Shown piece after piece: positions 1-64,000 of a stretch of DNA of 64,000 nt. This DNA comes from Novosphingobium resinovorum (GTDB lineage: Bacteria > Pseudomonadota > Alphaproteobacteria > Sphingomonadales > Sphingomonadaceae): positions 1,798,001-1,862,000 of the forward strand of contig NZ_CP017075.1 in NCBI RefSeq assembly GCF_001742225.1, read 5' to 3'. The translations under genes and the position numbers were made by a program. The notes beneath the pieces are model-generated. The model did no database searches. It was given only the letters and a program-made list of their open reading frames with translations, and was not told the DNA's origin. Numbering within the stretch: the stretch's first letter is position 1; each line of letters begins with the position of its first letter.

Positions 1-2339
<2,339 letters not shown>

Positions 2340-2366
2340 TGTGGAATGTGCCTCCTGATCCCGCTC

Positions 2367-2394
2367 ATATGGTGTTGCTTATATGCAACACAAG
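2367..2394 (-). promoter_or_regulatory. Candidate sigma-32 (RpoH) promoter of clpB
   Basis: Read on the minus strand, CTTG (2394-2391) is followed after 18 bases by CCATAT (2372-2367), close to the alphaproteobacterial heat-shock pattern CTTG-N17/18-CYTATNT. The spacer is itself a perfect inverted repeat, TGTTGC-6-GCAACA (2373-2390). The site is about 30 bases upstream of the clpB start, as expected for a direct RpoH target. The motif match is seen; its use is inferred. Confidence 0.55.
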
Positions 2395-2611
2395 GGCTGG
2401 GCGCCCGAATTTTTCCTTAGTCGGTGAAATGCCCGAAGTCGTTGATCGGGCGCAACAGGAGCAGGCCGGAGCCGGCTGCCGAGGCAAAGATGGGTGCCCG
2501 TTGCCGATTTGCCAGAGGGCGTTTCGCCGGGGCGGTAAAGCACCCGCCGACCTAGCCCCGCCCGAAGCCCTGCCCTAGCCTTCGCGCGATAACCCCACGG
2601 GAAGAGGCTCA

Positions 2612-3067
2612 ATGGCGAAATTCACACCCCAGCAGGCGGCAGACGTCCTCGCGATCAAGCAGGTGATCTACGAGTGGGGCGACGAACTCGACATCCACAA
2701 CGGCCTGAAGATGCGCGAGACCGACTGCCTCGCCGAAGATGTGCGCTACAACGTCGGCGGCCAGTGGCGCGAGGGGCTGGCGGCGGTCGAGGCGTTCTAC
2801 AAGGGCCGCGCCGAGACCATGAAGGCGGGCGCCGGCCTCATGACCATGCGCCACATCATCACCTCGCTGCGGGTCGGTTTCGAGGGCGAGGACCATGCGA
2901 AAGTCGGCTACCTGCTGGTGTTCTTCGCGGCGCTGGGCGACGGGCCTTTCGACAAGTACTGCGACCCGCTCGCGGTCGCCGACGTGAAGATGGAATGCCG
3001 CCGCGATGCCGATGGCGAGTGGCGGATCTCGCTGTTCGATTCGGGGCAGATCTTCAAGCGGGGGTAA
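2612..3067 (+). CDS. SnoaL-like / NTF2-fold protein
   Basis: A 151-residue single-domain protein of the SnoaL-like (NTF2 fold) superfamily. Such proteins form a cone-shaped alpha+beta barrel and serve as small-molecule isomerases, hydrolases or polyketide cyclases, or have no known substrate. The N-terminal helix, the W-R-E-G segment followed by an F-Y helix, the MTMRHIITSL strand and the C-terminal W-R-I-S-L strand are typical. It starts at an ATG preceded by AGAGG four to five bases away. There is no signal peptide. It stands alone, transcribed away from clpB, and nothing in the context fixes a substrate. The fold is likely; the function is unknown. Confidence 0.75.
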   Translation: MAKFTPQQAADVLAIKQVIYEWGDELDIHNGLKMRETDCLAEDVRYNVGGQWREGLAAVEAFYKGRAETMKAGAGLMTMRHIITSLRVGFEGEDHAKVGYLLVFFAALGDGPFDKYCDPLAVADVKMECRRDADGEWRISLFDSGQIFKRG

Positions 3068-3085
3068 AGCACCTTCGTCGCCGGT

Positions 3086-3129
3086 GACTTGCTCCGGGAT
3101 CGCTGGCGGTCTTCGGGCAGTGGGTGGCT
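3086..3129 (+). repeat. Truncated, diverged copy of the 114 bp inverted-end repeat (family B)
   Basis: GACTTGCTCCGGGATCGC matches the left end of the intact copy at 11390-11503 at 17 of 18 bases. The following bases resemble the body of the other intact copy (59950-60063), including a GTCTT block and a GTGGGTGGCTG block. The right inverted end is missing, so this looks like a decayed half element. Confidence 0.4.
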
Positions 3130-3132
3130 GAT

Positions 3133-3256
3133 GGGGCTTCGACAGGCTCAGCCTGAGCGGATTTGAGAGCGGGTCTCCTGTTCCTGCTCAATTAGCTCGG
3201 ACAGGTTTTCAAAGCAGTTTTCCAATTCCCGCTCAGGCTGAGCTTGTCGAAGCCCC
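3133..3256. repeat. Dispersed inverted repeat, family A, copy 1
   Basis: The left arm GGGGCTTCGACAGGCTCAGC (3133 on) is mirrored by a right arm ending in GAGCTTGTCGAAGCCCC (to 3256), separated by about 68 unique bases. The same arms occur at 10875-10953, 53243-53333 and 55561-55635. It sits between two plus-strand genes. It could fold into a long stem or be a non-autonomous mobile element. Confidence 0.85.
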
Positions 3257-3334
3257 CACTGCATGCACGAAAGCCGGAAGTGCGCGTAAAGTTTGCCGCT
3301 GGCCACGCCGAAACAAGCTGCTAACCTCCCGCTC

Positions 3335-6265
3335 ATGCGATCCGTATCCACGTCGAGCCTGAGCGCTCTCGCCGCCGCCCTTCTCCTCTCCGCCTGCGCT
3401 GCCGCCCCCTCCGGCAGGCCTGTCGCCAGCACGCCGACGGCGCCGCCTGCACCGGAGGCCGCACCGCCTCGGCCCGCCGCCGCATCGCCGCAGGAACTGG
3501 TCGCCAAAGTCGACATCCCCTACGACAAGTTCGTCCTCGCCAACGGCCTCACCACCATCGTCCACACCGACCGCAAGGCGCCGATCGTGGGCGTCACGCT
3601 CTACTACAAGGTCGGCTCCAAGAACGAGCCGCGCGGCAAGACCGGCTTCGCGCACTTGTACGAGCACCTGTTCTTCGGCGGCTCATCCAACGTGCCCAAC
3701 TTCGACATTCCGCTGGAAGCGGCCGGGTCCACCTCGACCAACGGCTCCACCTGGTACGATCGCACCAACTACATCGAGACGGTGCCGACCGGCGCGCTCG
3801 ACCTTGCGCTGTTCATGGAGAGCGACCGCATGGGGGCGCTGCTCCCCGCCGTCACGCAGGACAAGCTCAACAAGCAGCGCGGCGTCGTCCAGAACGAGAA
3901 GCGGCAGGGCGACAACCAGCCCTACGGCCTCGCCGAATATGCGGTGGCCGAGGGCCTGTTCCCGGTCGGCCACCCCTATCACCACTCGACGATCGGCTCG
4001 ATGGCCGACCTAGACGCCGCCAGCCTGACCGACGTGCGCAAGTGGTTCACCGACCATTACGGCCCCAACAACGTCGTCCTCGTCCTCTCGGGCGACATCG
4101 ACGCGGCGACCGCGAAGCCCAAGGTCGAGAAGTGGTTCGGCGCGATCCCGAAGGGGCCTGAAGTCGCCCCCGTCGCGGCCGGGCCGGTCACCCTGTCCGC
4201 GCCGATCTCGCGCGACCTGACCGATCAGGTGCCGACCGTGCGCCTCAGCCGCGACTGGAGCGGCCCCGGGCTCAACGATGCGGACGCCGCCGCCCTGCGC
4301 ATCGGCATGCACATCCTCGGCGGCCTCGCCAGCTCACGGCTGGACAACGAACTGGTGCGCGGGCAGCAGCTTGCCGTCTCCGTCACCGCCTCTGCCCAGA
4401 CGTTCGAGCAGGCCAGCTTCCTCGACGCCTCGATGGACGTGAAGCCCGGCGTCCAGCGCGCCAAGGCCGAAGCCGCGCTCGACAAAGTCATCGCCGATTT
4501 CGTCGCCAAGGGGCCGAGCGAGGACGAAGTGCGCCGCGCTGTCACCTCCATCCTGTCGAGCGAGATCGGCGGGCTGGAGCAGGTCGGCGGCTTCTCCGGC
4601 AAGGGCGCGACCCTCGCCGAAGGGCAAGTCTATTCGAACGATCCGGCCAAGTACAAGGCGGACCTGCAGGCCATCGCCGCGCTGACGCCCGACGCCGTGC
4701 GCACCGCGATGTCCAGGTGGCTCGGCCGCCCGGTCTATAAGATCGCGGTGGTGCCGGGTGCACGCACCGAGGACGGCGCGAAGATGGGCGGCTGGGGTGA
4801 CGAAGCCGCCAACCCGCCCGCAGCGGCAGGCAAGGCCGCCAAAGCCCCAAAGCTCGCCCCCGCGCCCAGGCGCAGTGCGCCGCCGGTCGCACCGGTCAGC
4901 GCCCTCGCCTTCCCGGCGATCGAGCGCACCACGCTCTCGAACGGCATCCCCGTCACGCTGGCGCGGCGGACCACGGTGCCCAAGCTGGTCCTGTCGATCG
5001 ACTTCGACGCCGGGTACGCGGCCGATGCGCTCGACACGCCGGGCACGCAGGGGCTGATGCTCGGCATGCTCGAGGAAGGCACCAAGACCCGCAACGCCAC
5101 CCAGATCGCCGAGGAACAGGAGCGCCTCGGCGCCTCGATCGGCACCGGTGCCAGCCTCGACACCAGCAGCCTGACGCTGAGTGCGCTCAGCGACAACCTC
5201 GCGCCCTCGCTGGCGCTGGCCTCCGACGTGCTGCTGCATCCGGCTTTCGCGCAGGCCGACTTCGATCGCGCGCGCGGACAGGCGCAGGCCGAACTGGCGC
5301 AGGCTCAATCGACGCCAAGCGCGCTGGCCTCGCGTACGATGAGCGGCGAACTCTTCGGCACTCATCCTTATGCCCAGCCCGGCGACGGCCTCGGCAGCGA
5401 TACCGCGCTCGCCGCCCTCACGCCCGAGGCGCTGCGCGCCGCCCATGCCAAGTGGCTGCGCCCCGACCTCGCGCGGATCACCGTGGTCGGCGACGTGACC
5501 ATGGAGCAGCTCAAGCCGCTGCTGGAAAAGGCGTTCGGCGGCTGGAAGGCCCCGGCCGCACCCAAGCCGGTGAAATCGCTCGACACCGCGACGCCCGCAC
5601 CCGCATCGCGCGTAGTGCTGATCGACCGGCCGAACTCGCCGCAGTCGGTGATCCTCGCCGGGCGGGTGCTGCCGCTGACCGGCCGCACGCCGAACGAGGA
5701 ATCGCTGATGCTGGCGAACGACGTCGTCGGCAACGGCTTCCTTTCGCGCCTGAACCTCGACATTCGCGAGGAAAAGGGCTGGAGCTACGGCGTACGCTCG
5801 GGCATCAGCCAAGCGACGGGGCCGGTGACGATGCAGGTCATGGCGCCCGTGCAGGCCGACCGCACGGGCGATTCGATCCGCGCCATCATCGCCGACATGA
5901 GCGCCCTGCCGACGAAGCAGCCGATTTCGGCCGAGGAGTACCAGCGCGTCACCGACGGCGCGATCCGCAGCTTGCCCAACGACTTCGAGACGAATGCGCA
6001 AGTGCTCGCCGCCATCGTCAAGAACGACCGGCTGGGACGGCCTGAAGATTACTATGTGAAGCTCGCGCAGACCTATCGCGGCATCGACGCGAAGCGGATC
6101 GGCGGCGCGGCGGCGCAGTATCTGCAGCCCGCCGACTTGACCTGGGTGATCGTCGGCGACCGCAAGATCGTGGAACCGCAGCTCAAGGCCCTGGGTTTGC
6201 CCGTGGAGGTCCGCCCCGCACCCAGCGTCGCGGGCGAGAACGAGAGCGAAGGAGCTTCCGAATGA
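3335..6265 (+). CDS. M16 zinc metallopeptidase lipoprotein with two fused M16 units
   Basis: Predicted periplasm-facing lipoprotein of 976 residues in the insulinase/pitrilysin (M16) family. The ATG at 3335 gives a lipoprotein signal with lipobox LLSAC (Cys21); a start 42 bases upstream is possible but adds an unsuited extension. A Pro/Ala-rich linker follows. The first M16 unit carries the inverted zinc motif HLYEH (residues 107-111) and the downstream QNE third ligand. After an Ala/Pro-rich hinge near residue 500 a second M16 unit (FPAIERTTLSNGIPV on) has no HxxEH and should be structural, as in split M16B pairs whose two subunits are here one chain. It probably degrades peptides in the envelope. 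The next gene overlaps its stop codon. Confidence 0.93.
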   Translation: MRSVSTSSLSALAAALLLSACAAAPSGRPVASTPTAPPAPEAAPPRPAAASPQELVAKVDIPYDKFVLANGLTTIVHTDRKAPIVGVTLYYKVGSKNEPRGKTGFAHLYEHLFFGGSSNVPNFDIPLEAAGSTSTNGSTWYDRTNYIETVPTGALDLALFMESDRMGALLPAVTQDKLNKQRGVVQNEKRQGDNQPYGLAEYAVAEGLFPVGHPYHHSTIGSMADLDAASLTDVRKWFTDHYGPNNVVLVLSGDIDAATAKPKVEKWFGAIPKGPEVAPVAAGPVTLSAPISRDLTDQVPTVRLSRDWSGPGLNDADAAALRIGMHILGGLASSRLDNELVRGQQLAVSVTASAQTFEQASFLDASMDVKPGVQRAKAEAALDKVIADFVAKGPSEDEVRRAVTSILSSEIGGLEQVGGFSGKGATLAEGQVYSNDPAKYKADLQAIAALTPDAVRTAMSRWLGRPVYKIAVVPGARTEDGAKMGGWGDEAANPPAAAGKAAKAPKLAPAPRRSAPPVAPVSALAFPAIERTTLSNGIPVTLARRTTVPKLVLSIDFDAGYAADALDTPGTQGLMLGMLEEGTKTRNATQIAEEQERLGASIGTGASLDTSSLTLSALSDNLAPSLALASDVLLHPAFAQADFDRARGQAQAELAQAQSTPSALASRTMSGELFGTHPYAQPGDGLGSDTALAALTPEALRAAHAKWLRPDLARITVVGDVTMEQLKPLLEKAFGGWKAPAAPKPVKSLDTATPAPASRVVLIDRPNSPQSVILAGRVLPLTGRTPNEESLMLANDVVGNGFLSRLNLDIREEKGWSYGVRSGISQATGPVTMQVMAPVQADRTGDSIRAIIADMSALPTKQPISAEEYQRVTDGAIRSLPNDFETNAQVLAAIVKNDRLGRPEDYYVKLAQTYRGIDAKRIGGAAAQYLQPADLTWVIVGDRKIVEPQLKALGLPVEVRPAPSVAGENESEGASE

Positions 6266-6567
6266 CCGTTGCCGGCACGTACGACTGCGTCACCAATACC
6301 CCGCTGGGCCGCCAGAAGGGCGTCCTCACCATCGAGCCCGGAGCAGGCGACAGCTTCTCCGGGAACATCACCGGCGACCTTGGCAGCATGGACGTGACCA
6401 ACGGCCGCATTGCCGGGCAGACCCTGACGTGGTCGATGAAGATGACCCTGCCGATGCCGATGGACCTCGACTGTTCCGCGACGGTCGAGGGCGATGCGCT
6501 GACGGGGACGGTAAAGGCCGGGATGTTCGGCGCGATGGAACTGACGGGAACGCGGCGCGCGGGCTGA
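6262..6567 (+). CDS. Small conserved-type protein of unknown function
   Basis: A 101-residue protein whose ATG overlaps the stop of the M16 peptidase gene (ATGA), so the two are almost certainly translationally coupled. It has no signal peptide or membrane segment. The chain alternates short beta strands (TYDCVTNTPLG, KGVLTIEP, FSGNITGD, LTWSMKM, LTGTVKAG, MELTGTR), suggesting a small beta-barrel or lipocalin-like sheet. The two Cys residues are far apart. I do not recognise a named family. Coupling suggests a role alongside the peptidase, but this is inference. Confidence 0.75.
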   Translation: MTVAGTYDCVTNTPLGRQKGVLTIEPGAGDSFSGNITGDLGSMDVTNGRIAGQTLTWSMKMTLPMPMDLDCSATVEGDALTGTVKAGMFGAMELTGTRRAG

Positions 6568-6889
6568 GCCATCACACCACACTCGTCCCCTACTTTCCCC
6601 TCGTCATTGCGTGCGAATACTTCCGGAAAACTGCAAAGGCCCGACACCGCGCGCTCCACTGTGGCGCAATGCCGGGCCCCCTCACCCCCCCAGGTGAGCT
6701 CGTGCAGCGCACGGAGCCAGATGCCCCGCGTCGCCGAATGCGCGGACGATGCCCCTTGGGCACGCCAGCGCGAAATTGTTGGAAAGACCCCCCCGGTCTT
6801 CGCGCAATCGATAGCACCGGGAATTGCGAATACAAGCGGATTATTGCGAACAGTCCCTTCCCGGGACAACAAGAGTTGCACAGCGGACA
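6568..6889. other. Intergenic stretch without a gene; possible structured RNA
   Basis: No convincing protein frame lies here. There are nested pairings: GGCCCG near 6649 with CGGGCC near 6690 enclosing a GCGC/GCGC stem, and CTCACC with GGTGAG across a C-rich loop near 6680-6700. The 3' part (6800-6870) is AT-richer. It could hold a small RNA or just the leader and trailer of the flanking genes. Confidence 0.3.
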
Positions 6890-6891
6890 CA

Positions 6892-6931
6892 AAAAAGCCG
6901 CCGGACCGAAGAAACGGCACGGCGGCTTTTT
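6892..6931 (-). terminator. Intrinsic terminator of gatB
   Basis: AAAAAGCCGCC (6892-6902) and GGCGGCTTTTT (6921-6931) pair across an 18-base loop, 19 bases past the gatB stop. The A-tract/T-tract arrangement works in both directions, so it can also stop transcripts from the left. Confidence 0.85.
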
Positions 6932-6949
6932 CGTGAGGCTTGTTAAGCG

Positions 6950-8452
<1,503 letters not shown>

Positions 8453-8453
8453 C

Positions 8454-8864
8454 TCAAGCCTTACTTGTGTCGATGTACGGGTCGATCAAGTCGACCTCGG
8501 GAAAATACGTCGCGAACCCCTTACGGTCCCGCGTGACAATAGGCCAGCCCCGGTTCGCCGCCTGCGCGCCGATCAGGAAATCGGACAGGATGCTGGTGCG
8601 GACGCCGCCGTTGCGCCGGTATTGCCTGTATGCCGTTCCGGCCCGGTGGCAATCGGCCAGAGAAAGCCGCGCCGTATTCAGCCCGAAGCCGTTCAGCAGG
8701 TCTGCAACGTCCTGCGCGGAGGCATAATTGCCGGAAATCTCGGCGAAGATGATCTCGTTGACGAACAGGTCGCTTGCCGCGCCCAGATCGGCGATCCGCT
8801 GGTGGAAATAGTCGGGAGCGCGGTTGCCGAGCATGTCGATGACGACATTCGAATCGAAGATCAC
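8454..8864 (-). CDS. vapC: VapC-type PIN-domain toxin
   Basis: A 136-residue PIN-domain ribonuclease of the type II toxin class, expected to cleave tRNA or other RNA when free of antitoxin. Acidic active-site positions are present: Asp4 in IFDSNVVID, the Glu in FAEIS, the Asp in SDFLIGAQA and the Asp in [14 protein letters not shown]. The GTG start overlaps the stop of the upstream antitoxin gene (GTGA). The stop is one base before gatB. No frameshift is seen, so the toxin should be active. The RNA target cannot be told from sequence. Confidence 0.92.
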
Positions 8865-9148
8865 ACTTCCGGCCCGTCGCCGCGCATCATGCGCTGGTAT
8901 TCGAGCCCGTCCATGTCCGGATCCAGCGCCTTGCCCGCAAATTTCGCTCGCGTTTCGTGCAGGCGGCCCAGAAATGCTTCCTTGCGCGCTTCGATCCGCG
9001 CCGGATCGTCGGCACGGATGATGCGGGCATTGCCGTCGCCGTCCAACTCGAAGGCCACCGCCTGACCGGGCTTGAGGCCCAGCGCATCGCGGATGTCCTT
9101 GGGCACCGTAACCTGGCCCTTGACCGTCATGTTGGACTCGAACTTCAC
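8861..9148 (-). CDS. vapB: AbrB/SpoVT-type (VapB) antitoxin
   Basis: An antitoxin of about 95 residues with an N-terminal swapped-hairpin AbrB DNA-binding domain (MTVKGQVTVPKDIRDALGLKPG) and a charged C-terminal tail that would wrap the PIN toxin. It should both neutralise the toxin and repress its own promoter. I chose the GTG at 9148, preceded by GAGAGG 13 bases away. The internal ATG at 9130, giving 89 residues, is the alternative. A longer in-frame extension to 9328 is Arg-rich and unlikely. It overlaps the toxin gene by four bases. Confidence 0.88.
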   Translation of the reverse strand: MKFESNMTVKGQVTVPKDIRDALGLKPGQAVAFELDGDGNARIIRADDPARIEARKEAFLGRLHETRAKFAGKALDPDMDGLEYQRMMRGDGPEV

Positions 9149-9158
9149 GGCGGAAGTA

Positions 9159-9365
9159 TTACCTCTCGCCCGCATTACCGTCAACGCAGCGACTGGGCCG
9201 ATGCCTCCGTTTCGGACGTAGGAACCCATGGCGCGAGCGGGGCGGCGCGTCCGCCTTCGCAGGCGCCTCACGCCGCCGCGCGGCCTTTTCGCGCGAGGGC
9301 CGCGCGAACAGGTCGCCCAGCCCTTCAATGACTGAGACGACCAGTTCGAACCAGCTTACCACCAC
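9159..9365 (-). CDS. Possible small ORF between gatA and vapB
   Basis: A 68-codon frame whose GTG start overlaps the gatA stop and which ends 10 bases before the vapB start, so it would fit the operon. The first 25 residues form a hydrophobic or amphipathic segment ([19 protein letters not shown]); the rest is Arg/Pro-rich and looks non-native. It may be a real small membrane-associated peptide, the remnant of one, or only an open frame in GC-rich DNA. I do not recognise a family. Confidence 0.3.
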
Positions 9366-10840
9366 TTCTCCGGCTTCGCCGCAAACGCCGCGCGGCCTTC
9401 GATGGCCAGCCCTGCGTTCAGCACGCCCTGCTCATCGAGCGGGCGGCCGATGATCTGGAGACCCAGCGGCAGCCCCTGCGCGTCGAGGCCGGCCGGCACC
9501 GACATGGCAGGCAGGCCCGCCAGCGACGCCGGGACCGTGAACACGTCGTTGAGGTACATCGCGATCGGGTCTTCGTTGCTTTCGCCAAGGGCAAAGGCGG
9601 CGCTCGGCGCGGTCGGGGTCAGGAGGACGTCGACCTGCTCGAACGCCTTCGTGAAGTCCTGCGAGATCAGCGCACGCACCTTCTGCGCCTTGGTATAATA
9701 GGCGTCGTAGAAGCCCGCCGACAGCACGTAAGTGCCGATCAGGATGCGGCGCTTGACCTCGGCCCCGAAACCGTCGGCGCGGGTGGCGGCGTACATGTCC
9801 TGCAGTCCCGCACCGTCGGGCAGGTCGCGCAGGCCGTAACGCACGCCGTCATAGCGCGCGAGGTTGGACGAGGCTTCGGCAGGCGCGATGATGTAGTAGG
9901 TCGCCAGCGCGTACTGCGTGTGCGGCAGCGAGACTTCGACCACTTCGGCGCCCGCGTCCTTGAGCCAGGCGATGCCCTGCTCCCAGATCGCCTCGATCTC
10001 GGCGGGCATGCCCTCGACGCGGTATTCCTTCGGGATGCCGACCTTCTTGCCCTTGAGGTCGCCCGACAGAGCGGCGGTCCAGTCCGGCACCGGCAGATTC
10101 AGGCTGGTCGCGTCCTTGGGGTCGAACCCGGCCATGCTTTCCAGCAGGATCGCGCAGTCGGTCACGTCGCGCGCCATGGCGCCCGCCTGGTCGAGCGAGC
10201 TGGCATAGGCCACCACGCCCCAGCGCGAACAGCGCCCGTAAGTCGGCTTGATGCCGGTGGTGCCGGTGTAGGCGGCGGGCTGGCGGATCGAGCCGCCGGT
10301 GTCTGTGCCGGTGGCGGCAGGCACGAGCCGCGCCGCGATCGCCGCCGAGGAACCGCCCGAGGAGCCGCCCGCCGTCAGCGGCGCATTGCTGCCAGGCCGG
10401 CGCCAGGGCGACACGACCGAGCCGAAATGGCTGCTCTCGTTCGAAGAGCCCATCGCGAACTGGTCGAGGTTGAGCTTGCCCAGCAGGCCCGCGCCCGCAT
10501 CCCACAGCTTCTGCGAGACGGTCGATTCGTACTGCGGCACGAAACCTTCGAGGATGTGGCTGGCGGCGGTGGTCTGCACGCCGTTGGTGGTGAACAGGTC
10601 CTTCATGCCGATGGGCACGCCGCCCATGGGACCGAGCGCTTCGCCGGCGGCGCGCTTGGCGTCGATGGTCTTCGCGGCGGCGATCGCGTGATCGGGGGTG
10701 GCGACGATGAAGGCGTTCAGCGCGTCCTGCGCCGCCGCGACGTTGGCGTTGAACGCCTCGGCCACTTCGACGGCGGAGAAAGTTCCGGCGGCGACGCCGT
10801 CGCGGATGGCGGCTACGCCAAGGTCGGTAATGTCAGTCAT
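9356..10840 (-). CDS. gatA: Asp-tRNA(Asn)/Glu-tRNA(Gln) amidotransferase subunit A
   Basis: A 494-residue amidase-signature enzyme that releases ammonia from glutamine for GatB. The Ser-cisSer-Lys triad is visible: Lys near residue 79 ([10 protein letters not shown]), Ser in [13 protein letters not shown] and the nucleophile Ser in [13 protein letters not shown]. The start is the ATG at 10840 (MTDITDLG). A longer in-frame start at 10927 would translate an intergenic repeat and is rejected. It is separated from gatC by 134 bases that hold a dispersed inverted repeat (family A copy 2), unusual inside an operon. Confidence 0.98.
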
Positions 10841-10874
10841 GCTGCATTCCAGATTTTGTGTGCTGCCCGTGCTT

Positions 10875-10953
10875 GCTTCGACAAGCTCAGCATGAGCGGG
10901 GATAGATTCAAAGTCTCTCTCCCCCAACTCCGCTCATCTGCGAGCTTGTCGAA
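10875..10953. repeat. Dispersed inverted repeat, family A, copy 2
   Basis: GCTTCGACAAGCTCAGCATG with its mirrored arm GCGAGCTTGTCGAAG (to 10953) lies between gatC and gatA. Read through by the gatA frame it would encode AHAELVEAS, a peptide artefact of this repeat. It may attenuate or stabilise the operon transcript. Confidence 0.85.
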
Positions 10954-10974
10954 GGATCGGGATAATCCAAAGGC

Positions 10975-11277
10975 TTACTCGATCACCTTGGGCACGCCGA
11001 AGAAGCCGTGCTGCGCGGCGGGCGCATTGGCCAGCACCGCGTCGCGCTTGTCGCCGCCGGTCAGCGGGTCGGCGTCGATCACGTCGTCGCGCAGGCGCAG
11101 GGTATTGGGGATCACGGCGGTCATCGGCTCGACACCGTCGGTGTCGACCTGTCCGAGTTGCTCCACCCAAGCGAGGATGCCGTTCAGTTCGGGCACCATG
11201 GCCTCGAGTTCCTGCTCGCTCACCTTGATGCGCGCGAGACTGGCGATCTTCGCCACGGTTGCGGTATCGACCGACAT
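10975..11277 (-). CDS. gatC: Asp-tRNA(Asn)/Glu-tRNA(Gln) amidotransferase subunit C
   Basis: The 100-residue GatC, a small helical protein that wraps around the GatA-GatB interface and holds the complex together. The N-terminal [16 protein letters not shown] segment, the [21 protein letters not shown] core and the LRDDV motif are diagnostic, and the C-terminus [10 protein letters not shown] is the usual ending. The ATG at 11277 gives the normal length; an upstream start adding 18 residues is poor. It is the first gene of the operon, and the promoter should lie in 11278-11389. Confidence 0.96.
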
Positions 11278-11389
11278 GGCTTTTTTGTCCCTTGGCCTTT
11301 TTACGGTTGAGCCCGCCGCGCATGGAAGCACGGCGGGCGGAAATTCGATAGCGGTGCGCTAGCAGCGGGGCGACGCGGCTTCAAGCGTG

Positions 11390-11503
11390 CGTCGTCCCGG
11401 ACTTGCTCCGGGACCGCAGACCGTGAACAGCCCACCTGACCGCGCGCGCTGCAAGGCCGCGCCTAAAGACAGCCACCGGTCCCGGATCAAGTCCGGGACG
11501 ACG
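11390..11503. repeat. 114 bp element with inverted ends (family B, copy 1)
   Basis: The left end CGTCGTCCCGGACTTGCTCC and the right end GGATCAAGTCCGGGACGACG are mirror images. The interior includes CCGTGAACAGCCCACCT and CCTAAAGACAGCCACCGG. A second copy of exactly the same length lies at 59950-60063 in the opposite orientation. It sits between gatC and the FKBP genes, where its stem could also act as a transcription barrier. Confidence 0.9.
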
Positions 11504-11506
11504 TAT

Positions 11507-11989
11507 TTACTGCGCGGGCTTGGCCGCCTCGCCCTGCTGCTGGGCCGCCTGGGCCTGAGCCTGCATCTGCGCCATCATCGCCTGGATTTCCTCAGGCGTC
11601 TTGAAGTCGAGCAGGTCGATCTCGAAGACCAGCGTGGAATTCGCCGGGATCGGGCCGGATGCTTCGGGACCGTAGCCCAGTTCGGGCGGAATGGTCAGGC
11701 GATAACGCCCGCCACGCTCCATCTGGAGCAACCCTTGCGCAAAGCCGGGGACGACTTCGTCCAGCGCCATCGGCATCTGCTCGTTCTGGTCGAACACGGT
11801 GCCGTCCTGCAGCATGCCCTTGTAGTTGATGAGCACATAGCCATGCTCGGGCGGCTTGCCGCCGGTCCCGGCCTTGATCGCCTCGACCTTTACCTGCGGA
11901 GCCGCAGGCGTCGCCGCCGGAACGGCAGCTTGGGCGAACACCGCCGAGGGCGCTGCCACGAGGAGCAGCGCCGCGATCGCTGACTTCAC
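11507..11989 (-). CDS. FKBP-type peptidyl-prolyl isomerase, exported (second of pair)
   Basis: A 160-residue periplasmic FKBP prolyl isomerase. The GTG start at 11989 overlaps the stop of the upstream FKBP gene (GTGA), so it is translationally coupled. The signal peptide is KSAIAALLLVAAPSAVFA with cleavage after AFA. The single FKBP domain holds VLINYKGMLQDGTVFDQ, the VVPGFAQGLLQMERGGRYRLTIPPELGYGP core and the FEIDLLDF closing strand. A Gln/Ala/Met-rich tail of about 30 residues (MMAQMQAQAQAAQQQG) follows. It probably helps fold envelope proteins. A start codon search limited to ATG would miss this gene. Confidence 0.93.
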   Translation of the reverse strand: MKSAIAALLLVAAPSAVFAQAAVPAATPAAPQVKVEAIKAGTGGKPPEHGYVLINYKGMLQDGTVFDQNEQMPMALDEVVPGFAQGLLQMERGGRYRLTIPPELGYGPEASGPIPANSTLVFEIDLLDFKTPEEIQAMMAQMQAQAQAAQQQGEAAKPAQ

Positions 11990-12546
11990 TGCGCCGGAAC
12001 CGGAGCCGGAGCAGCCGCACCCGGAGGCATCGCGCCCGGGGCACCCGGAGCACCAGCGCCGCCCTGCATCTGCTGAAGCTGCTGCAGGATCTGCTGCTGC
12101 TGGCGGATTTCGGCAAGGCTCTTGTAGTCGATCAGCTCGACTTCGAACTTGAGGTCGGCGTTCGCGGGGATCGGCGAACCGGCGGGCGGGTTGGCGCCGT
12201 AGGCCAGCTCGGCGGGGATCGTGACGTCGTACTTGCCGCCGCGCTGCATCTTCATCAGCGCCTTGGAGAAGCCGGGCACGAACTGCGCGACAGGGTTGGG
12301 GTAGTTCTTGTTCTCGTCGAACACCTTGCCGTCGGTCAACATGCCCTTGTAATTGATGAGCACGACGTCTTCCATCGTCGGCGGGGCGCCGGTGCCGGCG
12401 GTCAGCGTCTTGACGGTGGGCGCGGGCGGCAGCGCGGCATAGGCCACACCGGCCGAGGCCAGAGCGATCGCGACGACACCGATCCAGATCTTGGAAACAG
12501 CGCCCTTTTCGATCGGCTGCAGCGCAACGCGGGTGATCTCTGTCAT
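11986..12546 (-). CDS. FKBP-type peptidyl-prolyl isomerase, membrane-anchored (first of pair)
   Basis: A 186-residue FKBP prolyl isomerase with one N-terminal hydrophobic segment (IWIGVVAIALASAGVAYAA, residues 21-39) after a short cytosolic lead. It is therefore either membrane-anchored with the domain in the periplasm or exported. The FKBP core shows VLINYKGMLTDGKVFDE, FVPGFSKALMKMQRGGKYDVTIPAELAYG and FEVELIDY. The tail is Gln-rich, then Gly/Ala/Pro-rich, ending in PAPVPAQ. It is the upstream partner of the second FKBP. The pair looks like a tandem duplication, since domain order, indels and the Gln-rich tails match. Confidence 0.93.
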   Translation of the reverse strand: MTEITRVALQPIEKGAVSKIWIGVVAIALASAGVAYAALPPAPTVKTLTAGTGAPPTMEDVVLINYKGMLTDGKVFDENKNYPNPVAQFVPGFSKALMKMQRGGKYDVTIPAELAYGANPPAGSPIPANADLKFEVELIDYKSLAEIRQQQQILQQLQQMQGGAGAPGAPGAMPPGAAAPAPVPAQ

Positions 12547-12606
12547 CGTCTGTGGCCCTCGTATTCTTTTGAAGCGCCCGGGCTGGCATCCCTTGCAGAT
12601 GCACCA

Positions 12607-12634
12607 AGGGCGCGGAATGGTGATTCCGCGCCCT
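12607..12634. repeat. Perfect 12 bp-stem hairpin between rpsU and the FKBP pair
   Basis: AGGGCGCGGAAT (12607-12618) and ATTCCGCGCCCT (12623-12634) pair across a GGTG loop. There is no T tract on either side, so it may be a transcript-end stabiliser or a protein site rather than a classic terminator. Confidence 0.6.
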
Positions 12635-12686
12635 CATGGCTCAACCCGGCGCGGCATTCAAGCCGCTGATCCAGATTTAAAGATGC

Positions 12687-12704
12687 CCTGCGCAAAAGCG
12701 CAGG
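12687..12704 (-). terminator. Short hairpin just after rpsU, probable terminator or attenuator
   Basis: Reading on the minus strand, CCTGCGC-TTTT-GCGCAGG begins 8 bases after the rpsU stop and is followed by GCATCTTTAAA. It is a weak intrinsic terminator at best and may let some transcription through to the FKBP genes. Confidence 0.45.
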
Positions 12705-12711
12705 AAAGCTC

Positions 12712-12918
12712 TTACTTCGAGCCGTCGCGCTCGGCGCGCTTGCGCTCAAGCTTGCGAGCGCGGCGAACGGCGGCAGCCTTTTCGCGAGCGCGCTTTTCCG
12801 ACGGCTTCTCGAAGTGACGGCGCAGCTTCATCTCACGATACACGCCTTCACGCTGCAGCTTCTTCTTGAGCGCACGAAGAGCCTGATCGACGTTGTTGTC
12901 GCGGACGAGAATCTGCAT
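12712..12918 (-). CDS. rpsU: Ribosomal protein S21
   Basis: The 68-residue bS21 of the small ribosomal subunit, which binds near the anti-Shine-Dalgarno region. The N-terminus [20 protein letters not shown] and the basic C-terminal helix ([22 protein letters not shown]) are diagnostic. The ATG at 12918 was chosen; upstream in-frame codons belong to leader DNA. It is transcribed away from a toxin-antitoxin pair across about 220 bases that must hold both promoters. Confidence 0.98.
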
Positions 12919-13106
12919 AAACCGAAACACCTCACAAAACAGACGAAGCCGCCACGCATCCGGTTCGGCGCGGCGTGCTGCGAATCTAGAGCCAATAAAA
13001 GGCCGCCGCCGGACTCGGAGGCAGCTGATTGAGCGGCCCGTTAGCAAAGTGACGGCTCGAAGACAAGACCAATCACCCGCAAAGCCTGCAGCTTGCCGCA
13101 ATGCAT

Positions 13107-13134
13107 CTCCTTAGCTATATATCTGGCTAAGGAG
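13107..13134 (+). promoter_or_regulatory. Inverted repeat covering -10-like and ribosome-binding sites of a toxin-antitoxin operon
   Basis: CTCCTTAGC (13107-13115) and GCTAAGGAG (13126-13134) form a perfect 9 bp inverted repeat around TATATATCTG. The right arm contains the ribosome-binding site AAGGAG, 7 bases before the antitoxin ATG at 13142, and the loop contains a -10-like TATATAT. It is a likely autoregulatory operator and could also fold in RNA to mask the ribosome-binding site. Confidence 0.65.
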
Positions 13135-13141
13135 CATCACG

Positions 13142-13375
13142 ATGACTCAGGTTTCCGTCCACGAGGCCAAGACCAACCTATCCCGCCTGATCGTCAGCGT
13201 GCTGGCGGGCGAAGAAGTGGTGATCGCACGCGGCAACGTTCCTGCCGTGCGTCTGGTCCCGATAAATCCGATCGGCGAACGCAAGTTCGGCGCGCTCAAG
13301 GGCGCGATCAGCGTGGACGATGCCTTCTTCGAGCCACTTCCCGCTGATGAACTCGGCGCCTGGAACCTCGATTGA
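13142..13375 (+). CDS. Phd/YefM-type antitoxin
   Basis: A 77-residue antitoxin with an N-terminal Phd/YefM DNA-binding fold (TQVSVHEAKTNLSRLI, then VIARGNVPAVRLVPI) and an acidic C-terminal toxin-binding tail (FFEPLPADELGAWNLD). The operon promoter carries an inverted repeat that is probably its operator. The TGA stop overlaps the TTG start of the PIN toxin gene (TTGA). This is a different antitoxin class from the AbrB-type one at 8861-9148, so the two pairs should not cross-react. Confidence 0.93.
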   Translation: MTQVSVHEAKTNLSRLIVSVLAGEEVVIARGNVPAVRLVPINPIGERKFGALKGAISVDDAFFEPLPADELGAWNLD

Positions 13376-13758
13376 GGCTGCTGCTCGACACGCACACACT
13401 GATCTGGTGGCTGGCGGGCGACGATCATCTGTCGGTTCGCGCCCGCGAGGCGATCGCCGATACCACCAACACTGTAGCCATCAGCGCGGCTTCCGCGATG
13501 GAGATCGCCACCAAGCACCGGATCGGCAAGCTGGACGGCGCGGCCGTGCTCGCGCGGGATTTCGAAAGCATCATCGCGGCGCAAGGGTTCGACGAACTGG
13601 CGATCAGCATCACGCATGCCCGCCTCGCCGGGCAGATGAACATCGCTCACAAGGACCCGTTCGACCGCCTGCTGATTGCACAGGCGCAGGCCGAAGACAT
13701 GGTGCTCATTTCCTACGAAGCGCTGTTCGACGGATTTGCAGTGCAGCGGCTCTGGTAG
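13372..13758 (+). CDS. vapC: PIN-domain toxin (VapC family)
   Basis: A 128-residue PIN-domain RNase toxin. The active-site acids are Asp6 in LLLDTHTLIWW, the Glu in SAMEIATKHRIGK and the Asp in HKDPFDRLLIAQA, with the closing VLISYEALFDGF strand. It starts with TTG overlapping the antitoxin stop, an arrangement that couples a weak toxin start to antitoxin translation. The protein is full length with no broken motif. It lies 41 bases upstream of crcB on the same strand, so read-through into the crcB operon is possible. Confidence 0.93.
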   Translation: MRLLLDTHTLIWWLAGDDHLSVRAREAIADTTNTVAISAASAMEIATKHRIGKLDGAAVLARDFESIIAAQGFDELAISITHARLAGQMNIAHKDPFDRLLIAQAQAEDMVLISYEALFDGFAVQRLW

Positions 13759-13799
13759 GGCGGATTGGAATTCCGGCGATTCGCGGCTAAGGCGGCGCC

Positions 13800-14207
13800 A
13801 TGCCCCAATCTTCCTTTATACTGGCCTCTCTTTATGTGGCCCTCGGCGGCGCGTTCGGCTCGTGGCTGCGCTTCCTCGTCGGGCGCGGCTGGACCGCTGC
13901 GCTCGGCCCGGTGCGCGCGGGCGTCTTTCCTTATGGCACGCTGACCGTCAATGTCGTGGGAAGCCTGCTGATGGGACTGGTGACCGGCTGGTTCGCCCGT
14001 CATGGCAATACCGGCGAAGGCACCCGCCTGTTCGTCACCGTGGGCGTGCTCGGCGGCTTCACGACGTTCTCGTCGATGAGCCTCGATTTCGCCACCTTGA
14101 TCCAGCGGGGCGAGATCGCCACCGCTGCCTTTTATACCGCCCTGTCACTGCTCGCCGGATTCGGCGGCCTGTTCCTCGGCCTTTTTGTTATGCGGAGCGT
14201 GGCATGA
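13800..14207 (+). CDS. crcB: Fluoride exporter CrcB/FluC
   Basis: A 135-residue fluoride-specific ion channel of the inner membrane; the family works as an antiparallel dual-topology homodimer. There are four hydrophobic helices, with the hallmark GGAFGSWLRF near the N-terminus, the central YGTLTVNVVGSLLMG with its pore Asn, and GFTTFSSMSLD in the third helix. I saw no fluoride riboswitch pattern in the short upstream gap. The stop overlaps the rluC start (ATGA), making it the head of a five-gene chain. Confidence 0.95.
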   Translation: MPQSSFILASLYVALGGAFGSWLRFLVGRGWTAALGPVRAGVFPYGTLTVNVVGSLLMGLVTGWFARHGNTGEGTRLFVTVGVLGGFTTFSSMSLDFATLIQRGEIATAAFYTALSLLAGFGGLFLGLFVMRSVA

Positions 14208-15484
14208 GCAATATCGATATCGTCCGCCAATTCACCGTCGGTCAGGATGACGACGGCGTCCGCCTCGACCGCTGGTTCAAGCGGCACTTGCCCAAGGTGG
14301 GCTTCGCGATGGTCTCGCGCTGGGCGCGCACCGGCCAGATTCGCGTCGACGGCAAGCGCGCCGACGTCGACACCCGGCTGGAAGCGGGCCAGACCCTGCG
14401 CGTGCCGCCCGGCGGCGAGCAGAAGGCTTCGGCGAGCGGCGAACGCCCGCGCCGCGAATTGACCGAGGCGGAGATCGAACTCGCCGATTCGATGGTGCTG
14501 ACGCAGGACCGCGCCGCGATCGTGCTCAACAAGCCGCCGGGCCTCGCCACGCAGGGCGGCTCGGGCATGAAGGAGCACGTCGACGGCCTGCTCGACGCCT
14601 ATGTCGAGAAAGGCCCGCGCCCGCGCCTCGTCCACCGACTCGACAAGGACACCTCGGGCGTCCTGCTGATCGCCCGCACCCCGGGCAGCGCGGCGTTCTT
14701 CTCGAAGCGGTTCTCCGGCCGCACCGCCAAGAAGATCTACTGGGCGCTGGTGGTCGGCGTGCCGAGCATCAACGACGGCATGATCGAACTGCCGCTCGCC
14801 AAGCAGCCGGGCACCGGCGGCGAGAAGATGCACGTGGACGAGAAGGAAGGCCAGACCGCCCGCACCCGCTACCGCGTGATCGACCGCGCCGGCAACCGCG
14901 CCGCCTGGGTCGAGCTTCACCCGCTGACCGGCCGCACCCACCAGCTGCGCGTCCACATGGCGGCGATCGGCCACCCGATCGTCGGCGACGGCAAATACGG
15001 CGGCCAGGAGGCATTCCTGACCGGATCGATCAGCCGCAAGATGCACCTCCACGCACGCCGCCTCTTGATCGAGCACCCGGACGGCGCCCCGCTGGACGTC
15101 ACCGCCCCTCTCCCTGAGCACTTCGCCAATTCGCTGGAGCAGCTGGGCTTCGTCGAATCGGAAGGCGACACCGAGATCGAGGCTCCGGCCGAGTTCACCA
15201 AGGAAGACCAGAAGAAGGCCGCCAAGCAGCACGCCAAGGAATACCGCAAGGAACGCCGGGGCGAGCGCCGCAAGCGCAGCGATGGCCCCGGCTCGGGCCA
15301 GACGCGGCTGAGCAAGCCCGGCAGCAAGCCCGGCGGAAAGGCGCCCGGAAAGCCTGCGGGCAAGTCGTTCGGGAAGCCGGGCGGCAAGCCCGCACGTCCC
15401 GGTGGCAAGCCTTCCGGTCCGCGCACGGGCGCAGCGCGCTCCGGCCCCAAGCCCGGCGGCGCGCCGCGAGGCAGGTCCCGGTGA
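14204..15484 (+). CDS. rluC: RluC-type 23S rRNA pseudouridine synthase with basic low-complexity tail
   Basis: A 426-residue RNA pseudouridine synthase of the RluA/RluC group. An N-terminal S4 RNA-binding domain (VRLDRWFKRHLPKVGFAMVSRWARTGQIRV) precedes a catalytic domain with the signature RLVHRLDKDTSGVLLIA holding the catalytic Asp, and RTHQLRVHMA. From about residue 335 it runs into Lys/Glu helices and then about 70 residues of KPGGK/KPxGK repeats rich in Gly, Pro, Arg and Lys, not part of the standard family. That tail is probably disordered and RNA-binding. The start is the ATG at 14204, overlapping the crcB stop. Confidence 0.93.
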   Translation: MSNIDIVRQFTVGQDDDGVRLDRWFKRHLPKVGFAMVSRWARTGQIRVDGKRADVDTRLEAGQTLRVPPGGEQKASASGERPRRELTEAEIELADSMVLTQDRAAIVLNKPPGLATQGGSGMKEHVDGLLDAYVEKGPRPRLVHRLDKDTSGVLLIARTPGSAAFFSKRFSGRTAKKIYWALVVGVPSINDGMIELPLAKQPGTGGEKMHVDEKEGQTARTRYRVIDRAGNRAAWVELHPLTGRTHQLRVHMAAIGHPIVGDGKYGGQEAFLTGSISRKMHLHARRLLIEHPDGAPLDVTAPLPEHFANSLEQLGFVESEGDTEIEAPAEFTKEDQKKAAKQHAKEYRKERRGERRKRSDGPGSGQTRLSKPGSKPGGKAPGKPAGKSFGKPGGKPARPGGKPSGPRTGAARSGPKPGGAPRGRSR

Positions 15485-16131
15485 AACTGGCGGTCTTCGA
15501 CTGCGACGGCACCCTCGTCGATGGGCAGGCGCCGATCTGCGAGGCGATGGAGGCGGCCTTCGCCGCCTTCTCGCTGCCTTCACCGACGCGCGGGAGCATC
15601 CGGCGTGCGGTCGGGCTTTCGCTGCCTCAGGCGATCCGCCAGTTGCTGCCCGATTCGGACGCCGAGCAGCAACACGCCATGGCCGAGGCCTACAAGCTCT
15701 CGTTCCGCACCGCGCGCGAACAGGGCCGTGTCGCCCAGCCGCTGTTCCCGGGGATCGAGGACACCTTGCGCGCCCTTCATGCGAATGGCTGGACGCTGGG
15801 CGTCGCCACCGGCATGTCGGATCGCGGCCTCGGCTTCTGCCTTGAGGCGAACGGCATCGCCGACCTCTTCGTGACGCTCCAGACCGCCGACCGTCATCCC
15901 TCCAAGCCCCACCCCGCGATGCTGGAAGAGGCTTTGTTCGAAGCGGGCGCGCAGGCGTCGGAAGCCGTGATGATCGGCGACACGGCCTACGACATGCAGA
16001 TGGCGACGTCCGCGCAAGTCCGCGCGGTCGGCGTGGATTGGGGCTATCACCACCCGCGCGAACTGTCCGAAGCGGGCGCCGAAATGGTCGCCGAGACCCC
16101 GGCGCAGTTGCTGGAGCACTTGCTCAGGTGA
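15481..16131 (+). CDS. HAD-superfamily phosphatase (phosphoglycolate phosphatase-like)
   Basis: A 216-residue haloacid-dehalogenase hydrolase. The GTG start overlaps the rluC stop. Motif I FDCDGTLVDG puts the nucleophile at Asp7 and the acid/base at Asp9; motif II is GVATGMSD; the Lys lies in HPSKPHPAML; motif IV is MIGDTAYDMQMA. The helical cap between motifs I and II is of the Gph/PGMB type. It probably dephosphorylates a small metabolite such as phosphoglycolate, but the substrate is not shown by sequence. The rluC-HAD adjacency is a common alphaproteobacterial arrangement. Confidence 0.92.
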   Translation: MKLAVFDCDGTLVDGQAPICEAMEAAFAAFSLPSPTRGSIRRAVGLSLPQAIRQLLPDSDAEQQHAMAEAYKLSFRTAREQGRVAQPLFPGIEDTLRALHANGWTLGVATGMSDRGLGFCLEANGIADLFVTLQTADRHPSKPHPAMLEEALFEAGAQASEAVMIGDTAYDMQMATSAQVRAVGVDWGYHHPRELSEAGAEMVAETPAQLLEHLLR

Positions 16132-16355
16132 GCCAGCCGAAACCCGATCGCGATCCCGCAGCGCTGCGCTTCGCGATCATCAATATCGTGCGCATCGCCG
16201 GTGTCGCTTTCGTCGTGCTCGGCCTGCTGATGACGCAAGGCCGTATCTTTCCCGGCGCACCGGCATGGGTCGCCTACCTCCTCCTCGCCAACGGGCTGAT
16301 CGACGCCTTCGTCCTGCCCGCGATTCTCATCAGAAAGTGGCGCACACCCAAATGA
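16128..16355 (+). CDS. Small two-helix membrane protein
   Basis: A 75-residue protein from the GTG at 16128, which overlaps the HAD gene stop (GTGA). It has two hydrophobic helices (FAIINIVRIAGVAFVVLGLL and WVAYLLLANGLIDAFVLPAI) and a short basic C-terminus (IRKWRTPK). Its own stop overlaps the ATP12 start. Position and coupling on both sides make it very likely real. The function is unknown; association with ATP synthase assembly is a guess from the next gene. Confidence 0.8.
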   Translation: MSQPKPDRDPAALRFAIINIVRIAGVAFVVLGLLMTQGRIFPGAPAWVAYLLLANGLIDAFVLPAILIRKWRTPK

Positions 16356-17059
16356 AGCGTTTCTACAAGGAAGCGACCGCCGAGCAGACCGAAAACGGCC
16401 CAGAAGACTCGGGCTGGCGCGCGGTCCTCGACGGCCGCCCAATCCGCACCGCAGGCGGTCGCCCGCAAGTCGTGCCGACGCAGGCGCTGGCGCAGGCGCT
16501 GGCCGCCGAATGGGCCAGACAGGGCGAGGAGATCGACACCGCGACCTTCCACTACCGCGACCTTGCCGACTTCGCGATCGACGCCGTCGCGCCCGCGCGC
16601 GGCACCGTCATCGCCGAACTGCTGCCTTACGCCGAGACCGACACCCTGTGCTACCGCGCCGACCCGGACGAGGCGCTCTACAAGCGGCAGATGGAAATGT
16701 GGGAACCCGTGCTCTCATCCGCAGAGGCGCGGCTTGGCGTCACTTTCACACGCATCTCCGGCATCATCCACAAGCCGCAGCCGGGACCGACGCTGGCGTG
16801 TCTGCGCAGCGAACTGGACGCCTGCAGCGATTTCGAACTGGCCGCGCTCAAGATGCTGTCGAGCCTCTCCGCCTCGCTGGTCATCGCGCTGGAGGCGATC
16901 CGTCCCGGCGCCGATGCCGAAGCCTTGTGGAAGGCCGCCGAACTGGAGGCCGACTGGCAGGTCGAACTCTGGGGCGAGGACTGGGAAGCCACCGAACGCC
17001 GCGCCGCCCGGTTCGAGGCGTTCAGGCTGGCGATCGCACTGGCCACACTCTCCCGCTGA
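16352..17059 (+). CDS. ATP12-family F1-ATPase assembly chaperone
   Basis: A 235-residue homologue of mitochondrial ATP12, which protects the F1 alpha subunit until it joins beta. Family features are the N-terminal MKRFYKEATAE, the repeated small motifs VLDGRPIRTAGG and LAAEWARQGEEID, and the core YAETDTLCYRA, followed by WEPVLSSAEARLGV and the helical C-terminal domain with DWEATERRAARFEAF. The ATG at 16352 overlaps the previous stop. It is the last gene of the chain and is followed by a terminator. The genes for ATP synthase itself are not in the window. Confidence 0.93.
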   Translation: MKRFYKEATAEQTENGPEDSGWRAVLDGRPIRTAGGRPQVVPTQALAQALAAEWARQGEEIDTATFHYRDLADFAIDAVAPARGTVIAELLPYAETDTLCYRADPDEALYKRQMEMWEPVLSSAEARLGVTFTRISGIIHKPQPGPTLACLRSELDACSDFELAALKMLSSLSASLVIALEAIRPGADAEALWKAAELEADWQVELWGEDWEATERRAARFEAFRLAIALATLSR

Positions 17060-17064
17060 AACGG

Positions 17065-17101
17065 AAAAGACCCGCCGCGGCGAGAGCCGGGCGGGTCTTT
17101 T
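17065..17101 (+). terminator. Intrinsic terminator of the crcB-ATP12 operon
   Basis: AAAAGACCCGCC (17065-17076) and GGCGGGTCTTTT (17090-17101) form a 12 bp stem ending in a T run, 5 bases after the stop of the last gene. Confidence 0.9.
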
Positions 17102-17143
17102 GGCAAGAGCGGACGCCTACGGCGCCCGCCCCATGTCCTGAGA

Positions 17144-17692
17144 TCAGAACTTGGCGCCCAGCGCGACGAGCGCGTTGTGGCGGCTGAAATCGCTTTCGTA
17201 GTTCGAGTAACGGTACTCGGCCTTAACGAAAAGGCGGTCCGACAAGTCGTACTGAGCGCCTGCGCCGAGACGGAAGCCGTCGCCATTGGCGCCTTCACCG
17301 TAGCTGTCGACACCATCGGTGTAAGTCACGCGCAGGCGGGCGTTGGTGTAGCCGCCGAGCACGTAAATCTTGCTGCGCTCACCGACCTGGGTGCCGAGGC
17401 GCACGACAGCGGCGAGATCGCGGCCGGTCTTGATGCAGAGACGCTCGGCACCGGCCGACGCGCATTCCTTGGTGGTGCTGTCGGCGGCAGTGCCCTGGAT
17501 GCCGACGAACAGGCCGTTCGACAGGGGAATGTCGTAGCCGGCGCTGATGCCGTAGGTGACGCCTTCGTCCGATTCGCCACCGACCGAGATCGAGTCGAGA
17601 CCGGTTTCCACCTGCACGAAAGCCTGTGCCTGGGCGGCGGCCGGAACGGCGAACAGCGCGGCGGCAACGGCCACCGGGACGAACTTCTTCAT
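17144..17692 (-). CDS. Outer-membrane beta-barrel protein (OmpX/OmpA-barrel type)
   Basis: A 182-residue porin-like protein. The signal peptide is MKKFVPVAVAAALFAVPAAAQA. Alternating amphipathic strands follow (VQVETGLDSISV, YGISAGYDIPL, LFVGIQGTAAD, AVVRLGTQV, IYVLGGYTNARLRV, FRLGAGAQYDLS, LFVKAEYRYSNYE) and the chain ends in ALVALGAKF with the terminal Phe needed for BAM recognition, consistent with an eight-stranded barrel. A loop Cys pair (ECAS...RLCIK) may form a disulphide. The start is the ATG at 17692 with AGGAG eight bases before. The role is unknown beyond envelope structure or transport. Confidence 0.9.
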   Translation of the reverse strand: MKKFVPVAVAAALFAVPAAAQAQAFVQVETGLDSISVGGESDEGVTYGISAGYDIPLSNGLFVGIQGTAADSTTKECASAGAERLCIKTGRDLAAVVRLGTQVGERSKIYVLGGYTNARLRVTYTDGVDSYGEGANGDGFRLGAGAQYDLSDRLFVKAEYRYSNYESDFSRHNALVALGAKF

Positions 17693-18027
17693 GGTATGCT
17701 CCTGCAATATTCTTGTCGCACCCGCACCGTTACCGGCAGCAGGGAGGCGCCCCTTAGCGGGAGCGAAATTGCCGTCAAACCAAAGAGTTGTTTCTGGATT
17801 GTCATCAAAGCGTCACTGTTGCCGGCAAGCAACAGAAACAAATGTCGAGAAACGGTATTTTCAACCGTTTCCCGTCAATTCATTCGTTTGCCGTGATTTA
17901 AGCGCGATATGCGAACGAAAACTTTTTACGTTCGTCTCTTTTATATCGCGAAGGCGCTTCCCATGGACTTTTTAAATTAATCCTGGCCCTTGGCGAAACT
18001 CCGCCTGCGCTCCACGCAGCGAGGCGG
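17693..18027. other. AT-richer intergenic region with two inverted repeats
   Basis: This gap separates two minus-strand genes and holds no protein frame I believe. GAAACGGT (17849-17856) mirrors ACCGTTTC (17864-17871). CGCGATAT (17903-17910) mirrors ATATCGCG (17943-17950), enclosing a second pair CGAACG/CGTTCG. The promoter of the barrel protein gene should lie in the left part; the right hairpin may end the Mla operon transcript. Confidence 0.5.
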
Positions 18028-18636
18028 TCAACCCTTGACCCAGTCCGCCACCTGCCGCGCGACGTCGTTCGCCGCCTGGTTGAGCGCTGCGCCCACCGGC
18101 TTGGCCTTGGCCTCCACGCCGTTCACCACGGCCTCGAAGCGCTTCGTCTGCAGCGGGCCGCCGCCGCGCTCCGAGCGCACCGCATCGAAGCGTACCACGA
18201 CGGCGCTGCGCTGCGCGTCATAACCCATCTGCAGCAGGCGGCCGCCGATGAGCGTCTTGCCGGTGACCTCGAAGTCGCCGCCCTCGACCACCAGCTGGCC
18301 GGTGCGGGCGCGCAGTGTTTCCGCCAGCAGGGAGCGGAACTGGCGCGTCGGTTTTTCCACCCACAGCGCTTCCTTGAGATAGGCGACGCTGGATGCATTG
18401 ACCGTCACCGGCACGCGCAACACGTCGAGGCCGCGATCGGCCTCCGGGTCGAGCACGACAATGGCGTCGCTGAGCGTCCCGGTGGTGGTGGTGCCTACAG
18501 GGGCGCTTTCCTGCGGGGTCAACTTCAACAGGTCGTCCGGCGGATCGCTGCCGAGGCTGACGCAGCCGGCGACGGAGAAAGCGGCGACAGCTGCGAGCAG
18601 CCCGCAAGCCAGCCTTTTCGTATAGTGGCGGTTCAT
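18028..18636 (-). CDS. ABC-type transport auxiliary lipoprotein (PqiC/Mla-associated)
   Basis: A 202-residue lipoprotein of the auxiliary component family found with MCE transporters. The signal ends in lipobox VAGC; the mature part has the alternating strands and the RFDAVRSERGGGP region of that family, ending in a helix (ALNQAANDVARQVADWVKG). In related systems it sits on the inner leaflet of the outer membrane and docks the MCE tunnel. The ATG at 18636 has AGGGG upstream; a GTG at 18651, overlapping the mlaD stop, is the alternative. It is the last gene of the mla operon. Confidence 0.9.
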   Translation of the reverse strand: MNRHYTKRLACGLLAAVAAFSVAGCVSLGSDPPDDLLKLTPQESAPVGTTTTGTLSDAIVVLDPEADRGLDVLRVPVTVNASSVAYLKEALWVEKPTRQFRSLLAETLRARTGQLVVEGGDFEVTGKTLIGGRLLQMGYDAQRSAVVVRFDAVRSERGGGPLQTKRFEAVVNGVEAKAKPVGAALNQAANDVARQVADWVKG

Positions 18637-18647
18637 CGCGATACCCC

Positions 18648-19586
18648 TCACGGCTTATAGTCGGGCAGTTTCTGCCCCTTGAGCAGCGCTCCGGCGCCCT
18701 GCTCGTCGATCTTCTCGGTCAGGCTGCGCAGCGCCTTGCTGGTGGCGCGCAGATCGCGGATCGCGCTCTCGGCGGCGGGCAGGGTCTGCTCGGACACCTG
18801 ATCCAGGGCGGGTTGCGCGTGAGCCATCGTCTTGTCGAGCTGGTCCATCGACTTCTGCGCCGAAGCCAGCGTCTTGCGCAGCTGGTCGGCCAGCGAACTG
18901 CCCTCGTCGCCCAGCAGGTTGTCAGCCTTGTGCGCCACGCCTTCAAACGCGGCGAGGGTGCGCGTCGCCTGCTGCAGGGAGCCCTGCAGTTCGCTCATCG
19001 TCGCGCGCAGCTGTGGTGTCGCCTGCGACAGGTCCTTGGTCATCTTGTCGGTATTGGCGAGGATGCCGGTGATCGACTTGCGGTTTTCCGCGCTCATCAG
19101 CTGGTTGAGGTTCTCGGTCAGCGTGGCGAGGCGTTCCATCAGCAGCGGCGCGTTGGTCAGCAGCTCACCGAAGCCGCCGCGCTTGGTCGGGATGACCGGC
19201 ACACCTTCCGGCCCCGGCTCGGTCAGCAGCGGCGCGCCCTTGACGGCGCCTTCCAGCTGGATGTCGGAAACGCCGGTGAAGCTGCCCTGGATGGTCGCGG
19301 TGGTGCCCACGGTGATCGGCACCTTCTCATCGACCTTGACGCGCACGCGCACGAAGCTGGGATCCTGCGGCCACAGCTCGATCTGCGTGACCTGCCCCGA
19401 AGGCACGCCCGCATAGCCGACTTCCGACCCCTTGGCCAAGCCGTCGACCGACTGCTTGAAGAAGATGTCGTATTCGTTCTGGGCGCCTTCGTTGAGCCGC
19501 GCGATCCAGATGACGAACGCCGCGAGCGCCGCCAGCAGGACGAGCGTGACGACTCCGACCCAGACGTGATTGGCTTTGGTTTCCAT
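18648..19586 (-). CDS. mlaD: MCE-family substrate-binding protein MlaD-like
   Basis: A 312-residue MCE protein: one N-terminal membrane helix (WVGVVTLVLLAALAAFVIWIA), one MCE domain (YDIFFKQSVDGLAKGSEVGYAGVPSGQVTQIEL, then TTATIQGSFTGVSDIQLEG), and a long C-terminal helical region of about 150 residues rich in Gln, Leu, Ala and Thr that probably forms a periplasm-spanning bundle. It is longer than E. coli MlaD (about 180) and closer to extended MCE proteins, which suggests a self-made tunnel across part of the periplasm. It lies in the operon between mlaF and the lipoprotein gene. Confidence 0.94.
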   Translation of the reverse strand: METKANHVWVGVVTLVLLAALAAFVIWIARLNEGAQNEYDIFFKQSVDGLAKGSEVGYAGVPSGQVTQIELWPQDPSFVRVRVKVDEKVPITVGTTATIQGSFTGVSDIQLEGAVKGAPLLTEPGPEGVPVIPTKRGGFGELLTNAPLLMERLATLTENLNQLMSAENRKSITGILANTDKMTKDLSQATPQLRATMSELQGSLQQATRTLAAFEGVAHKADNLLGDEGSSLADQLRKTLASAQKSMDQLDKTMAHAQPALDQVSEQTLPAAESAIRDLRATSKALRSLTEKIDEQGAGALLKGQKLPDYKP

Positions 19587-19597
19587 CGCCTGCGCCC

Positions 19598-20506
19598 CTA
19601 TGCCTCCGACTTCTTGCTGTCCGTGTCGGACGGCGAACTAGCTTGAACCGCCTCGGCGGCCCCATGTTCCGATTTCATGTGTTCCGGCAATGCCTGTTCG
19701 GACATCGGCGGATCGTCCTTCGCGGCAAGCGCCGCACGACCACGCGGGCCGTTGAAGTATTCCTGAATCCACGGATGGTCGAGCGCCAGCAGTTCCGGGA
19801 TCGTCCCCACCGCGATGACCTTCTTGTCGGCCAGCACCGCCACGCGGTCGCAGATGGCGTAGAGCGTGTCGAGATCGTGGGTGATGAGGAAGACGGTGAG
19901 CCCCAGCGTTTCCTTCAGCTCGCGCGTCAGGCTGTCGAAGGCGGCAGCGCCGATCGGGTCGAGGCCCGCGGTCGGCTCGTCGAGGAACAGCAGTTCGGGA
20001 TCGAGCGCGAGCGCACGGGCAAGCCCGGCGCGCTTCTTCATGCCGCCCGAAAGCTCGCTCGGGAACTTGAACGCGGCGTTTTCCGGGAGCCCCGAAAGGC
20101 GCACCTTGAAGCGGGCGATCTCGGCCCGCAAGCTGTCGGTGATCTCGGGAAAGAACTGCTTGAGCGGGACTTCGACGTTCTCGCCCACGGTCAGGGTCGA
20201 GAACAGCGCGCCGCCCTGGAACAGCACACCCCAGCGCGAGCGCAAGTCGATATCCTCGTCCTCGGTCGCCTCGCCCATCTTGTGGCCGAGCACGGTGATG
20301 CTGCCCTCGGCCGGCTGCTGCAGCCCGATGATCGAGCGCATCAGCACCGACTTGCCGGTGCCCGAACCGCCGACGACGCCCAGGATCTCGCCCTTGCGGA
20401 CCTTGAGGTCGAGGTCCTCGTGGATCACGTGCTCACCGAAGGCGCTGCGCAGCCCTTCGACGAGGATCGGGTACTCGCCCTGATAATCGTCCGAGAGGTC
20501 CGTCAT
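19598..20506 (-). CDS. mlaF: ABC transporter ATPase MlaF-like
   Basis: A 302-residue ATPase that drives lipid movement by the Mla complex. Walker A is GGSGTGKSVL, the Q-loop FQGGALFS is the MlaF type, the ABC signature is SELSGGMKKRAGLARALAL, Walker B is LLFLDEPTAGLDP and the switch His lies in FLITHDLDT. The C-terminus extends about 40 residues beyond the usual end with an acidic Ala/Ser-rich stretch. The ATG overlaps the mlaE stop (ATGA). Confidence 0.96.
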   Translation of the reverse strand: MTDLSDDYQGEYPILVEGLRSAFGEHVIHEDLDLKVRKGEILGVVGGSGTGKSVLMRSIIGLQQPAEGSITVLGHKMGEATEDEDIDLRSRWGVLFQGGALFSTLTVGENVEVPLKQFFPEITDSLRAEIARFKVRLSGLPENAAFKFPSELSGGMKKRAGLARALALDPELLFLDEPTAGLDPIGAAAFDSLTRELKETLGLTVFLITHDLDTLYAICDRVAVLADKKVIAVGTIPELLALDHPWIQEYFNGPRGRAALAAKDDPPMSEQALPEHMKSEHGAAEAVQASSPSDTDSKKSEA

Positions 20507-21618
20507 GCCCAACCGATTTTCGTGAAGAAGATGGCGAAGAAGGCGTCGAGCACGATCACCGTGAAGATCGCGGTGACCACCGCCTGCGTCGTGCGCGCGC
20601 CGACTTCCTCGGCGTTGGCGGTCACCTGCATGCCCTGGTAGCACCCCGCGAGCGCCACGATCAGCGCGAAGACCGGCGCCTTGATGAGGCCGATGTAGAC
20701 GTCGGTGATCGGCACCACTTCCTGCGTGCGCTGCAGGAAAGTCCAGAACGGAATGTCGAGCGCAAGGCCGCCGATCGTCGCGCCGCCGATGATCGCAAGG
20801 ACCGAGCTGTAAAAGCCCAGCAGCGGCATCATCAGCATCGAGGCGAGCACGCGCGGCACCACCAGCGCCTGCACCGGCGAAACGCCGATGGTGCGCATCG
20901 CGTCCACTTCTTCGGTCAGCTTCATCGTGCCGATCTGCGCGGCGAAGGCCGATCCCGAACGACCCGCGACCATGATCGAGGTCATCAGGATGCCCAGTTC
21001 GCGCATCGACAGGCGGCCGGTCAGGTTGATCGTATAGAACTCCGCGCCGAACTGCGCGAGCTGCACCGCGCCCTGCTGCGCGATGACGATGCCGATGAGG
21101 AAGCTCATCAGCCCGATGATCCACAGCGAGTTGATGCCCACATACTGCATGTGGAACACCAGCGCCGTGCCGCGCAGCTTCGACGGGCGGCGTATCACCG
21201 CGCCGAGGGCGAGGATCAGTTCGCCCAGGAAGTCGAGCACTTTGACGATGCCCCGCCCCCAGTTCGCCATCAGATCGCCGAGTTCGTCCAACTGGCGGGT
21301 GATGAAGGACAGCTTGGGTTCCGGCTCGGCCTCATGCTCGTGCATGTTGCCAATGGCGGCGAAGAGGCGGCGCGCCTGCTCGTTCTCTCCGGTGATCTCC
21401 AGCCCGCGCTGGTTGGCATAGTGCGTGACCAGCCATGCGCCAGTGGTGTCGATATCGGTGACGCCGGACATGTCCACGCGGGTGAAATTCCCGCTCAGGC
21501 CATGCAGCTTGGCGTCGAGATTGCCCAGCGAATGGACGCAAAGCGGTCCCTTCAGCGCCAGGACATGGTCGGCGCCTTGGTCGTTTTCCGACAGGGTGAA
21601 TTCAGCCCATTCCCGCAT
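20503..21618 (-). CDS. mlaE: ABC transporter permease MlaE-like with N-terminal STAS domain
   Basis: A 371-residue fusion of a STAS domain (residues 1-110, with [17 protein letters not shown]) and the MlaE permease (five to six membrane helices, with the conserved [19 protein letters not shown] and [13 protein letters not shown] motifs). In E. coli the STAS domain is a separate protein, MlaB; here it is part of the permease, the form common in alphaproteobacteria. The ATG at 21618 gives the correct STAS start; in-frame codons further upstream overlap the valS leader and are rejected. It is the first gene of the operon and divergent from valS. Confidence 0.95.
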
Positions 21619-21778
21619 GTTCGCTCGCTTTGGGGGAAAAACCATGGACCGGCAAGATGTTCCATGGTGGCGACGAGATGTGTCAGTTCGATTTCTGCGA
21701 AGGGTTCGCACGCGAATGCGGCAATCGCGTGGCAATGCGACCTTGCGCCAAAACCGTCGCTTTGGCATGGCCCCAGCC

Positions 21779-24469
21779 ATGACCGAAATCGTTTCCGAAC
21801 CCGCTCTCGACAAGACTTTCGACCCCGCCGGGATCGAGGCCAAGTGGTACGCCCACTGGGAACAGAACAACCTGTTCCGCCCCGAGCGCCCCGACGCCGC
21901 GCCCTTCACCATCGTCAATCCGCCGCCGAACGTGACGGGCTCGCTGCACATCGGCCACGCGCTCGACAACACGCTGCAGGACGTGGTGATCCGTTACGAG
22001 CGCCTGCGCGGCAAGGACGCGCTGTGGGTGGTCGGCACCGACCATGCGGGCATCGCCACGCAGATGGTGGTCGAACGCCAGATGGAACAGCGCCAGGACA
22101 AGCGCACCAACTACACGCGCGAAGCCTTCATCGAGAAGGTCTGGGAATGGAAGGCCGAAAGCGGCGGCACTATCACCGGCCAGCTGCGCCGCCTCGGCTG
22201 CTCGATGGACTGGAGCCGCGAGCAGTTCACCATGGACCCGCACTTCACCAAGGCCGTGGTCAAGGTCTTCGTCGACCTGCACAAGCAGGGCCTGATCTAC
22301 CGCGACAAGCGGCTGGTGAACTGGGACCCCAAGCTCAAGACCGCGATCAGCGACCTTGAGGTCGAGACGCGCGAGATCCAGGGCCACTTCTGGCACTTCA
22401 ACTATCCGCTCTCGGACGGTTCGGGCCATATCGAGGTCGCCACCACGCGCCCCGAGACGATGCTGGCCGACATGGCGGTCGCGGTGAACCCCGCCGACGA
22501 GCGCTACAAGCCGCTGCTGGAGCGCGGGGCCACCGTCACCCTGCCGATCACCGGCCGCGAGATCCCCATCGTCGCGGACGAGCACGCCGACCCGGAACTG
22601 GGCTCGGGCGCGGTGAAGATCACCCCGGGGCATGACTTCAACGACTTCGAAGTCGGCAAGCGCGCCGGGATCGAAGCGCGCGACATGCTCAACATGCTCG
22701 ATGCCGAGGCGAAGGTCTGCCAGACGGCGGACGGCCTGATCCCGCACCACTTCCTCGGCATGGACCGCTTCGACGCCCGCGCCGCCGTGGTCGAAGCGAT
22801 GAAGGAACTGGGCCTCCTGATCCCGCACGTCACCAAGGACAAGGAAGGCAACGAAGTCGAGCACGACGCCGAGCCGCGCACCATCGCTACGCCCTACGGC
22901 GACCGCGGCGGCGTGGTGATCGAGCCTTGGCTGACCGACCAGTGGTACGTCGATGCCGCCACCCTCGCCATTCCGCCGATGGAAGCGGTGCGCAACGGCT
23001 CGATCGAGATCGTCCCGAAGTCGTGGGAGAAGACCTTCTTCAACTGGATGGAGAACATCCAACCGTGGTGCGTCAGCCGCCAGCTGTGGTGGGGTCACCG
23101 CATCCCCGCGTGGTACTCCGAAGACGGCGAGATCTTCGTCGCCGAGACCGAGGAAGAGGCACAGGCCCTCGCCGGCAACAAGGCGCTGACCCGCGACAAC
23201 GACGTGCTCGACACGTGGTTCTCCTCGGCGCTGTGGCCATTCGCGACGCTGGGCTGGCCCGATCAGGATTCGGCGCTGCTCAAGAAGCACTACCCCAATG
23301 ACCTGCTCGTCTCGGGCTTCGACATCCTGTTCTTCTGGGATGCGCGCATGGCGATGCAGGGCATCCACTTCATGAAGGAAGTGCCGTGGAAGCGGCTCTA
23401 CCTCCATGGCCTCGTGCGCGCAGCCGACGGGCAGAAGATGTCCAAGTCCAAGGGCAACGTCGTCGATCCGCTGGGCCTCATCGACCAGTACGGCGCCGAC
23501 GCGCTGCGCTTCTTCATGACCGCCATGGAAAGCCAGGGCCGCGACGTGAAGATGGATGAGAAGCGCGTCGAGGGCTATCGCAACTTCGCCACCAAGCTGT
23601 GGAACGCCGCGCGCTTCTGCCAGTCCAACGGCATCGTCGGCAGCACTTCGGTAGCCGCGCCGAAGGCGACCTCGGCGGTCAACCGCTGGATCATCGGTGA
23701 AGTCGTGGAAACCGTCGCCGCGCTCGACAAGGCGATGGCCGACCTGCGCTTCGACGCCGCCGCCAACGCGATCTACCACTTCGTCTGGAACCAGTTCTGC
23801 GACTGGTACATCGAACTCATCAAGGGTTCGTTCGACGAGGAGACGAAGGCCGTCGCCGGCTGGGTGCTCGACCAGATCCTCGTCATGCTGCACCCCTTCA
23901 TGCCCTTCGTCACCGAGGAGCTGTGGAGCAAGACCGGCACCCGCGAGGCCGAACTGATCGTCGCCGCATGGCCTGCGCCCGAGGCTGCGGTGGACGCCGA
24001 AGCCAAGGCCGAGGTCGAATGGCTGATCGCGCTGGTCGGCAACCTGCGCGGCGCCAAGGCCGAGCTGGGCATCTCGCCCGGCGCGCGCCTGACCGCGTAC
24101 CTCGCCGATCCTTCTGACGCGACCCGCGCCGTGATCGAGCGCAACCCGGCGGTGGTGGACCGCCTCGCCCGCCTCGACGGCATCCGCTTCGAAGCGGCGC
24201 CTGCCGGTGCGGCGATGCAGGTGGGCGCAGGCGACGCGATGCTGGCGATCCCGCTCGAAGGCGTGATCGACATCGCCGCCGAGAAGGCCCGTCTGGAAAA
24301 GGCCCACGCCGCCTCGATCAAGGAGCGGGATTCGCTGGGCAAGCGCCTCGACAACCCGGCCTTCGCGCAGAAGGCCAAGCCCGAGGCGGTCGAGAAGGCC
24401 CGCGCCGACCACGCCGCGCACTCGGCCGAGGCAGAGCGTCTGGCGGCGGCACTGGCGCGGCTGGGCTGA
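21779..24469 (+). CDS. valS: Valyl-tRNA synthetase
   Basis: An 896-residue class Ia synthetase that charges tRNA-Val. The HIGH motif is at residues 57-60 ([11 protein letters not shown]); KMSKS lies near residue 553; the editing CP1 domain carries [15 protein letters not shown]. The C-terminal coiled-coil arm typical of ValRS is present ([23 protein letters not shown]). The ATG at 21779 was chosen; an ATG four codons earlier is possible, and a much longer in-frame extension is leader DNA. About 160 bases separate it from the divergent mlaE, holding both promoters. Confidence 0.98.
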
Positions 24470-24470
24470 A

Positions 24471-24616
24471 TCCTCCCCCATCGGGGGAGGGGGACCATGC
24501 GAAGCATGGTGGAGGGGCACCCTCGGTTCGCGTGATGTCTGCAGGCAGGCGTCACGTAAGCCGCCTGTGCCCCTCCACCACCCTGCGGGTGGTCCCCCTC
24601 CCCGTACCGGGGAGGA
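24471..24616. repeat. Dispersed inverted repeat rich in CCCCTCC/GGAGGGG (family C)
   Basis: The left part reads TCCTCCCCCATCGGGGGAGG and then CCATGCGAAGCATGG. The right part mirrors it with CCCCTCCACCACCCTGCGGG and ends CCCGTACCGGGGAGGA. Nested small hairpins lie within a larger imperfect inverted repeat. It begins one base after the valS stop and may serve as its terminator. Only one copy is in this window. Confidence 0.75.
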
Positions 24617-24671
24617 TGCGCTGTCCTACAGCGGCGGCCTCTGCCATGATCGCGCCATGTCCGCTTCTCCC

Positions 24672-24845
24672 CAAGGTTACACATGCACGTCGCGCAAGGT
24701 GACACTTCTCGTGCTGCAAGGTGACACTTTTTCACCGCAAGGTGACAGGTTTCGCCCACAAGGTGACACTTTCACCGCCAAATCGGCCCAAGGTGACACC
24801 TTTTCCCTCTGGACCGTGTAAACCGTGTAAACCTGCGTCACCTTA
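24672..24845 (+). repeat. Iterated GGTGACAC array with GTTTACAC cap, copy D1
   Basis: CAAGGT(G/T)ACA-type units start at 24672, 24695, 24717, 24738, 24759 and 24789, spaced 23, 22, 21, 21 and 30 bases. One unit, AAGGTGACACCTT, is a perfect odd palindrome. The array ends in a cap with two tandem GTGTAAACC units (24815-24833) and a final GTCACCTT. Related elements lie in the opposite orientation at 42727-42841 and 50174-50283. The cap ends about 13 bases before the queE start, which lacks a clear ribosome-binding site. Confidence 0.85.
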
Positions 24846-24858
24846 CGACACTGAAACC

Positions 24859-25605
24859 ATGACCCTGACCCTAGCCACCACCACCCCCGGCCAGCCGGAA
24901 ATCTTCGCCTCGCTGCAGGGCGAAGGCCCCTCGATGGGCCGACCGAGCACCTTCGTGCGCCTCTCGCGCTGCAACCTCGCGTGCCAGTGGTGCGACACCG
25001 CCTACACCTGGCGCTTCACCGGCGACAACCGCTTCCACCGCGACGACCTCGCCTTCGAGCGGCGCGAGAATCAGGTGACGATGGAGGAAGCCGACCTCGC
25101 GCAGGCCGTGGCCGACCTCGTGCCCGACCGCCTCGTCATCACCGGCGGTGAGCCGTTGCTGCAGGGCGCCGCGCTCGCCCGCATGGTCAAGGCGCTCGAC
25201 GAAATCCGCCCCGGCATGCACGTCGAGGTCGAGACGAACTCCACCGTCGCGCCGCACCCCGCGCTCGACGCGCGGATCGACCAGTACAACGTCAGCCCCA
25301 AGCTGGCGCACAGCGGCAACCCCGATACCCTCGCGCTGCTGCCCGAACGCCTCGCCGCCTGGGCCGCCGAACCGCGAGCCTTCTTCAAGTTCGTGGTCGC
25401 CACCCGCGACGACCTCGACGAAGTCATGGCCCTGCAACAGACTTACGCCATCCCCGGCGCCCGCCTGTTCCTGATGCCCGAAGGCCGCTCCAGCGATGTC
25501 ATCCGGGAACGGTCGGGCTGGCTGGCGGATTTCTGCTCGCAGCATGGCTTGCGGTTCACGGACCGCTTGCACATCCATCTTTGGGGCGACACGAGAGGCA
25601 CATGA
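24859..25605 (+). CDS. queE: 7-carboxy-7-deazaguanine synthase
   Basis: A 248-residue radical-SAM enzyme that converts carboxy-tetrahydropterin to CDG in queuosine/preQ0 synthesis. The iron-sulphur ligands are in CNLACQWC (C38, C42, C45), the C-x3-C-x2-C pattern seen in QueE; the N-terminal FASLQGEGPSMGRPSTFVRL and the SAM-binding ITGGEPLLQ are diagnostic. The ATG at 24859 is correct by homology; the in-frame extension upstream translates the D1 repeat. No queC, queD or queF is present in the window. The stop overlaps the next gene (ATGA). Confidence 0.96.
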   Translation: MTLTLATTTPGQPEIFASLQGEGPSMGRPSTFVRLSRCNLACQWCDTAYTWRFTGDNRFHRDDLAFERRENQVTMEEADLAQAVADLVPDRLVITGGEPLLQGAALARMVKALDEIRPGMHVEVETNSTVAPHPALDARIDQYNVSPKLAHSGNPDTLALLPERLAAWAAEPRAFFKFVVATRDDLDEVMALQQTYAIPGARLFLMPEGRSSDVIRERSGWLADFCSQHGLRFTDRLHIHLWGDTRGT

Positions 25606-27041
25606 ACGAAGCATCGCCCATCCCGCTGTGCGAGGACAGCTCGACCGCCGACACTCCGCAGGTCGAAGCGCCCGCGCGCCCGGCGATGCGCGGCGATCTC
25701 ACCAAAGGCCCGATCCTGAAGACGCTGCTGTTCTTCTCGATCCCGATGCTGCTGTCCAACGTGCTGCAGACGCTGAACGGTTCGGTCAACGCGATCTGGG
25801 TGGGCCGCCTGCTGGGCGAGAGCGCGCTGGCGGCGACGGCCAACGCCAACATCGTGATGTTCCTCGTCTTCGCCGCCGTCTTCGGCTTCGGCATGGCGAC
25901 GACGGTGCGCGTGGGCCAGCATTTCGGCGCGCGTGACATCGTCGCGGCGCGGCGCACGTTCGGCACCGGCGTCGGCTTCTGCATCCTGATCTCGATCGCG
26001 ACCGGCGTGATCGGCTGGTTCGGTGCGGGAGCACTGCTCGACAAGCTCGGCACACCGGCCGCCAGCCGCGCCGATGCGCTCGCTTACCTGCAGGTGATCT
26101 TCGTGACGATCCCGCTGGCGAGCGTGAACATGATCGTCTCGATGGGCATGCGCGGCGTCGGCGATTCCAAGACGCCGCTCTACGCCATGATCCTGGCGGT
26201 GGTGCTGGACATCGTGTTCAACCCGCTGCTGATCATCGGTGTCGGCCCGCTGCCGACCTTGGGCGTCGCAGGGTCGGCCATCGCCACCGCCATCGCCAAC
26301 ACCGCAGGCATGGTGCTGCAGATCTGGGTGATCTACCGCAAGGACCTGCCGCTGCGCCTGCGCGGCCCCGAACTCGGCTATCTCACCCCGCGCGGAGAGG
26401 ACCTTCGCTATGTGCTGGCCAAGGGTCTGCCGATGGGCGCGCAGATGCTGATCGTGTCCTCGGCAGGCCTCATCATGGTGAGCCTCGTCAACCGCGAGGG
26501 GCTGGACGCGGCGGCCGCCTACGGCGCTTCGCTGCAACTGTGGAACTACCTGCAGATGCCCGCCTTCGCGATCGGCTCGGCCGTCAGCGCGATGGTCGCG
26601 CAGTCGCTGGGCGCCGGGGACCATGGCCGCGTCAGCAAGGTGACGCTGACCGGCATGGGCACCAACCTCGTCATGTCGACCGCCGTGGCCGCGCTGATCG
26701 TCGGATTCGACCGACCGCTGCTGGCACTGTTCCTCGGCGGCCAGAGCCCCGCCCTGCCCATCGCCGAGCATATCCAGGTGGTCTGCACCGCCTCGTTCGT
26801 GATCGTGTCGATCACCATGATCCTGACCGGCACGATGCGCGCGTACGGCGCCGTGGTAGCGCCGCTGGTACTGCTGTTCCTCGGTCTCTATCCGGGGCGC
26901 CTCGGCTTCTATGCGCTGGCCCGCCCGTTCATCGGCAGCGAGGCGGTATGGTGGGCCTATCCGGTTGGGTCATCGCTGACGGTGATCCTGACGCTGGCCT
27001 ACTACAGCACAGGCCGGTGGCGCAGGGCCTTCAAGGGCTAG
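25602..27041 (+). CDS. MATE-family multidrug/cation exporter
   Basis: A 479-residue MatE antiporter of the inner membrane with twelve predicted helices in two similar halves (MatE repeats from about residues 35 and 265). Conserved elements are SIPMLLSNVLQTLNGSVNAIWVG in helix 1 and the matching LPMGAQMLIVSSAGLIMVSLVNR in helix 7. A charged N-terminal tail of about 40 residues precedes the first helix. The ATG overlaps the queE stop, so the exporter is co-translated with a queuosine gene without an obvious functional link. The substrate is unknown. Confidence 0.93.
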   Translation: MNEASPIPLCEDSSTADTPQVEAPARPAMRGDLTKGPILKTLLFFSIPMLLSNVLQTLNGSVNAIWVGRLLGESALAATANANIVMFLVFAAVFGFGMATTVRVGQHFGARDIVAARRTFGTGVGFCILISIATGVIGWFGAGALLDKLGTPAASRADALAYLQVIFVTIPLASVNMIVSMGMRGVGDSKTPLYAMILAVVLDIVFNPLLIIGVGPLPTLGVAGSAIATAIANTAGMVLQIWVIYRKDLPLRLRGPELGYLTPRGEDLRYVLAKGLPMGAQMLIVSSAGLIMVSLVNREGLDAAAAYGASLQLWNYLQMPAFAIGSAVSAMVAQSLGAGDHGRVSKVTLTGMGTNLVMSTAVAALIVGFDRPLLALFLGGQSPALPIAEHIQVVCTASFVIVSITMILTGTMRAYGAVVAPLVLLFLGLYPGRLGFYALARPFIGSEAVWWAYPVGSSLTVILTLAYYSTGRWRRAFKG

Positions 27042-27042
27042 C

Positions 27043-28704
27043 TCAACGCCCCTGCGCCCTCCAGCGCTGGACGGTACGCAGGACCATCTCCTCCTCGCCG
27101 CCGCTGCGGTTCCACAGCTGCGTGAACGATGGGTCCGCCGAAGCCGGCCGTTTGTTCTCCTCGAGGTCGTCGAACGAAACGCGCATCGGGATCGCCACGC
27201 CCTCGCCGCAGACGATGCACTCGCGGTTGCGCAGCGCCGGGATCGAATCGAGGAACCCGCGTGCACCCTCGGGCATGGCGGCGCGCACGAAGGCCTGGTC
27301 GCGCTCGTTGTTCAGGCGCATCGAGATGATCGTGCCGCACTGCGACAGCACGCCCTCGGCCAGATCGGACGGCCGCTGCGTGATGAGGCCCAGCGAAATG
27401 CCGTACTTGCGCCCCTCCTTGGCGATGCGCGAGAGGATGCGGCCCACCGAGGAACCGTCGGCATTCCGCTCGTTCGGAACGTAGCGATGCGCTTCCTCGC
27501 AGACGAGCAGGATCGGCCGCGTCTCCTCCTCGCGCGCCCAGACGGCGAAGTCGAAGACCATGCGGCTGAGCACCGCGACGACGGTGGAGGTGATCTCCGT
27601 CGGCACGCCGGAAACGTCGATGATCGAAATCGGCCGCCCGCGCGACGGCAGGCGGAACAGCTTGGAAATGAAGTCCGCCATCACGTCGCCCACCAGCATG
27701 CCGGAGAACATGAACTGATAGCGCGGGTCGGACTTCATCTCGTCCAGCTTGTTGCGGATGCGCAGGTACGGCGCGCTGGTATGGCCCTTGTCAAGCTTGC
27801 CCATCGCGTTGTTCAGGATATTGCCGAGGTCCGACAGCAGGTAGGGAATCGGCGAATCCACCGTGATCTTGCCCATCTGCTCGGCCAGCCGATTCTTCGA
27901 GCGCGCCTCCAGCAGCGCCTTGCCGAGGATTTCGGCGTCAAGCTGGCGCTCGTCTCCGCGAGAGGTCAGCAGAATCTCGCAGTGCTCCTCGAAGTTCATC
28001 AGCCAGTAGGGCATCTGCAGGTTCGAGACGTCGAGGATCACGCCGGTATCGCGGAACGCTGCCGCATATTCGCCGTGCGGATCGACCATGATGATATGGC
28101 CTTCGGGCGCATGCTCGCAGATGCGGTGGAGGATCAGCGCGGCGCTGGTCGACTTGCCGGTGCCGGTCGAGCCGAGCAGCGCGAAGTGCTTGCCCAGCAG
28201 CGCATCGACGTAAAGCCCCGCGCGAATGTCGCGGGTGGGATAGACGTTGCCGACCTGGATCGCCGAGCGTCCGTCGCTGGCGTAGATCTGCCGAAGGTCG
28301 TCGCTGGTCGCCGGGTAGACCAGCGCGCCCGGGATCGGGAAGCGCGTGACGCCCCGCCGGAACCCGTGGATGCGGCCGGTATGGCGCTCCTCTAGACCCT
28401 CGCCGAGAAAATCGACTTCGGACAACACGCCCGCCACGCGGCCGTCCTGCTTCTGGTTACGGACGCTGGCCAGCAGCCAGCCGGTGCCGACGCGAATCTT
28501 GACCTGGCTGCTCACCTGCCCGGACATCGCCACCGAGGGATCATCCGCGGCGGTTATCTCGTTCAGGCGCTCGAGATCGAAGGCGATGCGGCTGCCCGCG
28601 CCGCTCACGTCGAGGACGACGCCGATCGGCTCGAGCCCAGGCGCGACGGCCGGCTCCGCATCGGTCCGGGGGTCTTGAAATCTGTCGAGACCGTCGAGAT
28701 GCAT
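27043..28704 (-). CDS. HerA/DUF87-type ATPase
   Basis: A 553-residue hexameric-type P-loop ATPase of the HerA-FtsK superfamily. An N-terminal HAS-barrel-like beta domain (LEPIGVVLDVSGAGSRI...) precedes the DUF87 ATPase core with Walker A LLGSTGTGKSTSA and Walker B-like PILLVCEEAHRYVP, then an arginine-finger region (GLITQRPSDLAEGVLSQC). HerA normally partners NurA nuclease in DNA end resection, but no nurA is adjacent here. Such stand-alone bacterial HerA proteins also occur in anti-phage systems; no partner of that sort is present. The ATG at 28704 was chosen; a TTG 11 codons upstream is the alternative. Confidence 0.9.
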   Translation of the reverse strand: MHLDGLDRFQDPRTDAEPAVAPGLEPIGVVLDVSGAGSRIAFDLERLNEITAADDPSVAMSGQVSSQVKIRVGTGWLLASVRNQKQDGRVAGVLSEVDFLGEGLEERHTGRIHGFRRGVTRFPIPGALVYPATSDDLRQIYASDGRSAIQVGNVYPTRDIRAGLYVDALLGKHFALLGSTGTGKSTSAALILHRICEHAPEGHIIMVDPHGEYAAAFRDTGVILDVSNLQMPYWLMNFEEHCEILLTSRGDERQLDAEILGKALLEARSKNRLAEQMGKITVDSPIPYLLSDLGNILNNAMGKLDKGHTSAPYLRIRNKLDEMKSDPRYQFMFSGMLVGDVMADFISKLFRLPSRGRPISIIDVSGVPTEITSTVVAVLSRMVFDFAVWAREEETRPILLVCEEAHRYVPNERNADGSSVGRILSRIAKEGRKYGISLGLITQRPSDLAEGVLSQCGTIISMRLNNERDQAFVRAAMPEGARGFLDSIPALRNRECIVCGEGVAIPMRVSFDDLEENKRPASADPSFTQLWNRSGGEEEMVLRTVQRWRAQGR

Positions 28705-28795
28705 CCGCTTCGTCAACCCATCGCATTTGTATGGCAACCGATTGCGGTGGCTACCAGCGACGAGGTTAATTTCCGCCTAAAAACGGCATCGTATA

Positions 28796-29548
28796 TCAGA
28801 TCAGCGCGAAAAGACGCCCGGCCAGCCAGCCCATCGCCACCGAAACGAATACCGCCAGCAGGCCATAAGCGAAGCCGTAATCCTCCGCGAAATTGGCGAT
28901 GGCGCGCTCGATACCGAGCTTGCGCACCTCGACCTGGCTGCTCGCCGACGCGACTACCCGGCCCTTGGAAATGGCGAAAGTTTCTGCGGTATAGATGCCC
29001 GTCGGCACGCGCGAGGGCAGTTCGATCCGGGCCTGGTAAAGCACCTGCTCCTTGACCGTGACGCCGCCCTCCTCCTCGCGGTAGAGCCCGATCCGGCGGT
29101 TGAGATCGACCAGCCCCGAGGAGAAACGCGCCTGTTCGTCGGGATCGATCGCGCCGATCGGCGACAGCTGAAGCCACTTGAGCCCAAGCTCATAGATCGC
29201 CGCCGTCTTGTCGTCGACGATGTCAGCGATCGGCCGGCTCGAGGCGATGGCGTAGTAACTCGGCGCGCTGCGCAGTTCGGTGCTGGCGGCGTTGATCCAG
29301 ACGCCCGCGACCTTCTGCTTTTCGCGCAGGACGATGGACTGGGTCGGCCCCTTGAGCACGACGACGATGTCGTAGTCCTGCGCCGCGCGCGAGCCCTCGG
29401 GCGTCAACACAGCGCCGAAGAGCAGCAGTTCGGTGCCGGTGAAGCCCTGTTGCAGATCGACTTCGTGCTGCGAGACTTCGGGTACGAGGATCGGGTCGCG
29501 CGCACCGGTCAGCGCGACAAGCGCCAGCAGTGCGAGCCACACCCTCAC
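28796..29548 (-). CDS. TIGR02186 family exported/membrane protein
   Basis: A 250-residue protein with an N-terminal signal sequence (RVWLALLALVALTGA) and a C-terminal membrane helix (FAYGLLAVFVSVAMGWLAGRLFAL), so most of it lies in the periplasm. It matches the family of conserved alphaproteobacterial proteins that always follow a TauE/SafE permease, with the features VPEVSQHEVDLQQGFTGTEL and DYDIVVVLKGP. The GTG start overlaps the upstream permease stop. It probably forms a complex with the permease; the biochemical role is not established. Confidence 0.88.
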   Translation of the reverse strand: MRVWLALLALVALTGARDPILVPEVSQHEVDLQQGFTGTELLLFGAVLTPEGSRAAQDYDIVVVLKGPTQSIVLREKQKVAGVWINAASTELRSAPSYYAIASSRPIADIVDDKTAAIYELGLKWLQLSPIGAIDPDEQARFSSGLVDLNRRIGLYREEEGGVTVKEQVLYQARIELPSRVPTGIYTAETFAISKGRVVASASSQVEVRKLGIERAIANFAEDYGFAYGLLAVFVSVAMGWLAGRLFALI

Positions 29549-30459
29549 AGCGGCGCAACCGTGTAGATCTCGTCAGGCCGATAGCCGAGGCCCAGCGCCA
29601 TGCGCCCGGCGACCAGCAGCACGATGACGGCGAGGATAAGGCGCAGTTTCACCGGGCTGGCCTTCTGCGCGAACTGCGCGCCGACCTGAGCGCCCGACAC
29701 CGAGCCCAGCAGCAGCAGCGAGGCCAGCACGATATCGACGGCGTGAGTGGTCAGCGCGTGCATCATCGTCGTCGCCATCGTCACGAAGAGGATCTGGAAC
29801 AGTGAGGTGCCGACGACGACATTGGCGCTCATGCCGAGAATATAGAGCATCGCCGGGACCAGCACGAAGCCGCCGCCGATGCCCATCAGCATGGTCAGGA
29901 TGCCGGTCCCGATCCCCAGCAGCAGCGGCGCCAGCGGCGAGATGTAGAGGCCCGAGCGGTAGAACCGCCAGCGCATCGGCAGGCTGGCGACCATCGGGTG
30001 ATGGCGGCGCTTCCTGGCGGCGATGGGAATCCCGGTCCGCTCGGCGCGGATCGACTGGATACTCTCCTTGGCCATCAAGCCGCCGATCGAGCCGAGCAGC
30101 ACGACGTAGAGGATGTTGATGACCGTATCGATCTGGCCCAACTGCTCGAGCAGGTTGAACAACAGCGAGCCGAGCCCGGTGCCCATGATGCCGCCGGCTA
30201 CCATGACCGCGCCCATCTGGTAATCCACGCCGCCCCGCCGGGTATGCGCGAAGACGCCCGAGACGCTGGCGCCGGTCACCTGGCTGGCTGCCGATGCTGC
30301 AGCGACCGTAGGCGGGATACCGTAGAAGATCATCAACGGCGTCGTCAGGAACCCGCCGCCCACGCCGAACATGCCCGACAGCACGCCGGTCAGCGCCCCC
30401 AGCGCGACGATGATGAGGCCGTTGACCGAAAGGTTGGCGATGGGGAGGTAGACGTCCAT
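29545..30459 (-). CDS. TauE/SafE-family sulfite/organosulfonate exporter
   Basis: A 304-residue membrane permease with about eight helices in two repeats, each beginning with a Gly-rich motif: LTGVLSGMFGVGGGFLTTPLMI in the first and ILTMLMGIGGGFVLVPAML in the second. These are the TauE signature. The ATG at 30459 is preferred to an upstream GTG. It is coupled to the TIGR02186 gene. Family members export sulfite, sulfoacetate or related anions; which one is moved here is unknown. Confidence 0.92.
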   Translation of the reverse strand: MDVYLPIANLSVNGLIIVALGALTGVLSGMFGVGGGFLTTPLMIFYGIPPTVAAASAASQVTGASVSGVFAHTRRGGVDYQMGAVMVAGGIMGTGLGSLLFNLLEQLGQIDTVINILYVVLLGSIGGLMAKESIQSIRAERTGIPIAARKRRHHPMVASLPMRWRFYRSGLYISPLAPLLLGIGTGILTMLMGIGGGFVLVPAMLYILGMSANVVVGTSLFQILFVTMATTMMHALTTHAVDIVLASLLLLGSVSGAQVGAQFAQKASPVKLRLILAVIVLLVAGRMALGLGYRPDEIYTVAPL

Positions 30460-30505
30460 TGCCCCCACTCGCTACCGCAGCATGGCGTCGCGGAAAAGGC
30501 GCGTT

Positions 30506-31591
30506 TCAGAATCCTGCGGATAGCGTGAGGGCGGGGCCGGAGCCGGGCACGGCGTCACCGGCAAGGCGGAAGCGCCAGTCCACCGCGACCCGCCCATCGA
30601 TGCCGCGCCCGAGCGGCATCGCAACCGAGGCGGTCGGTCCCGCATCGAGCCGCGCCGCGCCCTTCTGCGCTCCGCCCCAAAGCCCTCCACCGATCCGCAC
30701 GTCCGCTGCCCGCACAGTCAGCAATCCCCGATCCGCGCGGAACTGACCGTCAGCGAACATTGTCGCGTAGCGCCCGGCGACATATCCTGCCTGCGCGTAG
30801 GCCTCTCCTCGGAAGCCGGCGAGCAGCGGGAATAGCGGCAATTCGGTGATCGCCATCGCTGCGCCCTGTATCCGGCGCTGCCCCATCTGGTCGGTCATCC
30901 GCCCCTCCAGCGCCGCGACGACAGGCAACGCAGTGATCGGCCGGGCCGACAAACCAACTGCCGCCGTGGTTTCTCGGATTTGCCCGGTCGTCGAGGTGCT
31001 TCGCAAGTAGACCGTCGGCCGATGCCTACTGGCCAATGCCAGCCGGTAGCGCAGCACTCCGCCCGCCTGACTAGCGCCGTAAATCCCGGGAATCGCCCCA
31101 GGCGAAGCTGGAGCACCGGAACTGTCCCGTCGCATCAGCGCCCATGCGTCCATCGACCAGCGGCGCGGCCGCCAAGGCACGATCGGCAGCCCGGTCGGCT
31201 GAGGTGCGGCGACCGTCCCGGGCACGTCGGGTGCGTAGAAACGCGGCAAGGGCTGCAAGGCGCCAAAGTCCTCGCGCAAGTGCGGCATGATCGACAGAGC
31301 GGAAATGCCGGACGACACCGCAGGCGCGGCCGGCGCGGAATAGGTCATGACATAACGCACCGCAGGCCGGCCAACGCCAAAATCGGGCGCAATGTCATAG
31401 GCTCTAGGATCATCGCCGGCATAGCTCGGAAGGGACTGGAGCCCTAAGCCGACTTCACTACCCGCAACGACGGCTGGCGCGGCCTTTGAGACCAGCGGTT
31501 CCCATGTCGCAGCGCGCCCTCCAACCCAGCCCCCCAACAAGGCCAGCAGGGCCAGAAGTGGATGCCCGCGTGAAATCGCTCCGCCGCTCAC
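30506..31591 (-). CDS. Outer-membrane partner of the NfrB-like glycosyltransferase
   Basis: A 361-residue exported protein. The GTG at 31591 overlaps the stop of the glycosyltransferase gene. The signal peptide is HPLLALLALLGGWVGGRA. The rest is Pro/Ala/Arg-rich in the first 130 residues, then a beta-rich half with outer-membrane barrel strands (VLRYRLALAS, ETTAAVGLSARP, LVAALEGR-like, YAQAGYVAGRYATMFADGQF, VAVDWRFRLAG) ending in ALTLSAGF with terminal Phe. Position suggests an NfrA-like glycan secretion or receptor channel, but it is far shorter than E. coli NfrA and shows no TPR domain. The barrel is likely; NfrA function is inferred. Confidence 0.75.
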   Translation of the reverse strand: MSGGAISRGHPLLALLALLGGWVGGRAATWEPLVSKAAPAVVAGSEVGLGLQSLPSYAGDDPRAYDIAPDFGVGRPAVRYVMTYSAPAAPAVSSGISALSIMPHLREDFGALQPLPRFYAPDVPGTVAAPQPTGLPIVPWRPRRWSMDAWALMRRDSSGAPASPGAIPGIYGASQAGGVLRYRLALASRHRPTVYLRSTSTTGQIRETTAAVGLSARPITALPVVAALEGRMTDQMGQRRIQGAAMAITELPLFPLLAGFRGEAYAQAGYVAGRYATMFADGQFRADRGLLTVRAADVRIGGGLWGGAQKGAARLDAGPTASVAMPLGRGIDGRVAVDWRFRLAGDAVPGSGPALTLSAGF

Positions 31592-33045
31592 GACGCAGCC
31601 AGCCTTGAACGGGTCGGCGCCAACTCAAGCAGTGTCGGGTGCCCTACGTGCTCGGTCTTCTCCCAACGTACGGGATTTCCCCTCAAGGTCATCACATAGC
31701 TGAAGAGCGCGCGGCGGCCCGCCAGAATGGCGATTGCATTGGCAACGACGATACGCGGAATCGCGCCAAGCCCCTCGACCAGCCCGTATTCGCTTGCGGT
31801 GAAGAAGCACCGCAAACCGCTTCGCCAGACGAAACTCGCCAGGCAGATGGCCAACAGCGCCTGCAGCAAAGGCGAAAGCTCCGTGCCTTGTACGAGTCCT
31901 TCACGTTCGGCCAGTTTCAATGCCGCCTCGATCAGCAGCAACCCATAACCGCACGCGAGGATCAGAGCCGTGAGCGGGCCACGCCGGTCCCTAAGTGCCA
32001 TCCACTGGTCGATAACTCCGCTGCCCCAACCAAGCCGGTCCCACCCCTGGAACGAAATCCCGTGAATCCACCGCGATTTCTGACGCACAGCGTCGGCGAG
32101 CTTTGATGGGAAGTAGGCCCGCGTCGCGACCAATCCGCCAGTCTCGTCACGAACCCTCAAGAAGCGCGAAGTTCCGCCTTCCCGCTGCACCAGCAGCCCG
32201 AGCTCGTAGTCTTCGGTAAGGCACTCGGCCGCGAACGGGCCGCCGTCGCGACCGCGACGAAGCGCAATGCGCGCGATCATATCGCGCGAAAAACCACACG
32301 CTACGCCTGCCGCCGGCATCGCTGCTCCCAGCGCATCGCGAACGACCATGGCCTTGCCGTGCGACTCGGCGAACTCATCGGCATAGTGCGCCGCGATCCA
32401 TGGCGAGGCTGGCTGCAGTTCGGGGCGCACGGGAAGCTGCGCGAAGTCTGCCCGGCGCAGCGCCCGGTCGATCACGGCGAGTTCCGCCGGATGCACCATG
32501 TCCTCCGCGTCGTGGAGCACGACGGATCGATAGCGCCAGCCATAGCGAAGCTCGTCAGCGCAGAGCGCGGCGTAAATTCGATTGAGGCAATCCGCCTTGG
32601 TAGTCGGCCCTGGGCAGTCGCCTATCACCGTACGAACCCGCAAGTCACCGCCTGCCGCAGCGGCGACCGCCGCGATCGTGTCCGGATCGTTGCAATAGCA
32701 GCCGAGGTACAGTGTGAACTCGTCCTGCCGCCAATTGGCCAGCGCATGGCGAACCGTGTGCCCAATTACTTCTGCTTCCTGCCAGGCAGCGATCAACACG
32801 GCGGCGCGTCCGGAGAGCGGTGCGGTGGCTTCTGCCTGCGTGATGCGCGAATCCGGCGAGCGTCCCGTCAACCGAAGTCCGATCCACAACGCGTCGATCA
32901 TGAATTCGTCCAAGGCGCCAAGGACAAGCCAGAATGCCACGAACAGCAGCAATTCCTGCTCGAACGCCTGCACATGGGCGACGATATCAATGAGCGCCTG
33001 CGATCCCCGCACTTCGTCCCCCAGCCACGGCCAGTGGTCGATCAT
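31588..33045 (-). CDS. NfrB-like (N4 adsorption protein B type) family 2 glycosyltransferase
   Basis: A 485-residue inner-membrane glycosyltransferase. One helix near residues 30-50 precedes a GT2 domain with VLIAAWQEAEVIG, the DAED acidic motif, the acceptor motif TEDYELG and the processive-synthase motif QKSRWIHG; three further helices follow. This is the NfrB/cellulose-synthase-like layout, expected to polymerise and extrude a glycan. E. coli NfrB has an additional C-terminal MshEN-type domain for c-di-GMP, absent here. The ATG at 33045 lies in a perfect hairpin; a GTG at 33012 with GGGGG five bases before is a credible alternative. It is the first gene of a two-gene operon. Confidence 0.88.
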   Translation of the reverse strand: MIDHWPWLGDEVRGSQALIDIVAHVQAFEQELLLFVAFWLVLGALDEFMIDALWIGLRLTGRSPDSRITQAEATAPLSGRAAVLIAAWQEAEVIGHTVRHALANWRQDEFTLYLGCYCNDPDTIAAVAAAAGGDLRVRTVIGDCPGPTTKADCLNRIYAALCADELRYGWRYRSVVLHDAEDMVHPAELAVIDRALRRADFAQLPVRPELQPASPWIAAHYADEFAESHGKAMVVRDALGAAMPAAGVACGFSRDMIARIALRRGRDGGPFAAECLTEDYELGLLVQREGGTSRFLRVRDETGGLVATRAYFPSKLADAVRQKSRWIHGISFQGWDRLGWGSGVIDQWMALRDRRGPLTALILACGYGLLLIEAALKLAEREGLVQGTELSPLLQALLAICLASFVWRSGLRCFFTASEYGLVEGLGAIPRIVVANAIAILAGRRALFSYVMTLRGNPVRWEKTEHVGHPTLLELAPTRSRLAAS

Positions 33046-33065
33046 CCCCTACGATCGACCACTGG
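33031..33065 (-). promoter_or_regulatory. Perfect 13 bp hairpin around the glycosyltransferase start
   Basis: CCAGTGGTCGATC (33031-33043) and GATCGACCACTGG (33053-33065) are exact inverted repeats with a 9-base loop. In the mRNA the loop is GUAGGGGAU, holding the purine run AGGGG, and the AUG straddles the loop and the 3' arm. It could block or expose the start, serve as a leader hairpin if translation begins at 33012, or bind a dimeric repressor. Confidence 0.75.
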
Positions 33066-33146
33066 GCGCAGATTATCGGCAGGGACGCTCTCTTCGCAAA
33101 CGCGAAGGCACGCCGTTTCAGAAAGTTAACGGCGTCTTGACGATAC

Positions 33147-33578
33147 TTACCAGGATCCGACGTTGGGCATGCTCGCCCACGGCTCGGCAGGTTCGAGATG
33201 ACCATCCTGCAGCAGTTCGATGGAAATGCCGTCCGGCGTGCGCACGAAGGCCATGTGGCCATCGCGCGGCGGGCGGTTGATGGTCACGCCGCCGTCCTGC
33301 AACCGCTGGCAGGTCTCGTAGATATCGGACACCTGAAACGCGAGGTGACCGAAATTGCGACCGCCGGGGTAAGCCTCAGCCGATCCATCCTCTGCAGGCC
33401 AGTTGTAGGTCAGTTCGACCTCTGCCTCTTCCTGCCCCGGCGCGGCAAGATAGATCAGCGTGAAACGACCTTGTTCGCTGGAGAACCGGCGCGTTTCCTT
33501 GAGCCCGACGAGTTCGAAGAAGCGGATCGTCTCATCCGGATCGGTCACGCGGATCATGGTGTGAAGGTAGCGGGTCAT
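33147..33578 (-). CDS. gloA: Lactoylglutathione lyase (glyoxalase I)-like
   Basis: A 143-residue VOC-fold protein close to GloA, which turns the methylglyoxal-glutathione hemithioacetal into S-lactoylglutathione. The metal-ligand pattern of bacterial GloA is intact: His6 (YLHTMIRV), Glu55 (VELTYNW), His78 (FGHLAFQV) and Glu121 (SIELLQ). The sequence YLHTMIRVTDPDETIRFFE is typical. It is slightly longer than E. coli GloA at the C-terminus. It stands alone, divergent from the SIMPL gene. Confidence 0.9.
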   Translation of the reverse strand: MTRYLHTMIRVTDPDETIRFFELVGLKETRRFSSEQGRFTLIYLAAPGQEEAEVELTYNWPAEDGSAEAYPGGRNFGHLAFQVSDIYETCQRLQDGGVTINRPPRDGHMAFVRTPDGISIELLQDGHLEPAEPWASMPNVGSW

Positions 33579-33673
33579 GGGATGGCTTTCTTCATTTCAT
33601 CGACACTGTGGAACAATTCATCGCACATACAGCCGCCAGCCTGCATGACGCGGCGACGATCAGGGAGAGAGCG

Positions 33674-34429
33674 ATGAGCGAAGATAGTTCCGCCGAAAGT
33701 CAGCACAAGGGCATTGCCCGCCTCGGAGGTATAACCGGTCGATGGCTGGCGAGCGCCACGATCCTGGCGGTGGGCATCGTCATCGGCGGCTTCGCATTGG
33801 GTGACGGCATCAAGCGGGCGCAGCGCGCGGACCGTGCGGTCACCGTCAAGGGCCTCGCCGAACGTGACGTCACCGCCGATCTCGCCACCTGGACCATCAG
33901 CTATTCCGCGACCGCACCCGATCTTGCCACCGCACAGGCGAGCGTGGACCGCGACACCGTCCAGATCCGCGCATTCTTCCGCGAACTCGGATTCCCGGCC
34001 GAGGCGCTCCAGCCAACCGGCGTCAACGTCAACCAGACCAAGGACAATGGCGTCGTCAGTTTCACCGTGCGCCAGCGGGTGAGCCTGCGCACCACTGACA
34101 TAAAGCGCGCGCAGAATGCCGTGCGCCGCCAGTTCGACCTCGTGCGGCGCGGCGTGATGCTCGAGGAAGGTTCGGGCATGGCGTATACCTTCACCCGGCT
34201 CAACGGCATCAAGCCGGAGATGGTCGCCGCCGCGACCCGGGATGCGCGCTCGGCCGCCGAACAGTTCGCCAAGGACAGCGGCGCCGAAGTCGGCGCGATC
34301 AAGAATGCCGCTCAAGGCTACTTTTCGATCGAGGCGCGGGACGGCGATTCGGGCGGTAGCTGGGGACAGTCCGACACGCCTTACAAGAAGGTGCGCGTCG
34401 TCACGACGATCGACTTCTACCTGAAATGA
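33674..34429 (+). CDS. SIMPL-domain (DUF541) membrane-anchored periplasmic protein
   Basis: A 251-residue protein with an N-terminal membrane anchor (WLASATILAVGIVIGGFALG) and a SIMPL/DUF541 domain (VTVKGLAERDVTADLATWTISYSATAPDL... to YKKVRVVTTIDFYLK). SIMPL proteins form ring-shaped or signalling-related periplasmic assemblies; BP26 of Brucella is a relative, with no agreed biochemical activity. The ATG at 33674 has AGGGAGAG just upstream; an in-frame upstream start adds an unlikely 22 residues. Confidence 0.92.
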   Translation: MSEDSSAESQHKGIARLGGITGRWLASATILAVGIVIGGFALGDGIKRAQRADRAVTVKGLAERDVTADLATWTISYSATAPDLATAQASVDRDTVQIRAFFRELGFPAEALQPTGVNVNQTKDNGVVSFTVRQRVSLRTTDIKRAQNAVRRQFDLVRRGVMLEEGSGMAYTFTRLNGIKPEMVAAATRDARSAAEQFAKDSGAEVGAIKNAAQGYFSIEARDGDSGGSWGQSDTPYKKVRVVTTIDFYLK

Positions 34430-34430
34430 G

Positions 34431-34462
34431 GAAGCCCGTCCGGATCGTTCCGGACGGGCTTC
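34431..34462. terminator. Perfect 14 bp-stem hairpin between convergent genes
   Basis: GAAGCCCGTCCGGA (34431-34444) and TCCGGACGGGCTTC (34449-34462) pair across TCGT, two bases after the SIMPL stop and facing the TorF gene end at 34483. The T run is short on both strands, so it is a terminator of medium strength that can serve both genes. Confidence 0.75.
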
Positions 34463-34482
34463 GTCCTGCTATGCGTTGACGA

Positions 34483-35247
34483 TCAGAACGCTGCGGTGAG
34501 CGTCGCGACCACAGTGTCGTCGGTATAGCTGTCGATGCTCGGACCGCTGACGCCGACGTAGGACAGGCTCACCGAAAGCGGGCCGTAAACGGTCGCCGAA
34601 GCGCCGATCGACCAGTCGATGCCGGTCTTGTCGGCGTTGCAGTAGTAGCACGGAGCCAGCGCGCCGTCGGTGTAGCCGAGGTGACCCGAGACCGTCAGCG
34701 GCGTGTTCGGAATACCGATATCGACGTTGGAATAGACGTAGAGATTGTCATGCTTGGCCGTGCCCGCGAAGTTCGGCAGTGCCGTCTGCTTCCAGGCGTA
34801 GTTGGCGCCGACCTTCACCTTGGCCGGGCCGACCTGACCGGAGACCGAGGCATAGGGCTCGAAGAACTCCGCGGTGCCGACGTGGCCGTTCGGATAGGCG
34901 TAGTAGAGCAGACCCGCATCGAGCGTCAGGCCAGGCGTCACTTCGCCGGTCCAGCCGCCGAAGATGTCGAGTTCGGTGCTGCCGTAAGTGGAGCCCAGGT
35001 CGATCGAAGAGCCCCAGGTTGCGATGTAGAAGCCGCTGGCGTGCGAAACGGTGATGCCGCCCTGGATCGCAATGTCGCCGGCCGACTGCGAGACGCCGCG
35101 GAAGCGGTAGTCGCTGGTCAGAGCCGCGCTGCCGGTGATGGTGATTTCCTTGGGCGCCTCGGCGTCCTGCGCAAATGCCGGAGTTGCGGAAAGCGCAGTG
35201 CCCGCAAGGAGAGAGGCGGCGACAACGCCGCGGACGGACAAGAGCAT
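34483..35247 (-). CDS. TorF-family putative porin
   Basis: A 254-residue outer-membrane protein of the TIGR02001/TorF family. The signal peptide is LLSVRGVVAASLLAGTALSATPAFA; the family hallmark LTSDYRFRGVSQSAGDIAIQGG follows, then barrel strands ending in VATLTAAF with terminal Phe. A CYYC motif in a loop near residue 208 may form a disulphide or bind metal, an unusual feature to note. The ATG at 35247 has AGGG upstream. Function in sphingomonads is unproven; the family is thought to form small porins. Confidence 0.92.
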   Translation of the reverse strand: MLLSVRGVVAASLLAGTALSATPAFAQDAEAPKEITITGSAALTSDYRFRGVSQSAGDIAIQGGITVSHASGFYIATWGSSIDLGSTYGSTELDIFGGWTGEVTPGLTLDAGLLYYAYPNGHVGTAEFFEPYASVSGQVGPAKVKVGANYAWKQTALPNFAGTAKHDNLYVYSNVDIGIPNTPLTVSGHLGYTDGALAPCYYCNADKTGIDWSIGASATVYGPLSVSLSYVGVSGPSIDSYTDDTVVATLTAAF

Positions 35248-35451
35248 GGTGTTTCCCTCACAAATTTATTGTCTTTGATGCCTCGTCCCACCTGCGTCCG
35301 CTGCATGGAGTCTCGTTCCGGATCTCCCTTGCGACGGCACAATATTGCTGCACTGCAGCTAGAAGACGCACAAGAAAAATTTCAATACAGCAACATTCAA
35401 GAAACGATGTGTGGATTTTTTGCCACTGCACCCTCTGGTGTTTCCTACGGG

Positions 35452-35480
35452 TTGTGCGGGGGAGCGGGGCAGTTTATACT
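35452..35480 (+). promoter_or_regulatory. Candidate sigma-70 promoter giving a leaderless phosphatase mRNA
   Basis: TTGTGC (35452-35457), 17 bases, then TATACT (35475-35480). A start site about seven bases on would fall at 35486-35488, leaving about six bases before the ATG at 35493. No ribosome-binding site is seen between them. Motifs are seen; usage is inferred. Confidence 0.5.
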
Positions 35481-35492
35481 GCAGCGCAATAA

Positions 35493-36281
35493 ATGCTGAA
35501 CACGATACGAAAGCTCATGGGCCGGGCCGACCAACGGCGAGCCCCTTGGATCCCTTCCGGTGAACGGGTTTACGCCGTGGGCGATATCCATGGCCGTGCC
35601 GATCTTTTCGAGCATCTCATCCACACGATCGAGCAGGATGATGCGGCGCGCGGACGTGCGCATACGACCGTCGTTCTCCTGGGTGACCTAATTGATCGGG
35701 GCGACGACAGTGCCGGGGTCGTAGCCCGCGCGCGCCAGTGGGGCCGCGAGCGTGAGGTGGAGTTCATCCAGGGCAATCACGAGGAAATGCTGCTGGTTGC
35801 CAGCAAGGATGCCGAGGCCATGCGCGGTTTCCTCAAGTTCGGCGGGCTGGAGACGATCCTGTCCTACGGTATCGACAAGGACACACTGCTCGCAGCCGAT
35901 GCCGAAGAGATGCAGCGCCTGATGAACGAGGCGATTCCGCAGGACGACTTCGACTTCCTCGACAGCTTCAAGAAGATGCACCGCGTAGGAGACTACGTGT
36001 TCGTCCATGCAGGTGTCCGCCCCGATACACCGCTCGAACACCAGCTCGGCCGCGACTGCCGCTGGATTCGCGAGCCTTTCCTGAGCCATCGCGGCGATTT
36101 CGGGGCGTTCGTGGTGCATGGGCATACGATCACGCCTGAACCGGACGAGCGCGGCAACCGCATCGGCATCGACACCGGCGCATTCCTTCACGGCACGCTG
36201 ACTGCCCTCGGCCTGCAAGGAACCGACCGCTGGTTCCTGACCGCGAGCGACAATGCCGCCGGCTGCAGCGAAGCGGCCTGA
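35493..36281 (+). CDS. Calcineurin-like serine/threonine protein phosphatase (PPP type)
   Basis: A 262-residue metallophosphoesterase with all PPP-family motifs: GDIHGR (residues 30-35), GDLIDRG, GNHE, the FVHAG His and the VHGHT His. It is close to bacterial PrpA/PrpB phosphatases and would remove phosphate from Ser/Thr (or Tyr) of cytosolic proteins with two metal ions. It carries a short basic N-terminal extension. It stands alone; no kinase gene is in the window. Confidence 0.92.
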   Translation: MLNTIRKLMGRADQRRAPWIPSGERVYAVGDIHGRADLFEHLIHTIEQDDAARGRAHTTVVLLGDLIDRGDDSAGVVARARQWGREREVEFIQGNHEEMLLVASKDAEAMRGFLKFGGLETILSYGIDKDTLLAADAEEMQRLMNEAIPQDDFDFLDSFKKMHRVGDYVFVHAGVRPDTPLEHQLGRDCRWIREPFLSHRGDFGAFVVHGHTITPEPDERGNRIGIDTGAFLHGTLTALGLQGTDRWFLTASDNAAGCSEAA

Positions 36282-36307
36282 ATAGCCGGAATTTCAAGGC
36301 CCTGAAT

Positions 36308-36770
<463 letters not shown>

Positions 36771-36776
36771 GGGCGG

Positions 36777-37481
36777 TCACCTAGCACGGCCGGTATCGCG
36801 TTCCAACAGGAGTTCGAACAGGATGCCGCCGATTTCTCCATCGATCTCGCCATCCATGAAGATCGGCCGCCAGCGGCGCTGAAACGCGGTGACGGCGGCC
36901 CGCCCGTCGGTGATGTCGTAGCCGAACCGCTCCAGCGCCAGATAAAAGGCGCCGGGGTTGTCGTAGAACAGGTTCATCTTCGCCTGGGGAATCTCCAGCG
37001 CAAGGCCGAGTTCGCCAAGGCGGTTCCAGTCGAAGTATTCGCCCGGGTCCTGCTTGCGGGCAGGCGCGATATCGGAGTGCGCGACCACGTTGGCCCGGGG
37101 AATGTCGTGCCGGTCCATGATATCCGCCAGCAGCGGCAGCAACGCGTCCATCTGCGGTTCGGGAAACGGACGATAGCCCCATTCATGTCCGGGATTGACC
37201 AGTTCGATGCCGATACTGGCCGAATTCACGTCTGTCTCACCGCGCCAGTAGGAACGGCCCGCGTGCCAGGCCCGCTTGTCCTCAGGAACGAGTGAGGTGA
37301 TCATCCCCTCCTCGTCGATCATATAGTGGGCAGAGACTTCGGCGGCCGGATCGCACATCCGCTCCAGCGCCTCCTCGGCCGACTTCATGCCGGTATAGTG
37401 CAGCACGACCATAGTGATCGGCAGCTTGCGCTCGTTCCAGTTGGGGGAGGCGACGGTGCGATTGACGAGCCAACGGTTCAT
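36777..37481 (-). CDS. N-acetylmuramoyl-L-alanine amidase (AmiD/AmpD-type)
   Basis: A 234-residue zinc amidase (amidase_2 family) that cuts the bond between MurNAc and the stem peptide. Zinc ligands are His28 (VVLHYTGM) and the His/Asp of VVAHSDIAPARKQDPG. A C-terminal segment (GYDITDGRAAVTAFQRRW) is a peptidoglycan-binding-like helix set, as in AmiD. No signal peptide is seen, so it may be cytosolic and act in cell-wall recycling like AmpD. GGAGG lies before the ATG. It is the last gene of a minus-strand operon with the JAMM peptidase and chpT. Confidence 0.92.
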   Translation of the reverse strand: MNRWLVNRTVASPNWNERKLPITMVVLHYTGMKSAEEALERMCDPAAEVSAHYMIDEEGMITSLVPEDKRAWHAGRSYWRGETDVNSASIGIELVNPGHEWGYRPFPEPQMDALLPLLADIMDRHDIPRANVVAHSDIAPARKQDPGEYFDWNRLGELGLALEIPQAKMNLFYDNPGAFYLALERFGYDITDGRAAVTAFQRRWRPIFMDGEIDGEIGGILFELLLERDTGRAR

Positions 37482-37502
37482 CTTCGTCGCGCCTCCTTCC
37501 CG

Positions 37503-38144
37503 TCAGGCCCTTGGCAGCATCGCGCCAAGCACCAGCGCATCGTCCGCCAGCGCAAACTGAAGCTTGCCCTTCAATTCCACGGCCAACTGGCGCAACATCG
37601 CCGCAGGCGCGGTACGGCTCGAAAGCTCACCTTCCGGCAGAGCGCCTTCAAGCGCGGCGCCGACCGAACGGTCGAAAGCGATACGCGGACCGGCAGCACG
37701 CACCACCAGTTCGCTGTGATTGTCGCGATACTCGGCCGCGATTTCCAGCGTACCGCCGCGCGGCAGTGCCTCGAGACCAATCAGTGCGAAGTTGAGCAGC
37801 GTTTTGATCGCCGCCTTCGGCAGCGAATCGCTCGGCAGTGCCCAGGCCAGCGTGACGCGCGGATTGTTCGCCACCAGCGCATCGACGAGAACCTTGGCCT
37901 CGCTCACCGCCACCATCTCGCCGAAGCCGCCCGCCGCACCGAAGGCCAGGCGGAAGAACTTGAGCTTGTCGGTGGAAATCCTCGCGCTCTGGTCAAGAAG
38001 TTCGAAGCAGCGCTGGCGCATCTCCGGGTCTTTCTCGTCCGCGAGCAGTTCAAGGCCATTGGTCAGCGCGCCGACCGGGCTGAGCATGTCATGGCAAAGG
38101 CGCGAACACAGGAGGCTGGCAAGTTCGATCGAACTCGTGGTCAT
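37503..38144 (-). CDS. chpT: Histidine phosphotransferase ChpT
   Basis: A 213-residue relay protein that carries phosphate from the hybrid kinase CckA to CtrA and CpdR in the alphaproteobacterial cell-cycle circuit. The phospho-accepting His18 lies in LCSRLCHDMLSPVGALTNGLELL, the diagnostic ChpT motif. The C-terminal half is a degenerate GHKL-like domain, as in Caulobacter ChpT. The start is the ATG at 38144. It lies between a JAMM peptidase and an amidase gene, 21 bases before the latter. Neither cckA nor ctrA is in the window. Confidence 0.95.
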   Translation of the reverse strand: MTTSSIELASLLCSRLCHDMLSPVGALTNGLELLADEKDPEMRQRCFELLDQSARISTDKLKFFRLAFGAAGGFGEMVAVSEAKVLVDALVANNPRVTLAWALPSDSLPKAAIKTLLNFALIGLEALPRGGTLEIAAEYRDNHSELVVRAAGPRIAFDRSVGAALEGALPEGELSSRTAPAAMLRQLAVELKGKLQFALADDALVLGAMLPRA

Positions 38145-38182
38145 GGGCTTGGACTGCTCTTTCGTACTTCTGACGCGGCCCC

Positions 38183-38575
38183 CTATTCGACGACGCGGAA
38201 CGGCAGGGCCTCGAATCCATTGGCGTTATCGCGCCAGAAAGCAACCTCGCTCTCCGCGATGATCGCCCAGATGCGCGAATCCCCGGTGGAATGTTGCCGA
38301 TCGGTCGCCGAAGGCACGCAAATCCCCGTAGGATGAGAGTGATAGTAGCCGATCACTTCCGGCCCACCCGCCCGCACCTCCTTGTGCGCCGCCAGCAGCA
38401 CAACGGGGTCGATCTCGAAGTGAACATGGCGGTTTTCCGCCAGATTCGCCGCAGCCCGCGCTTCGTCTATCCGTTGACCGCGCCCCAGCAACAGTCCGCA
38501 GCATTCTTCGGGAGCAGCCCTGCGAGCATCTTCATGCAATGTTGCAAGAACACCACTTGTCAGTTCGACGATCAT
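38183..38575 (-). CDS. JAMM/MPN+ metallopeptidase (Mov34 family)
   Basis: A 130-residue single-domain JAB1/MPN+ zinc peptidase. The full JAMM motif is present: Glu23 or Glu24 early, then H79-S-H81 followed by seven residues, Ser89, two residues and Asp92. Bacterial versions release ubiquitin-like ThiS/MoaD-type proteins or cleave cysteine adducts; no ThiS/MoaD or E1 gene is adjacent, so the substrate is open. I chose the ATG at 38575 (AGGA seven bases before) rather than a TTG two codons earlier. It is the first gene of the JAMM-chpT-amidase operon, and its start is 18 bases from the divergent rluD start. Confidence 0.9.
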   Translation of the reverse strand: MIVELTSGVLATLHEDARRAAPEECCGLLLGRGQRIDEARAAANLAENRHVHFEIDPVVLLAAHKEVRAGGPEVIGYYHSHPTGICVPSATDRQHSTGDSRIWAIIAESEVAFWRDNANGFEALPFRVVE

Positions 38576-38593
38576 CCCCAAATCCTACGCGCA

Positions 38594-39535
38594 ATGGGGG
38601 CGCTTACAAACATCATCGAAGGCGAAGTCGCCAGTGGCGGCCGGATCGACAAGGCCCTGGCCGAAGTCAGCGGCCTGTCGCGCGAACGCATCAAGGCGCT
38701 GATGGGTGAAGGCCGCGTCTCGCTCGCCGGAAAGCCCGTGGCACAGGCCTCGCTGAAAGTGGATGCCGGAACACCGTTTGCCATCGACGTGCCCGAGGCT
38801 ACGCCCGCAGAGGCGGTGCCGCAGGACATTCCCCTTGTCGTGGTTTACGAGGACGAACACCTGATCATCGTGGACAAGCCCGCCGGACTCGTCGTCCACC
38901 CGGCCGCGGGCAATCTCGACGGAACGCTGGTGAACGCCCTGCTCCACCACTGCCGGGGCCAGTTGTCCGGCATCGGCGGCGTAGCGCGCCCCGGTATCGT
39001 CCACCGCATCGACAAGGACACTTCGGGGCTGCTCGTCGTCGCCAAGACCGACAAGGCGCACGAAGGGCTGGCCGTGCAGTTCGCCGATCACTCGATCGAA
39101 CGCGCCTATCACGCCGTCGTCGGCGGCAGGCCGGTGCCGGTAGCCGGAACCGTGCGCGGCGCGATCGCCCGCTCGTCGCATGATCGCAAGAAGATGGCGC
39201 TGGTGGAGGACGGGCGCGGCAAGCACGCGATCACGCATTTCCGCACGCTGGAGGCGCTGCGCGGCGCCACTCTCGTCGAATGCAGGCTGGAAACGGGACG
39301 AACGCATCAGGTCCGTGTTCACATGGCGTCAATCGGTCATGCGCTATTGGGAGACCCTGTCTATGGGCGAACTCCTTCTCCGCTTCGACCGATTCTCTCC
39401 CGACTCGGTTTTTCCCGCCAAGCGCTCCACGCTGCGGAACTCGGGTTCGTTCACCCCGTTTCACAAGAAAGGGTCCATTTCGCCAGCTCGCTGCCCGACG
39501 ACATGCGGACACTGATCGACGAACTGCGACACTGA
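38594..39535 (+). CDS. rluD: RluD-type 23S rRNA pseudouridine synthase
   Basis: A 313-residue pseudouridine synthase of the RluD group (pseudouridines in helix 69). An S4 domain (GGRIDKALAEVSGLSRERIKALMGEGRV) precedes the catalytic core with IVHRIDKDTSGLLVVAKT containing the catalytic Asp, then RTHQVRVHMASIGHALLGDPVYG. The N-terminus is the usual one for the ATG at 38594, though no clear ribosome-binding site precedes it. It is followed 89 bases later by rpoH, a frequent alphaproteobacterial order. Confidence 0.94.
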   Translation: MGALTNIIEGEVASGGRIDKALAEVSGLSRERIKALMGEGRVSLAGKPVAQASLKVDAGTPFAIDVPEATPAEAVPQDIPLVVVYEDEHLIIVDKPAGLVVHPAAGNLDGTLVNALLHHCRGQLSGIGGVARPGIVHRIDKDTSGLLVVAKTDKAHEGLAVQFADHSIERAYHAVVGGRPVPVAGTVRGAIARSSHDRKKMALVEDGRGKHAITHFRTLEALRGATLVECRLETGRTHQVRVHMASIGHALLGDPVYGRTPSPLRPILSRLGFSRQALHAAELGFVHPVSQERVHFASSLPDDMRTLIDELRH

Positions 39536-39624
39536 AATCGCAAATCCATGCTAACGTATAGAGGTGGTCACAAGCTAAGACGCCTATGAAGGGTCCTAGA
39601 CCGTGACCGACCTAGAAAGGACGG

Positions 39625-40530
39625 ATGATCGTGAGCAATAATCGAAACCTGCCGAGTGTCCCGGCCCTGGGCGGTGAGCAAAGCCTCAACCGCTACCTGT
39701 CGGAGATCCGCAAGTTCCCGATCCTGGCTCCTGAGCAGGAATACATGCTGGCGAAGCGCTATTCGGAGCATCAGGATCCGGAAGCTGCAGCGCAGCTCGT
39801 CACCAGCCACCTGCGACTCGTTTCCAAGATCGCCATGGGCTATCGCGGCTACGGCCTCCCCGTGTCCGAGCTGATTTCCGAAGGGAACATCGGCCTGATG
39901 CAGGGCGTCAAGAAGTTCGAGCCCGAACGCGGCTTCCGCCTCGCGACTTATGCGATGTGGTGGATCAAGGCTTCGATCCAGGAATACATCCTGCGTTCGT
40001 GGAGCCTCGTGAAGATGGGCACCACCGCCGCGCAGAAGAAGCTGTTCTTCAACCTGCGCCGCATGAAGAAGAACCTCGACGCCTACGAGGACACCGACCT
40101 GCACCCCGACGACGTCGCCAAGATCGCGACGACGCTGGGCGTCTCGCAGACCGAGGTGGTCAACATGAACCGCCGCATGATGATGGGCGGCGATGCCTCG
40201 CTCAACGTCTCGCTGCGTGAAGAAGGCGAAGGCCAGTGGATGGACATCCTGCAGGATGACCGCCCGCTGCAGGACGAGACCGTCGCGGACGCCGAGGAAG
40301 CCTCGGTGCGCCACGACATGCTGATCGAGGCCATGGGTTCGCTCAACGAGCGCGAGCGCGACATCCTGACGGAGCGCCGCCTGACCGACGATCCCAAGAC
40401 TCTGGAGGAATTGAGCCAGGTCTACTCGGTCAGCCGCGAGCGCGTGCGCCAGATCGAGGTGCGCGCCTTCGAGAAGCTGCAGAAGGCGATGAACCGCATC
40501 GCCGGTGAGAAGCGCCTGCTCCCGGCCTGA
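39625..40530 (+). CDS. rpoH: Heat-shock sigma factor RpoH (sigma-32)
   Basis: A 301-residue sigma factor that directs heat-shock transcription. Region 2 (LVTSHLRLVSKIAMGYRGYGLPVSELISEGNIGLMQGVKKFEP, then FRLATYAMWWIKASIQEYILRSWSLVK), the RpoH box (QKKLFFNLRRMKK) and region 4.2 (TLEELSQVYSVSRERVRQIEVRAFEKLQ) are all present. The start is the ATG at 39625 or the GTG two codons on. The clpB gene at 1-2339 is a likely target. No upstream RNA thermometer was recognised. A strong terminator follows. Confidence 0.97.
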   Translation: MIVSNNRNLPSVPALGGEQSLNRYLSEIRKFPILAPEQEYMLAKRYSEHQDPEAAAQLVTSHLRLVSKIAMGYRGYGLPVSELISEGNIGLMQGVKKFEPERGFRLATYAMWWIKASIQEYILRSWSLVKMGTTAAQKKLFFNLRRMKKNLDAYEDTDLHPDDVAKIATTLGVSQTEVVNMNRRMMMGGDASLNVSLREEGEGQWMDILQDDRPLQDETVADAEEASVRHDMLIEAMGSLNERERDILTERRLTDDPKTLEELSQVYSVSRERVRQIEVRAFEKLQKAMNRIAGEKRLLPA

Positions 40531-40557
40531 TCCGGAGCAACCAGGCATAACGAGAGG

Positions 40558-40590
40558 CCGGGCCGTCCGCGAAGGATGGCCCGGTTTTTC
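40558..40590 (+). terminator. Intrinsic terminator of rpoH
   Basis: CCGGGCCGTCC (40558-40568) pairs with GGATGGCCCGG (40574-40584) with one G-U pair, followed by TTTTTC, 27 bases after the rpoH stop. It lies just before the convergent MFS gene end at 40598. Confidence 0.9.
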
Positions 40591-40597
40591 TTTGCCC

Positions 40598-41830
40598 TCA
40601 CGCCGCCTGCTCGCGCGGATGCAGCCGCAGCATCGGAACCCAGAACAGCGCCGCCACTGCAGCAGCTGCGAATATCCAGAACATGCCGGTGTAGCTTCCC
40701 GTCACGTCGTACATCAGTCCGTAGAGCGGCGGCGTCGCCAGCATCGCCAAAAGGATCGCGCCGGAGAGCATCCCCATCGCTCGCCCGACGCCGCGCTGAC
40801 CGAAGATGCGCGGGGCGAGGTAGCTTTCGGCCGGAACCATCAGTCCGCCGAACAGCCCCGTAATCGCCACCCCCAGCGCGATCACGCCATAGCCTGCTTC
40901 CGCCTGCGTCAGGCAGACCATCCCCGCCGCGAATCCGCCAAGGCCGCAGAACATCAGCACTTTCGGCCCGACCTTGTCGGAAAGCGCCGCGAAGTTCAGC
41001 TTCGCGATGAACCCGCACGCGGAATATATCGAGATCAGCGGTGCCGCTTGCGCCGCCGTCGCCCCGGTATCGATGGCGAGCGGCGCCAAGTTCGTGATCA
41101 TGCCTTTCAGGCCCGCTGTCACGATCGAGACGGTCAGGGCGATCATCCAGAAAGCCGGGTCGGTCAGGATTTCCCGCGCGGAGATCGGGTTCCTCGCCAG
41201 TTCTTCCCGCGCCTGCAGCGGCGGTTCGTCCGCGCCGTCGGGATTGAGGCGCTTGTCGGATGGCCGGTCCACCACCAGCATTGCCATCGGGATCGTCCAG
41301 AGCAGCAGCACGACGGCCAAGGCCCGCAAGGCAAGTCGCCACTCGAACGCCGCCATCAGACCGGAGATGATGAGCGGAAACACGAAGCCGCCTGCCGAAA
41401 TCCCGGCAATGGCGATACCGACCGCCCTCCCCCGTTTCTGCGCGAACCAGCGCGAGAGCAGCACGGTGATCGCCACCGGCCCCATGAGTACGTTGGCGGG
41501 CGCGATCAGCACGGCGAAGATCACCAGTACTTGCGTGAAGGAGGCCGCGAGGGAAATCGCCACGTAGCCCGCCCCCAGGCACAGCCCGCCCGTCACCATC
41601 AGGCGGCGCAACGGAAAGCGGTCCATCAGCGTCCCCAGCAGCGGCGCCAGTACCGCGCTGGTGCCCGACATCACCGTCATCGCCAGCATTAGCACAGTGC
41701 GACTCGGCCGGAACTCGCGCGCCAGCGGCACCGCGACGATCGAGTACGTCGCCGCCACCATACCCGTCGCCGCCAACAGCATGAAGCCGACCGCGACCTG
41801 CCTCCACCCCAAGCCGAAGGATGCCGCCAT
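40598..41830 (-). CDS. MFS transporter, monocarboxylate/oxalate-formate antiporter-like
   Basis: A 410-residue major-facilitator carrier with twelve helices in two halves and a central cytosolic loop (VDRPSDKRLNPDGADEPPLQ). The A-type motifs between helices 2-3 (LLGTLMDRFPLRRLMVTGG) and 8-9 (LSDKVGPKVLMFCGL) are visible. Overall it resembles the OFA/MCT group. The GW at the N-terminus and the WFAQKRGRAVGIAIAG motif of helix 4-5 support this. The substrate, probably a small organic acid, is unknown. Divergent from mtgA. Confidence 0.9.
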   Translation of the reverse strand: MAASFGLGWRQVAVGFMLLAATGMVAATYSIVAVPLAREFRPSRTVLMLAMTVMSGTSAVLAPLLGTLMDRFPLRRLMVTGGLCLGAGYVAISLAASFTQVLVIFAVLIAPANVLMGPVAITVLLSRWFAQKRGRAVGIAIAGISAGGFVFPLIISGLMAAFEWRLALRALAVVLLLWTIPMAMLVVDRPSDKRLNPDGADEPPLQAREELARNPISAREILTDPAFWMIALTVSIVTAGLKGMITNLAPLAIDTGATAAQAAPLISIYSACGFIAKLNFAALSDKVGPKVLMFCGLGGFAAGMVCLTQAEAGYGVIALGVAITGLFGGLMVPAESYLAPRIFGQRGVGRAMGMLSGAILLAMLATPPLYGLMYDVTGSYTGMFWIFAAAAVAALFWVPMLRLHPREQAA

Positions 41831-42013
41831 GCGTCTGTTCTCCCGTTCCTCTTATGCGAGGATGTATCCGGGAGTATTGTCCATACTGCAAATGAAACGT
41901 CGATATTACGAATACATGTATCGGCCGGGCGTAGCGCGCGCCGGTGCTGGCGCAATGCCGGGCATTTCGACTAGAGAGAAGCTTCCCGACCGTTTCAGAG
42001 GCTTCCTGCGTCC

Positions 42014-42679
42014 ATGCGTCTCCTTGCCAAGATCATCGTGTGGTTCATTGCGATCAGCGTGGGCCTGACGGTGCTCTACCGCTTTGTGCCGCCGCCGGTG
42101 ACGGTGACGATGCTGGTAGACGGCAACGGCATCACCAAGGACTGGGTGCCGCTCAGCCGGATCGACCGCAACATGGTCGCCGCTGTGGTCGCCGCCGAGG
42201 ATGGTAAGTTCTGCACGCATAACGGCTTCGACACGCAGGCCATCGAAAAGGCCATGGAGCGCAATGCCCGGGGAGGTCGTATCCGGGGCGGCTCGACGAT
42301 CAGCCAGCAGACCGCGAAGAACGTGTTCCTGTGGCAGGGCGAAGGCTGGACCCGCTACTTACGCAAGGGCTTCGAGGTCTGGTTCACCTTCCTGATCGAG
42401 AACCTGTGGGACAAGCGCCGGATCATGGAGGTTTACCTCAACGTCGCCGAGACCGGCATCGGCACCTACGGCGTCGAGGCCGGGGCGCAGCGCTACTTCG
42501 GCAAGTCTGCCGCCAGTCTCTCTCCCGCCGAGGCAGGGCGCATGGCCGCTGCCCTGCCCAGCCCCAAGACCCGCTCGGTCAAGAGCCCCGCCGGTTTCAC
42601 GCGGCGCTACGGCAATACGATCGCCGCGCGCATCGGCACCGTGAAGCGCGGCGGCTACGACGCCTGTGTCTACGAATAG
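42014..42679 (+). CDS. mtgA: Monofunctional peptidoglycan glycosyltransferase MtgA
   Basis: A 221-residue GT51 enzyme that polymerises glycan strands from lipid II. An N-terminal membrane helix (IIVWFIAISVGLTVLYRF) anchors it facing the periplasm. The catalytic Glu62 lies in AAVVAAEDGKF, followed by the second conserved block GGSTISQQTAKN, RKGFEVWFTFLIE, and KRRIMEVYLNVAETG. No transpeptidase domain follows, which distinguishes it from class A PBPs. It is followed by the D2 repeat. Confidence 0.96.
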   Translation: MRLLAKIIVWFIAISVGLTVLYRFVPPPVTVTMLVDGNGITKDWVPLSRIDRNMVAAVVAAEDGKFCTHNGFDTQAIEKAMERNARGGRIRGGSTISQQTAKNVFLWQGEGWTRYLRKGFEVWFTFLIENLWDKRRIMEVYLNVAETGIGTYGVEAGAQRYFGKSAASLSPAEAGRMAAALPSPKTRSVKSPAGFTRRYGNTIAARIGTVKRGGYDACVYE

Positions 42680-42726
42680 GGCCATCCCTACCGCATCGAC
42701 GCTCACCTGCCGGGCGGTTCCCTGCA

Positions 42727-42841
42727 GGGTGACAGGTTTACACGGTTTACACTGTCCAGCGGGGAAGGCGTCTCCTTGGGGCGGTAATCTGTCACCTTGC
42801 AAGGGTGAAGCGTCATCTTGTCCCGAGAAGGCGTCACCTTG
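42727..42841 (-). repeat. Iterated GGTGAC array with GTTTACAC cap, copy D2
   Basis: The cap GGTTTACACGGTTTACACTG begins at 42735, after a GGTGAC block. Four degenerate CACCTTG-type units end at 42778, 42799, 42820 and 42841, an exact 21-base period. Orientation is the reverse of D1. It lies between mtgA and the convergent TonB receptor gene. The units here are more decayed than in D1 or D3. The remainder of the 42680-43091 gap is unexplained apart from the terminator. Confidence 0.85.
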
Positions 42842-43035
42842 CCCGCAGCTAGGCACTGCGCCAGAGCAGAACTCGAACTTGCGACAATCGCGTTTCATCG
42901 CGCGCATGTGGGAAATCGACAGGCGAGTTTTCATGTAAGCGTTCTACGCCCGCTCGCCGATGTAGGAAAACGGATCGCACCTGAACCTCGCCCTACTCCG
43001 GGCAAGAAAAAACGTGCCGGACCGGCAAAGAAAAA

Positions 43036-43061
43036 GGGGAGGAATCTTGCGGTCCCTCCCC
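43036..43061 (-). terminator. Intrinsic terminator of the TonB receptor gene
   Basis: On the minus strand GGGGAGG (43061-43055) pairs with CCTCCCC (43042-43036), followed by TTTTTCTTT, about 30 bases after the receptor stop. Confidence 0.85.
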
Positions 43062-43091
43062 TCTCTTTTTCCCTTACCGGATCGTGATGGA

Positions 43092-45689
43092 TCAGAAGCC
43101 CATCACGAGGGTGGCGCTGACGGCGCGCGGCGAACCGAAGTTCACGAAGGCCGAGCTGGCCGACTGCGCGACCGCGCCGCTGAACGAGCCGACGTAGAAC
43201 TTGTCGAACAGGTTCGTCACGTTGAGCTGGACCTCGCTGTTGGCGAGGCCGAGGCTCTGCAGCTTGTATCGCACGTTCATGTCAACCACAGTGTAGCTCT
43301 TGAACTTCGCACCCGAGTAACCGGTCGTACCGTTCGGACGGGTGAAACGATCACCGTTGATATCGTTCAGGAAGCGGTCGCCGGTATACTTGGCCTGTGC
43401 GCCAATCTGGAAATCACCGAGGGTGAGTTCCGCACGGCCGCCGACCAGCCATTCGGGAGCACCGCGCTCACGCTTGCCGCTGGTGCGCAGGTAGGCGTTG
43501 CCGTCCTGAACGTAGCACAGGTTGTCGAGAGCGATGTCGCTGGTTGCCGAGCAACTGCCCACCAGGATGTCGTTCTGGATTTCCGACTTGATGTACGACG
43601 CGAAGGCATAAAGCGACAGCGGCTGGATCGGATTGATCCCGAGGCTGGCATCCACACCGTACTTCTTGACCGGGCCGAGGTTGGTGTCGGTCGAGTTGCC
43701 GTCGATGTCGGTCGCGGTCACGATGCGGTTTTTGTACTTCGAGTACCAGCCCACGATCGATGCCTGGACCACGGGCGTGCTGTAGCGCAGGCTAAGGTCG
43801 AAGCTGTCCGAGGTTTCCGGGTTACGACGCGCGAGCGGATCGTTCGGAGCGTAGAAGAACGTACCGTAGAGCGCGTCGGTGCTCGGCGAAGAAATGTTCT
43901 TCGCGTAGCTGCCCGCCAGGCTCAGTTCCGGGGTCAGCTTGAACACGGCGCCGACGTTCGGCAGGACCTTGTCGTACCTGACGGTGCGCTTCAGCGGACC
44001 GACCGCACTCGGATTGGCGGCGAGGTAGGCGGGCACTTCGCTGGCGCCTACGCAGTTCACATTGCCGCTGGCGTCGGTGGTCACGCAGTTCTGGTTCAGC
44101 TCGCGGCTGAAGAACGGTGCACGCACGCCCAGCAGGACGGTCAGCGCTTCGTCGAAGAACTTGCCGCGATATTCGCCCGAGACCTGGTTCAGCGTCGCGT
44201 AGGACAGGCGGTCACGCTTGTCGATACGGTTGCCGTACTCGTCCAGGATCGGGTCGTTGATCGGGAAGACGTCGAACGGTTCGCCGTTGGTCTTCAGGAA
44301 GCCGCCCGGGCCGGTCTGGCGGTGGCGCGCGCGGTCGAAGCTGTACGACAGGCGGACGCTGTTATTCTCGTCCATCTCGTAGGCAAGGTTGGCGATCGCG
44401 ATGAAACGGCGGGTGTTGGTCTGGCTCGGGGTGAGGATGCGAACCGCATCGCCCGAACCGGTCACGCCGTCACCGTTGAGGTCGACGTTGCCGTAGTAGT
44501 AGTAGGCTGCGCGGCTGCTGCTCAGGGTGGGCTCCGAACCGAAGAACACGCCGGTGTAGCCCTGCGAGTTGTAGCCTTCGATCCCGACGCTGGTGCCGCC
44601 GCCGTTGGCCTTGACGGTCTGGTAGGCCGCGTCGACCGAGAAGGTCAGCTTGTCGGTCAGGTGGAACAGCGAGTTCAGGCGGATGTTGCCGGTGTTCGAC
44701 GGATTGTAGCGACGCTCGAACGACGAACCGCAGCCGTTGGGCGCGTCGGGGAAAGCGCCCGTGTAGCCCGGCGTGTCGCTGTTGGGACCGGTGGTGCAGG
44801 GAATGCCGCCGGCAACGTCGTAGAAGCGCTCGGACTTGTCGAGCGTGATCGCCTGCGCGCTCAGCGGCGAGCCGCCGAAGTTGTTGCGGTTCACGTTATA
44901 GTGACCGGCGATCGAGATGAAGTCGCCGTCCACACCGATCGGCTGATAGATCTTGGCGTTGAACTGTTTCTTCTCGACCTTGCCGTAGTTGGCGAAAGTG
45001 GCGCCATTGCGTGCATACGAACCCGAGAACCAGGCCTTGGTGCCGATCGAGGTGAACTCGCCGGTCTCGACCTTGGCGAAAAAGCGCTGGAACGAACGGT
45101 CTTCGCCGCCCGAACCCTTCGCGGCGATATCGCCGTAGGACATGCTGGTCATGACGCCGAACTGGTCGTCAGGAACCTTGGTGTTGATGTTGACGGTGCC
45201 GCCGACCGCCGCAGGCGTCGGGCTGTCCACGTCGGTCGAACCCAGGTTGACGTTGACGCGCTCGATCAGCTCGGCATCGACCTGCTGGTTCGAATAGATC
45301 GCATAGTTACCCGAGTCGTTGAGCGGGATACCGTCGAAGGTCTGCGAGATGCGGGTCGAATCGAAGCCGCGGATCGTGAACGAACCACCCGACGAACCCC
45401 AGGGGTCGTTGTTGGTGAAGCTGACGCCCGGCACCATGTTGATGATTTCGTTGACCGACTGGCCGGCGCGCTGCGCGCTGATCAGTTCCTGGCCGATCTC
45501 TACCTTCGCCTTGGGCGAGTCGGGCGTGCGCACGCCAATGGTCTGGTTCACGCGGCCGCCGGTCACGATGATGGTGTCGCCGTCGAAGTCGGCCGAACCG
45601 GTCGACTGCGCAAAAGCGGGAACCGCGAGGAAGGCGGCGCCAACGGCGATCGTGCTGGTCGCCGAGGAGAGGAGGGAGGTGAGTTTCAT
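43092..45689 (-). CDS. TonB-dependent outer-membrane receptor
   Basis: An 865-residue gated outer-membrane transporter. The signal peptide runs to AVPAFAQ; a TonB-box-like DTIIVTGG is at residues 38-45; the plug domain (INMVPGVSFTNNDPWGSSGG, FTIRGFDSTRISQTFDGIPLNDSG, VNVNLGSTDVDSPTPAAVGGTVNI) precedes a 22-strand barrel ending in AVSATLVMGF with terminal Phe. Several Cys pairs in extracellular loops probably form disulphides. There is no N-terminal signalling domain or adjacent sigma/anti-sigma pair. The substrate (siderophore, vitamin or carbohydrate) cannot be told. Confidence 0.95.
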   Translation of the reverse strand: MKLTSLLSSATSTIAVGAAFLAVPAFAQSTGSADFDGDTIIVTGGRVNQTIGVRTPDSPKAKVEIGQELISAQRAGQSVNEIINMVPGVSFTNNDPWGSSGGSFTIRGFDSTRISQTFDGIPLNDSGNYAIYSNQQVDAELIERVNVNLGSTDVDSPTPAAVGGTVNINTKVPDDQFGVMTSMSYGDIAAKGSGGEDRSFQRFFAKVETGEFTSIGTKAWFSGSYARNGATFANYGKVEKKQFNAKIYQPIGVDGDFISIAGHYNVNRNNFGGSPLSAQAITLDKSERFYDVAGGIPCTTGPNSDTPGYTGAFPDAPNGCGSSFERRYNPSNTGNIRLNSLFHLTDKLTFSVDAAYQTVKANGGGTSVGIEGYNSQGYTGVFFGSEPTLSSSRAAYYYYGNVDLNGDGVTGSGDAVRILTPSQTNTRRFIAIANLAYEMDENNSVRLSYSFDRARHRQTGPGGFLKTNGEPFDVFPINDPILDEYGNRIDKRDRLSYATLNQVSGEYRGKFFDEALTVLLGVRAPFFSRELNQNCVTTDASGNVNCVGASEVPAYLAANPSAVGPLKRTVRYDKVLPNVGAVFKLTPELSLAGSYAKNISSPSTDALYGTFFYAPNDPLARRNPETSDSFDLSLRYSTPVVQASIVGWYSKYKNRIVTATDIDGNSTDTNLGPVKKYGVDASLGINPIQPLSLYAFASYIKSEIQNDILVGSCSATSDIALDNLCYVQDGNAYLRTSGKRERGAPEWLVGGRAELTLGDFQIGAQAKYTGDRFLNDINGDRFTRPNGTTGYSGAKFKSYTVVDMNVRYKLQSLGLANSEVQLNVTNLFDKFYVGSFSGAVAQSASSAFVNFGSPRAVSATLVMGF

Positions 45690-46045
45690 TTTATGCCCCT
45701 GATCTTGTCAGACTAGAGTGGTCACAATGTGCGACGAACGCTTCAGCCCCGCCGCATTTGCTGCGGCTGCTAAGAGCAGCGGGATATGACAACTTTCTGA
45801 CGGTGGGGACTCAAATGCGTGCGCAAACGCGAAATTTTGTGACACAAGCGTAACACAACACAATTTATTGCAGAAAAACAAAAATATTTCAGTAGTTTAT
45901 GGTGCGCGTGCGATATTGCACTGCGGCATAAATGTCACTGGAAAGGGAAAGTACTGCTGCGCCTGCAACACTGCAAAAACGTAACACGGCCGTGATGTTA
46001 CGTCATCGCTTGATGCCGACCGGGCGCTCGTGCCACTCGTCGGCC
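45690..46045. other. AT-rich divergent promoter region
   Basis: The gap between the divergent TonB receptor and CDF genes is conspicuously AT-rich at 45835-45905, with A/T runs around AATTTATTGCAGAAAAAC. It should carry the promoters of both genes. I could not settle individual -10/-35 elements or an operator such as a Fur or Zur box. If the CDF gene starts upstream of 46046 the gap is shorter. Confidence 0.4.
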
Positions 46046-47002
46046 ATGAGCGCAGGTCATCATCACGGGCATCATCATGGGCATGGGCATAATCATGGCC
46101 ACGGGCATCATCACACGCATGCGGCGCCGGCAAATCCCGGCCGCGCCTTCGCCATCGCTGTATCGCTGAACCTGATTTTCGTCATCGCCGAGGTCGTCGC
46201 TGGCTTCGTCAGCGGCTCCATGGCGCTGTTGGCGGATGCGGGGCACAACTTGTCGGACGTGCTGTCGTTGGCGCTCGCCTGGGCAGCGGCGGTGCTGTCG
46301 GCCCGCCCGCCTTCCGAGCGTTTCACTTACGGGCTCAAGAGTTCCTCGATCCTCGCCGCGATCGCCAACGCGGCGCTGCTGTGGGTCGCGATCGGCGCGA
46401 TCCTGGTCGAGACAGTGCGTCGCCTCGCCGATCCCGAGCCGGTGGGTGGCACCACGATGATGATCGTCGCAGGGATAGGCATCGCGGTGAACGGCCTCTC
46501 CGCACTGCTCTTCGCCAAGGGCTCGAAGTCCGACCTGAACCTGCGGGCCGCCTTCGTGCACCTCATGGCCGATGCGCTGGTGTCGGTCGGCGTGGTGATC
46601 GCGGGGCTGCTGATCACCTGGACCGGCTGGGCGATCCTCGATCCGGTGACTTCGCTGGTCATCACCGTGGTCATCGCCTGGTCGAGCTGGGGCCTGCTGC
46701 GCGATTCGCTGCGGATGGGGATGCTGGGCGTGCCCGAAGGCATCGACGGCGTGCGCGTGCGCGCCTTCCTCGAAGCGCGCCCGGGGGTTGAGCGGGTCCA
46801 CGACCTCCACATCTGGCCGATGAGCACGACCGAGACCGCCCTTACCGCGCACCTCGTCATGCCCGGCGGACAACCGGGCGACGGCTTCCTCCATGCGCTT
46901 GCCCATGACCTCGAGCACGCGTTCGGCATCGGCCACCCGACCATCCAGATCGAGACCGACGGCCACAGCCCCTGCGCGCTCGAGAGCGAGGCGGTCGTCT
47001 AG
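46046..47002 (+). CDS. Cation diffusion facilitator, CzcD/ZitB type
   Basis: A 318-residue zinc/cation-proton antiporter. The N-terminus is a His-rich metal-binding tail (HHHGHHHGHGHNHGHGHHH). Six helices follow, with the zinc-site His and Asp of ADAGHNLSDV in helix 2 and HLMADAL in helix 5, and a C-terminal cytosolic domain (VHDLHIWPMSTTETALTAHL). It exports Zn, Co or Cd. The ATG at 46046 is chosen so that the His-rich tail opens the protein; in-frame codons exist upstream to 45932. The stop overlaps the convergent VOC gene by the four bases CTAG. Confidence 0.92.
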   Translation: MSAGHHHGHHHGHGHNHGHGHHHTHAAPANPGRAFAIAVSLNLIFVIAEVVAGFVSGSMALLADAGHNLSDVLSLALAWAAAVLSARPPSERFTYGLKSSSILAAIANAALLWVAIGAILVETVRRLADPEPVGGTTMMIVAGIGIAVNGLSALLFAKGSKSDLNLRAAFVHLMADALVSVGVVIAGLLITWTGWAILDPVTSLVITVVIAWSSWGLLRDSLRMGMLGVPEGIDGVRVRAFLEARPGVERVHDLHIWPMSTTETALTAHLVMPGGQPGDGFLHALAHDLEHAFGIGHPTIQIETDGHSPCALESEAVV

Positions 47003-47850
47003 ACGAACTCGTGCCGGGCGCCGAGGAAGTCCTCGGGCTGAATCGCGAAGCCCGGGCTTATGCAGCCCTGCGTGGTCAGGCGCAGCTTCAGCTTGTCAGC
47101 GAAATGCGCTTTCGCCCCGCCTGCATCGGCGACCTTCCAGACGAGCGCATAGATGCCGTTCTGCGCGGCTTTCAGGAAGGCACCGAGCGGGCCGCCCGCA
47201 AGGTCATCCGGCTGCACGAAAGCGACCCGCGTGTCGCCCACTTGCAGCAGGACCCGGCGGGCGGGTTGGGGCAGTTCGGTCCGGGCATCCTCCAGCACTT
47301 CGCCGTCGACGACCTCTGTGAAGAAGCGCAGCGCCGTCTCGATATCGGCGGTGACGCAGGCGATGTGGTCGAGGGCGGTGACGGTGCAGTGATGCCCTGC
47401 CCCAACGGCTGGGTTCCAGTTGCCCCGCTCCCACGGATCGTTGGGCATCGGCAGTTCGCACACTTCCAGTAGGACGCCGCCGGTCGATTCGGGCTTAACG
47501 AAGAAGAACACGCCGTAATCGGCGGCGACGGTGCAGCCCGCTTCACGGAAGGCGGCGCTGGCGGCCTCGCCGTCGGCGACCTTGATTTCGAACGAGTGGA
47601 ACGCCTGCCCGATCCGTGCGAACTGGCGCGCGAAGGGCTTGGTCAGGTCCTCCGCATGACGCGGCGCCATCGGCTCCACCATGTGATCGGTGACGTAGAG
47701 CAGCGCGGCGTCGCGGTCCTCGGCGGGGAAGTAGTTCTCGGCAAAGACCAGCCCGCCCAGCGCATCCTGATAGAGCGCGCGGGCGGCATGGATGTCGCTG
47801 ACCGCGTGGATCGTGTGGATTATCCGCGAAACCGGAATACGCGCAGCCAT
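46999..47850 (-). CDS. Two-domain VOC-superfamily protein
   Basis: A 283-residue protein made of two vicinal-oxygen-chelate units (residues about 6-140 and 155-275), as in extradiol dioxygenases, glyoxalases or HPPD-like proteins. Candidate metal ligands are His in IIHTIHAVSDI, a second His in QAFHSFEIKV, His in ALDHIACVTADI, and a Glu near VLLEVCEL. The exact enzyme is not identifiable. The ATG at 47850 has GGAGAGG before it; an upstream in-frame start is rejected. It lies convergent with the CDF gene. Confidence 0.8.
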   Translation of the reverse strand: MAARIPVSRIIHTIHAVSDIHAARALYQDALGGLVFAENYFPAEDRDAALLYVTDHMVEPMAPRHAEDLTKPFARQFARIGQAFHSFEIKVADGEAASAAFREAGCTVAADYGVFFFVKPESTGGVLLEVCELPMPNDPWERGNWNPAVGAGHHCTVTALDHIACVTADIETALRFFTEVVDGEVLEDARTELPQPARRVLLQVGDTRVAFVQPDDLAGGPLGAFLKAAQNGIYALVWKVADAGGAKAHFADKLKLRLTTQGCISPGFAIQPEDFLGARHEFV

Positions 47851-47941
47851 GAACCTCTCCCCTGCCTTTTCCGGCAGAGTGCGGGCACCTGCGAGCATTG
47901 CCAAGCCGCGCGCCACGCGTCCCGGCGATATCGCCCCCAAC

Positions 47942-47978
47942 GAAAAAGGCCGCCCACCTTGCGGCGGACGGCGTTTTC
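47942..47978 (-). terminator. Probable terminator of clpX
   Basis: On the minus strand a GTCCGCC...GGGCGGCC stem-loop, not fully matched, is followed by TTTTTCG, about 20 bases past the clpX stop. Stability is moderate. Confidence 0.6.
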
Positions 47979-47998
47979 ATGATCGGTCAGTTGCGCTC

Positions 47999-49261
47999 TT
48001 AAGCCGCAGCTTCCGCCTTGTCACCCTTGAGCACGCGGACGGGTTCCTTGCGGCCCTCGACCACGTCCTTGTCGACGACGACTTCGGCGATGTCGCGCTC
48101 GGTCGGCAGGTCGAACATGGTGTCGAGCAGCAGCCCTTCCACGATCGAGCGCAGGCCGCGCGCGCCGGTCTTGCGCTCGATCGCCTTCTTGGCGATCGCT
48201 TCGAGCGCGTCGTCGGTGAAGGTCAGCTCCACGTCTTCCAGCTCGAACAGGCGCGCATACTGCTTGATCAGCGCGTTCTTCGGTTCCTTGAGGATCTTGA
48301 CCAGCGCCTCGATGTCGAGGTCGTTGAGGGTCGCGATCACCGGCAGGCGGCCGACGAATTCAGGGATCAGGCCGAACTTGAGGAGATCTTCCGGCTCCGC
48401 CTTCTGGAGCAGTTCGCCCACGCGGCGCTTGTCCGGATCGGCGACATGCGCGCCGAAGCCGATCGAACGCTTCTGCAGGCGGTCGGCAATGATCTTGTCG
48501 AGGCCCGCGAAAGCGCCGCCGCAGATGAACAGGATGTTGGTCGTGTCCACCTGCAGGAATTCCTGCTGCGGATGCTTGCGACCACCCTGCGGCGGAACCG
48601 AGGCGGTGGTGCCTTCCATCAGCTTGAGCAGCGCCTGCTGCACACCCTCACCGGAAACGTCGCGCGTGATCGACGGGTTCTCGGCCTTGCGGCTGATCTT
48701 GTCGATCTCGTCGATGTAGACGATGCCCTGCTGCGCCTTCTCGACGTTGTAGTCGGACGCCTGCAGCAGCTTGAGGATGATGTTCTCCACGTCCTCGCCC
48801 ACGTAGCCGGCTTCGGTCAGCGTGGTGGCGTCGGCCATCGTGAACGGCACGTCGAAGGTGCGCGCGAGCGTCTGCGCGAGCAGCGTCTTGCCCGAACCGG
48901 TCGGCCCGACCAGCAGGATGTTAGACTTCGACAGCTCGACGTCGCCCTGCTTGCCGCTGTGCTTGAGGCGCTTGTAGTGGTTGTGGACAGCCACCGACAG
49001 GACGCGCTTAGCGCGTTCCTGGCCGATCACGTAGTCGTTCAGCATCTCGCAGATGTCGCGCGGGGAGACGATCTCGCCTTCCTTGCGACCGGCAATGCCC
49101 GCCTTGGTTTCTTCGCGGATGATGTCGTTGCAAAGCTCGACACATTCATCGCAGATGAACACCGTTGGGCCCGCGATCAGCTTGCGCACTTCATGCTGCG
49201 ACTTACCGCAGAAGCTGCAGTATAGGGTGCTTTTCGCGTCAGATCCGCTCAATTTCGTCAT
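47999..49261 (-). CDS. clpX: ClpX unfoldase of the ClpXP protease
   Basis: A 420-residue AAA+ unfoldase that feeds substrates to ClpP and in alphaproteobacteria degrades CtrA. Zinc-binding domain: C15, C18, C37, C40. Walker A GPTGSGKT is at residues 119-126; Walker B is IVYIDEID; the IGF loop that docks ClpP (KRSIGFGAH) is present, as is the RKH pore loop ([10 protein letters not shown]). It lies downstream of clpP on the same strand, 120 bases after it. Confidence 0.98.
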
Positions 49262-49381
49262 TTTCCGTCTTTAGCCTCCAACCGAGGCGACTCGCTCACT
49301 CTAGCCTGCCCGGGACCGGCTTTGCAATCCTACCGCCAAATGCTTGACGGAGACTGAAGGCGCCGGTCCCGCTTCAGGACG

Positions 49382-50050
49382 TTACGCTTCCGCCGGCTTG
49401 TCGCCGTCGGGGCGGGTCTCGAAGACCTTGTCGACGAGGCCGAATGCCAGCGCTTCGTCAGCTTCGAGGAACGTGTCGCGGTCCATCGCCTTCTCGATCT
49501 CGTCGAGCGACTTGCCGGTGTACTTCACGTAGAGATCGTTCAGGCGGCGGCGCATGCGCAGGATTTCGCGCGCCTGGATCTCGATGTCGCTGGCCATGCC
49601 CTGCGCACCGCCCGAGGGCTGGTGGACCATGATGCGCGCGTTCGGCAGCGCAATGCGCATGCCCGGTTCCCCTGCGGCGAGCAGGAAGCTGCCCATCGAG
49701 GCGGCCTGGCCGATGCACACGGTCGAGACGCGCGGCTTGATGTACTGCATGGTGTCGTGGATCGCCATGCCGGCCGTCACCACGCCGCCCGGCGAGTTGA
49801 TGTACATCGAGATGTCCTTGGTCGGGTTTTCCGATTCCAGGAACAGCAGCTGCGCGACGATGAGCGAGGCCATGTGGTCTTCCACCTGGCCGGTGATGAA
49901 CACGATGCGCTCACGCAGCAGGCGCGAGTAGATGTCGAACGAACGTTCGCCGCGGCTGGTCTGCTCGACGACCATCGGCACGAGTGCGCCCGTCACGGGA
50001 TCGGTGGTGAACTTTCCTTGGGCGTTCGAAGCGCCGAACAGGTCGAGCAT
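49382..50050 (-). CDS. clpP: ClpP protease proteolytic subunit
   Basis: A 222-residue serine protease that forms the tetradecameric chamber of ClpXP/ClpAP. The triad is Ser118 (GQAASMGSF), His143 ([11 protein letters not shown]) and an Asp near residue 192 ([12 protein letters not shown]). The N-terminal axial-loop region and the C-terminal KPAEA are normal. It stands first in a clpP-clpX pair; the usual tig neighbour is 3.4 kb away at 53410. The D3 repeat and a lipoprotein gene lie upstream. Confidence 0.98.
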
Positions 50051-50173
50051 GGGAGTCCTCTTTGCGATTTTGCCTCGCCTATGTCGCGTGGCAATGCGCG
50101 ATGTTCAAGGGGGTTAACCTATCAGGCGTGAATGGACGGGGGAGAAGCCGCTGGAGGCGCTACCCGAGGTCCA

Positions 50174-50283
50174 CAAGGTGACGCAGGTTTACACGGTTTA
50201 CACTGTCCAGAGGGAGAAGGTGTCACCTTGGGCCGGGAAGTGTCACCTTGTGAGGGGAAGTGTCACCTTGCGGTGTAACCTTG
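50174..50283 (-). repeat. Iterated GTGTCACCTTG array with GTTTACAC cap, copy D3
   Basis: AAGGTGAC opens at 50174, then the cap GGTTTACACGGTTTACACTG (50186 on) and CCAGAGGG; units TGTCACCTTG end at 50230, 50250 and 50270 (period exactly 20), with a shorter final unit GTAACCTTG at 50283. It is the cleanest copy, in the same orientation as D2. It lies in the 50051-50405 gap between the divergent clpP and lipoprotein genes; the rest of that gap has no recognisable feature. Confidence 0.88.
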
Positions 50284-50405
50284 TGCGGTTTTGGGCGGTC
50301 GGATGGGGCATGCGGCGCAGTGTATGGGACGGCGTAGGATGTAGGAAAGCGGACTTTCCGGAAGCGCCCCATTGTGGACATGAGCATTCGTGCTCAAGAT
50401 GCCGT

Positions 50406-50849
50406 ATGCGGTCTTTTTCAGCAGTGGTGTCTATTGGGCTTCTCGTGGGATGTGGCAGCCCTCTATCACCTCAAGCCAAATACATGGCGGCAATTGATGA
50501 AGCCGTAGTTCTTCCCCACGACGCTCACCCAATTGCTGACTATGCGAAATATTATAGTCAGGGCCCCGACAATGACATCGTGGCTGTTTTCATTCTTCCT
50601 GACCTGCTTGCCCAGAAGGCTAATCAGGTCTGTGATAGGATGAAAGATGACCTCGCCCGTTCATCGCGTGTCCGCTGCGTTGCTGATGGAGTGCCGTTGA
50701 TTAATGCCGGAGAGCGGTTTTGGCTGGAAGATTGGCAAAAGCTGCCGTGGATTTTCGACCCGAAATGTGGCGACATTTCTGTGGTGTTCGATAGGGATAA
50801 CAGTCAGTTCAAAGAGGTTAGATGCACCGGCAAGGGCGCGCCCACGTAA
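50406..50849 (+). CDS. Hypothetical lipoprotein with low-GC codon use
   Basis: A 147-residue lipoprotein. The ATG at 50406 gives a signal peptide RSFSAVVSIGLLVGC with lipobox LLVGC. The mature part has scattered Cys residues and no recognisable family. An in-frame extension upstream to 50178 would translate the D3 repeat and is rejected. The DNA is visibly AT-richer than its neighbours (for example TATGCGAAATATTATAGTCA), suggesting recent acquisition. No strong ribosome-binding site. Confidence 0.55.
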   Translation: MRSFSAVVSIGLLVGCGSPLSPQAKYMAAIDEAVVLPHDAHPIADYAKYYSQGPDNDIVAVFILPDLLAQKANQVCDRMKDDLARSSRVRCVADGVPLINAGERFWLEDWQKLPWIFDPKCGDISVVFDRDNSQFKEVRCTGKGAPT

Positions 50850-50978
50850 GTCCGCAAACCACCCATTGCCGTCATCCCGCCCCCCCGGTCGCCCGCATCG
50901 AAAAACCCGCAATGGGCGCTGGCACCGCGACGCCGCTTCGGCCATCGTGCTGCGCTCCACCCCGCCGGAGCCTTTTAC

Positions 50979-52433
50979 GTGAACCGCCCCTTCATCCTCG
51001 CCCTCGGCCTTCTCGCCGCGTCTCCGCTTCCCGTCGCCGCGCAGGAGACGCCGGAAACCTACCTCAAGCGGATCGAGGCGATAGACGACAGCGGCGCGGC
51101 GATCCATGCGGTCGTCGCCGTGGCCCCGTCGGAATCGCTGGCCATCAAGGGCAAAGGCCCGCTCGCCGGGCGCGCGTTGCTGGTGAAGGACAACATCGAG
51201 ACGCGCGACATGCCCACGACCGCGGGCAGCCTCGCGCTGAAGGACAACGCCACGGGACGCGACGCACCGCTGGTGGCGAAGCTGCGCAAGGCGGGCGCGG
51301 TCATCCTGGGCAAGACTAACCTCTCCGAATGGGCGAACTTTCGCGGCGAGCACTCCTCCAGCGGTTGGAGCGCGGTGGGCGGGCAAACGAAGAACCCTTA
51401 CGCGCTCGACCGCAGCCCCTGCGGCTCGTCCTCGGGCAGCGGCGCGGCGGTGGCGGCGGGCATGGCGTGGGCGGCGATCGGCACCGAGACCGACGGCTCG
51501 ATCACCTGCCCCGCCTCGGTGATGGGGCTCGTCGGATTCAAGCCGACCGTCGGGCTGGTCAGCCGCACCTACGTGGTGCCGATCAGTTCGAGCCAGGATA
51601 CCGCCGGGCCGATGACCACCAGCGTCGCCGACGCCGCGCTGCTGCTCAACGCAATGGCCGGAAGCGACCCCGCCGATCCGGCCACCGCCGATGCCGACCG
51701 GCACAAGCCGGACTTCACCGTCGGTTTGGGCAGGGTCAGCCTGAAGGCCGTGCGCGTAGGCGTGCTGCGCCGTCAGGCCGGACACATGTCGGCGCTCACC
51801 GTGCTGTTCGATGCCGCGCTCGCCGACATGAAGCGCGCCGGGGCGCAAGTGGTGGAGATCGATTTCGAGCCCGACGAGCGGCTCGGTGAGGCCGAATTCA
51901 CGATCATGCTGCACGAGTTCCGGCTGGGCATCGACGCCTACCTAGGCGACCTGCCCCGCCCGGCACCCGCGCGCGACCTTGCCGGGCTGATCGCCTTCAA
52001 CAAGGCACACGCCGCGGAAGAACTGCGCTGGTACGGGCAACAGACTTTCGAGAAGGCGCTGACGACCACCGATCCCGCCGCCTACGCCAAGGCCCGCGCC
52101 GATGCCCAGCGCCTCGCGGGGACCGAGGGGATCGACGCGCTTCTGAGGAAGTACGACGTCGATGTCCTAGTTGCTCCCACCACCAGCCCGGCCTGGCCGA
52201 TCGACCCGGTGCTCGGCGACAATTTCGTCGACGTCGGTGCCGGATCGCTGGCAGCCATCGCAGGCTATCCGCATCTCTCGGTGCCGATGGGCACGGTCGA
52301 GGGATTGCCGGTGGGAATTTCGTTCATGGCCGGGAAATGGGACGATGCCAAAGTGCTGCGCATCGGCGCCGGCTACGAACGGTCGCGCAGTGCCACACTG
52401 ACCGCTCCAGCCTTGCGCAACTGGGCGCAATAG
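50979..52433 (+). CDS. Exported amidase-signature hydrolase
   Basis: A 484-residue amidase-signature enzyme (GatA fold) with a Sec signal peptide (RPFILALGLLAASPLPVAAQ), so it acts in the periplasm. The triad is Lys in LLVKDNIET, Ser in CGSSSGSGAAVAAG, and the nucleophile Ser in TDGSITCPAS. It starts with GTG, GGAG eight bases before. It is not a GatA: a real gatA is at 9356-10840 and this one is exported and has no GatB nearby. It is likely to hydrolyse an amide such as a peptide-like or xenobiotic compound. Confidence 0.92.
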   Translation: MNRPFILALGLLAASPLPVAAQETPETYLKRIEAIDDSGAAIHAVVAVAPSESLAIKGKGPLAGRALLVKDNIETRDMPTTAGSLALKDNATGRDAPLVAKLRKAGAVILGKTNLSEWANFRGEHSSSGWSAVGGQTKNPYALDRSPCGSSSGSGAAVAAGMAWAAIGTETDGSITCPASVMGLVGFKPTVGLVSRTYVVPISSSQDTAGPMTTSVADAALLLNAMAGSDPADPATADADRHKPDFTVGLGRVSLKAVRVGVLRRQAGHMSALTVLFDAALADMKRAGAQVVEIDFEPDERLGEAEFTIMLHEFRLGIDAYLGDLPRPAPARDLAGLIAFNKAHAAEELRWYGQQTFEKALTTTDPAAYAKARADAQRLAGTEGIDALLRKYDVDVLVAPTTSPAWPIDPVLGDNFVDVGAGSLAAIAGYPHLSVPMGTVEGLPVGISFMAGKWDDAKVLRIGAGYERSRSATLTAPALRNWAQ

Positions 52434-52534
52434 ACCGAAAACGGGACGATCGGGATGCGCGCCGCGACGATAGGGACTGGCGGGCGCCCTCGCTCTCGGC
52501 CATCTTGCCCAGTTCCAGCCTCGCAGGAGACCCT

Positions 52535-53221
52535 GTGTACCGAACTTCGTTGCTAGCCCTCAGTGCAATCGTTTCCATGGCTCCGGCTGCGGCATTGGCC
52601 GACACGCCCCGCGAACTGCTCACGACCGCCGCTTTCCAGACTGCCACCAAACCGCAGGCGCTCAAGCTGGTCGCGCAGGCGATCACCGCTTCGGATCGCA
52701 TCCTCGCCGCGCGGCCGAACGATCATGAGGCGACGCTGCAGCGGGCCATCGCCATCGGCTATCGCGGCAAGCTGACCCGCAGCCGCTCGGACGTGCGGGC
52801 CTCGCTCGACGTGTTCCAGAAGCTGGCGGCGGCCAATCCGCGCGATCCGGAGGCGCAGATCGTGATCGCCGGATGGCATCTTGGCGCGGTGGATGAACTC
52901 GGCGGGTTTCTGGCGCGCACGGCGCTGGGCGCGCGGGTCTCGGCAGGGGAGACGGCGCTGGCGAAGGCCGTTGCGCTCGGCGGCGACCGGGCGTTCTACC
53001 CCGGCCTCGCCGCGCTGCTGCAGATCCGCAACGACCCGAGCGACATCGCACAGGCAAGGCGCTGGGCCGAAGCCGCCGCGACCGGGCAGGCGGCGACTCC
53101 CCTCGATGCCCTGATGAAGCGCGCGGCGCTCTCGGTCCTGCCCTCGCTGCGGGCGAACAACGGCAAGGCGGCGGCGGAACTGGCGCGCAAGCTGGTGCCG
53201 TTCGGGAAGATCGGGGATTGA
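52535..53221 (+). CDS. Exported TPR-like protein
   Basis: A 228-residue helical-repeat protein from the GTG at 52535, with AGGAGA five bases before; an ATG-only start would cut into the signal peptide. The signal peptide is YRTSLLALSAIVSMAPAAALA. The rest is a chain of helical pairs with TPR-like periodicity (ASDRILAARPNDHEATLQRAIAIGYRGKL, LDVFQKLAAANPRDPEAQIVIAGWHLGA), ending in KLVPFGKIGD. It probably mediates protein-protein contacts in the periplasm. No partner is identified beyond the upstream amidase, 101 bases before. Confidence 0.78.
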   Translation: MYRTSLLALSAIVSMAPAAALADTPRELLTTAAFQTATKPQALKLVAQAITASDRILAARPNDHEATLQRAIAIGYRGKLTRSRSDVRASLDVFQKLAAANPRDPEAQIVIAGWHLGAVDELGGFLARTALGARVSAGETALAKAVALGGDRAFYPGLAALLQIRNDPSDIAQARRWAEAAATGQAATPLDALMKRAALSVLPSLRANNGKAAAELARKLVPFGKIGD

Positions 53222-53242
53222 GAATGGCCCAAAGCCGCGGGT

Positions 53243-53333
53243 GGGCTTCGACAAGCTCAGCCTGAGCGGGGTTTGGGTTTTCCTTCGCCTGTTTGCCCTC
53301 GATCCCGCTCAGCCTGAGCTTGTCGAAGGCCCC
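53243..53333. repeat. Dispersed inverted repeat, family A, copy 3
   Basis: GGGCTTCGACAAGCTCAGCC and the mirrored arm ending in GAGCTTGTCGAAGGCCC enclose about 33 bases. It lies between the convergent TPR gene and tig. Confidence 0.88.
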
Positions 53334-53345
53334 GCGTCCAAACAC

Positions 53346-53381
53346 AAAAAGCCCCGGTGCATCGCTGCACCGGGGCTTTTT
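53346..53381 (-). terminator. Strong bidirectional terminator of tig
   Basis: AAAAAGCCCCGGTGCA (53346-53361) and TGCACCGGGGCTTTTT (53366-53381) form a perfect 16 bp stem with a TCGC loop and T runs on both strands. Confidence 0.93.
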
Positions 53382-53409
53382 GGTTATCGGTCGAACCGCA
53401 AGGGAGGGA

Positions 53410-54984
53410 TCAGTCCTCCTTGGCAGCGGCCTTCTTCTTAGCCGGCGCCTTCTTGGCGGGCTTGGCTTCGTCGGCCGGAGCCTCTTCAGCGTCGTCCTTC
53501 TTGGCGGCAGCCTTCTTGGCCGGAGCCTTCTTCGGCTTTTCCTCGGCGGCAGCTTCCGCTTCTGCCTCGGGGGCCGGAGCGGCTTCCGCTTCGTCCTTCT
53601 TGGCAGCCTTCTTGGCCGGAGCCTTCTTCGGCTTCGCCTCGGCAGCGGGCTTCTCGCCGTCGGCGTCGGCTTCGATCGCGGCCTGCAGCTCGTCGCGGGT
53701 CACTTCGCGCTCGGTGACTTCGGCCGTCTCGATGAGGAAGTCGACGACCTTGTCCTCATAGAGCGGAGCGCGCAGCTGGGCGGCCATCATCGGGTCCTGC
53801 TGGACGTATTCGAAGAAGCGCTGGCGATCTTCGGGGCGGTACTGCTGCGCAGCCTGCTGCATCAGCATGCCCATTTCTTGGCTGGTCACTTCGACGCCGT
53901 TGGCCTGGCCGATTTCCGAAAGGAGCAGGCCCAGACGCACGCGGCGCTCGGCGATCTTGCGGTAGTCGTCCTTCTCGGCTTCGATCTCTTCGAGCGCGGC
54001 GGCCGGGTCTTCCTCGTTCTGCGCTTCCTGGATCAGCTGCTGCCAGATCTGCGAAAATTCGGCTTCCACCATGGTCGGCGGCACGTCGAAGTCATGGCCG
54101 GCGGCCAGCTGGTCGAGCAGCGAGCGCTTCATGGCGGTGCGGGTCAGGCCGGCAGTTTCCTGCTCCAGCTGGCCGCGCAGCAGGCCGGTGAGCTGCTCCA
54201 GGCTCTCGAGGCCCAGTTCCTTGGCGAAGTCGTCGTCGAGCTTCGATTCGGCAGGCGCCTTCACTTCGTGCGCGACGATGTCGAAGGTGGTTTCCTTGCC
54301 GGCGAGGTTCTCGGCCGGGTAGTCCTCGGGGAAGGTCACGGTGATGGTGCGCTCGTCACCGGCCTTGATGCCCTTGAGCTGTTCTTCGAAGCCCGGGATG
54401 AAGCGATCGGCGCCGATCACCAGCGGGGCCTTCTCGGCCTTGCCGCCGTCGAACTCGACGCCGTCGAGCTTGCCGGTGAAGTCGATGATGACCTGATCGC
54501 CCTCGGCGGCCTCGCCGTCCTTGGTCTCGAAGCGCTGCTGCTGCTTGGCGATGTTCGCGACCGCTTCGGTCACGGCTTCATCCGAGACGGGCACGGTCAG
54601 CTTGTCGAGCTTCAGGCCGTCGAGCGAGGGCGCCGCGATGGTCGGCAGGATTTCGAGGCTGACGGTCAGCTCGGCGTCCTTGCCCTCTTCGTAGCCGTCG
54701 GTCAGCTTGACGTCGGGGTTCATCGCCGGGCGCAGGGCGTTGTCGGCCACCAGCTTGTCCATGGCTTCACGGATCGAGGTGTTCAGCGCTTCCTGGTGGA
54801 TCGCCGGGCCGTGCAGTTTCTTGACGAGGTTCGCGGGAACCTTGCCGGCGCGGAAGCCGGGCATGCGCACCTGCGGGGCGATCTTCTTGACCTCACCCTC
54901 GACCTTGGAGGTGATGGTGGCGGCGGGGATGGTGACCGTATAGGCGCGCTTCAGGCCTTCGTTGGTCGTTTCGACGATCTGCAT
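53410..54984 (-). CDS. tig: Trigger factor with Lys/Ala-rich C-terminal extension
   Basis: A 524-residue ribosome-bound chaperone and prolyl isomerase; E. coli trigger factor has 432. The ribosome-docking signature GFRAGKVP lies near residue 44. The FKBP-like PPIase domain (GDQVIIDFTGKLDGVEFDGGKAEKAPLVIG... FPEDYPAENLAGKETTFDI) and the helical arms (MVEAEFSQIWQQL...) follow. From about residue 440 a tail of KKAPAKKAA and acidic Ala/Glu blocks replaces the usual end. The ATG at 54984 has GGAAGG upstream. A tRNA-Leu gene lies 75 bases before it. Confidence 0.96.
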   Translation of the reverse strand: MQIVETTNEGLKRAYTVTIPAATITSKVEGEVKKIAPQVRMPGFRAGKVPANLVKKLHGPAIHQEALNTSIREAMDKLVADNALRPAMNPDVKLTDGYEEGKDAELTVSLEILPTIAAPSLDGLKLDKLTVPVSDEAVTEAVANIAKQQQRFETKDGEAAEGDQVIIDFTGKLDGVEFDGGKAEKAPLVIGADRFIPGFEEQLKGIKAGDERTITVTFPEDYPAENLAGKETTFDIVAHEVKAPAESKLDDDFAKELGLESLEQLTGLLRGQLEQETAGLTRTAMKRSLLDQLAAGHDFDVPPTMVEAEFSQIWQQLIQEAQNEEDPAAALEEIEAEKDDYRKIAERRVRLGLLLSEIGQANGVEVTSQEMGMLMQQAAQQYRPEDRQRFFEYVQQDPMMAAQLRAPLYEDKVVDFLIETAEVTEREVTRDELQAAIEADADGEKPAAEAKPKKAPAKKAAKKDEAEAAPAPEAEAEAAAEEKPKKAPAKKAAAKKDDAEEAPADEAKPAKKAPAKKKAAAKED

Positions 54985-55059
54985 TTCGATGCCTTCCTGT
55001 GCAATCCAAAGGGCCTCTCGGCCAGCATTACGCGGCATTCCCTCGCACAGGCGGCGGAT

Positions 55060-55144
55060 TGGTGCGGGCGAAGGGACTCGAACCCCCACATCTTTCGATA
55101 CTGGTACCTAAAACCAGCGCGTCTACCAATTCCGCCACGCCCGC
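55060..55144 (-). tRNA. tRNA-Leu (anticodon TAG)
   Basis: An 85-base class II tRNA including CCA. The acceptor GCGGGCG pairs with CGCCCGC at the end; D-arm GCGGAATTGGTAGACGC; anticodon stem CTGGT/ACCAG with loop TTTAGGT, anticodon TAG; a variable arm of the long leucine type (TATCGAAAGATGTGG); T-arm GGGTTCGAGTCCC. The CCA end is encoded. It reads CUA leucine codons (and others by wobble). It lies upstream of tig. Confidence 0.96.
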
Positions 55145-55288
55145 ATGAGTGTAGCCTGAAACTCAAGGGACGGGCCATTAATGGCAGCCGGAGAAAAGGG
55201 CAAGTGCGACGAGTCGCTATGGTGTCACGGAACGGATCGCCGCCACGCTGGGTTATGTGTGCGAGGGGGCGAGAGGAGCGAGATCACC

Positions 55289-55453
55289 ATGGCCACCCAG
55301 CCACCCGTCTACAGCCCCGGCGACACGCCTGCGGAAATCCCGACGCCCGGAAACGACCCCGGCGTTCCCGGCGGTCCGGATGAGACACCGCCGCAAGGGC
55401 CGGACTTCGACCAGCCCGATGAGGCGCCGGTGGAACTGCCGCCGCCGGATTGA
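55289..55453 (+). CDS. Small Pro/Asp-rich protein
   Basis: A 54-residue protein of low complexity (TPAEIPTPGNDPGVPGGPDE, PPQGPDFDQPDEAPVELPPPD), acidic and probably disordered. The ATG at 55289 follows AGGAG at longer than usual spacing. No signal peptide or domain. Small proline-rich proteins like this are common but unnamed in sphingomonads; the function is unknown. Confidence 0.55.
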   Translation: MATQPPVYSPGDTPAEIPTPGNDPGVPGGPDETPPQGPDFDQPDEAPVELPPPD

Positions 55454-55462
55454 CCCTCATCT

Positions 55463-55538
55463 CGTCATTGCGAGCGAAGCGAAGCAATCCAGGGCGGTTT
55501 ATATGGCCCTGGATTGCTTCGCTTCGCTCGCAATGACG
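55463..55538. repeat. Perfect palindrome with 33 bp arms (family E)
   Basis: CGTCATTGCGAGCGAAGCGA opens the left arm (55463-55495), exactly mirrored at 55506-55538 across a 10-base loop. The GTCATTGCGAGC motif is a widespread bacterial intergenic palindrome. Single copy in this window, immediately followed by a family A repeat. Confidence 0.92.
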
Positions 55539-55560
55539 ATGGGCGGGTGCTTCCGCTCGT

Positions 55561-55635
55561 GCTTCGACAGGCTCAGCATGAGCGGGGAGAGGAAAGCGAA
55601 CTACCTCGACCCCGCTCGCCCTGAGCTTGTCGAAG
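55561..55635. repeat. Dispersed inverted repeat, family A, copy 4
   Basis: GCTTCGACAGGCTCAGCATG and the right arm GCCCTGAGCTTGTCGAAG enclose about 30 bases. It lies between the convergent small-protein and sppA genes, next to the family E palindrome. Confidence 0.88.
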
Positions 55636-55657
55636 GGCCGCGCGCCGCCCTGTCAGC

Positions 55658-57556
55658 CTACTTCCATCCCGCCAGCCGCGCGAGCATCGCCACGGTCGAA
55701 CCCTCGCCCGCCGGCTTTGCCACCGCGCGATAGTCCGGCCCGGCCGCGCAGGCGAGGCAGTATGCCTGCACGCCCTGCGCGCCCAGCACACCGTCGAGCC
55801 GCGCCACCGCCTGCGCCATCTGCAGCCGCTGGCGCTGCGCCACCAGCCCGGCGAAGTCGTAGGCTGCCGCCTGCTCCTGCGAACCGGACGTCATGCTCTG
55901 CACGAAGGCGCTGAACGAATCCTCCGGTTCCTCCAGATAGACTGCCTGCCACTTGCCGTTGCCCACGCCGCCCAGCTTCGCGGCATAGGCGAGCGCATCG
56001 TCCAGCCCGCCCATCTGGTCGACGAGGCCGAGCCGCTGCCCGTCCGCACCCGGCCACACGCGGCCCTGAGCGATCGCGTCGACCTGCTGCGGCGTCTTGC
56101 CGCGCGCCTTGCCGACGATGCCGAGGAACTTGCCGTAGATGCTCTCCACCGAGCCCTGAAGCATGGCTTCGACCTCAGGCGTGAAGCCACCGAGAATATC
56201 CGGCTGCCCGGCCAGCGGCGTGGAGCGCACCCCGTCGCTGGTCACGCCGAAGTCCGCCAGCGTCTTCTCGAAGCTGGGCACGAAGGCGAAGACGCCGATC
56301 GAGCCGGTGATCGTCGCGGGTTCCGCGAACACGCGCTGGCCGGGCGTGGAGACCCAGTAGCCGCCGCTCGCTGCCATTGAGCCCATCGACACCACGACCG
56401 GGATCTTGGCATCGCGCCAGCGCTGGATCGCGCGGCGGATACGCTCCGACGCCATGACCGAGCCTCCCGGCGAATCGATCCGCACAACCAGCGCCTTCAT
56501 GCCCTCTTCGCGGTTCTCGTCGAGCAGCGCGGCAATGCGGTCGCCGCCCGCCGTGCCGGGACCAGCCTCACCGTCGACGATCTCTCCGGCGATGGTGACG
56601 ACGCCGATCTTGGCGCCCTCCCCCTTCACCGGGTTCGCCGCCAGCCAGGTCGCCAGCCCGGTATGCGCGTAGTCCGGCGCGTCCTTGTCCGAATGGCCGA
56701 TCGTGGTTTCGCCCACCAGCTTCTCGACGCGGGCCTCGAACTCGGTCTGGTCGCCGATGCGGTCGATCAGGCCCGCCGCCTTCGCGGCCTCGGCCATGTC
56801 GTTGCCGTGGGCCTTGTTCCAGCCGACCGGGTCCGCGACCATGCGATCGAGCTGCGCCCTGGGCCGCGCCTTGGCGATCTCGGCACGCAGGGCGTTCCAC
56901 TGCGAATCGAGGATCAGCTTGAAGTCCTCGCGCGCCTCGGGCGAGAGGTCGGTGCGCATGTAGGGCTCGACCGCCGACTTATAGGTGCCGACGCGGTAGA
57001 CATGCGCGTTGACCCCGTACTTGTCGAAAAGGCCCTTGTAGAACTGCAGGTTGCCGCCCGGGCCCGCCACGAAGGCGCCGCCCATCGGGTCGACCCAGGC
57101 CTCGCTGGCGTGGGCCGCCAGCTGCACGCCGTCATCGGCATAGAGATTGGCGAAAGTCAGCACCGGCTTGCCCGCCTTGCGCACTTCGTCGATGGCCGCG
57201 CCGATATCATGCAGGTGGACATAGCGCCCACCCATGAAGCGCGAGAGGTCGAGGACGACCGCCTTGATCCGCTTGTCGCTCGCCGCCAGCCGCAGCGCCC
57301 GCTCGACGTCGCGGGCCTGGAATTCGTGGACCTGCTCGCCGCCGGACGTCAGCAGCTGGAGCGGGTCGACCTTGCTCTTCTCCTCGACCACGGTGCCGTC
57401 GAGTTCGAGCAGCAGAGCCCCGTTCTCCACCTTGCCGCCGACCGGCCGCGCCGAGAGCGCGGCGTAGATCACCCCGAAGAAAGCCAGCAGGAACAGCAGC
57501 GCCAGCGCATCCTTCACGGCGACCAGCAACTTCCAGACCTTGCGCGCGAATCTCAT
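55658..57556 (-). CDS. sppA: Signal peptide peptidase SppA (67K type)
   Basis: A 632-residue inner-membrane serine protease with a Ser/Lys dyad that clears cleaved signal peptides. The N-terminal helix ([19 protein letters not shown]) anchors it. Two tandem S49 units are visible; the Lys lies in the first ([13 protein letters not shown]) and the nucleophile Ser in the second ([14 protein letters not shown]), as in E. coli SppA. The ATG at 57556 is chosen over one seven codons upstream. The length is typical of the long form. Confidence 0.95.
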
Positions 57557-57711
57557 GTAACGACCTGCCTTTCGCATGCAGCCTTACCTGCTGCGGTGCG
57601 GAATGGGAAAGGGGCGGGCACCAAAGCGGTTCCATTCCTTTTCGCATCGGGGGAGGAATGGCTGGATCGCCCTTGCTCACCCCCGGCTCCCCGCCTATGG
57701 CGTGGTCTTTA

Positions 57712-58692
57712 ATGACACCTCCAGAATACACCTATCCGGCAGGCGCTCTCGCCTTTCCGCATCGCGGCCTCACGGGCATTGCGGGCCTTGCCCCGCACCA
57801 GATCTGGTTCCTGCTCGACGAGGCGGAACAGTGGGTCGAAATGAACCGGGGCGCGCAGAAGCGGGTCGAGCTGCTGTCCGGCATGACCATTATCAACGCC
57901 TTCTTCGAGAACTCGACGCGCACACTCCTGAGCTTCGAGATCGCGGGCAAGCGCCTCGGCGCCGACGTCGTGAACATGGCGGTCGCCACCTCCAGCGTGA
58001 AGAAGGGCGAGACGCTGATCGACACGGCGATGACGCTCAACGCCATGCGCGCCGACGCCATCGTCATCCGCCATGCCTCCTCGGGCGCGGTGCAGTTGAT
58101 CGCCGACAAGGTGGACTGCCCGGTGCTCAACGCCGGTGACGGCCAGCACGAGCACCCGACGCAGGCGCTGCTCGATGCGCTGACGATCCGGCAGGCCAAG
58201 CGCGCGTTCAACGGGCTGCGCGTAACGATCTGCGGCGACATCCTGCACAGCCGCGTGGCGCGCTCGAACATCCTGTGCCTCGCCTCGCTGGGCGCCGACG
58301 TGCGGGTCTGCGCGCCGCCTGCACTGATGCCCGCCGATATCGAGCAGATGGGCGTGACGGTGTTCCACGACTTCGACGCGGCTCTGAAGGGCGCGGACGT
58401 CGTCATGATGCTGCGCCTGCAGATGGAGCGCATGGAAGGCCAGTTCATCCCCTCCCCGCGCGAATACCGCCACCTCTACGGGCTGACGCTCGACCGGCTG
58501 GAACTGGCCGAATCGAACGCGCTGGTCATGCACCCCGGCCCGATGAATCGCGGCGTCGAGATCGACAGCAACGTCGCCGACCATGTGGAGCGCTCGATGA
58601 TCACCACGCAGGTGGAAATGGGCGTGGCGATCCGCATGGCCTGCCTCGATGTCCTCACCCGAAAAGGCCGCAAGATGGAGGGCTGGGCATGA
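57712..58692 (+). CDS. pyrB: Aspartate carbamoyltransferase catalytic chain
   Basis: A 326-residue enzyme that makes carbamoyl-aspartate in pyrimidine synthesis. The carbamoyl-phosphate motif STRT is at residues 68-71 ([13 protein letters not shown]); [15 protein letters not shown] and the C-terminal [11 protein letters not shown] are typical. The ATG at 57712 gives a short N-terminal extension. The stop overlaps the next gene (ATGA). No pyrI. It is paired with a catalytically dead PyrC homologue, the arrangement known from Pseudomonas-type ATCase complexes. Confidence 0.97.
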
Positions 58693-59942
58693 GCCTTCAC
58701 GCACCCCTTACCGTCACCAATGGCCGCGTGCTGCTGGCCGACGGCTCGATCCAGACCGGCGCGGTGCGCTGCGAAGGCGGGTTCATCACCGCGATCGGCG
58801 CGGACGTCGCCCCGCAGGACGGCGACACCGTGCATGACGCGCGGGGCCAGATCGTGGCGCCGGGCCTCGTCGACATCGGCGTCTTCGCGATCGACAAGCC
58901 CGCGTTCCACTTCGGCGGCATCACTCGCGCCGCGCTCATGCCCGACCAGAACCCACCGCTCGACGTATCGGCGCGAGTGCGGTTCGCGGCGCAATCGGGC
59001 AAGCCGGACTTCTGGGTCCACCCGCTCGCCGCCGCGACGCAGGGGCTGGAGGGCAAGGCGCTCGCCGAGATCGCGATGATGCGCGATGCCGGTGCGCGCG
59101 CGGTCTGCACCGGGCGGCGCTGGATCGGCGATTCGGGCACGATGCTGCGCTTGCTGCAGTACACCGGGATGCTGGGCATGGTCGTCATCGCCCATGCCGA
59201 GGACGCCGGGATCGTCGGCAATGCTGTCGCCACGGCGGGCGAGATGGCGACCCGCCTCGGCCTCCCCAGCGCACCTGCGCAGGCAGAGGCTCTCGCGATC
59301 GCCCGCGACATCGCGCTGGCCGATATGGCGAATGCCGCGATCCACTTCCGCAACGTCACGACCGCCGCCGGGCTGGAACTGGTGCGCGCGGCAAAGGCGC
59401 GCGGGGCTAGGGTCACGGCGGGTGTCAGCCCGGCCTACTTCATGCTCTCCGACCTTTCGATCGGGGCGTTCCGCACTTTCACCCACCTCTCGCCCGCGCT
59501 GCGCTGCGAGGCGGATCGCAAGGCGGTGGTCGGCGCCATCGCCGACGGCACCATCGATGTGATCGCCTCGGGCCACGATCCGCGCGGCCCCGAGGACAAG
59601 CGCCTGCCGTTCAGCGATTCGGCCCCCGGCATGGCGGGCGCGGAGACGCTGCTGCCGCTGACGATGAGCCTCGTGCGCGACGGCGTGATCGACATGGCCC
59701 GCGCTTTTGAACTGATCGCCGCCAACCCGGCGAAGCTGCTGGGCGTGAACGCAGGCAGCTTGGCGGTCGGCGCCGAAGCCGACATCGCCGTGCTCGATCC
59801 CGAGCGGCCGTGGATCGTCAATTCGGACAAGATGGCGGCGGCCGCGGGCAATACCCCGTTCGACCGCCAGCCGGTGCAGGGCCGCGTCCTCGCGCTGTTC
59901 AAGGGCGGCGTCGCGGTGCGAATGAAGAAGATCGGCGGCTAA
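58689..59942 (+). CDS. pyrC: Dihydroorotase-like protein lacking catalytic residues (PyrC', structural partner of PyrB)
   Basis: A 417-residue dihydroorotase homologue. The usual metal motif DxHxH is replaced by D62-I-G-V-F66; the ligand His of the HVST block is lost (IHFRNVTT), the following His pair is absent ([11 protein letters not shown]), and the catalytic Asp of the TDHAPH block is replaced ([12 protein letters not shown]). The fold markers ([40 protein letters not shown]) remain. So it should not catalyse, and probably holds the PyrB complex together, as known for PyrC' of pseudomonads. It is coupled to pyrB (ATGA). An active dihydroorotase must be elsewhere. Confidence 0.93.
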
Positions 59943-59949
59943 GACCCGC

Positions 59950-60063
59950 CGTCGTCCTGGACTTGATCCGGGACCGGTGGCTGTCTTTAGGTGCGACTTT
60001 GCTGCGCGCGCCGCGAGGTGGGCTGTTCACGGCCAGCGGTCCCGGATCAAGTCCAGGACGACG
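59950..60063. repeat. 114 bp element with inverted ends (family B, copy 2)
   Basis: Starts CGTCGTCCTGGACTTGATCC and ends GGATCAAGTCCAGGACGACG. The same length as copy 1 (11390-11503), inverted relative to it, and alike along its whole body (GGTGGCTGTCTTTAGG, GGTGGGCTGTTCACGG). It fills the gap between the convergent pyrC and SPOR genes. Confidence 0.92.
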
Positions 60064-60071
60064 TCATGTGA

Positions 60072-61352
60072 TCAGCGGCTCGCCAGCATCGGCCTGCCAC
60101 GCGCGGCGACCGCGCCCGGCAGCGAACGGCCGTCCTCATAGGCGAGGCATTCGCCGCCGCGTCCCTTGACGGTCGAGCACATCGACTGCGCCACGCCGCG
60201 CGCGAAACCTTCGGCGGCGACGCGGTAATAGCGACGCCCGTTGACGTCGGCCTCGGTGATCCGCAGCGCATGGCTACGCAGAGAGGGGTCGCGCTTCTGG
60301 AAGATCGCCCAGGCCCGCTTGGCGCCGTCCATCGTGCTGAACGAGCCGAGCTGCACCAGATGGCTCCCCGACTGGCCAGTCACGGCCTGTTTAACCGGAG
60401 CGGCCTTCGCCGCCGCCTTCTTCACCTGCGGCTTCTGCATGCGCGCGAGGCTGCCGTCGAAAGCGCGCTCGATCGAGCGGCGCGGCGCCTCGTCCGCGAA
60501 CGCCGGAGCGACCGGCGCAGGTGCTTCGGCAAAGACCGGAGCAGGCGCGGCCTCTTCGGTTGCGGGAAGTTCGGCGACAGGCTCAACCGGCTCGGCCGCA
60601 GCCATCATCACGCGCGGGGTATGATCGATACCGTTCAGTGCCAGCGCCGTCGGCTGGCCCGGATCGAGGCGCAGCGGCGTGCCCAGCAGGCCTGCGACGC
60701 GTGCGCGGCCCTGTTCGGGGCTCGCCTTCGCGCCCCAATCCTGCAGGCGCGCTTCGAGTTCATCGCCCGAGACATCCTGCGACGCGATCACCCGCGCCTC
60801 GGCCCAGCGGCCGTCGAGGGCATAAGCATAGGCAAGGTTCTGACGCGTCTTGGCGTTGTTTTCGCCGCCGCGCACGGCCTGCGAAAGCACCTCGACGCCC
60901 TGCGCAGGCTGGCCCGCCAGCGCCACGGCGAGGCCGTAGTCGCTCGCCGGGAGCTTGTTGGCAAAGCGCTGCAGCACGTCGAGCGCCTCGGCCTTGCGGC
61001 CCGAACCGATGTAGGCGAGCGCGAGGCTGAGCCCCGTGCGCGGGCTGCGGTCGCCCAGCGCCAGCGCGTCCTCGAAGGTCGTCGCGGCTGAATTGAAGCG
61101 ACCGGCGGCAAGGTAGCCCTGCGCCAATGCCGAGCGGGCACCCATGTCGCGCGGTGACTTGGCGACACGCGCCTCCACCTTGGAAAGGGCCCCCTCGTCC
61201 ACTCCGGCGACCTGCCCCTCGGCCACGCGCGTGTCACCCGCGCTGGCGACACCGTGCGGCCCACCCGCGCAGCCCGCGAGCAGCGCCGCGACCATGGCCG
61301 AGCACAAGGTGAAGCCTGCGTTACGGGCGCTGTTGCTGTGGCGGTTCTTCAT
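60072..61352 (-). CDS. SPOR- and TPR-domain lipoprotein
   Basis: A 426-residue lipoprotein (lipobox LLAGC). Helical TPR repeats occupy residues about 50-215 (ALAQGYLAAGRFNSAATTFEDALALGDRS, LSLALAYIGSGRKAEALDVL); a Pro/Ala/Glu-rich linker follows; a C-terminal SPOR domain (GSHLVQLGSFSTMDGAKRAWAIFQKRDP) would bind denuded septal peptidoglycan. It probably acts at the division site. It lies 15 bases downstream of parA on the same strand, so it is co-transcribed with it. Confidence 0.88.
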   Translation of the reverse strand: MKNRHSNSARNAGFTLCSAMVAALLAGCAGGPHGVASAGDTRVAEGQVAGVDEGALSKVEARVAKSPRDMGARSALAQGYLAAGRFNSAATTFEDALALGDRSPRTGLSLALAYIGSGRKAEALDVLQRFANKLPASDYGLAVALAGQPAQGVEVLSQAVRGGENNAKTRQNLAYAYALDGRWAEARVIASQDVSGDELEARLQDWGAKASPEQGRARVAGLLGTPLRLDPGQPTALALNGIDHTPRVMMAAAEPVEPVAELPATEEAAPAPVFAEAPAPVAPAFADEAPRRSIERAFDGSLARMQKPQVKKAAAKAAPVKQAVTGQSGSHLVQLGSFSTMDGAKRAWAIFQKRDPSLRSHALRITEADVNGRRYYRVAAEGFARGVAQSMCSTVKGRGGECLAYEDGRSLPGAVAARGRPMLASR

Positions 61353-61367
61353 GGCATCTACCCCAAA

Positions 61368-62087
61368 TCAGGCCGGAACACGGCGGCCGAAACCGCCCAC
61401 CGGACGCAGCACGCCTCCCTGCACCGGCTGTCCGACAGCAGGCGCGGCGAAGATCGTGCGGCGGAAATTCTTTTCGAGACGGTCGGCGACATAGGCCCAC
61501 AAGGCGGCCATCTCGGCGGAGGAGCGACCGTTCGGGTCGATCTCCATGACGGTGCGGCCGTCGATCATCGAGGCCGCGAAATCGGTGCGCTGGTGCACGG
61601 TGACCGGCGCCACGGTGCCATGCTGCGAGAGCGCGACGGCGGCCTCGGCGGTGATGCGCGCCTTGGGCGTGGCGCCGTTGACGACGAAGACCAGCGGTTT
61701 GCCCGACCGCTCGCACAAGTCGACGGTGGCGCCCACCGCGCGCAAGTCATGCGGGCTGGGGCGGGTCGGGATGACGATGAGTTCGGCGACGGCGATGACG
61801 CTCTGGATCGCGAGGGTAATTGCGGGCGGCGTATCGATCACCGCCAGCTTGAAACCCTGCTGGCGCAGCACCTGAAGATCTGCGGCAAGGCGCGCCACAG
61901 TAGTCTGCGCGAAGGCCGGCATCTCCGCCTCGCGCTCGTTCCACCAGTCGGAAAGCGAGCCTTGCGGGTCGATGTCGATCAGCACGACCGGACCGGCTCC
62001 GGCGCGCTGCGCCTGCACGGCAAGATGGCCGGACAGCGTCGTCTTGCCCGATCCGCCCTTCTGCGATGCCAAAGCCAAAACGCGCAA
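61368..62087 (-). CDS. ParA/MinD-family P-loop ATPase
   Basis: A 239-residue deviant-Walker ATPase: LALASQKGGSGKTTLSGHLAV (with the signature Lys before the P-loop), the DIDPQGSLSDWW switch I and the IDTPPAI switch II. It starts with TTG at 62087 (AGGGG eight bases before); no better start is seen upstream. There is no parB or parS-like site nearby, so it is an orphan that may position the adjacent SPOR lipoprotein or another cargo rather than chromosome origins. Confidence 0.9.
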   Translation of the reverse strand: MRVLALASQKGGSGKTTLSGHLAVQAQRAGAGPVVLIDIDPQGSLSDWWNEREAEMPAFAQTTVARLAADLQVLRQQGFKLAVIDTPPAITLAIQSVIAVAELIVIPTRPSPHDLRAVGATVDLCERSGKPLVFVVNGATPKARITAEAAVALSQHGTVAPVTVHQRTDFAASMIDGRTVMEIDPNGRSSAEMAALWAYVADRLEKNFRRTIFAAPAVGQPVQGGVLRPVGGFGRRVPA

Positions 62088-62305
62088 AACCGATTCCCCT
62101 ATACGGCGGGCGCCGTGCCCTGCCGATGGGAGTGCCAGATCGTTCCTAATTTACGGTTAATTGCTTAGAGGGGCGAAACCGGGCGTTCACCGGCGCAAGT
62201 GTGACGATTCAGAGTGCACCCCACGTTAACGCTTTTAGCTTACCACAATCCGTGGTTCATGGGGATCCTGGACCTTCTACGGGGCAGTAGCGGAACACCG
62301 ACGAC

Positions 62306-63373
62306 GTGAGCAAGATTCTCCCGATACTCACCGCCGCCATGGTGGCGCTCGCCGTGCCCGCATGGAGCGCGGGACTCGCCGCCGACATGGCTGGAACCAG
62401 TGTAAAGGACGGCGTCGATGCGTGGTCCAGCGGCAATTACGACGACGCCGTGCGCATCTGGCAGCCGCTCGCCAACCAGGGCGACCCCGACGCGCAGTTC
62501 AACCTGGCGCAGGCCTACAAGCTGGGACGCGGCGAACCGCTCGACCTGACCCGCGCCGAGGATCTTTACGGCAAGGCCGCCGCCAAGGGCCATGTGCAGG
62601 CCGCCGACGCCTACGGCCTCCTGCTGTTCCAGCGCGGCGAGCGCCAGCGCGCCCTGCCCTATATCCAGAACTCGGCCGCTCGCGGCGATCCGCGCGCGCA
62701 ATACATTCTCGGCGTCGCGCACTTCAACGGCGACCTCGTGCCCAAGGACTGGGTGCGCGCCTATGCGCTGGCCAGTCTCGCGCAGGCCGCCGGGCTCCCG
62801 CAGGCCAAGAGCGCGCTGGAGCAGATGGACCGCAACATCCCCCTGGCGGACCGTCAGAAGAGCGTCGTCCTCGCCCAGAAGATCGCGGCCGAAACGCAGG
62901 CGAACCTCCAGCGCCAGAGCGCCTCGGCCGAACTCGGCACCCGCCTCGCCATGGCCGAGCCGGTCCGCGCGCCAGAGGTGACCGAGGCGAAGCGCGCCGT
63001 CACCGAAGCCGCCCGCGCCGCCGGAACGAGCGATACCCTGCCCCGCAGCGCCGCTCCTGCGCCAATCAAGCCCGCGCCGGTCAAGCCACTTGGGCCGCAA
63101 CCGGCACCTGCCCCCAAGCCCCCAGCACCAAAACCCGCAGCCTCCGGCCCGTGGCGCGTCCAGCTCGGCGCTTTCGGCGTGCCCGGCAATGCCGAGGCGC
63201 TGTGGGGCAAGATCAAGGGCCGCCCCGAACTTGCCGGTCATCCGCGCGCGCTGGTGCCCGCAGGACGGCTGACGAAGCTGCAGGCCACCGGCTTCGCCTC
63301 GAAGGCCGAGGCCGACGCTGCCTGTGCCCGCCTGACCGCCGGTGGCTTCGGGTGTCTGGCGAGCAGGGACTGA
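62306..63373 (+). CDS. SEL1-repeat and SPOR-domain exported protein
   Basis: A 355-residue exported protein from the GTG at 62306. The signal peptide is KILPILTAAMVALAVPAWSAG. SEL1-type TPR repeats (WQPLANQGDPDAQFNLAQAYKLGRG, YGKAAAKGHVQAADAYGLLLF, YIQNSAARGDPRAQYILGVAHF) are followed by a Pro/Ala/Lys linker and a C-terminal SPOR domain (PWRVQLGAFGVPGNAEALWGKIK). The next gene starts inside its last codons. It is divergent from parA and its SPOR partner. Confidence 0.88.
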   Translation: MSKILPILTAAMVALAVPAWSAGLAADMAGTSVKDGVDAWSSGNYDDAVRIWQPLANQGDPDAQFNLAQAYKLGRGEPLDLTRAEDLYGKAAAKGHVQAADAYGLLLFQRGERQRALPYIQNSAARGDPRAQYILGVAHFNGDLVPKDWVRAYALASLAQAAGLPQAKSALEQMDRNIPLADRQKSVVLAQKIAAETQANLQRQSASAELGTRLAMAEPVRAPEVTEAKRAVTEAARAAGTSDTLPRSAAPAPIKPAPVKPLGPQPAPAPKPPAPKPAASGPWRVQLGAFGVPGNAEALWGKIKGRPELAGHPRALVPAGRLTKLQATGFASKAEADAACARLTAGGFGCLASRD

Positions 63374-64000
63374 CCCTCTCCGACCTCGCCGAAGAGGATG
63401 CGCCCGCCGCTGCCCCGGCGCGGCTGGAAACGCTTGACCTGATCCGCGGCGTCGCCGTGCTCGGCATCCTGGCGATCAATATCGCCGGGTTCGCCGGGCC
63501 GATGATCGGCACGACGACGCCGACGCTCCTCCATCCCGTCAGCCCGCTGGACGAGGCCGCATGGGCGTTCAGCTTCCTGTTCTTCGAGGGCAAGATGCGG
63601 GCGCTGTTCACGCTGCTGTTCGGCGCCGGGCTGGTGCTGTTCCACGAACGCGCGGAGGCGGCTGGGCGCGACGGCGACCAGATCCAGCTGCGACGGCTCG
63701 GCTGGCTGCTGCTGCTGGGGATCGCGCATTACCTGCTGCTGTGGTGGGGCGACATCCTGTTCCTCTACGCCGCCTGCGGCATCGCGGCGCTGCTGATGCG
63801 CCCGCTCAGCGACCGGATGCTGCTGTGGATCGCCCTTGCTCTCTACTACGCCTGGCACATCTGGGGGATGTTCGACGCCGCCACCGCCATCGACGCCGAA
63901 CACGCCGTGCGCGACCACGTCGCCACGACGGAGCAACTGCGCCTGCTCGCGGCCCGACTGCAGCCGATGTACGACTGGGCAGCGCAGGAAGTGCACGAGG
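63352..64000 (+). CDS. DUF418-family membrane protein (3' end outside window)
   Basis: The first 216 codons of a multi-helix membrane protein. GTG at 63352 overlaps the SPOR gene end by 22 bases in another frame; after a 25-residue tail the RLETLDLIRGVAVLGILAINI motif, then FFEGKMRALFTLLFGAGL and LGWLLLLGIAHYLLLWWGDIL, are typical of the DUF418/YeiB family. The function of the family is not settled. The gene continues past the window. Confidence 0.85.
   Translation, partial: MSGEQGLTLSDLAEEDAPAAAPARLETLDLIRGVAVLGILAINIAGFAGPMIGTTTPTLLHPVSPLDEAAWAFSFLFFEGKMRALFTLLFGAGLVLFHERAEAAGRDGDQIQLRRLGWLLLLGIAHYLLLWWGDILFLYAACGIAALLMRPLSDRMLLWIALALYYAWHIWGMFDAATAIDAEHAVRDHVATTEQLRLLAARLQPMYDWAAQEVHE

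What the first reader, a model, noticed from the sequence alone, without database searches (positions are those of the whole stretch)
24672..24845. A dispersed non-coding element built from a GTTTACAC cap and an iterated near-palindrome (copies D1-D3)
Three loci (24672-24845, 42727-42841, 50174-50283) share a unique two-part design: a conserved cap of two tandem GGTTTACAC-type 9-mers followed by CCAG, and beside it an array of units with the core AAGGTGACAC(C)TT. One D1 unit is a perfect odd palindrome. The cap is more conserved than the units. It is not an IS, CRISPR or a known intergenic palindrome I can name. I know of no assigned function.
Basis: partly seen in the sequence, partly recalled or inferred. 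Interest (0 to 1): 0.75.

Follow-up and report, generated by a model that had tools for sequence, protein, structure and literature searches.

The report
Landing sites for a tamed phage protein
The three repeats are short leftover copies of a small genetic cassette found in many members of this bacterial family, and their most striking part looks like the docking site of a host protein descended from a virus DNA-packaging protein, with docking site and protein appearing to change together from species to species.

Summary
D1-D3 are 3 of about 18-20 copies in the genome. Each is a directional cassette: a 5' anchor TKTCCTACA-N25..27-CATG, a variable middle (here the AAGGTGACAC array), and the 3' 'cap', a tandem 9-mer. 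In the same family a full-length form carries a terminase-small-subunit-like (TerS-like) HTH gene that starts at that ATG and often ends at a cap; D1-D3 are gene-less forms, and intermediates exist. The cap sequence switches between genomes ('dialects') while the tandem 9-bp layout mostly stays, even at orthologous loci. In one TerS-like subfamily ('E') the recognition helix predicts the cap: of 73 testable protein columns, the two best associated with cap sequence are helix columns 31 and 32, and the association survives control for overall protein similarity. I conclude that the cap is the binding site of this domesticated protein; that is covariation, not a binding assay. What binding does (transcription boundary/regulation, DNA packaging, or selfish spread) is not shown. 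Seven paper searches showed no description.

The parts
24622..24630 (+). D1 5' anchor TGTCCTACA (promoter-like)
24656..24659 (+). D1 CATG, 25 nt after the anchor; equivalent of the TerS-like start codon
   Evidence: start codon in full-length forms
24672..24802 (+). D1 array of 6 units CAAGGTKACA, 21-30 bp apart
24811..24833 (+). D1 cap GGACCGTGTAAACCGTGTAAACC (tandem 9-mer)
24859..25605 (+). queE-like gene (Radical_SAM) starting 25 nt after the cap
   Evidence: Pfam; the name queE is my reading
42961..42969 (-). D2 5' anchor TTTCCTACA
42932..42935 (-). D2 CATG, 25 nt after the anchor
42769..42841 (-). D2 array of 4 units, two of them degenerate (AAGATGACG, AAGGAGACG)
42735..42757 (-). D2 cap GGACAGTGTAAACCGTGTAAACC; 55 nt further lies the 3' end of the convergent gene 42014-42679 (Transgly domain)
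50340..50348 (-). D3 5' anchor TTTCCTACA
50309..50312 (-). D3 CATG, 27 nt after the anchor
50221..50283 (-). D3 array, 4 units
50186..50208 (-). D3 cap GGACAGTGTAAACCGTGTAAACC
49382..50050 (-). clpP (CLP_protease), starting 135 nt after the D3 cap

Best explanation
D1-D3 are solo, gene-less copies of a cassette 'promoter-like anchor - leaderless TerS-like gene - cap'. The cap (two adjacent 9-mers) is the binding site of a host protein descended from a phage terminase small subunit, the E-type TerS-like protein (in this genome C1:1933363-1933896, minus strand, between an rlpA-like gene and, further on, an IS-like gene); its recognition helix reads the 9-mer, and two adjacent 9-mers would fit neighbouring HTHs of an oligomer. 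Shown: the cassette anatomy, full-length and intermediate forms, genome dialects, orthologous loci with switched dialect, helix-cap covariation. Inferred: physical binding, leaderless transcription. Inferred more weakly (about 0.4): a bound oligomer at the cap, 74-97 nt after the CATG in the clearest array-less copies and about 100-175 nt after it in D1-D3, acts as a transcription boundary or roadblock at gene junctions and so tunes the neighbouring gene (queE, clpP) or stops read-through between converging genes (D2). The array may serve another TerS-like paralogue; that is a guess.
Confidence: 0.65

Rival explanations
1. Mobile, MITE-like element: gene-less copies are internally deleted transposons spread by an autonomous relative.
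For: Between loci of own genome there are 127 alignments; the 25 longest shown are 178-259 bp at 68-82% identity and lie at the element. Full-length/deleted pairs exist. The queE junction is occupied in some genera and without element in others among the loci printed (by eye).
Against: No transposase domain (Pfam, 6 proteins); anchor and cap are not inverted repeats (by eye); many copies are at orthologous positions with a switched cap, which jumping does not explain.
Confidence: 0.25
2. Packaging-start (pac-like) network: the TerS-like protein and its caps start packaging of chromosomal DNA by a phage or gene transfer agent.
For: TerS relatives with a cognate site at the gene; phage TerS recognises pac sites and shows HTHs in a ring (PMC4737164, abstract in listing; PMC6854486 and PMC7947584, passages).
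Against: No TerL among the genes called around 8 E loci (read by eye). RcGTA TerS lacks the HTH and no GTA start sites are known. GTA presence was not tested here.
Confidence: 0.15
3. Plain transcription-factor regulon: the TerS fold was recruited as an ordinary regulator and caps are operators in leaders of housekeeping genes.
For: 41 of 88 downstream genes are co-directional, cap to start 15-204 nt; the same genes recur across genera (queE 12 genomes; lon-like, pdxH-like, moaC-like; names are my reading).
Against: 47 of 88 are convergent, where no gene would be driven; no common pathway that I can see.
Confidence: 0.35
4. Neutral remnants of a decayed TerS-like gene family; ends look conserved only by recent common origin.
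For: Middles are not conserved; fragments of the gene exist (L294, L295).
Against: Ends persist across genera while middles diverge; the cap dialect changes together at many loci.
Confidence: 0.05

Closest known systems
Phage terminase small subunit (TerS) and its pac/cos site
   Same: HTH protein of the PHROG 4044 family; cognate repeated site next to the gene.
   Different: Host gene without TerL in the neighbourhoods read, many solo sites over the chromosome, found across a bacterial family, site dialects.
RcGTA small terminase (gp1)
   Same: Domesticated TerS in Alphaproteobacteria (PMC6854486, passages read).
   Different: RcGTA gp1 lacks the HTH and is described as binding DNA non-specifically; the E-type keeps an HTH whose helix covaries with the site.
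MITEs / REP-RAYT systems (recalled)
   Same: Non-coding dispersed copies with a coding relative sharing the ends.
   Different: No transposase domain, no terminal inverted repeats, in-place site switching.
Transcription-factor regulons with co-evolving operators (recalled)
   Same: Recognition helix and operator change together.
   Different: Most sites come with their own upstream anchor and start codon as a cassette, and about half lie between convergent genes.

Membership tests
Phage terminase small subunit | Sequence similarity to TerS families | tested here: met
   PHROG 4044, 5 of 6 proteins; no Pfam (6 proteins) or NCBIfam (5 proteins) model reached its cut-off
Phage terminase small subunit | TerS fold (N-terminal HTH plus central domain) | tested here: inconclusive
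Phage terminase small subunit | terS next to terL in a packaging module | tested here: not met
   8 E-type host loci of about 3 kb, genes called and read by eye: rlpA-like neighbour in 6, nothing that looks like TerL; met only in the viral relative L359
Phage terminase small subunit | Ring oligomer that binds DNA | not testable with these tools
   needs protein
GTA small terminase | Loss of the HTH domain, non-specific binding | tested here: not met
   HTH present in the model and helix covarying with a site; definition from PMC6854486 passages
Transposon / MITE | Terminal inverted repeats | tested here: not met
   anchor and cap compared by eye in the copies
Transposon / MITE | Target-site duplication | not tested
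   flank pairs were not aligned base by base
Transposon / MITE | Transposase in the full-length form | tested here: not met
   Pfam finds none in 6 proteins
Transcription-factor regulon | Factor-operator covariation | tested here: met
   with the limits stated
Transcription-factor regulon | Expression change of linked genes | not testable with these tools
   no expression data
Known RNA family | Rfam match | tested here: not met
   none at gathering score in the elements; best weak hit CRISPR-DR57 22.2 bits against 39

The most novel reading that the evidence does not exclude
Much of a bacterial family runs a domesticated phage packaging protein on a private, rapidly changing address code: E-type TerS rings sit on about a dozen to twenty chromosomal caps and mark them as packaging starts for gene transfer particles (or as loop or boundary points), and the protein and its sites change dialect together, even between species of one genus.
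Probability: 0.15. Interest if true: 0.95.

Novelty: categorically new. Interest (0 to 1): 0.82.

Why it matters
If the cap is read by the E-type protein, this is a DNA-binding network spread through a bacterial family and built from a phage packaging protein, with a readable helix-to-site code. It gives a natural series of dozens of protein-site pairs for studying how a bacterial factor and its many sites change together, and it offers a testable route to sequence-specific packaging or boundary setting in sphingomonads.

Tried and rejected
Transposon bounded by inverted caps: caps 4.3 kb apart in three genomes looked like ends, but in own genome the interval holds SDR, CFA-type (my reading), argG and rlpA-like genes. 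Simple gene leader: rejected as a general rule, since 47 of 88 downstream genes are convergent. Leader peptide through the cap: wobble positions favour no single frame (by eye). General promoter: TKTCCTACA alone is not enriched in own genome (55 against 51 reversed); the longer GSTTTCCTACA is (17 against 2). RNA element: no Rfam family; some single-strand folds of G045 copies show hairpins in the middle, but no covariance model was built. Wider range: outside family f1 the anchor pattern gives at most 3 per genome; 62 of 285 such genomes have one or more, against 29 for the reversed control (hand count), a small excess that I leave unexplained. PADLOC: nothing in 3 proteins. Foldseek: no row with E at or below 0.001. 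Literature: seven paper searches showed no description of this element or code in their listings; the RepRanger paper names one Erythrobacter in a table row (passage). Subfamily A TerS-like proteins keep nearly the same helix across dialects, so I do not take them for the cap reader (by eye).

Full report
OBSERVATION. In the whole genome (6.92 Mb, 5 contigs; the window is C1:1798001-1862000) there are 18 caps at 0-1 mismatch, 19 with a longer pattern, and 61 GTGTCACCTTG against 3 for the reversed control. Between 18 loci of own genome 127 alignments were found; the 25 longest shown are 178-259 bp at 68-82% identity and lie at the element.

ANATOMY. Reading the strand opposite to the cap as first described gives one direction: TKTCCTACA, about 25-27 nt, CATG, a variable middle, then GGACNGTGTMAACYGTGTMAACC. 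Of 90 distinct cap-bearing copies, 74 have the anchor within 320 bp upstream; some of the other 16 are long forms with a gene between. For the window: D1 24622-24844 (+), D2 42727-42969 (-), D3 50174-50348 (-). The next gene is co-directional in 41 and convergent in 47 of the 88 copies where one was called (gene calls by a codon model trained on the window). D1 precedes a Radical_SAM gene that I read as queE, D3 precedes clpP, D2 lies between convergent genes for a transglycosylase-domain and a TonB-receptor protein.

RANGE. The strict cap pattern occurs in 10 of 397 family genomes and in 55 stretches of a named collection, all titled Novosphingobium. The 5' anchor pattern TTTCCTACA-N23..28-CATG is much wider: 190 of 397 family genomes, 67 of 96 genera, up to 14 per genome. 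Outside the family it stays at no more than 3 per genome, in 62 of 285 genomes against 29 for the reversed control (hand count).

DIALECTS. For 60 loci chosen by the 5' anchor alone in nine genomes, 13 hold a TerS-like gene. In the other 47 a tandem repeat of exactly period 9 stands out: 17 loci with 10/10 identity, against at most 1 at any other period from 4 to 20 and 0.1 in shuffles; 35 of 47 have at least 8/10 at 40-180 nt after the CATG, against 8 of 47 in a control stretch. The 17 best sites start 74-97 nt after the CATG. The 9-mer differs by genome: GTGTAAACC here, CTGTCACAC in G378 and G251, GTGCTCCAG in G285, GTGTCACTT in G165, GTGTTCCAT in part of G014. Six of the nine genomes are of one genus, g15. 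Orthologous places keep the element but change the 9-mer: the queE junction in 12 genomes of 8 genera, three loci shared by G378 and G285, lon-like and pdxH-like loci (gene names are my reading). Some queE junctions have no element (by eye; about half of the 30 printed loci were in the wrong orientation to judge).

CODE. One TerS-like subfamily, E, gave 79 hits below 1e-30 in 67 of 199 genomes, one each in 58 (hand count), and in 6 of 8 loci read it lies next to an rlpA-like gene. Of 81 E loci, 46 gave a cap by rule. Counts: all 11 accepted loci with SHQ[TS] in the recognition helix have CGGTCCA and none of the other 35 does; of 10 with S[AP]QT, 9 have TTCCA or CTCCA; 3 of 3 SRST have GTGTCAG; 3 of 3 SYRT have GTGACA; of 9 with E at the third place, 7 have GTCAAC. 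The three misses look like coding repeats. GTCAAC also occurs in G288 and G340, whose helices are SRQS and SPTS. Four SHQ loci gave no accepted cap; one of them, G103, has short elements of another dialect. Ranking of 73 variable columns puts helix columns 31 and 32 first and second (46 loci); in the set thinned to under 80% identity (37 loci, 71 columns) 32 is first and 31 second. Partial Mantel, helix against cap with the rest of the domain held constant: 0.389 and 0.445, 0 of 2000 permutations each; the rest of the domain keeps a smaller partial correlation (0.220, 3 of 2000; 0.335, 0 of 2000). By eye, caps of unlinked short elements fit the E helix class in G000, G288, G340, G093, G014, G004, G033, G116, G131, G378, G251 and G285, apart from second site types in G014 and G033; G103 does not fit.

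MECHANISM. Binding of the cap by the E-type protein is inferred from covariation. A tandem 9-mer suits two neighbouring HTHs of an oligomer; phage TerS shows HTHs in a ring (PMC4737164, abstract in the search listing; PMC6854486 and PMC7947584, passages read). What binding does is open. I favour a transcription boundary or roadblock at gene junctions, since caps lie just past the cassette's own start and at both co-directional and convergent junctions. Packaging and selfish spread remain possible. The known RcGTA small terminase lacks the HTH, so a GTA role would be a different arrangement.

LIMITS. No experiment; no species tree; hand-copied counts; acceptance rule for caps set after a first look; promoter strength untested; array function unknown.

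Noticed in passing
window 24657-24821: D1's CATG opens a 54-aa frame (my reading) whose array units read QGDTF or QGDRF four times and that stops at the first TAA inside the cap; L294 and L295 also read QGDT after their TerS-like pieces.
   Followed up: partly
L096, L098, L110 and other AP12 loci between L092 and L137: In Novosphingobium sp. AP12 the array unit is mostly GTGTCGCCTTG instead of GTGTCACCTTG, a one-base change seen at many loci at once.
   Followed up: no
L279 (G045), L371 (G103), L178-L192 (G045): Another TerS-like subfamily has a cap with an 11-bp instead of a 9-bp period (GTGTCAACTTA GTGTCAACTT).
   Followed up: partly
L355 (G103), L237 (G079): AAGGTGACAC or AAGGCGACAC arrays also occur in two genomes outside the window's genus.
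   Followed up: no
L001, L091, L246, L247, L332: A box like CGCAAATCCGCCATT seems to recur in the middle of several elements of different genera (by eye).
   Followed up: no
L277 (own genome C1:2000956-2001519 +): A TerS-like gene of another subfamily with the 5' anchor and one TGA inside.
   Followed up: no
window 36307-36767 (-): RNase P RNA (RF00010), 280 bits.
   Followed up: no
L243, L245, L253: Some TerS-like genes have a palindrome-like TATAACCATATNGGTTATA between anchor and start, perhaps an operator.
   Followed up: no
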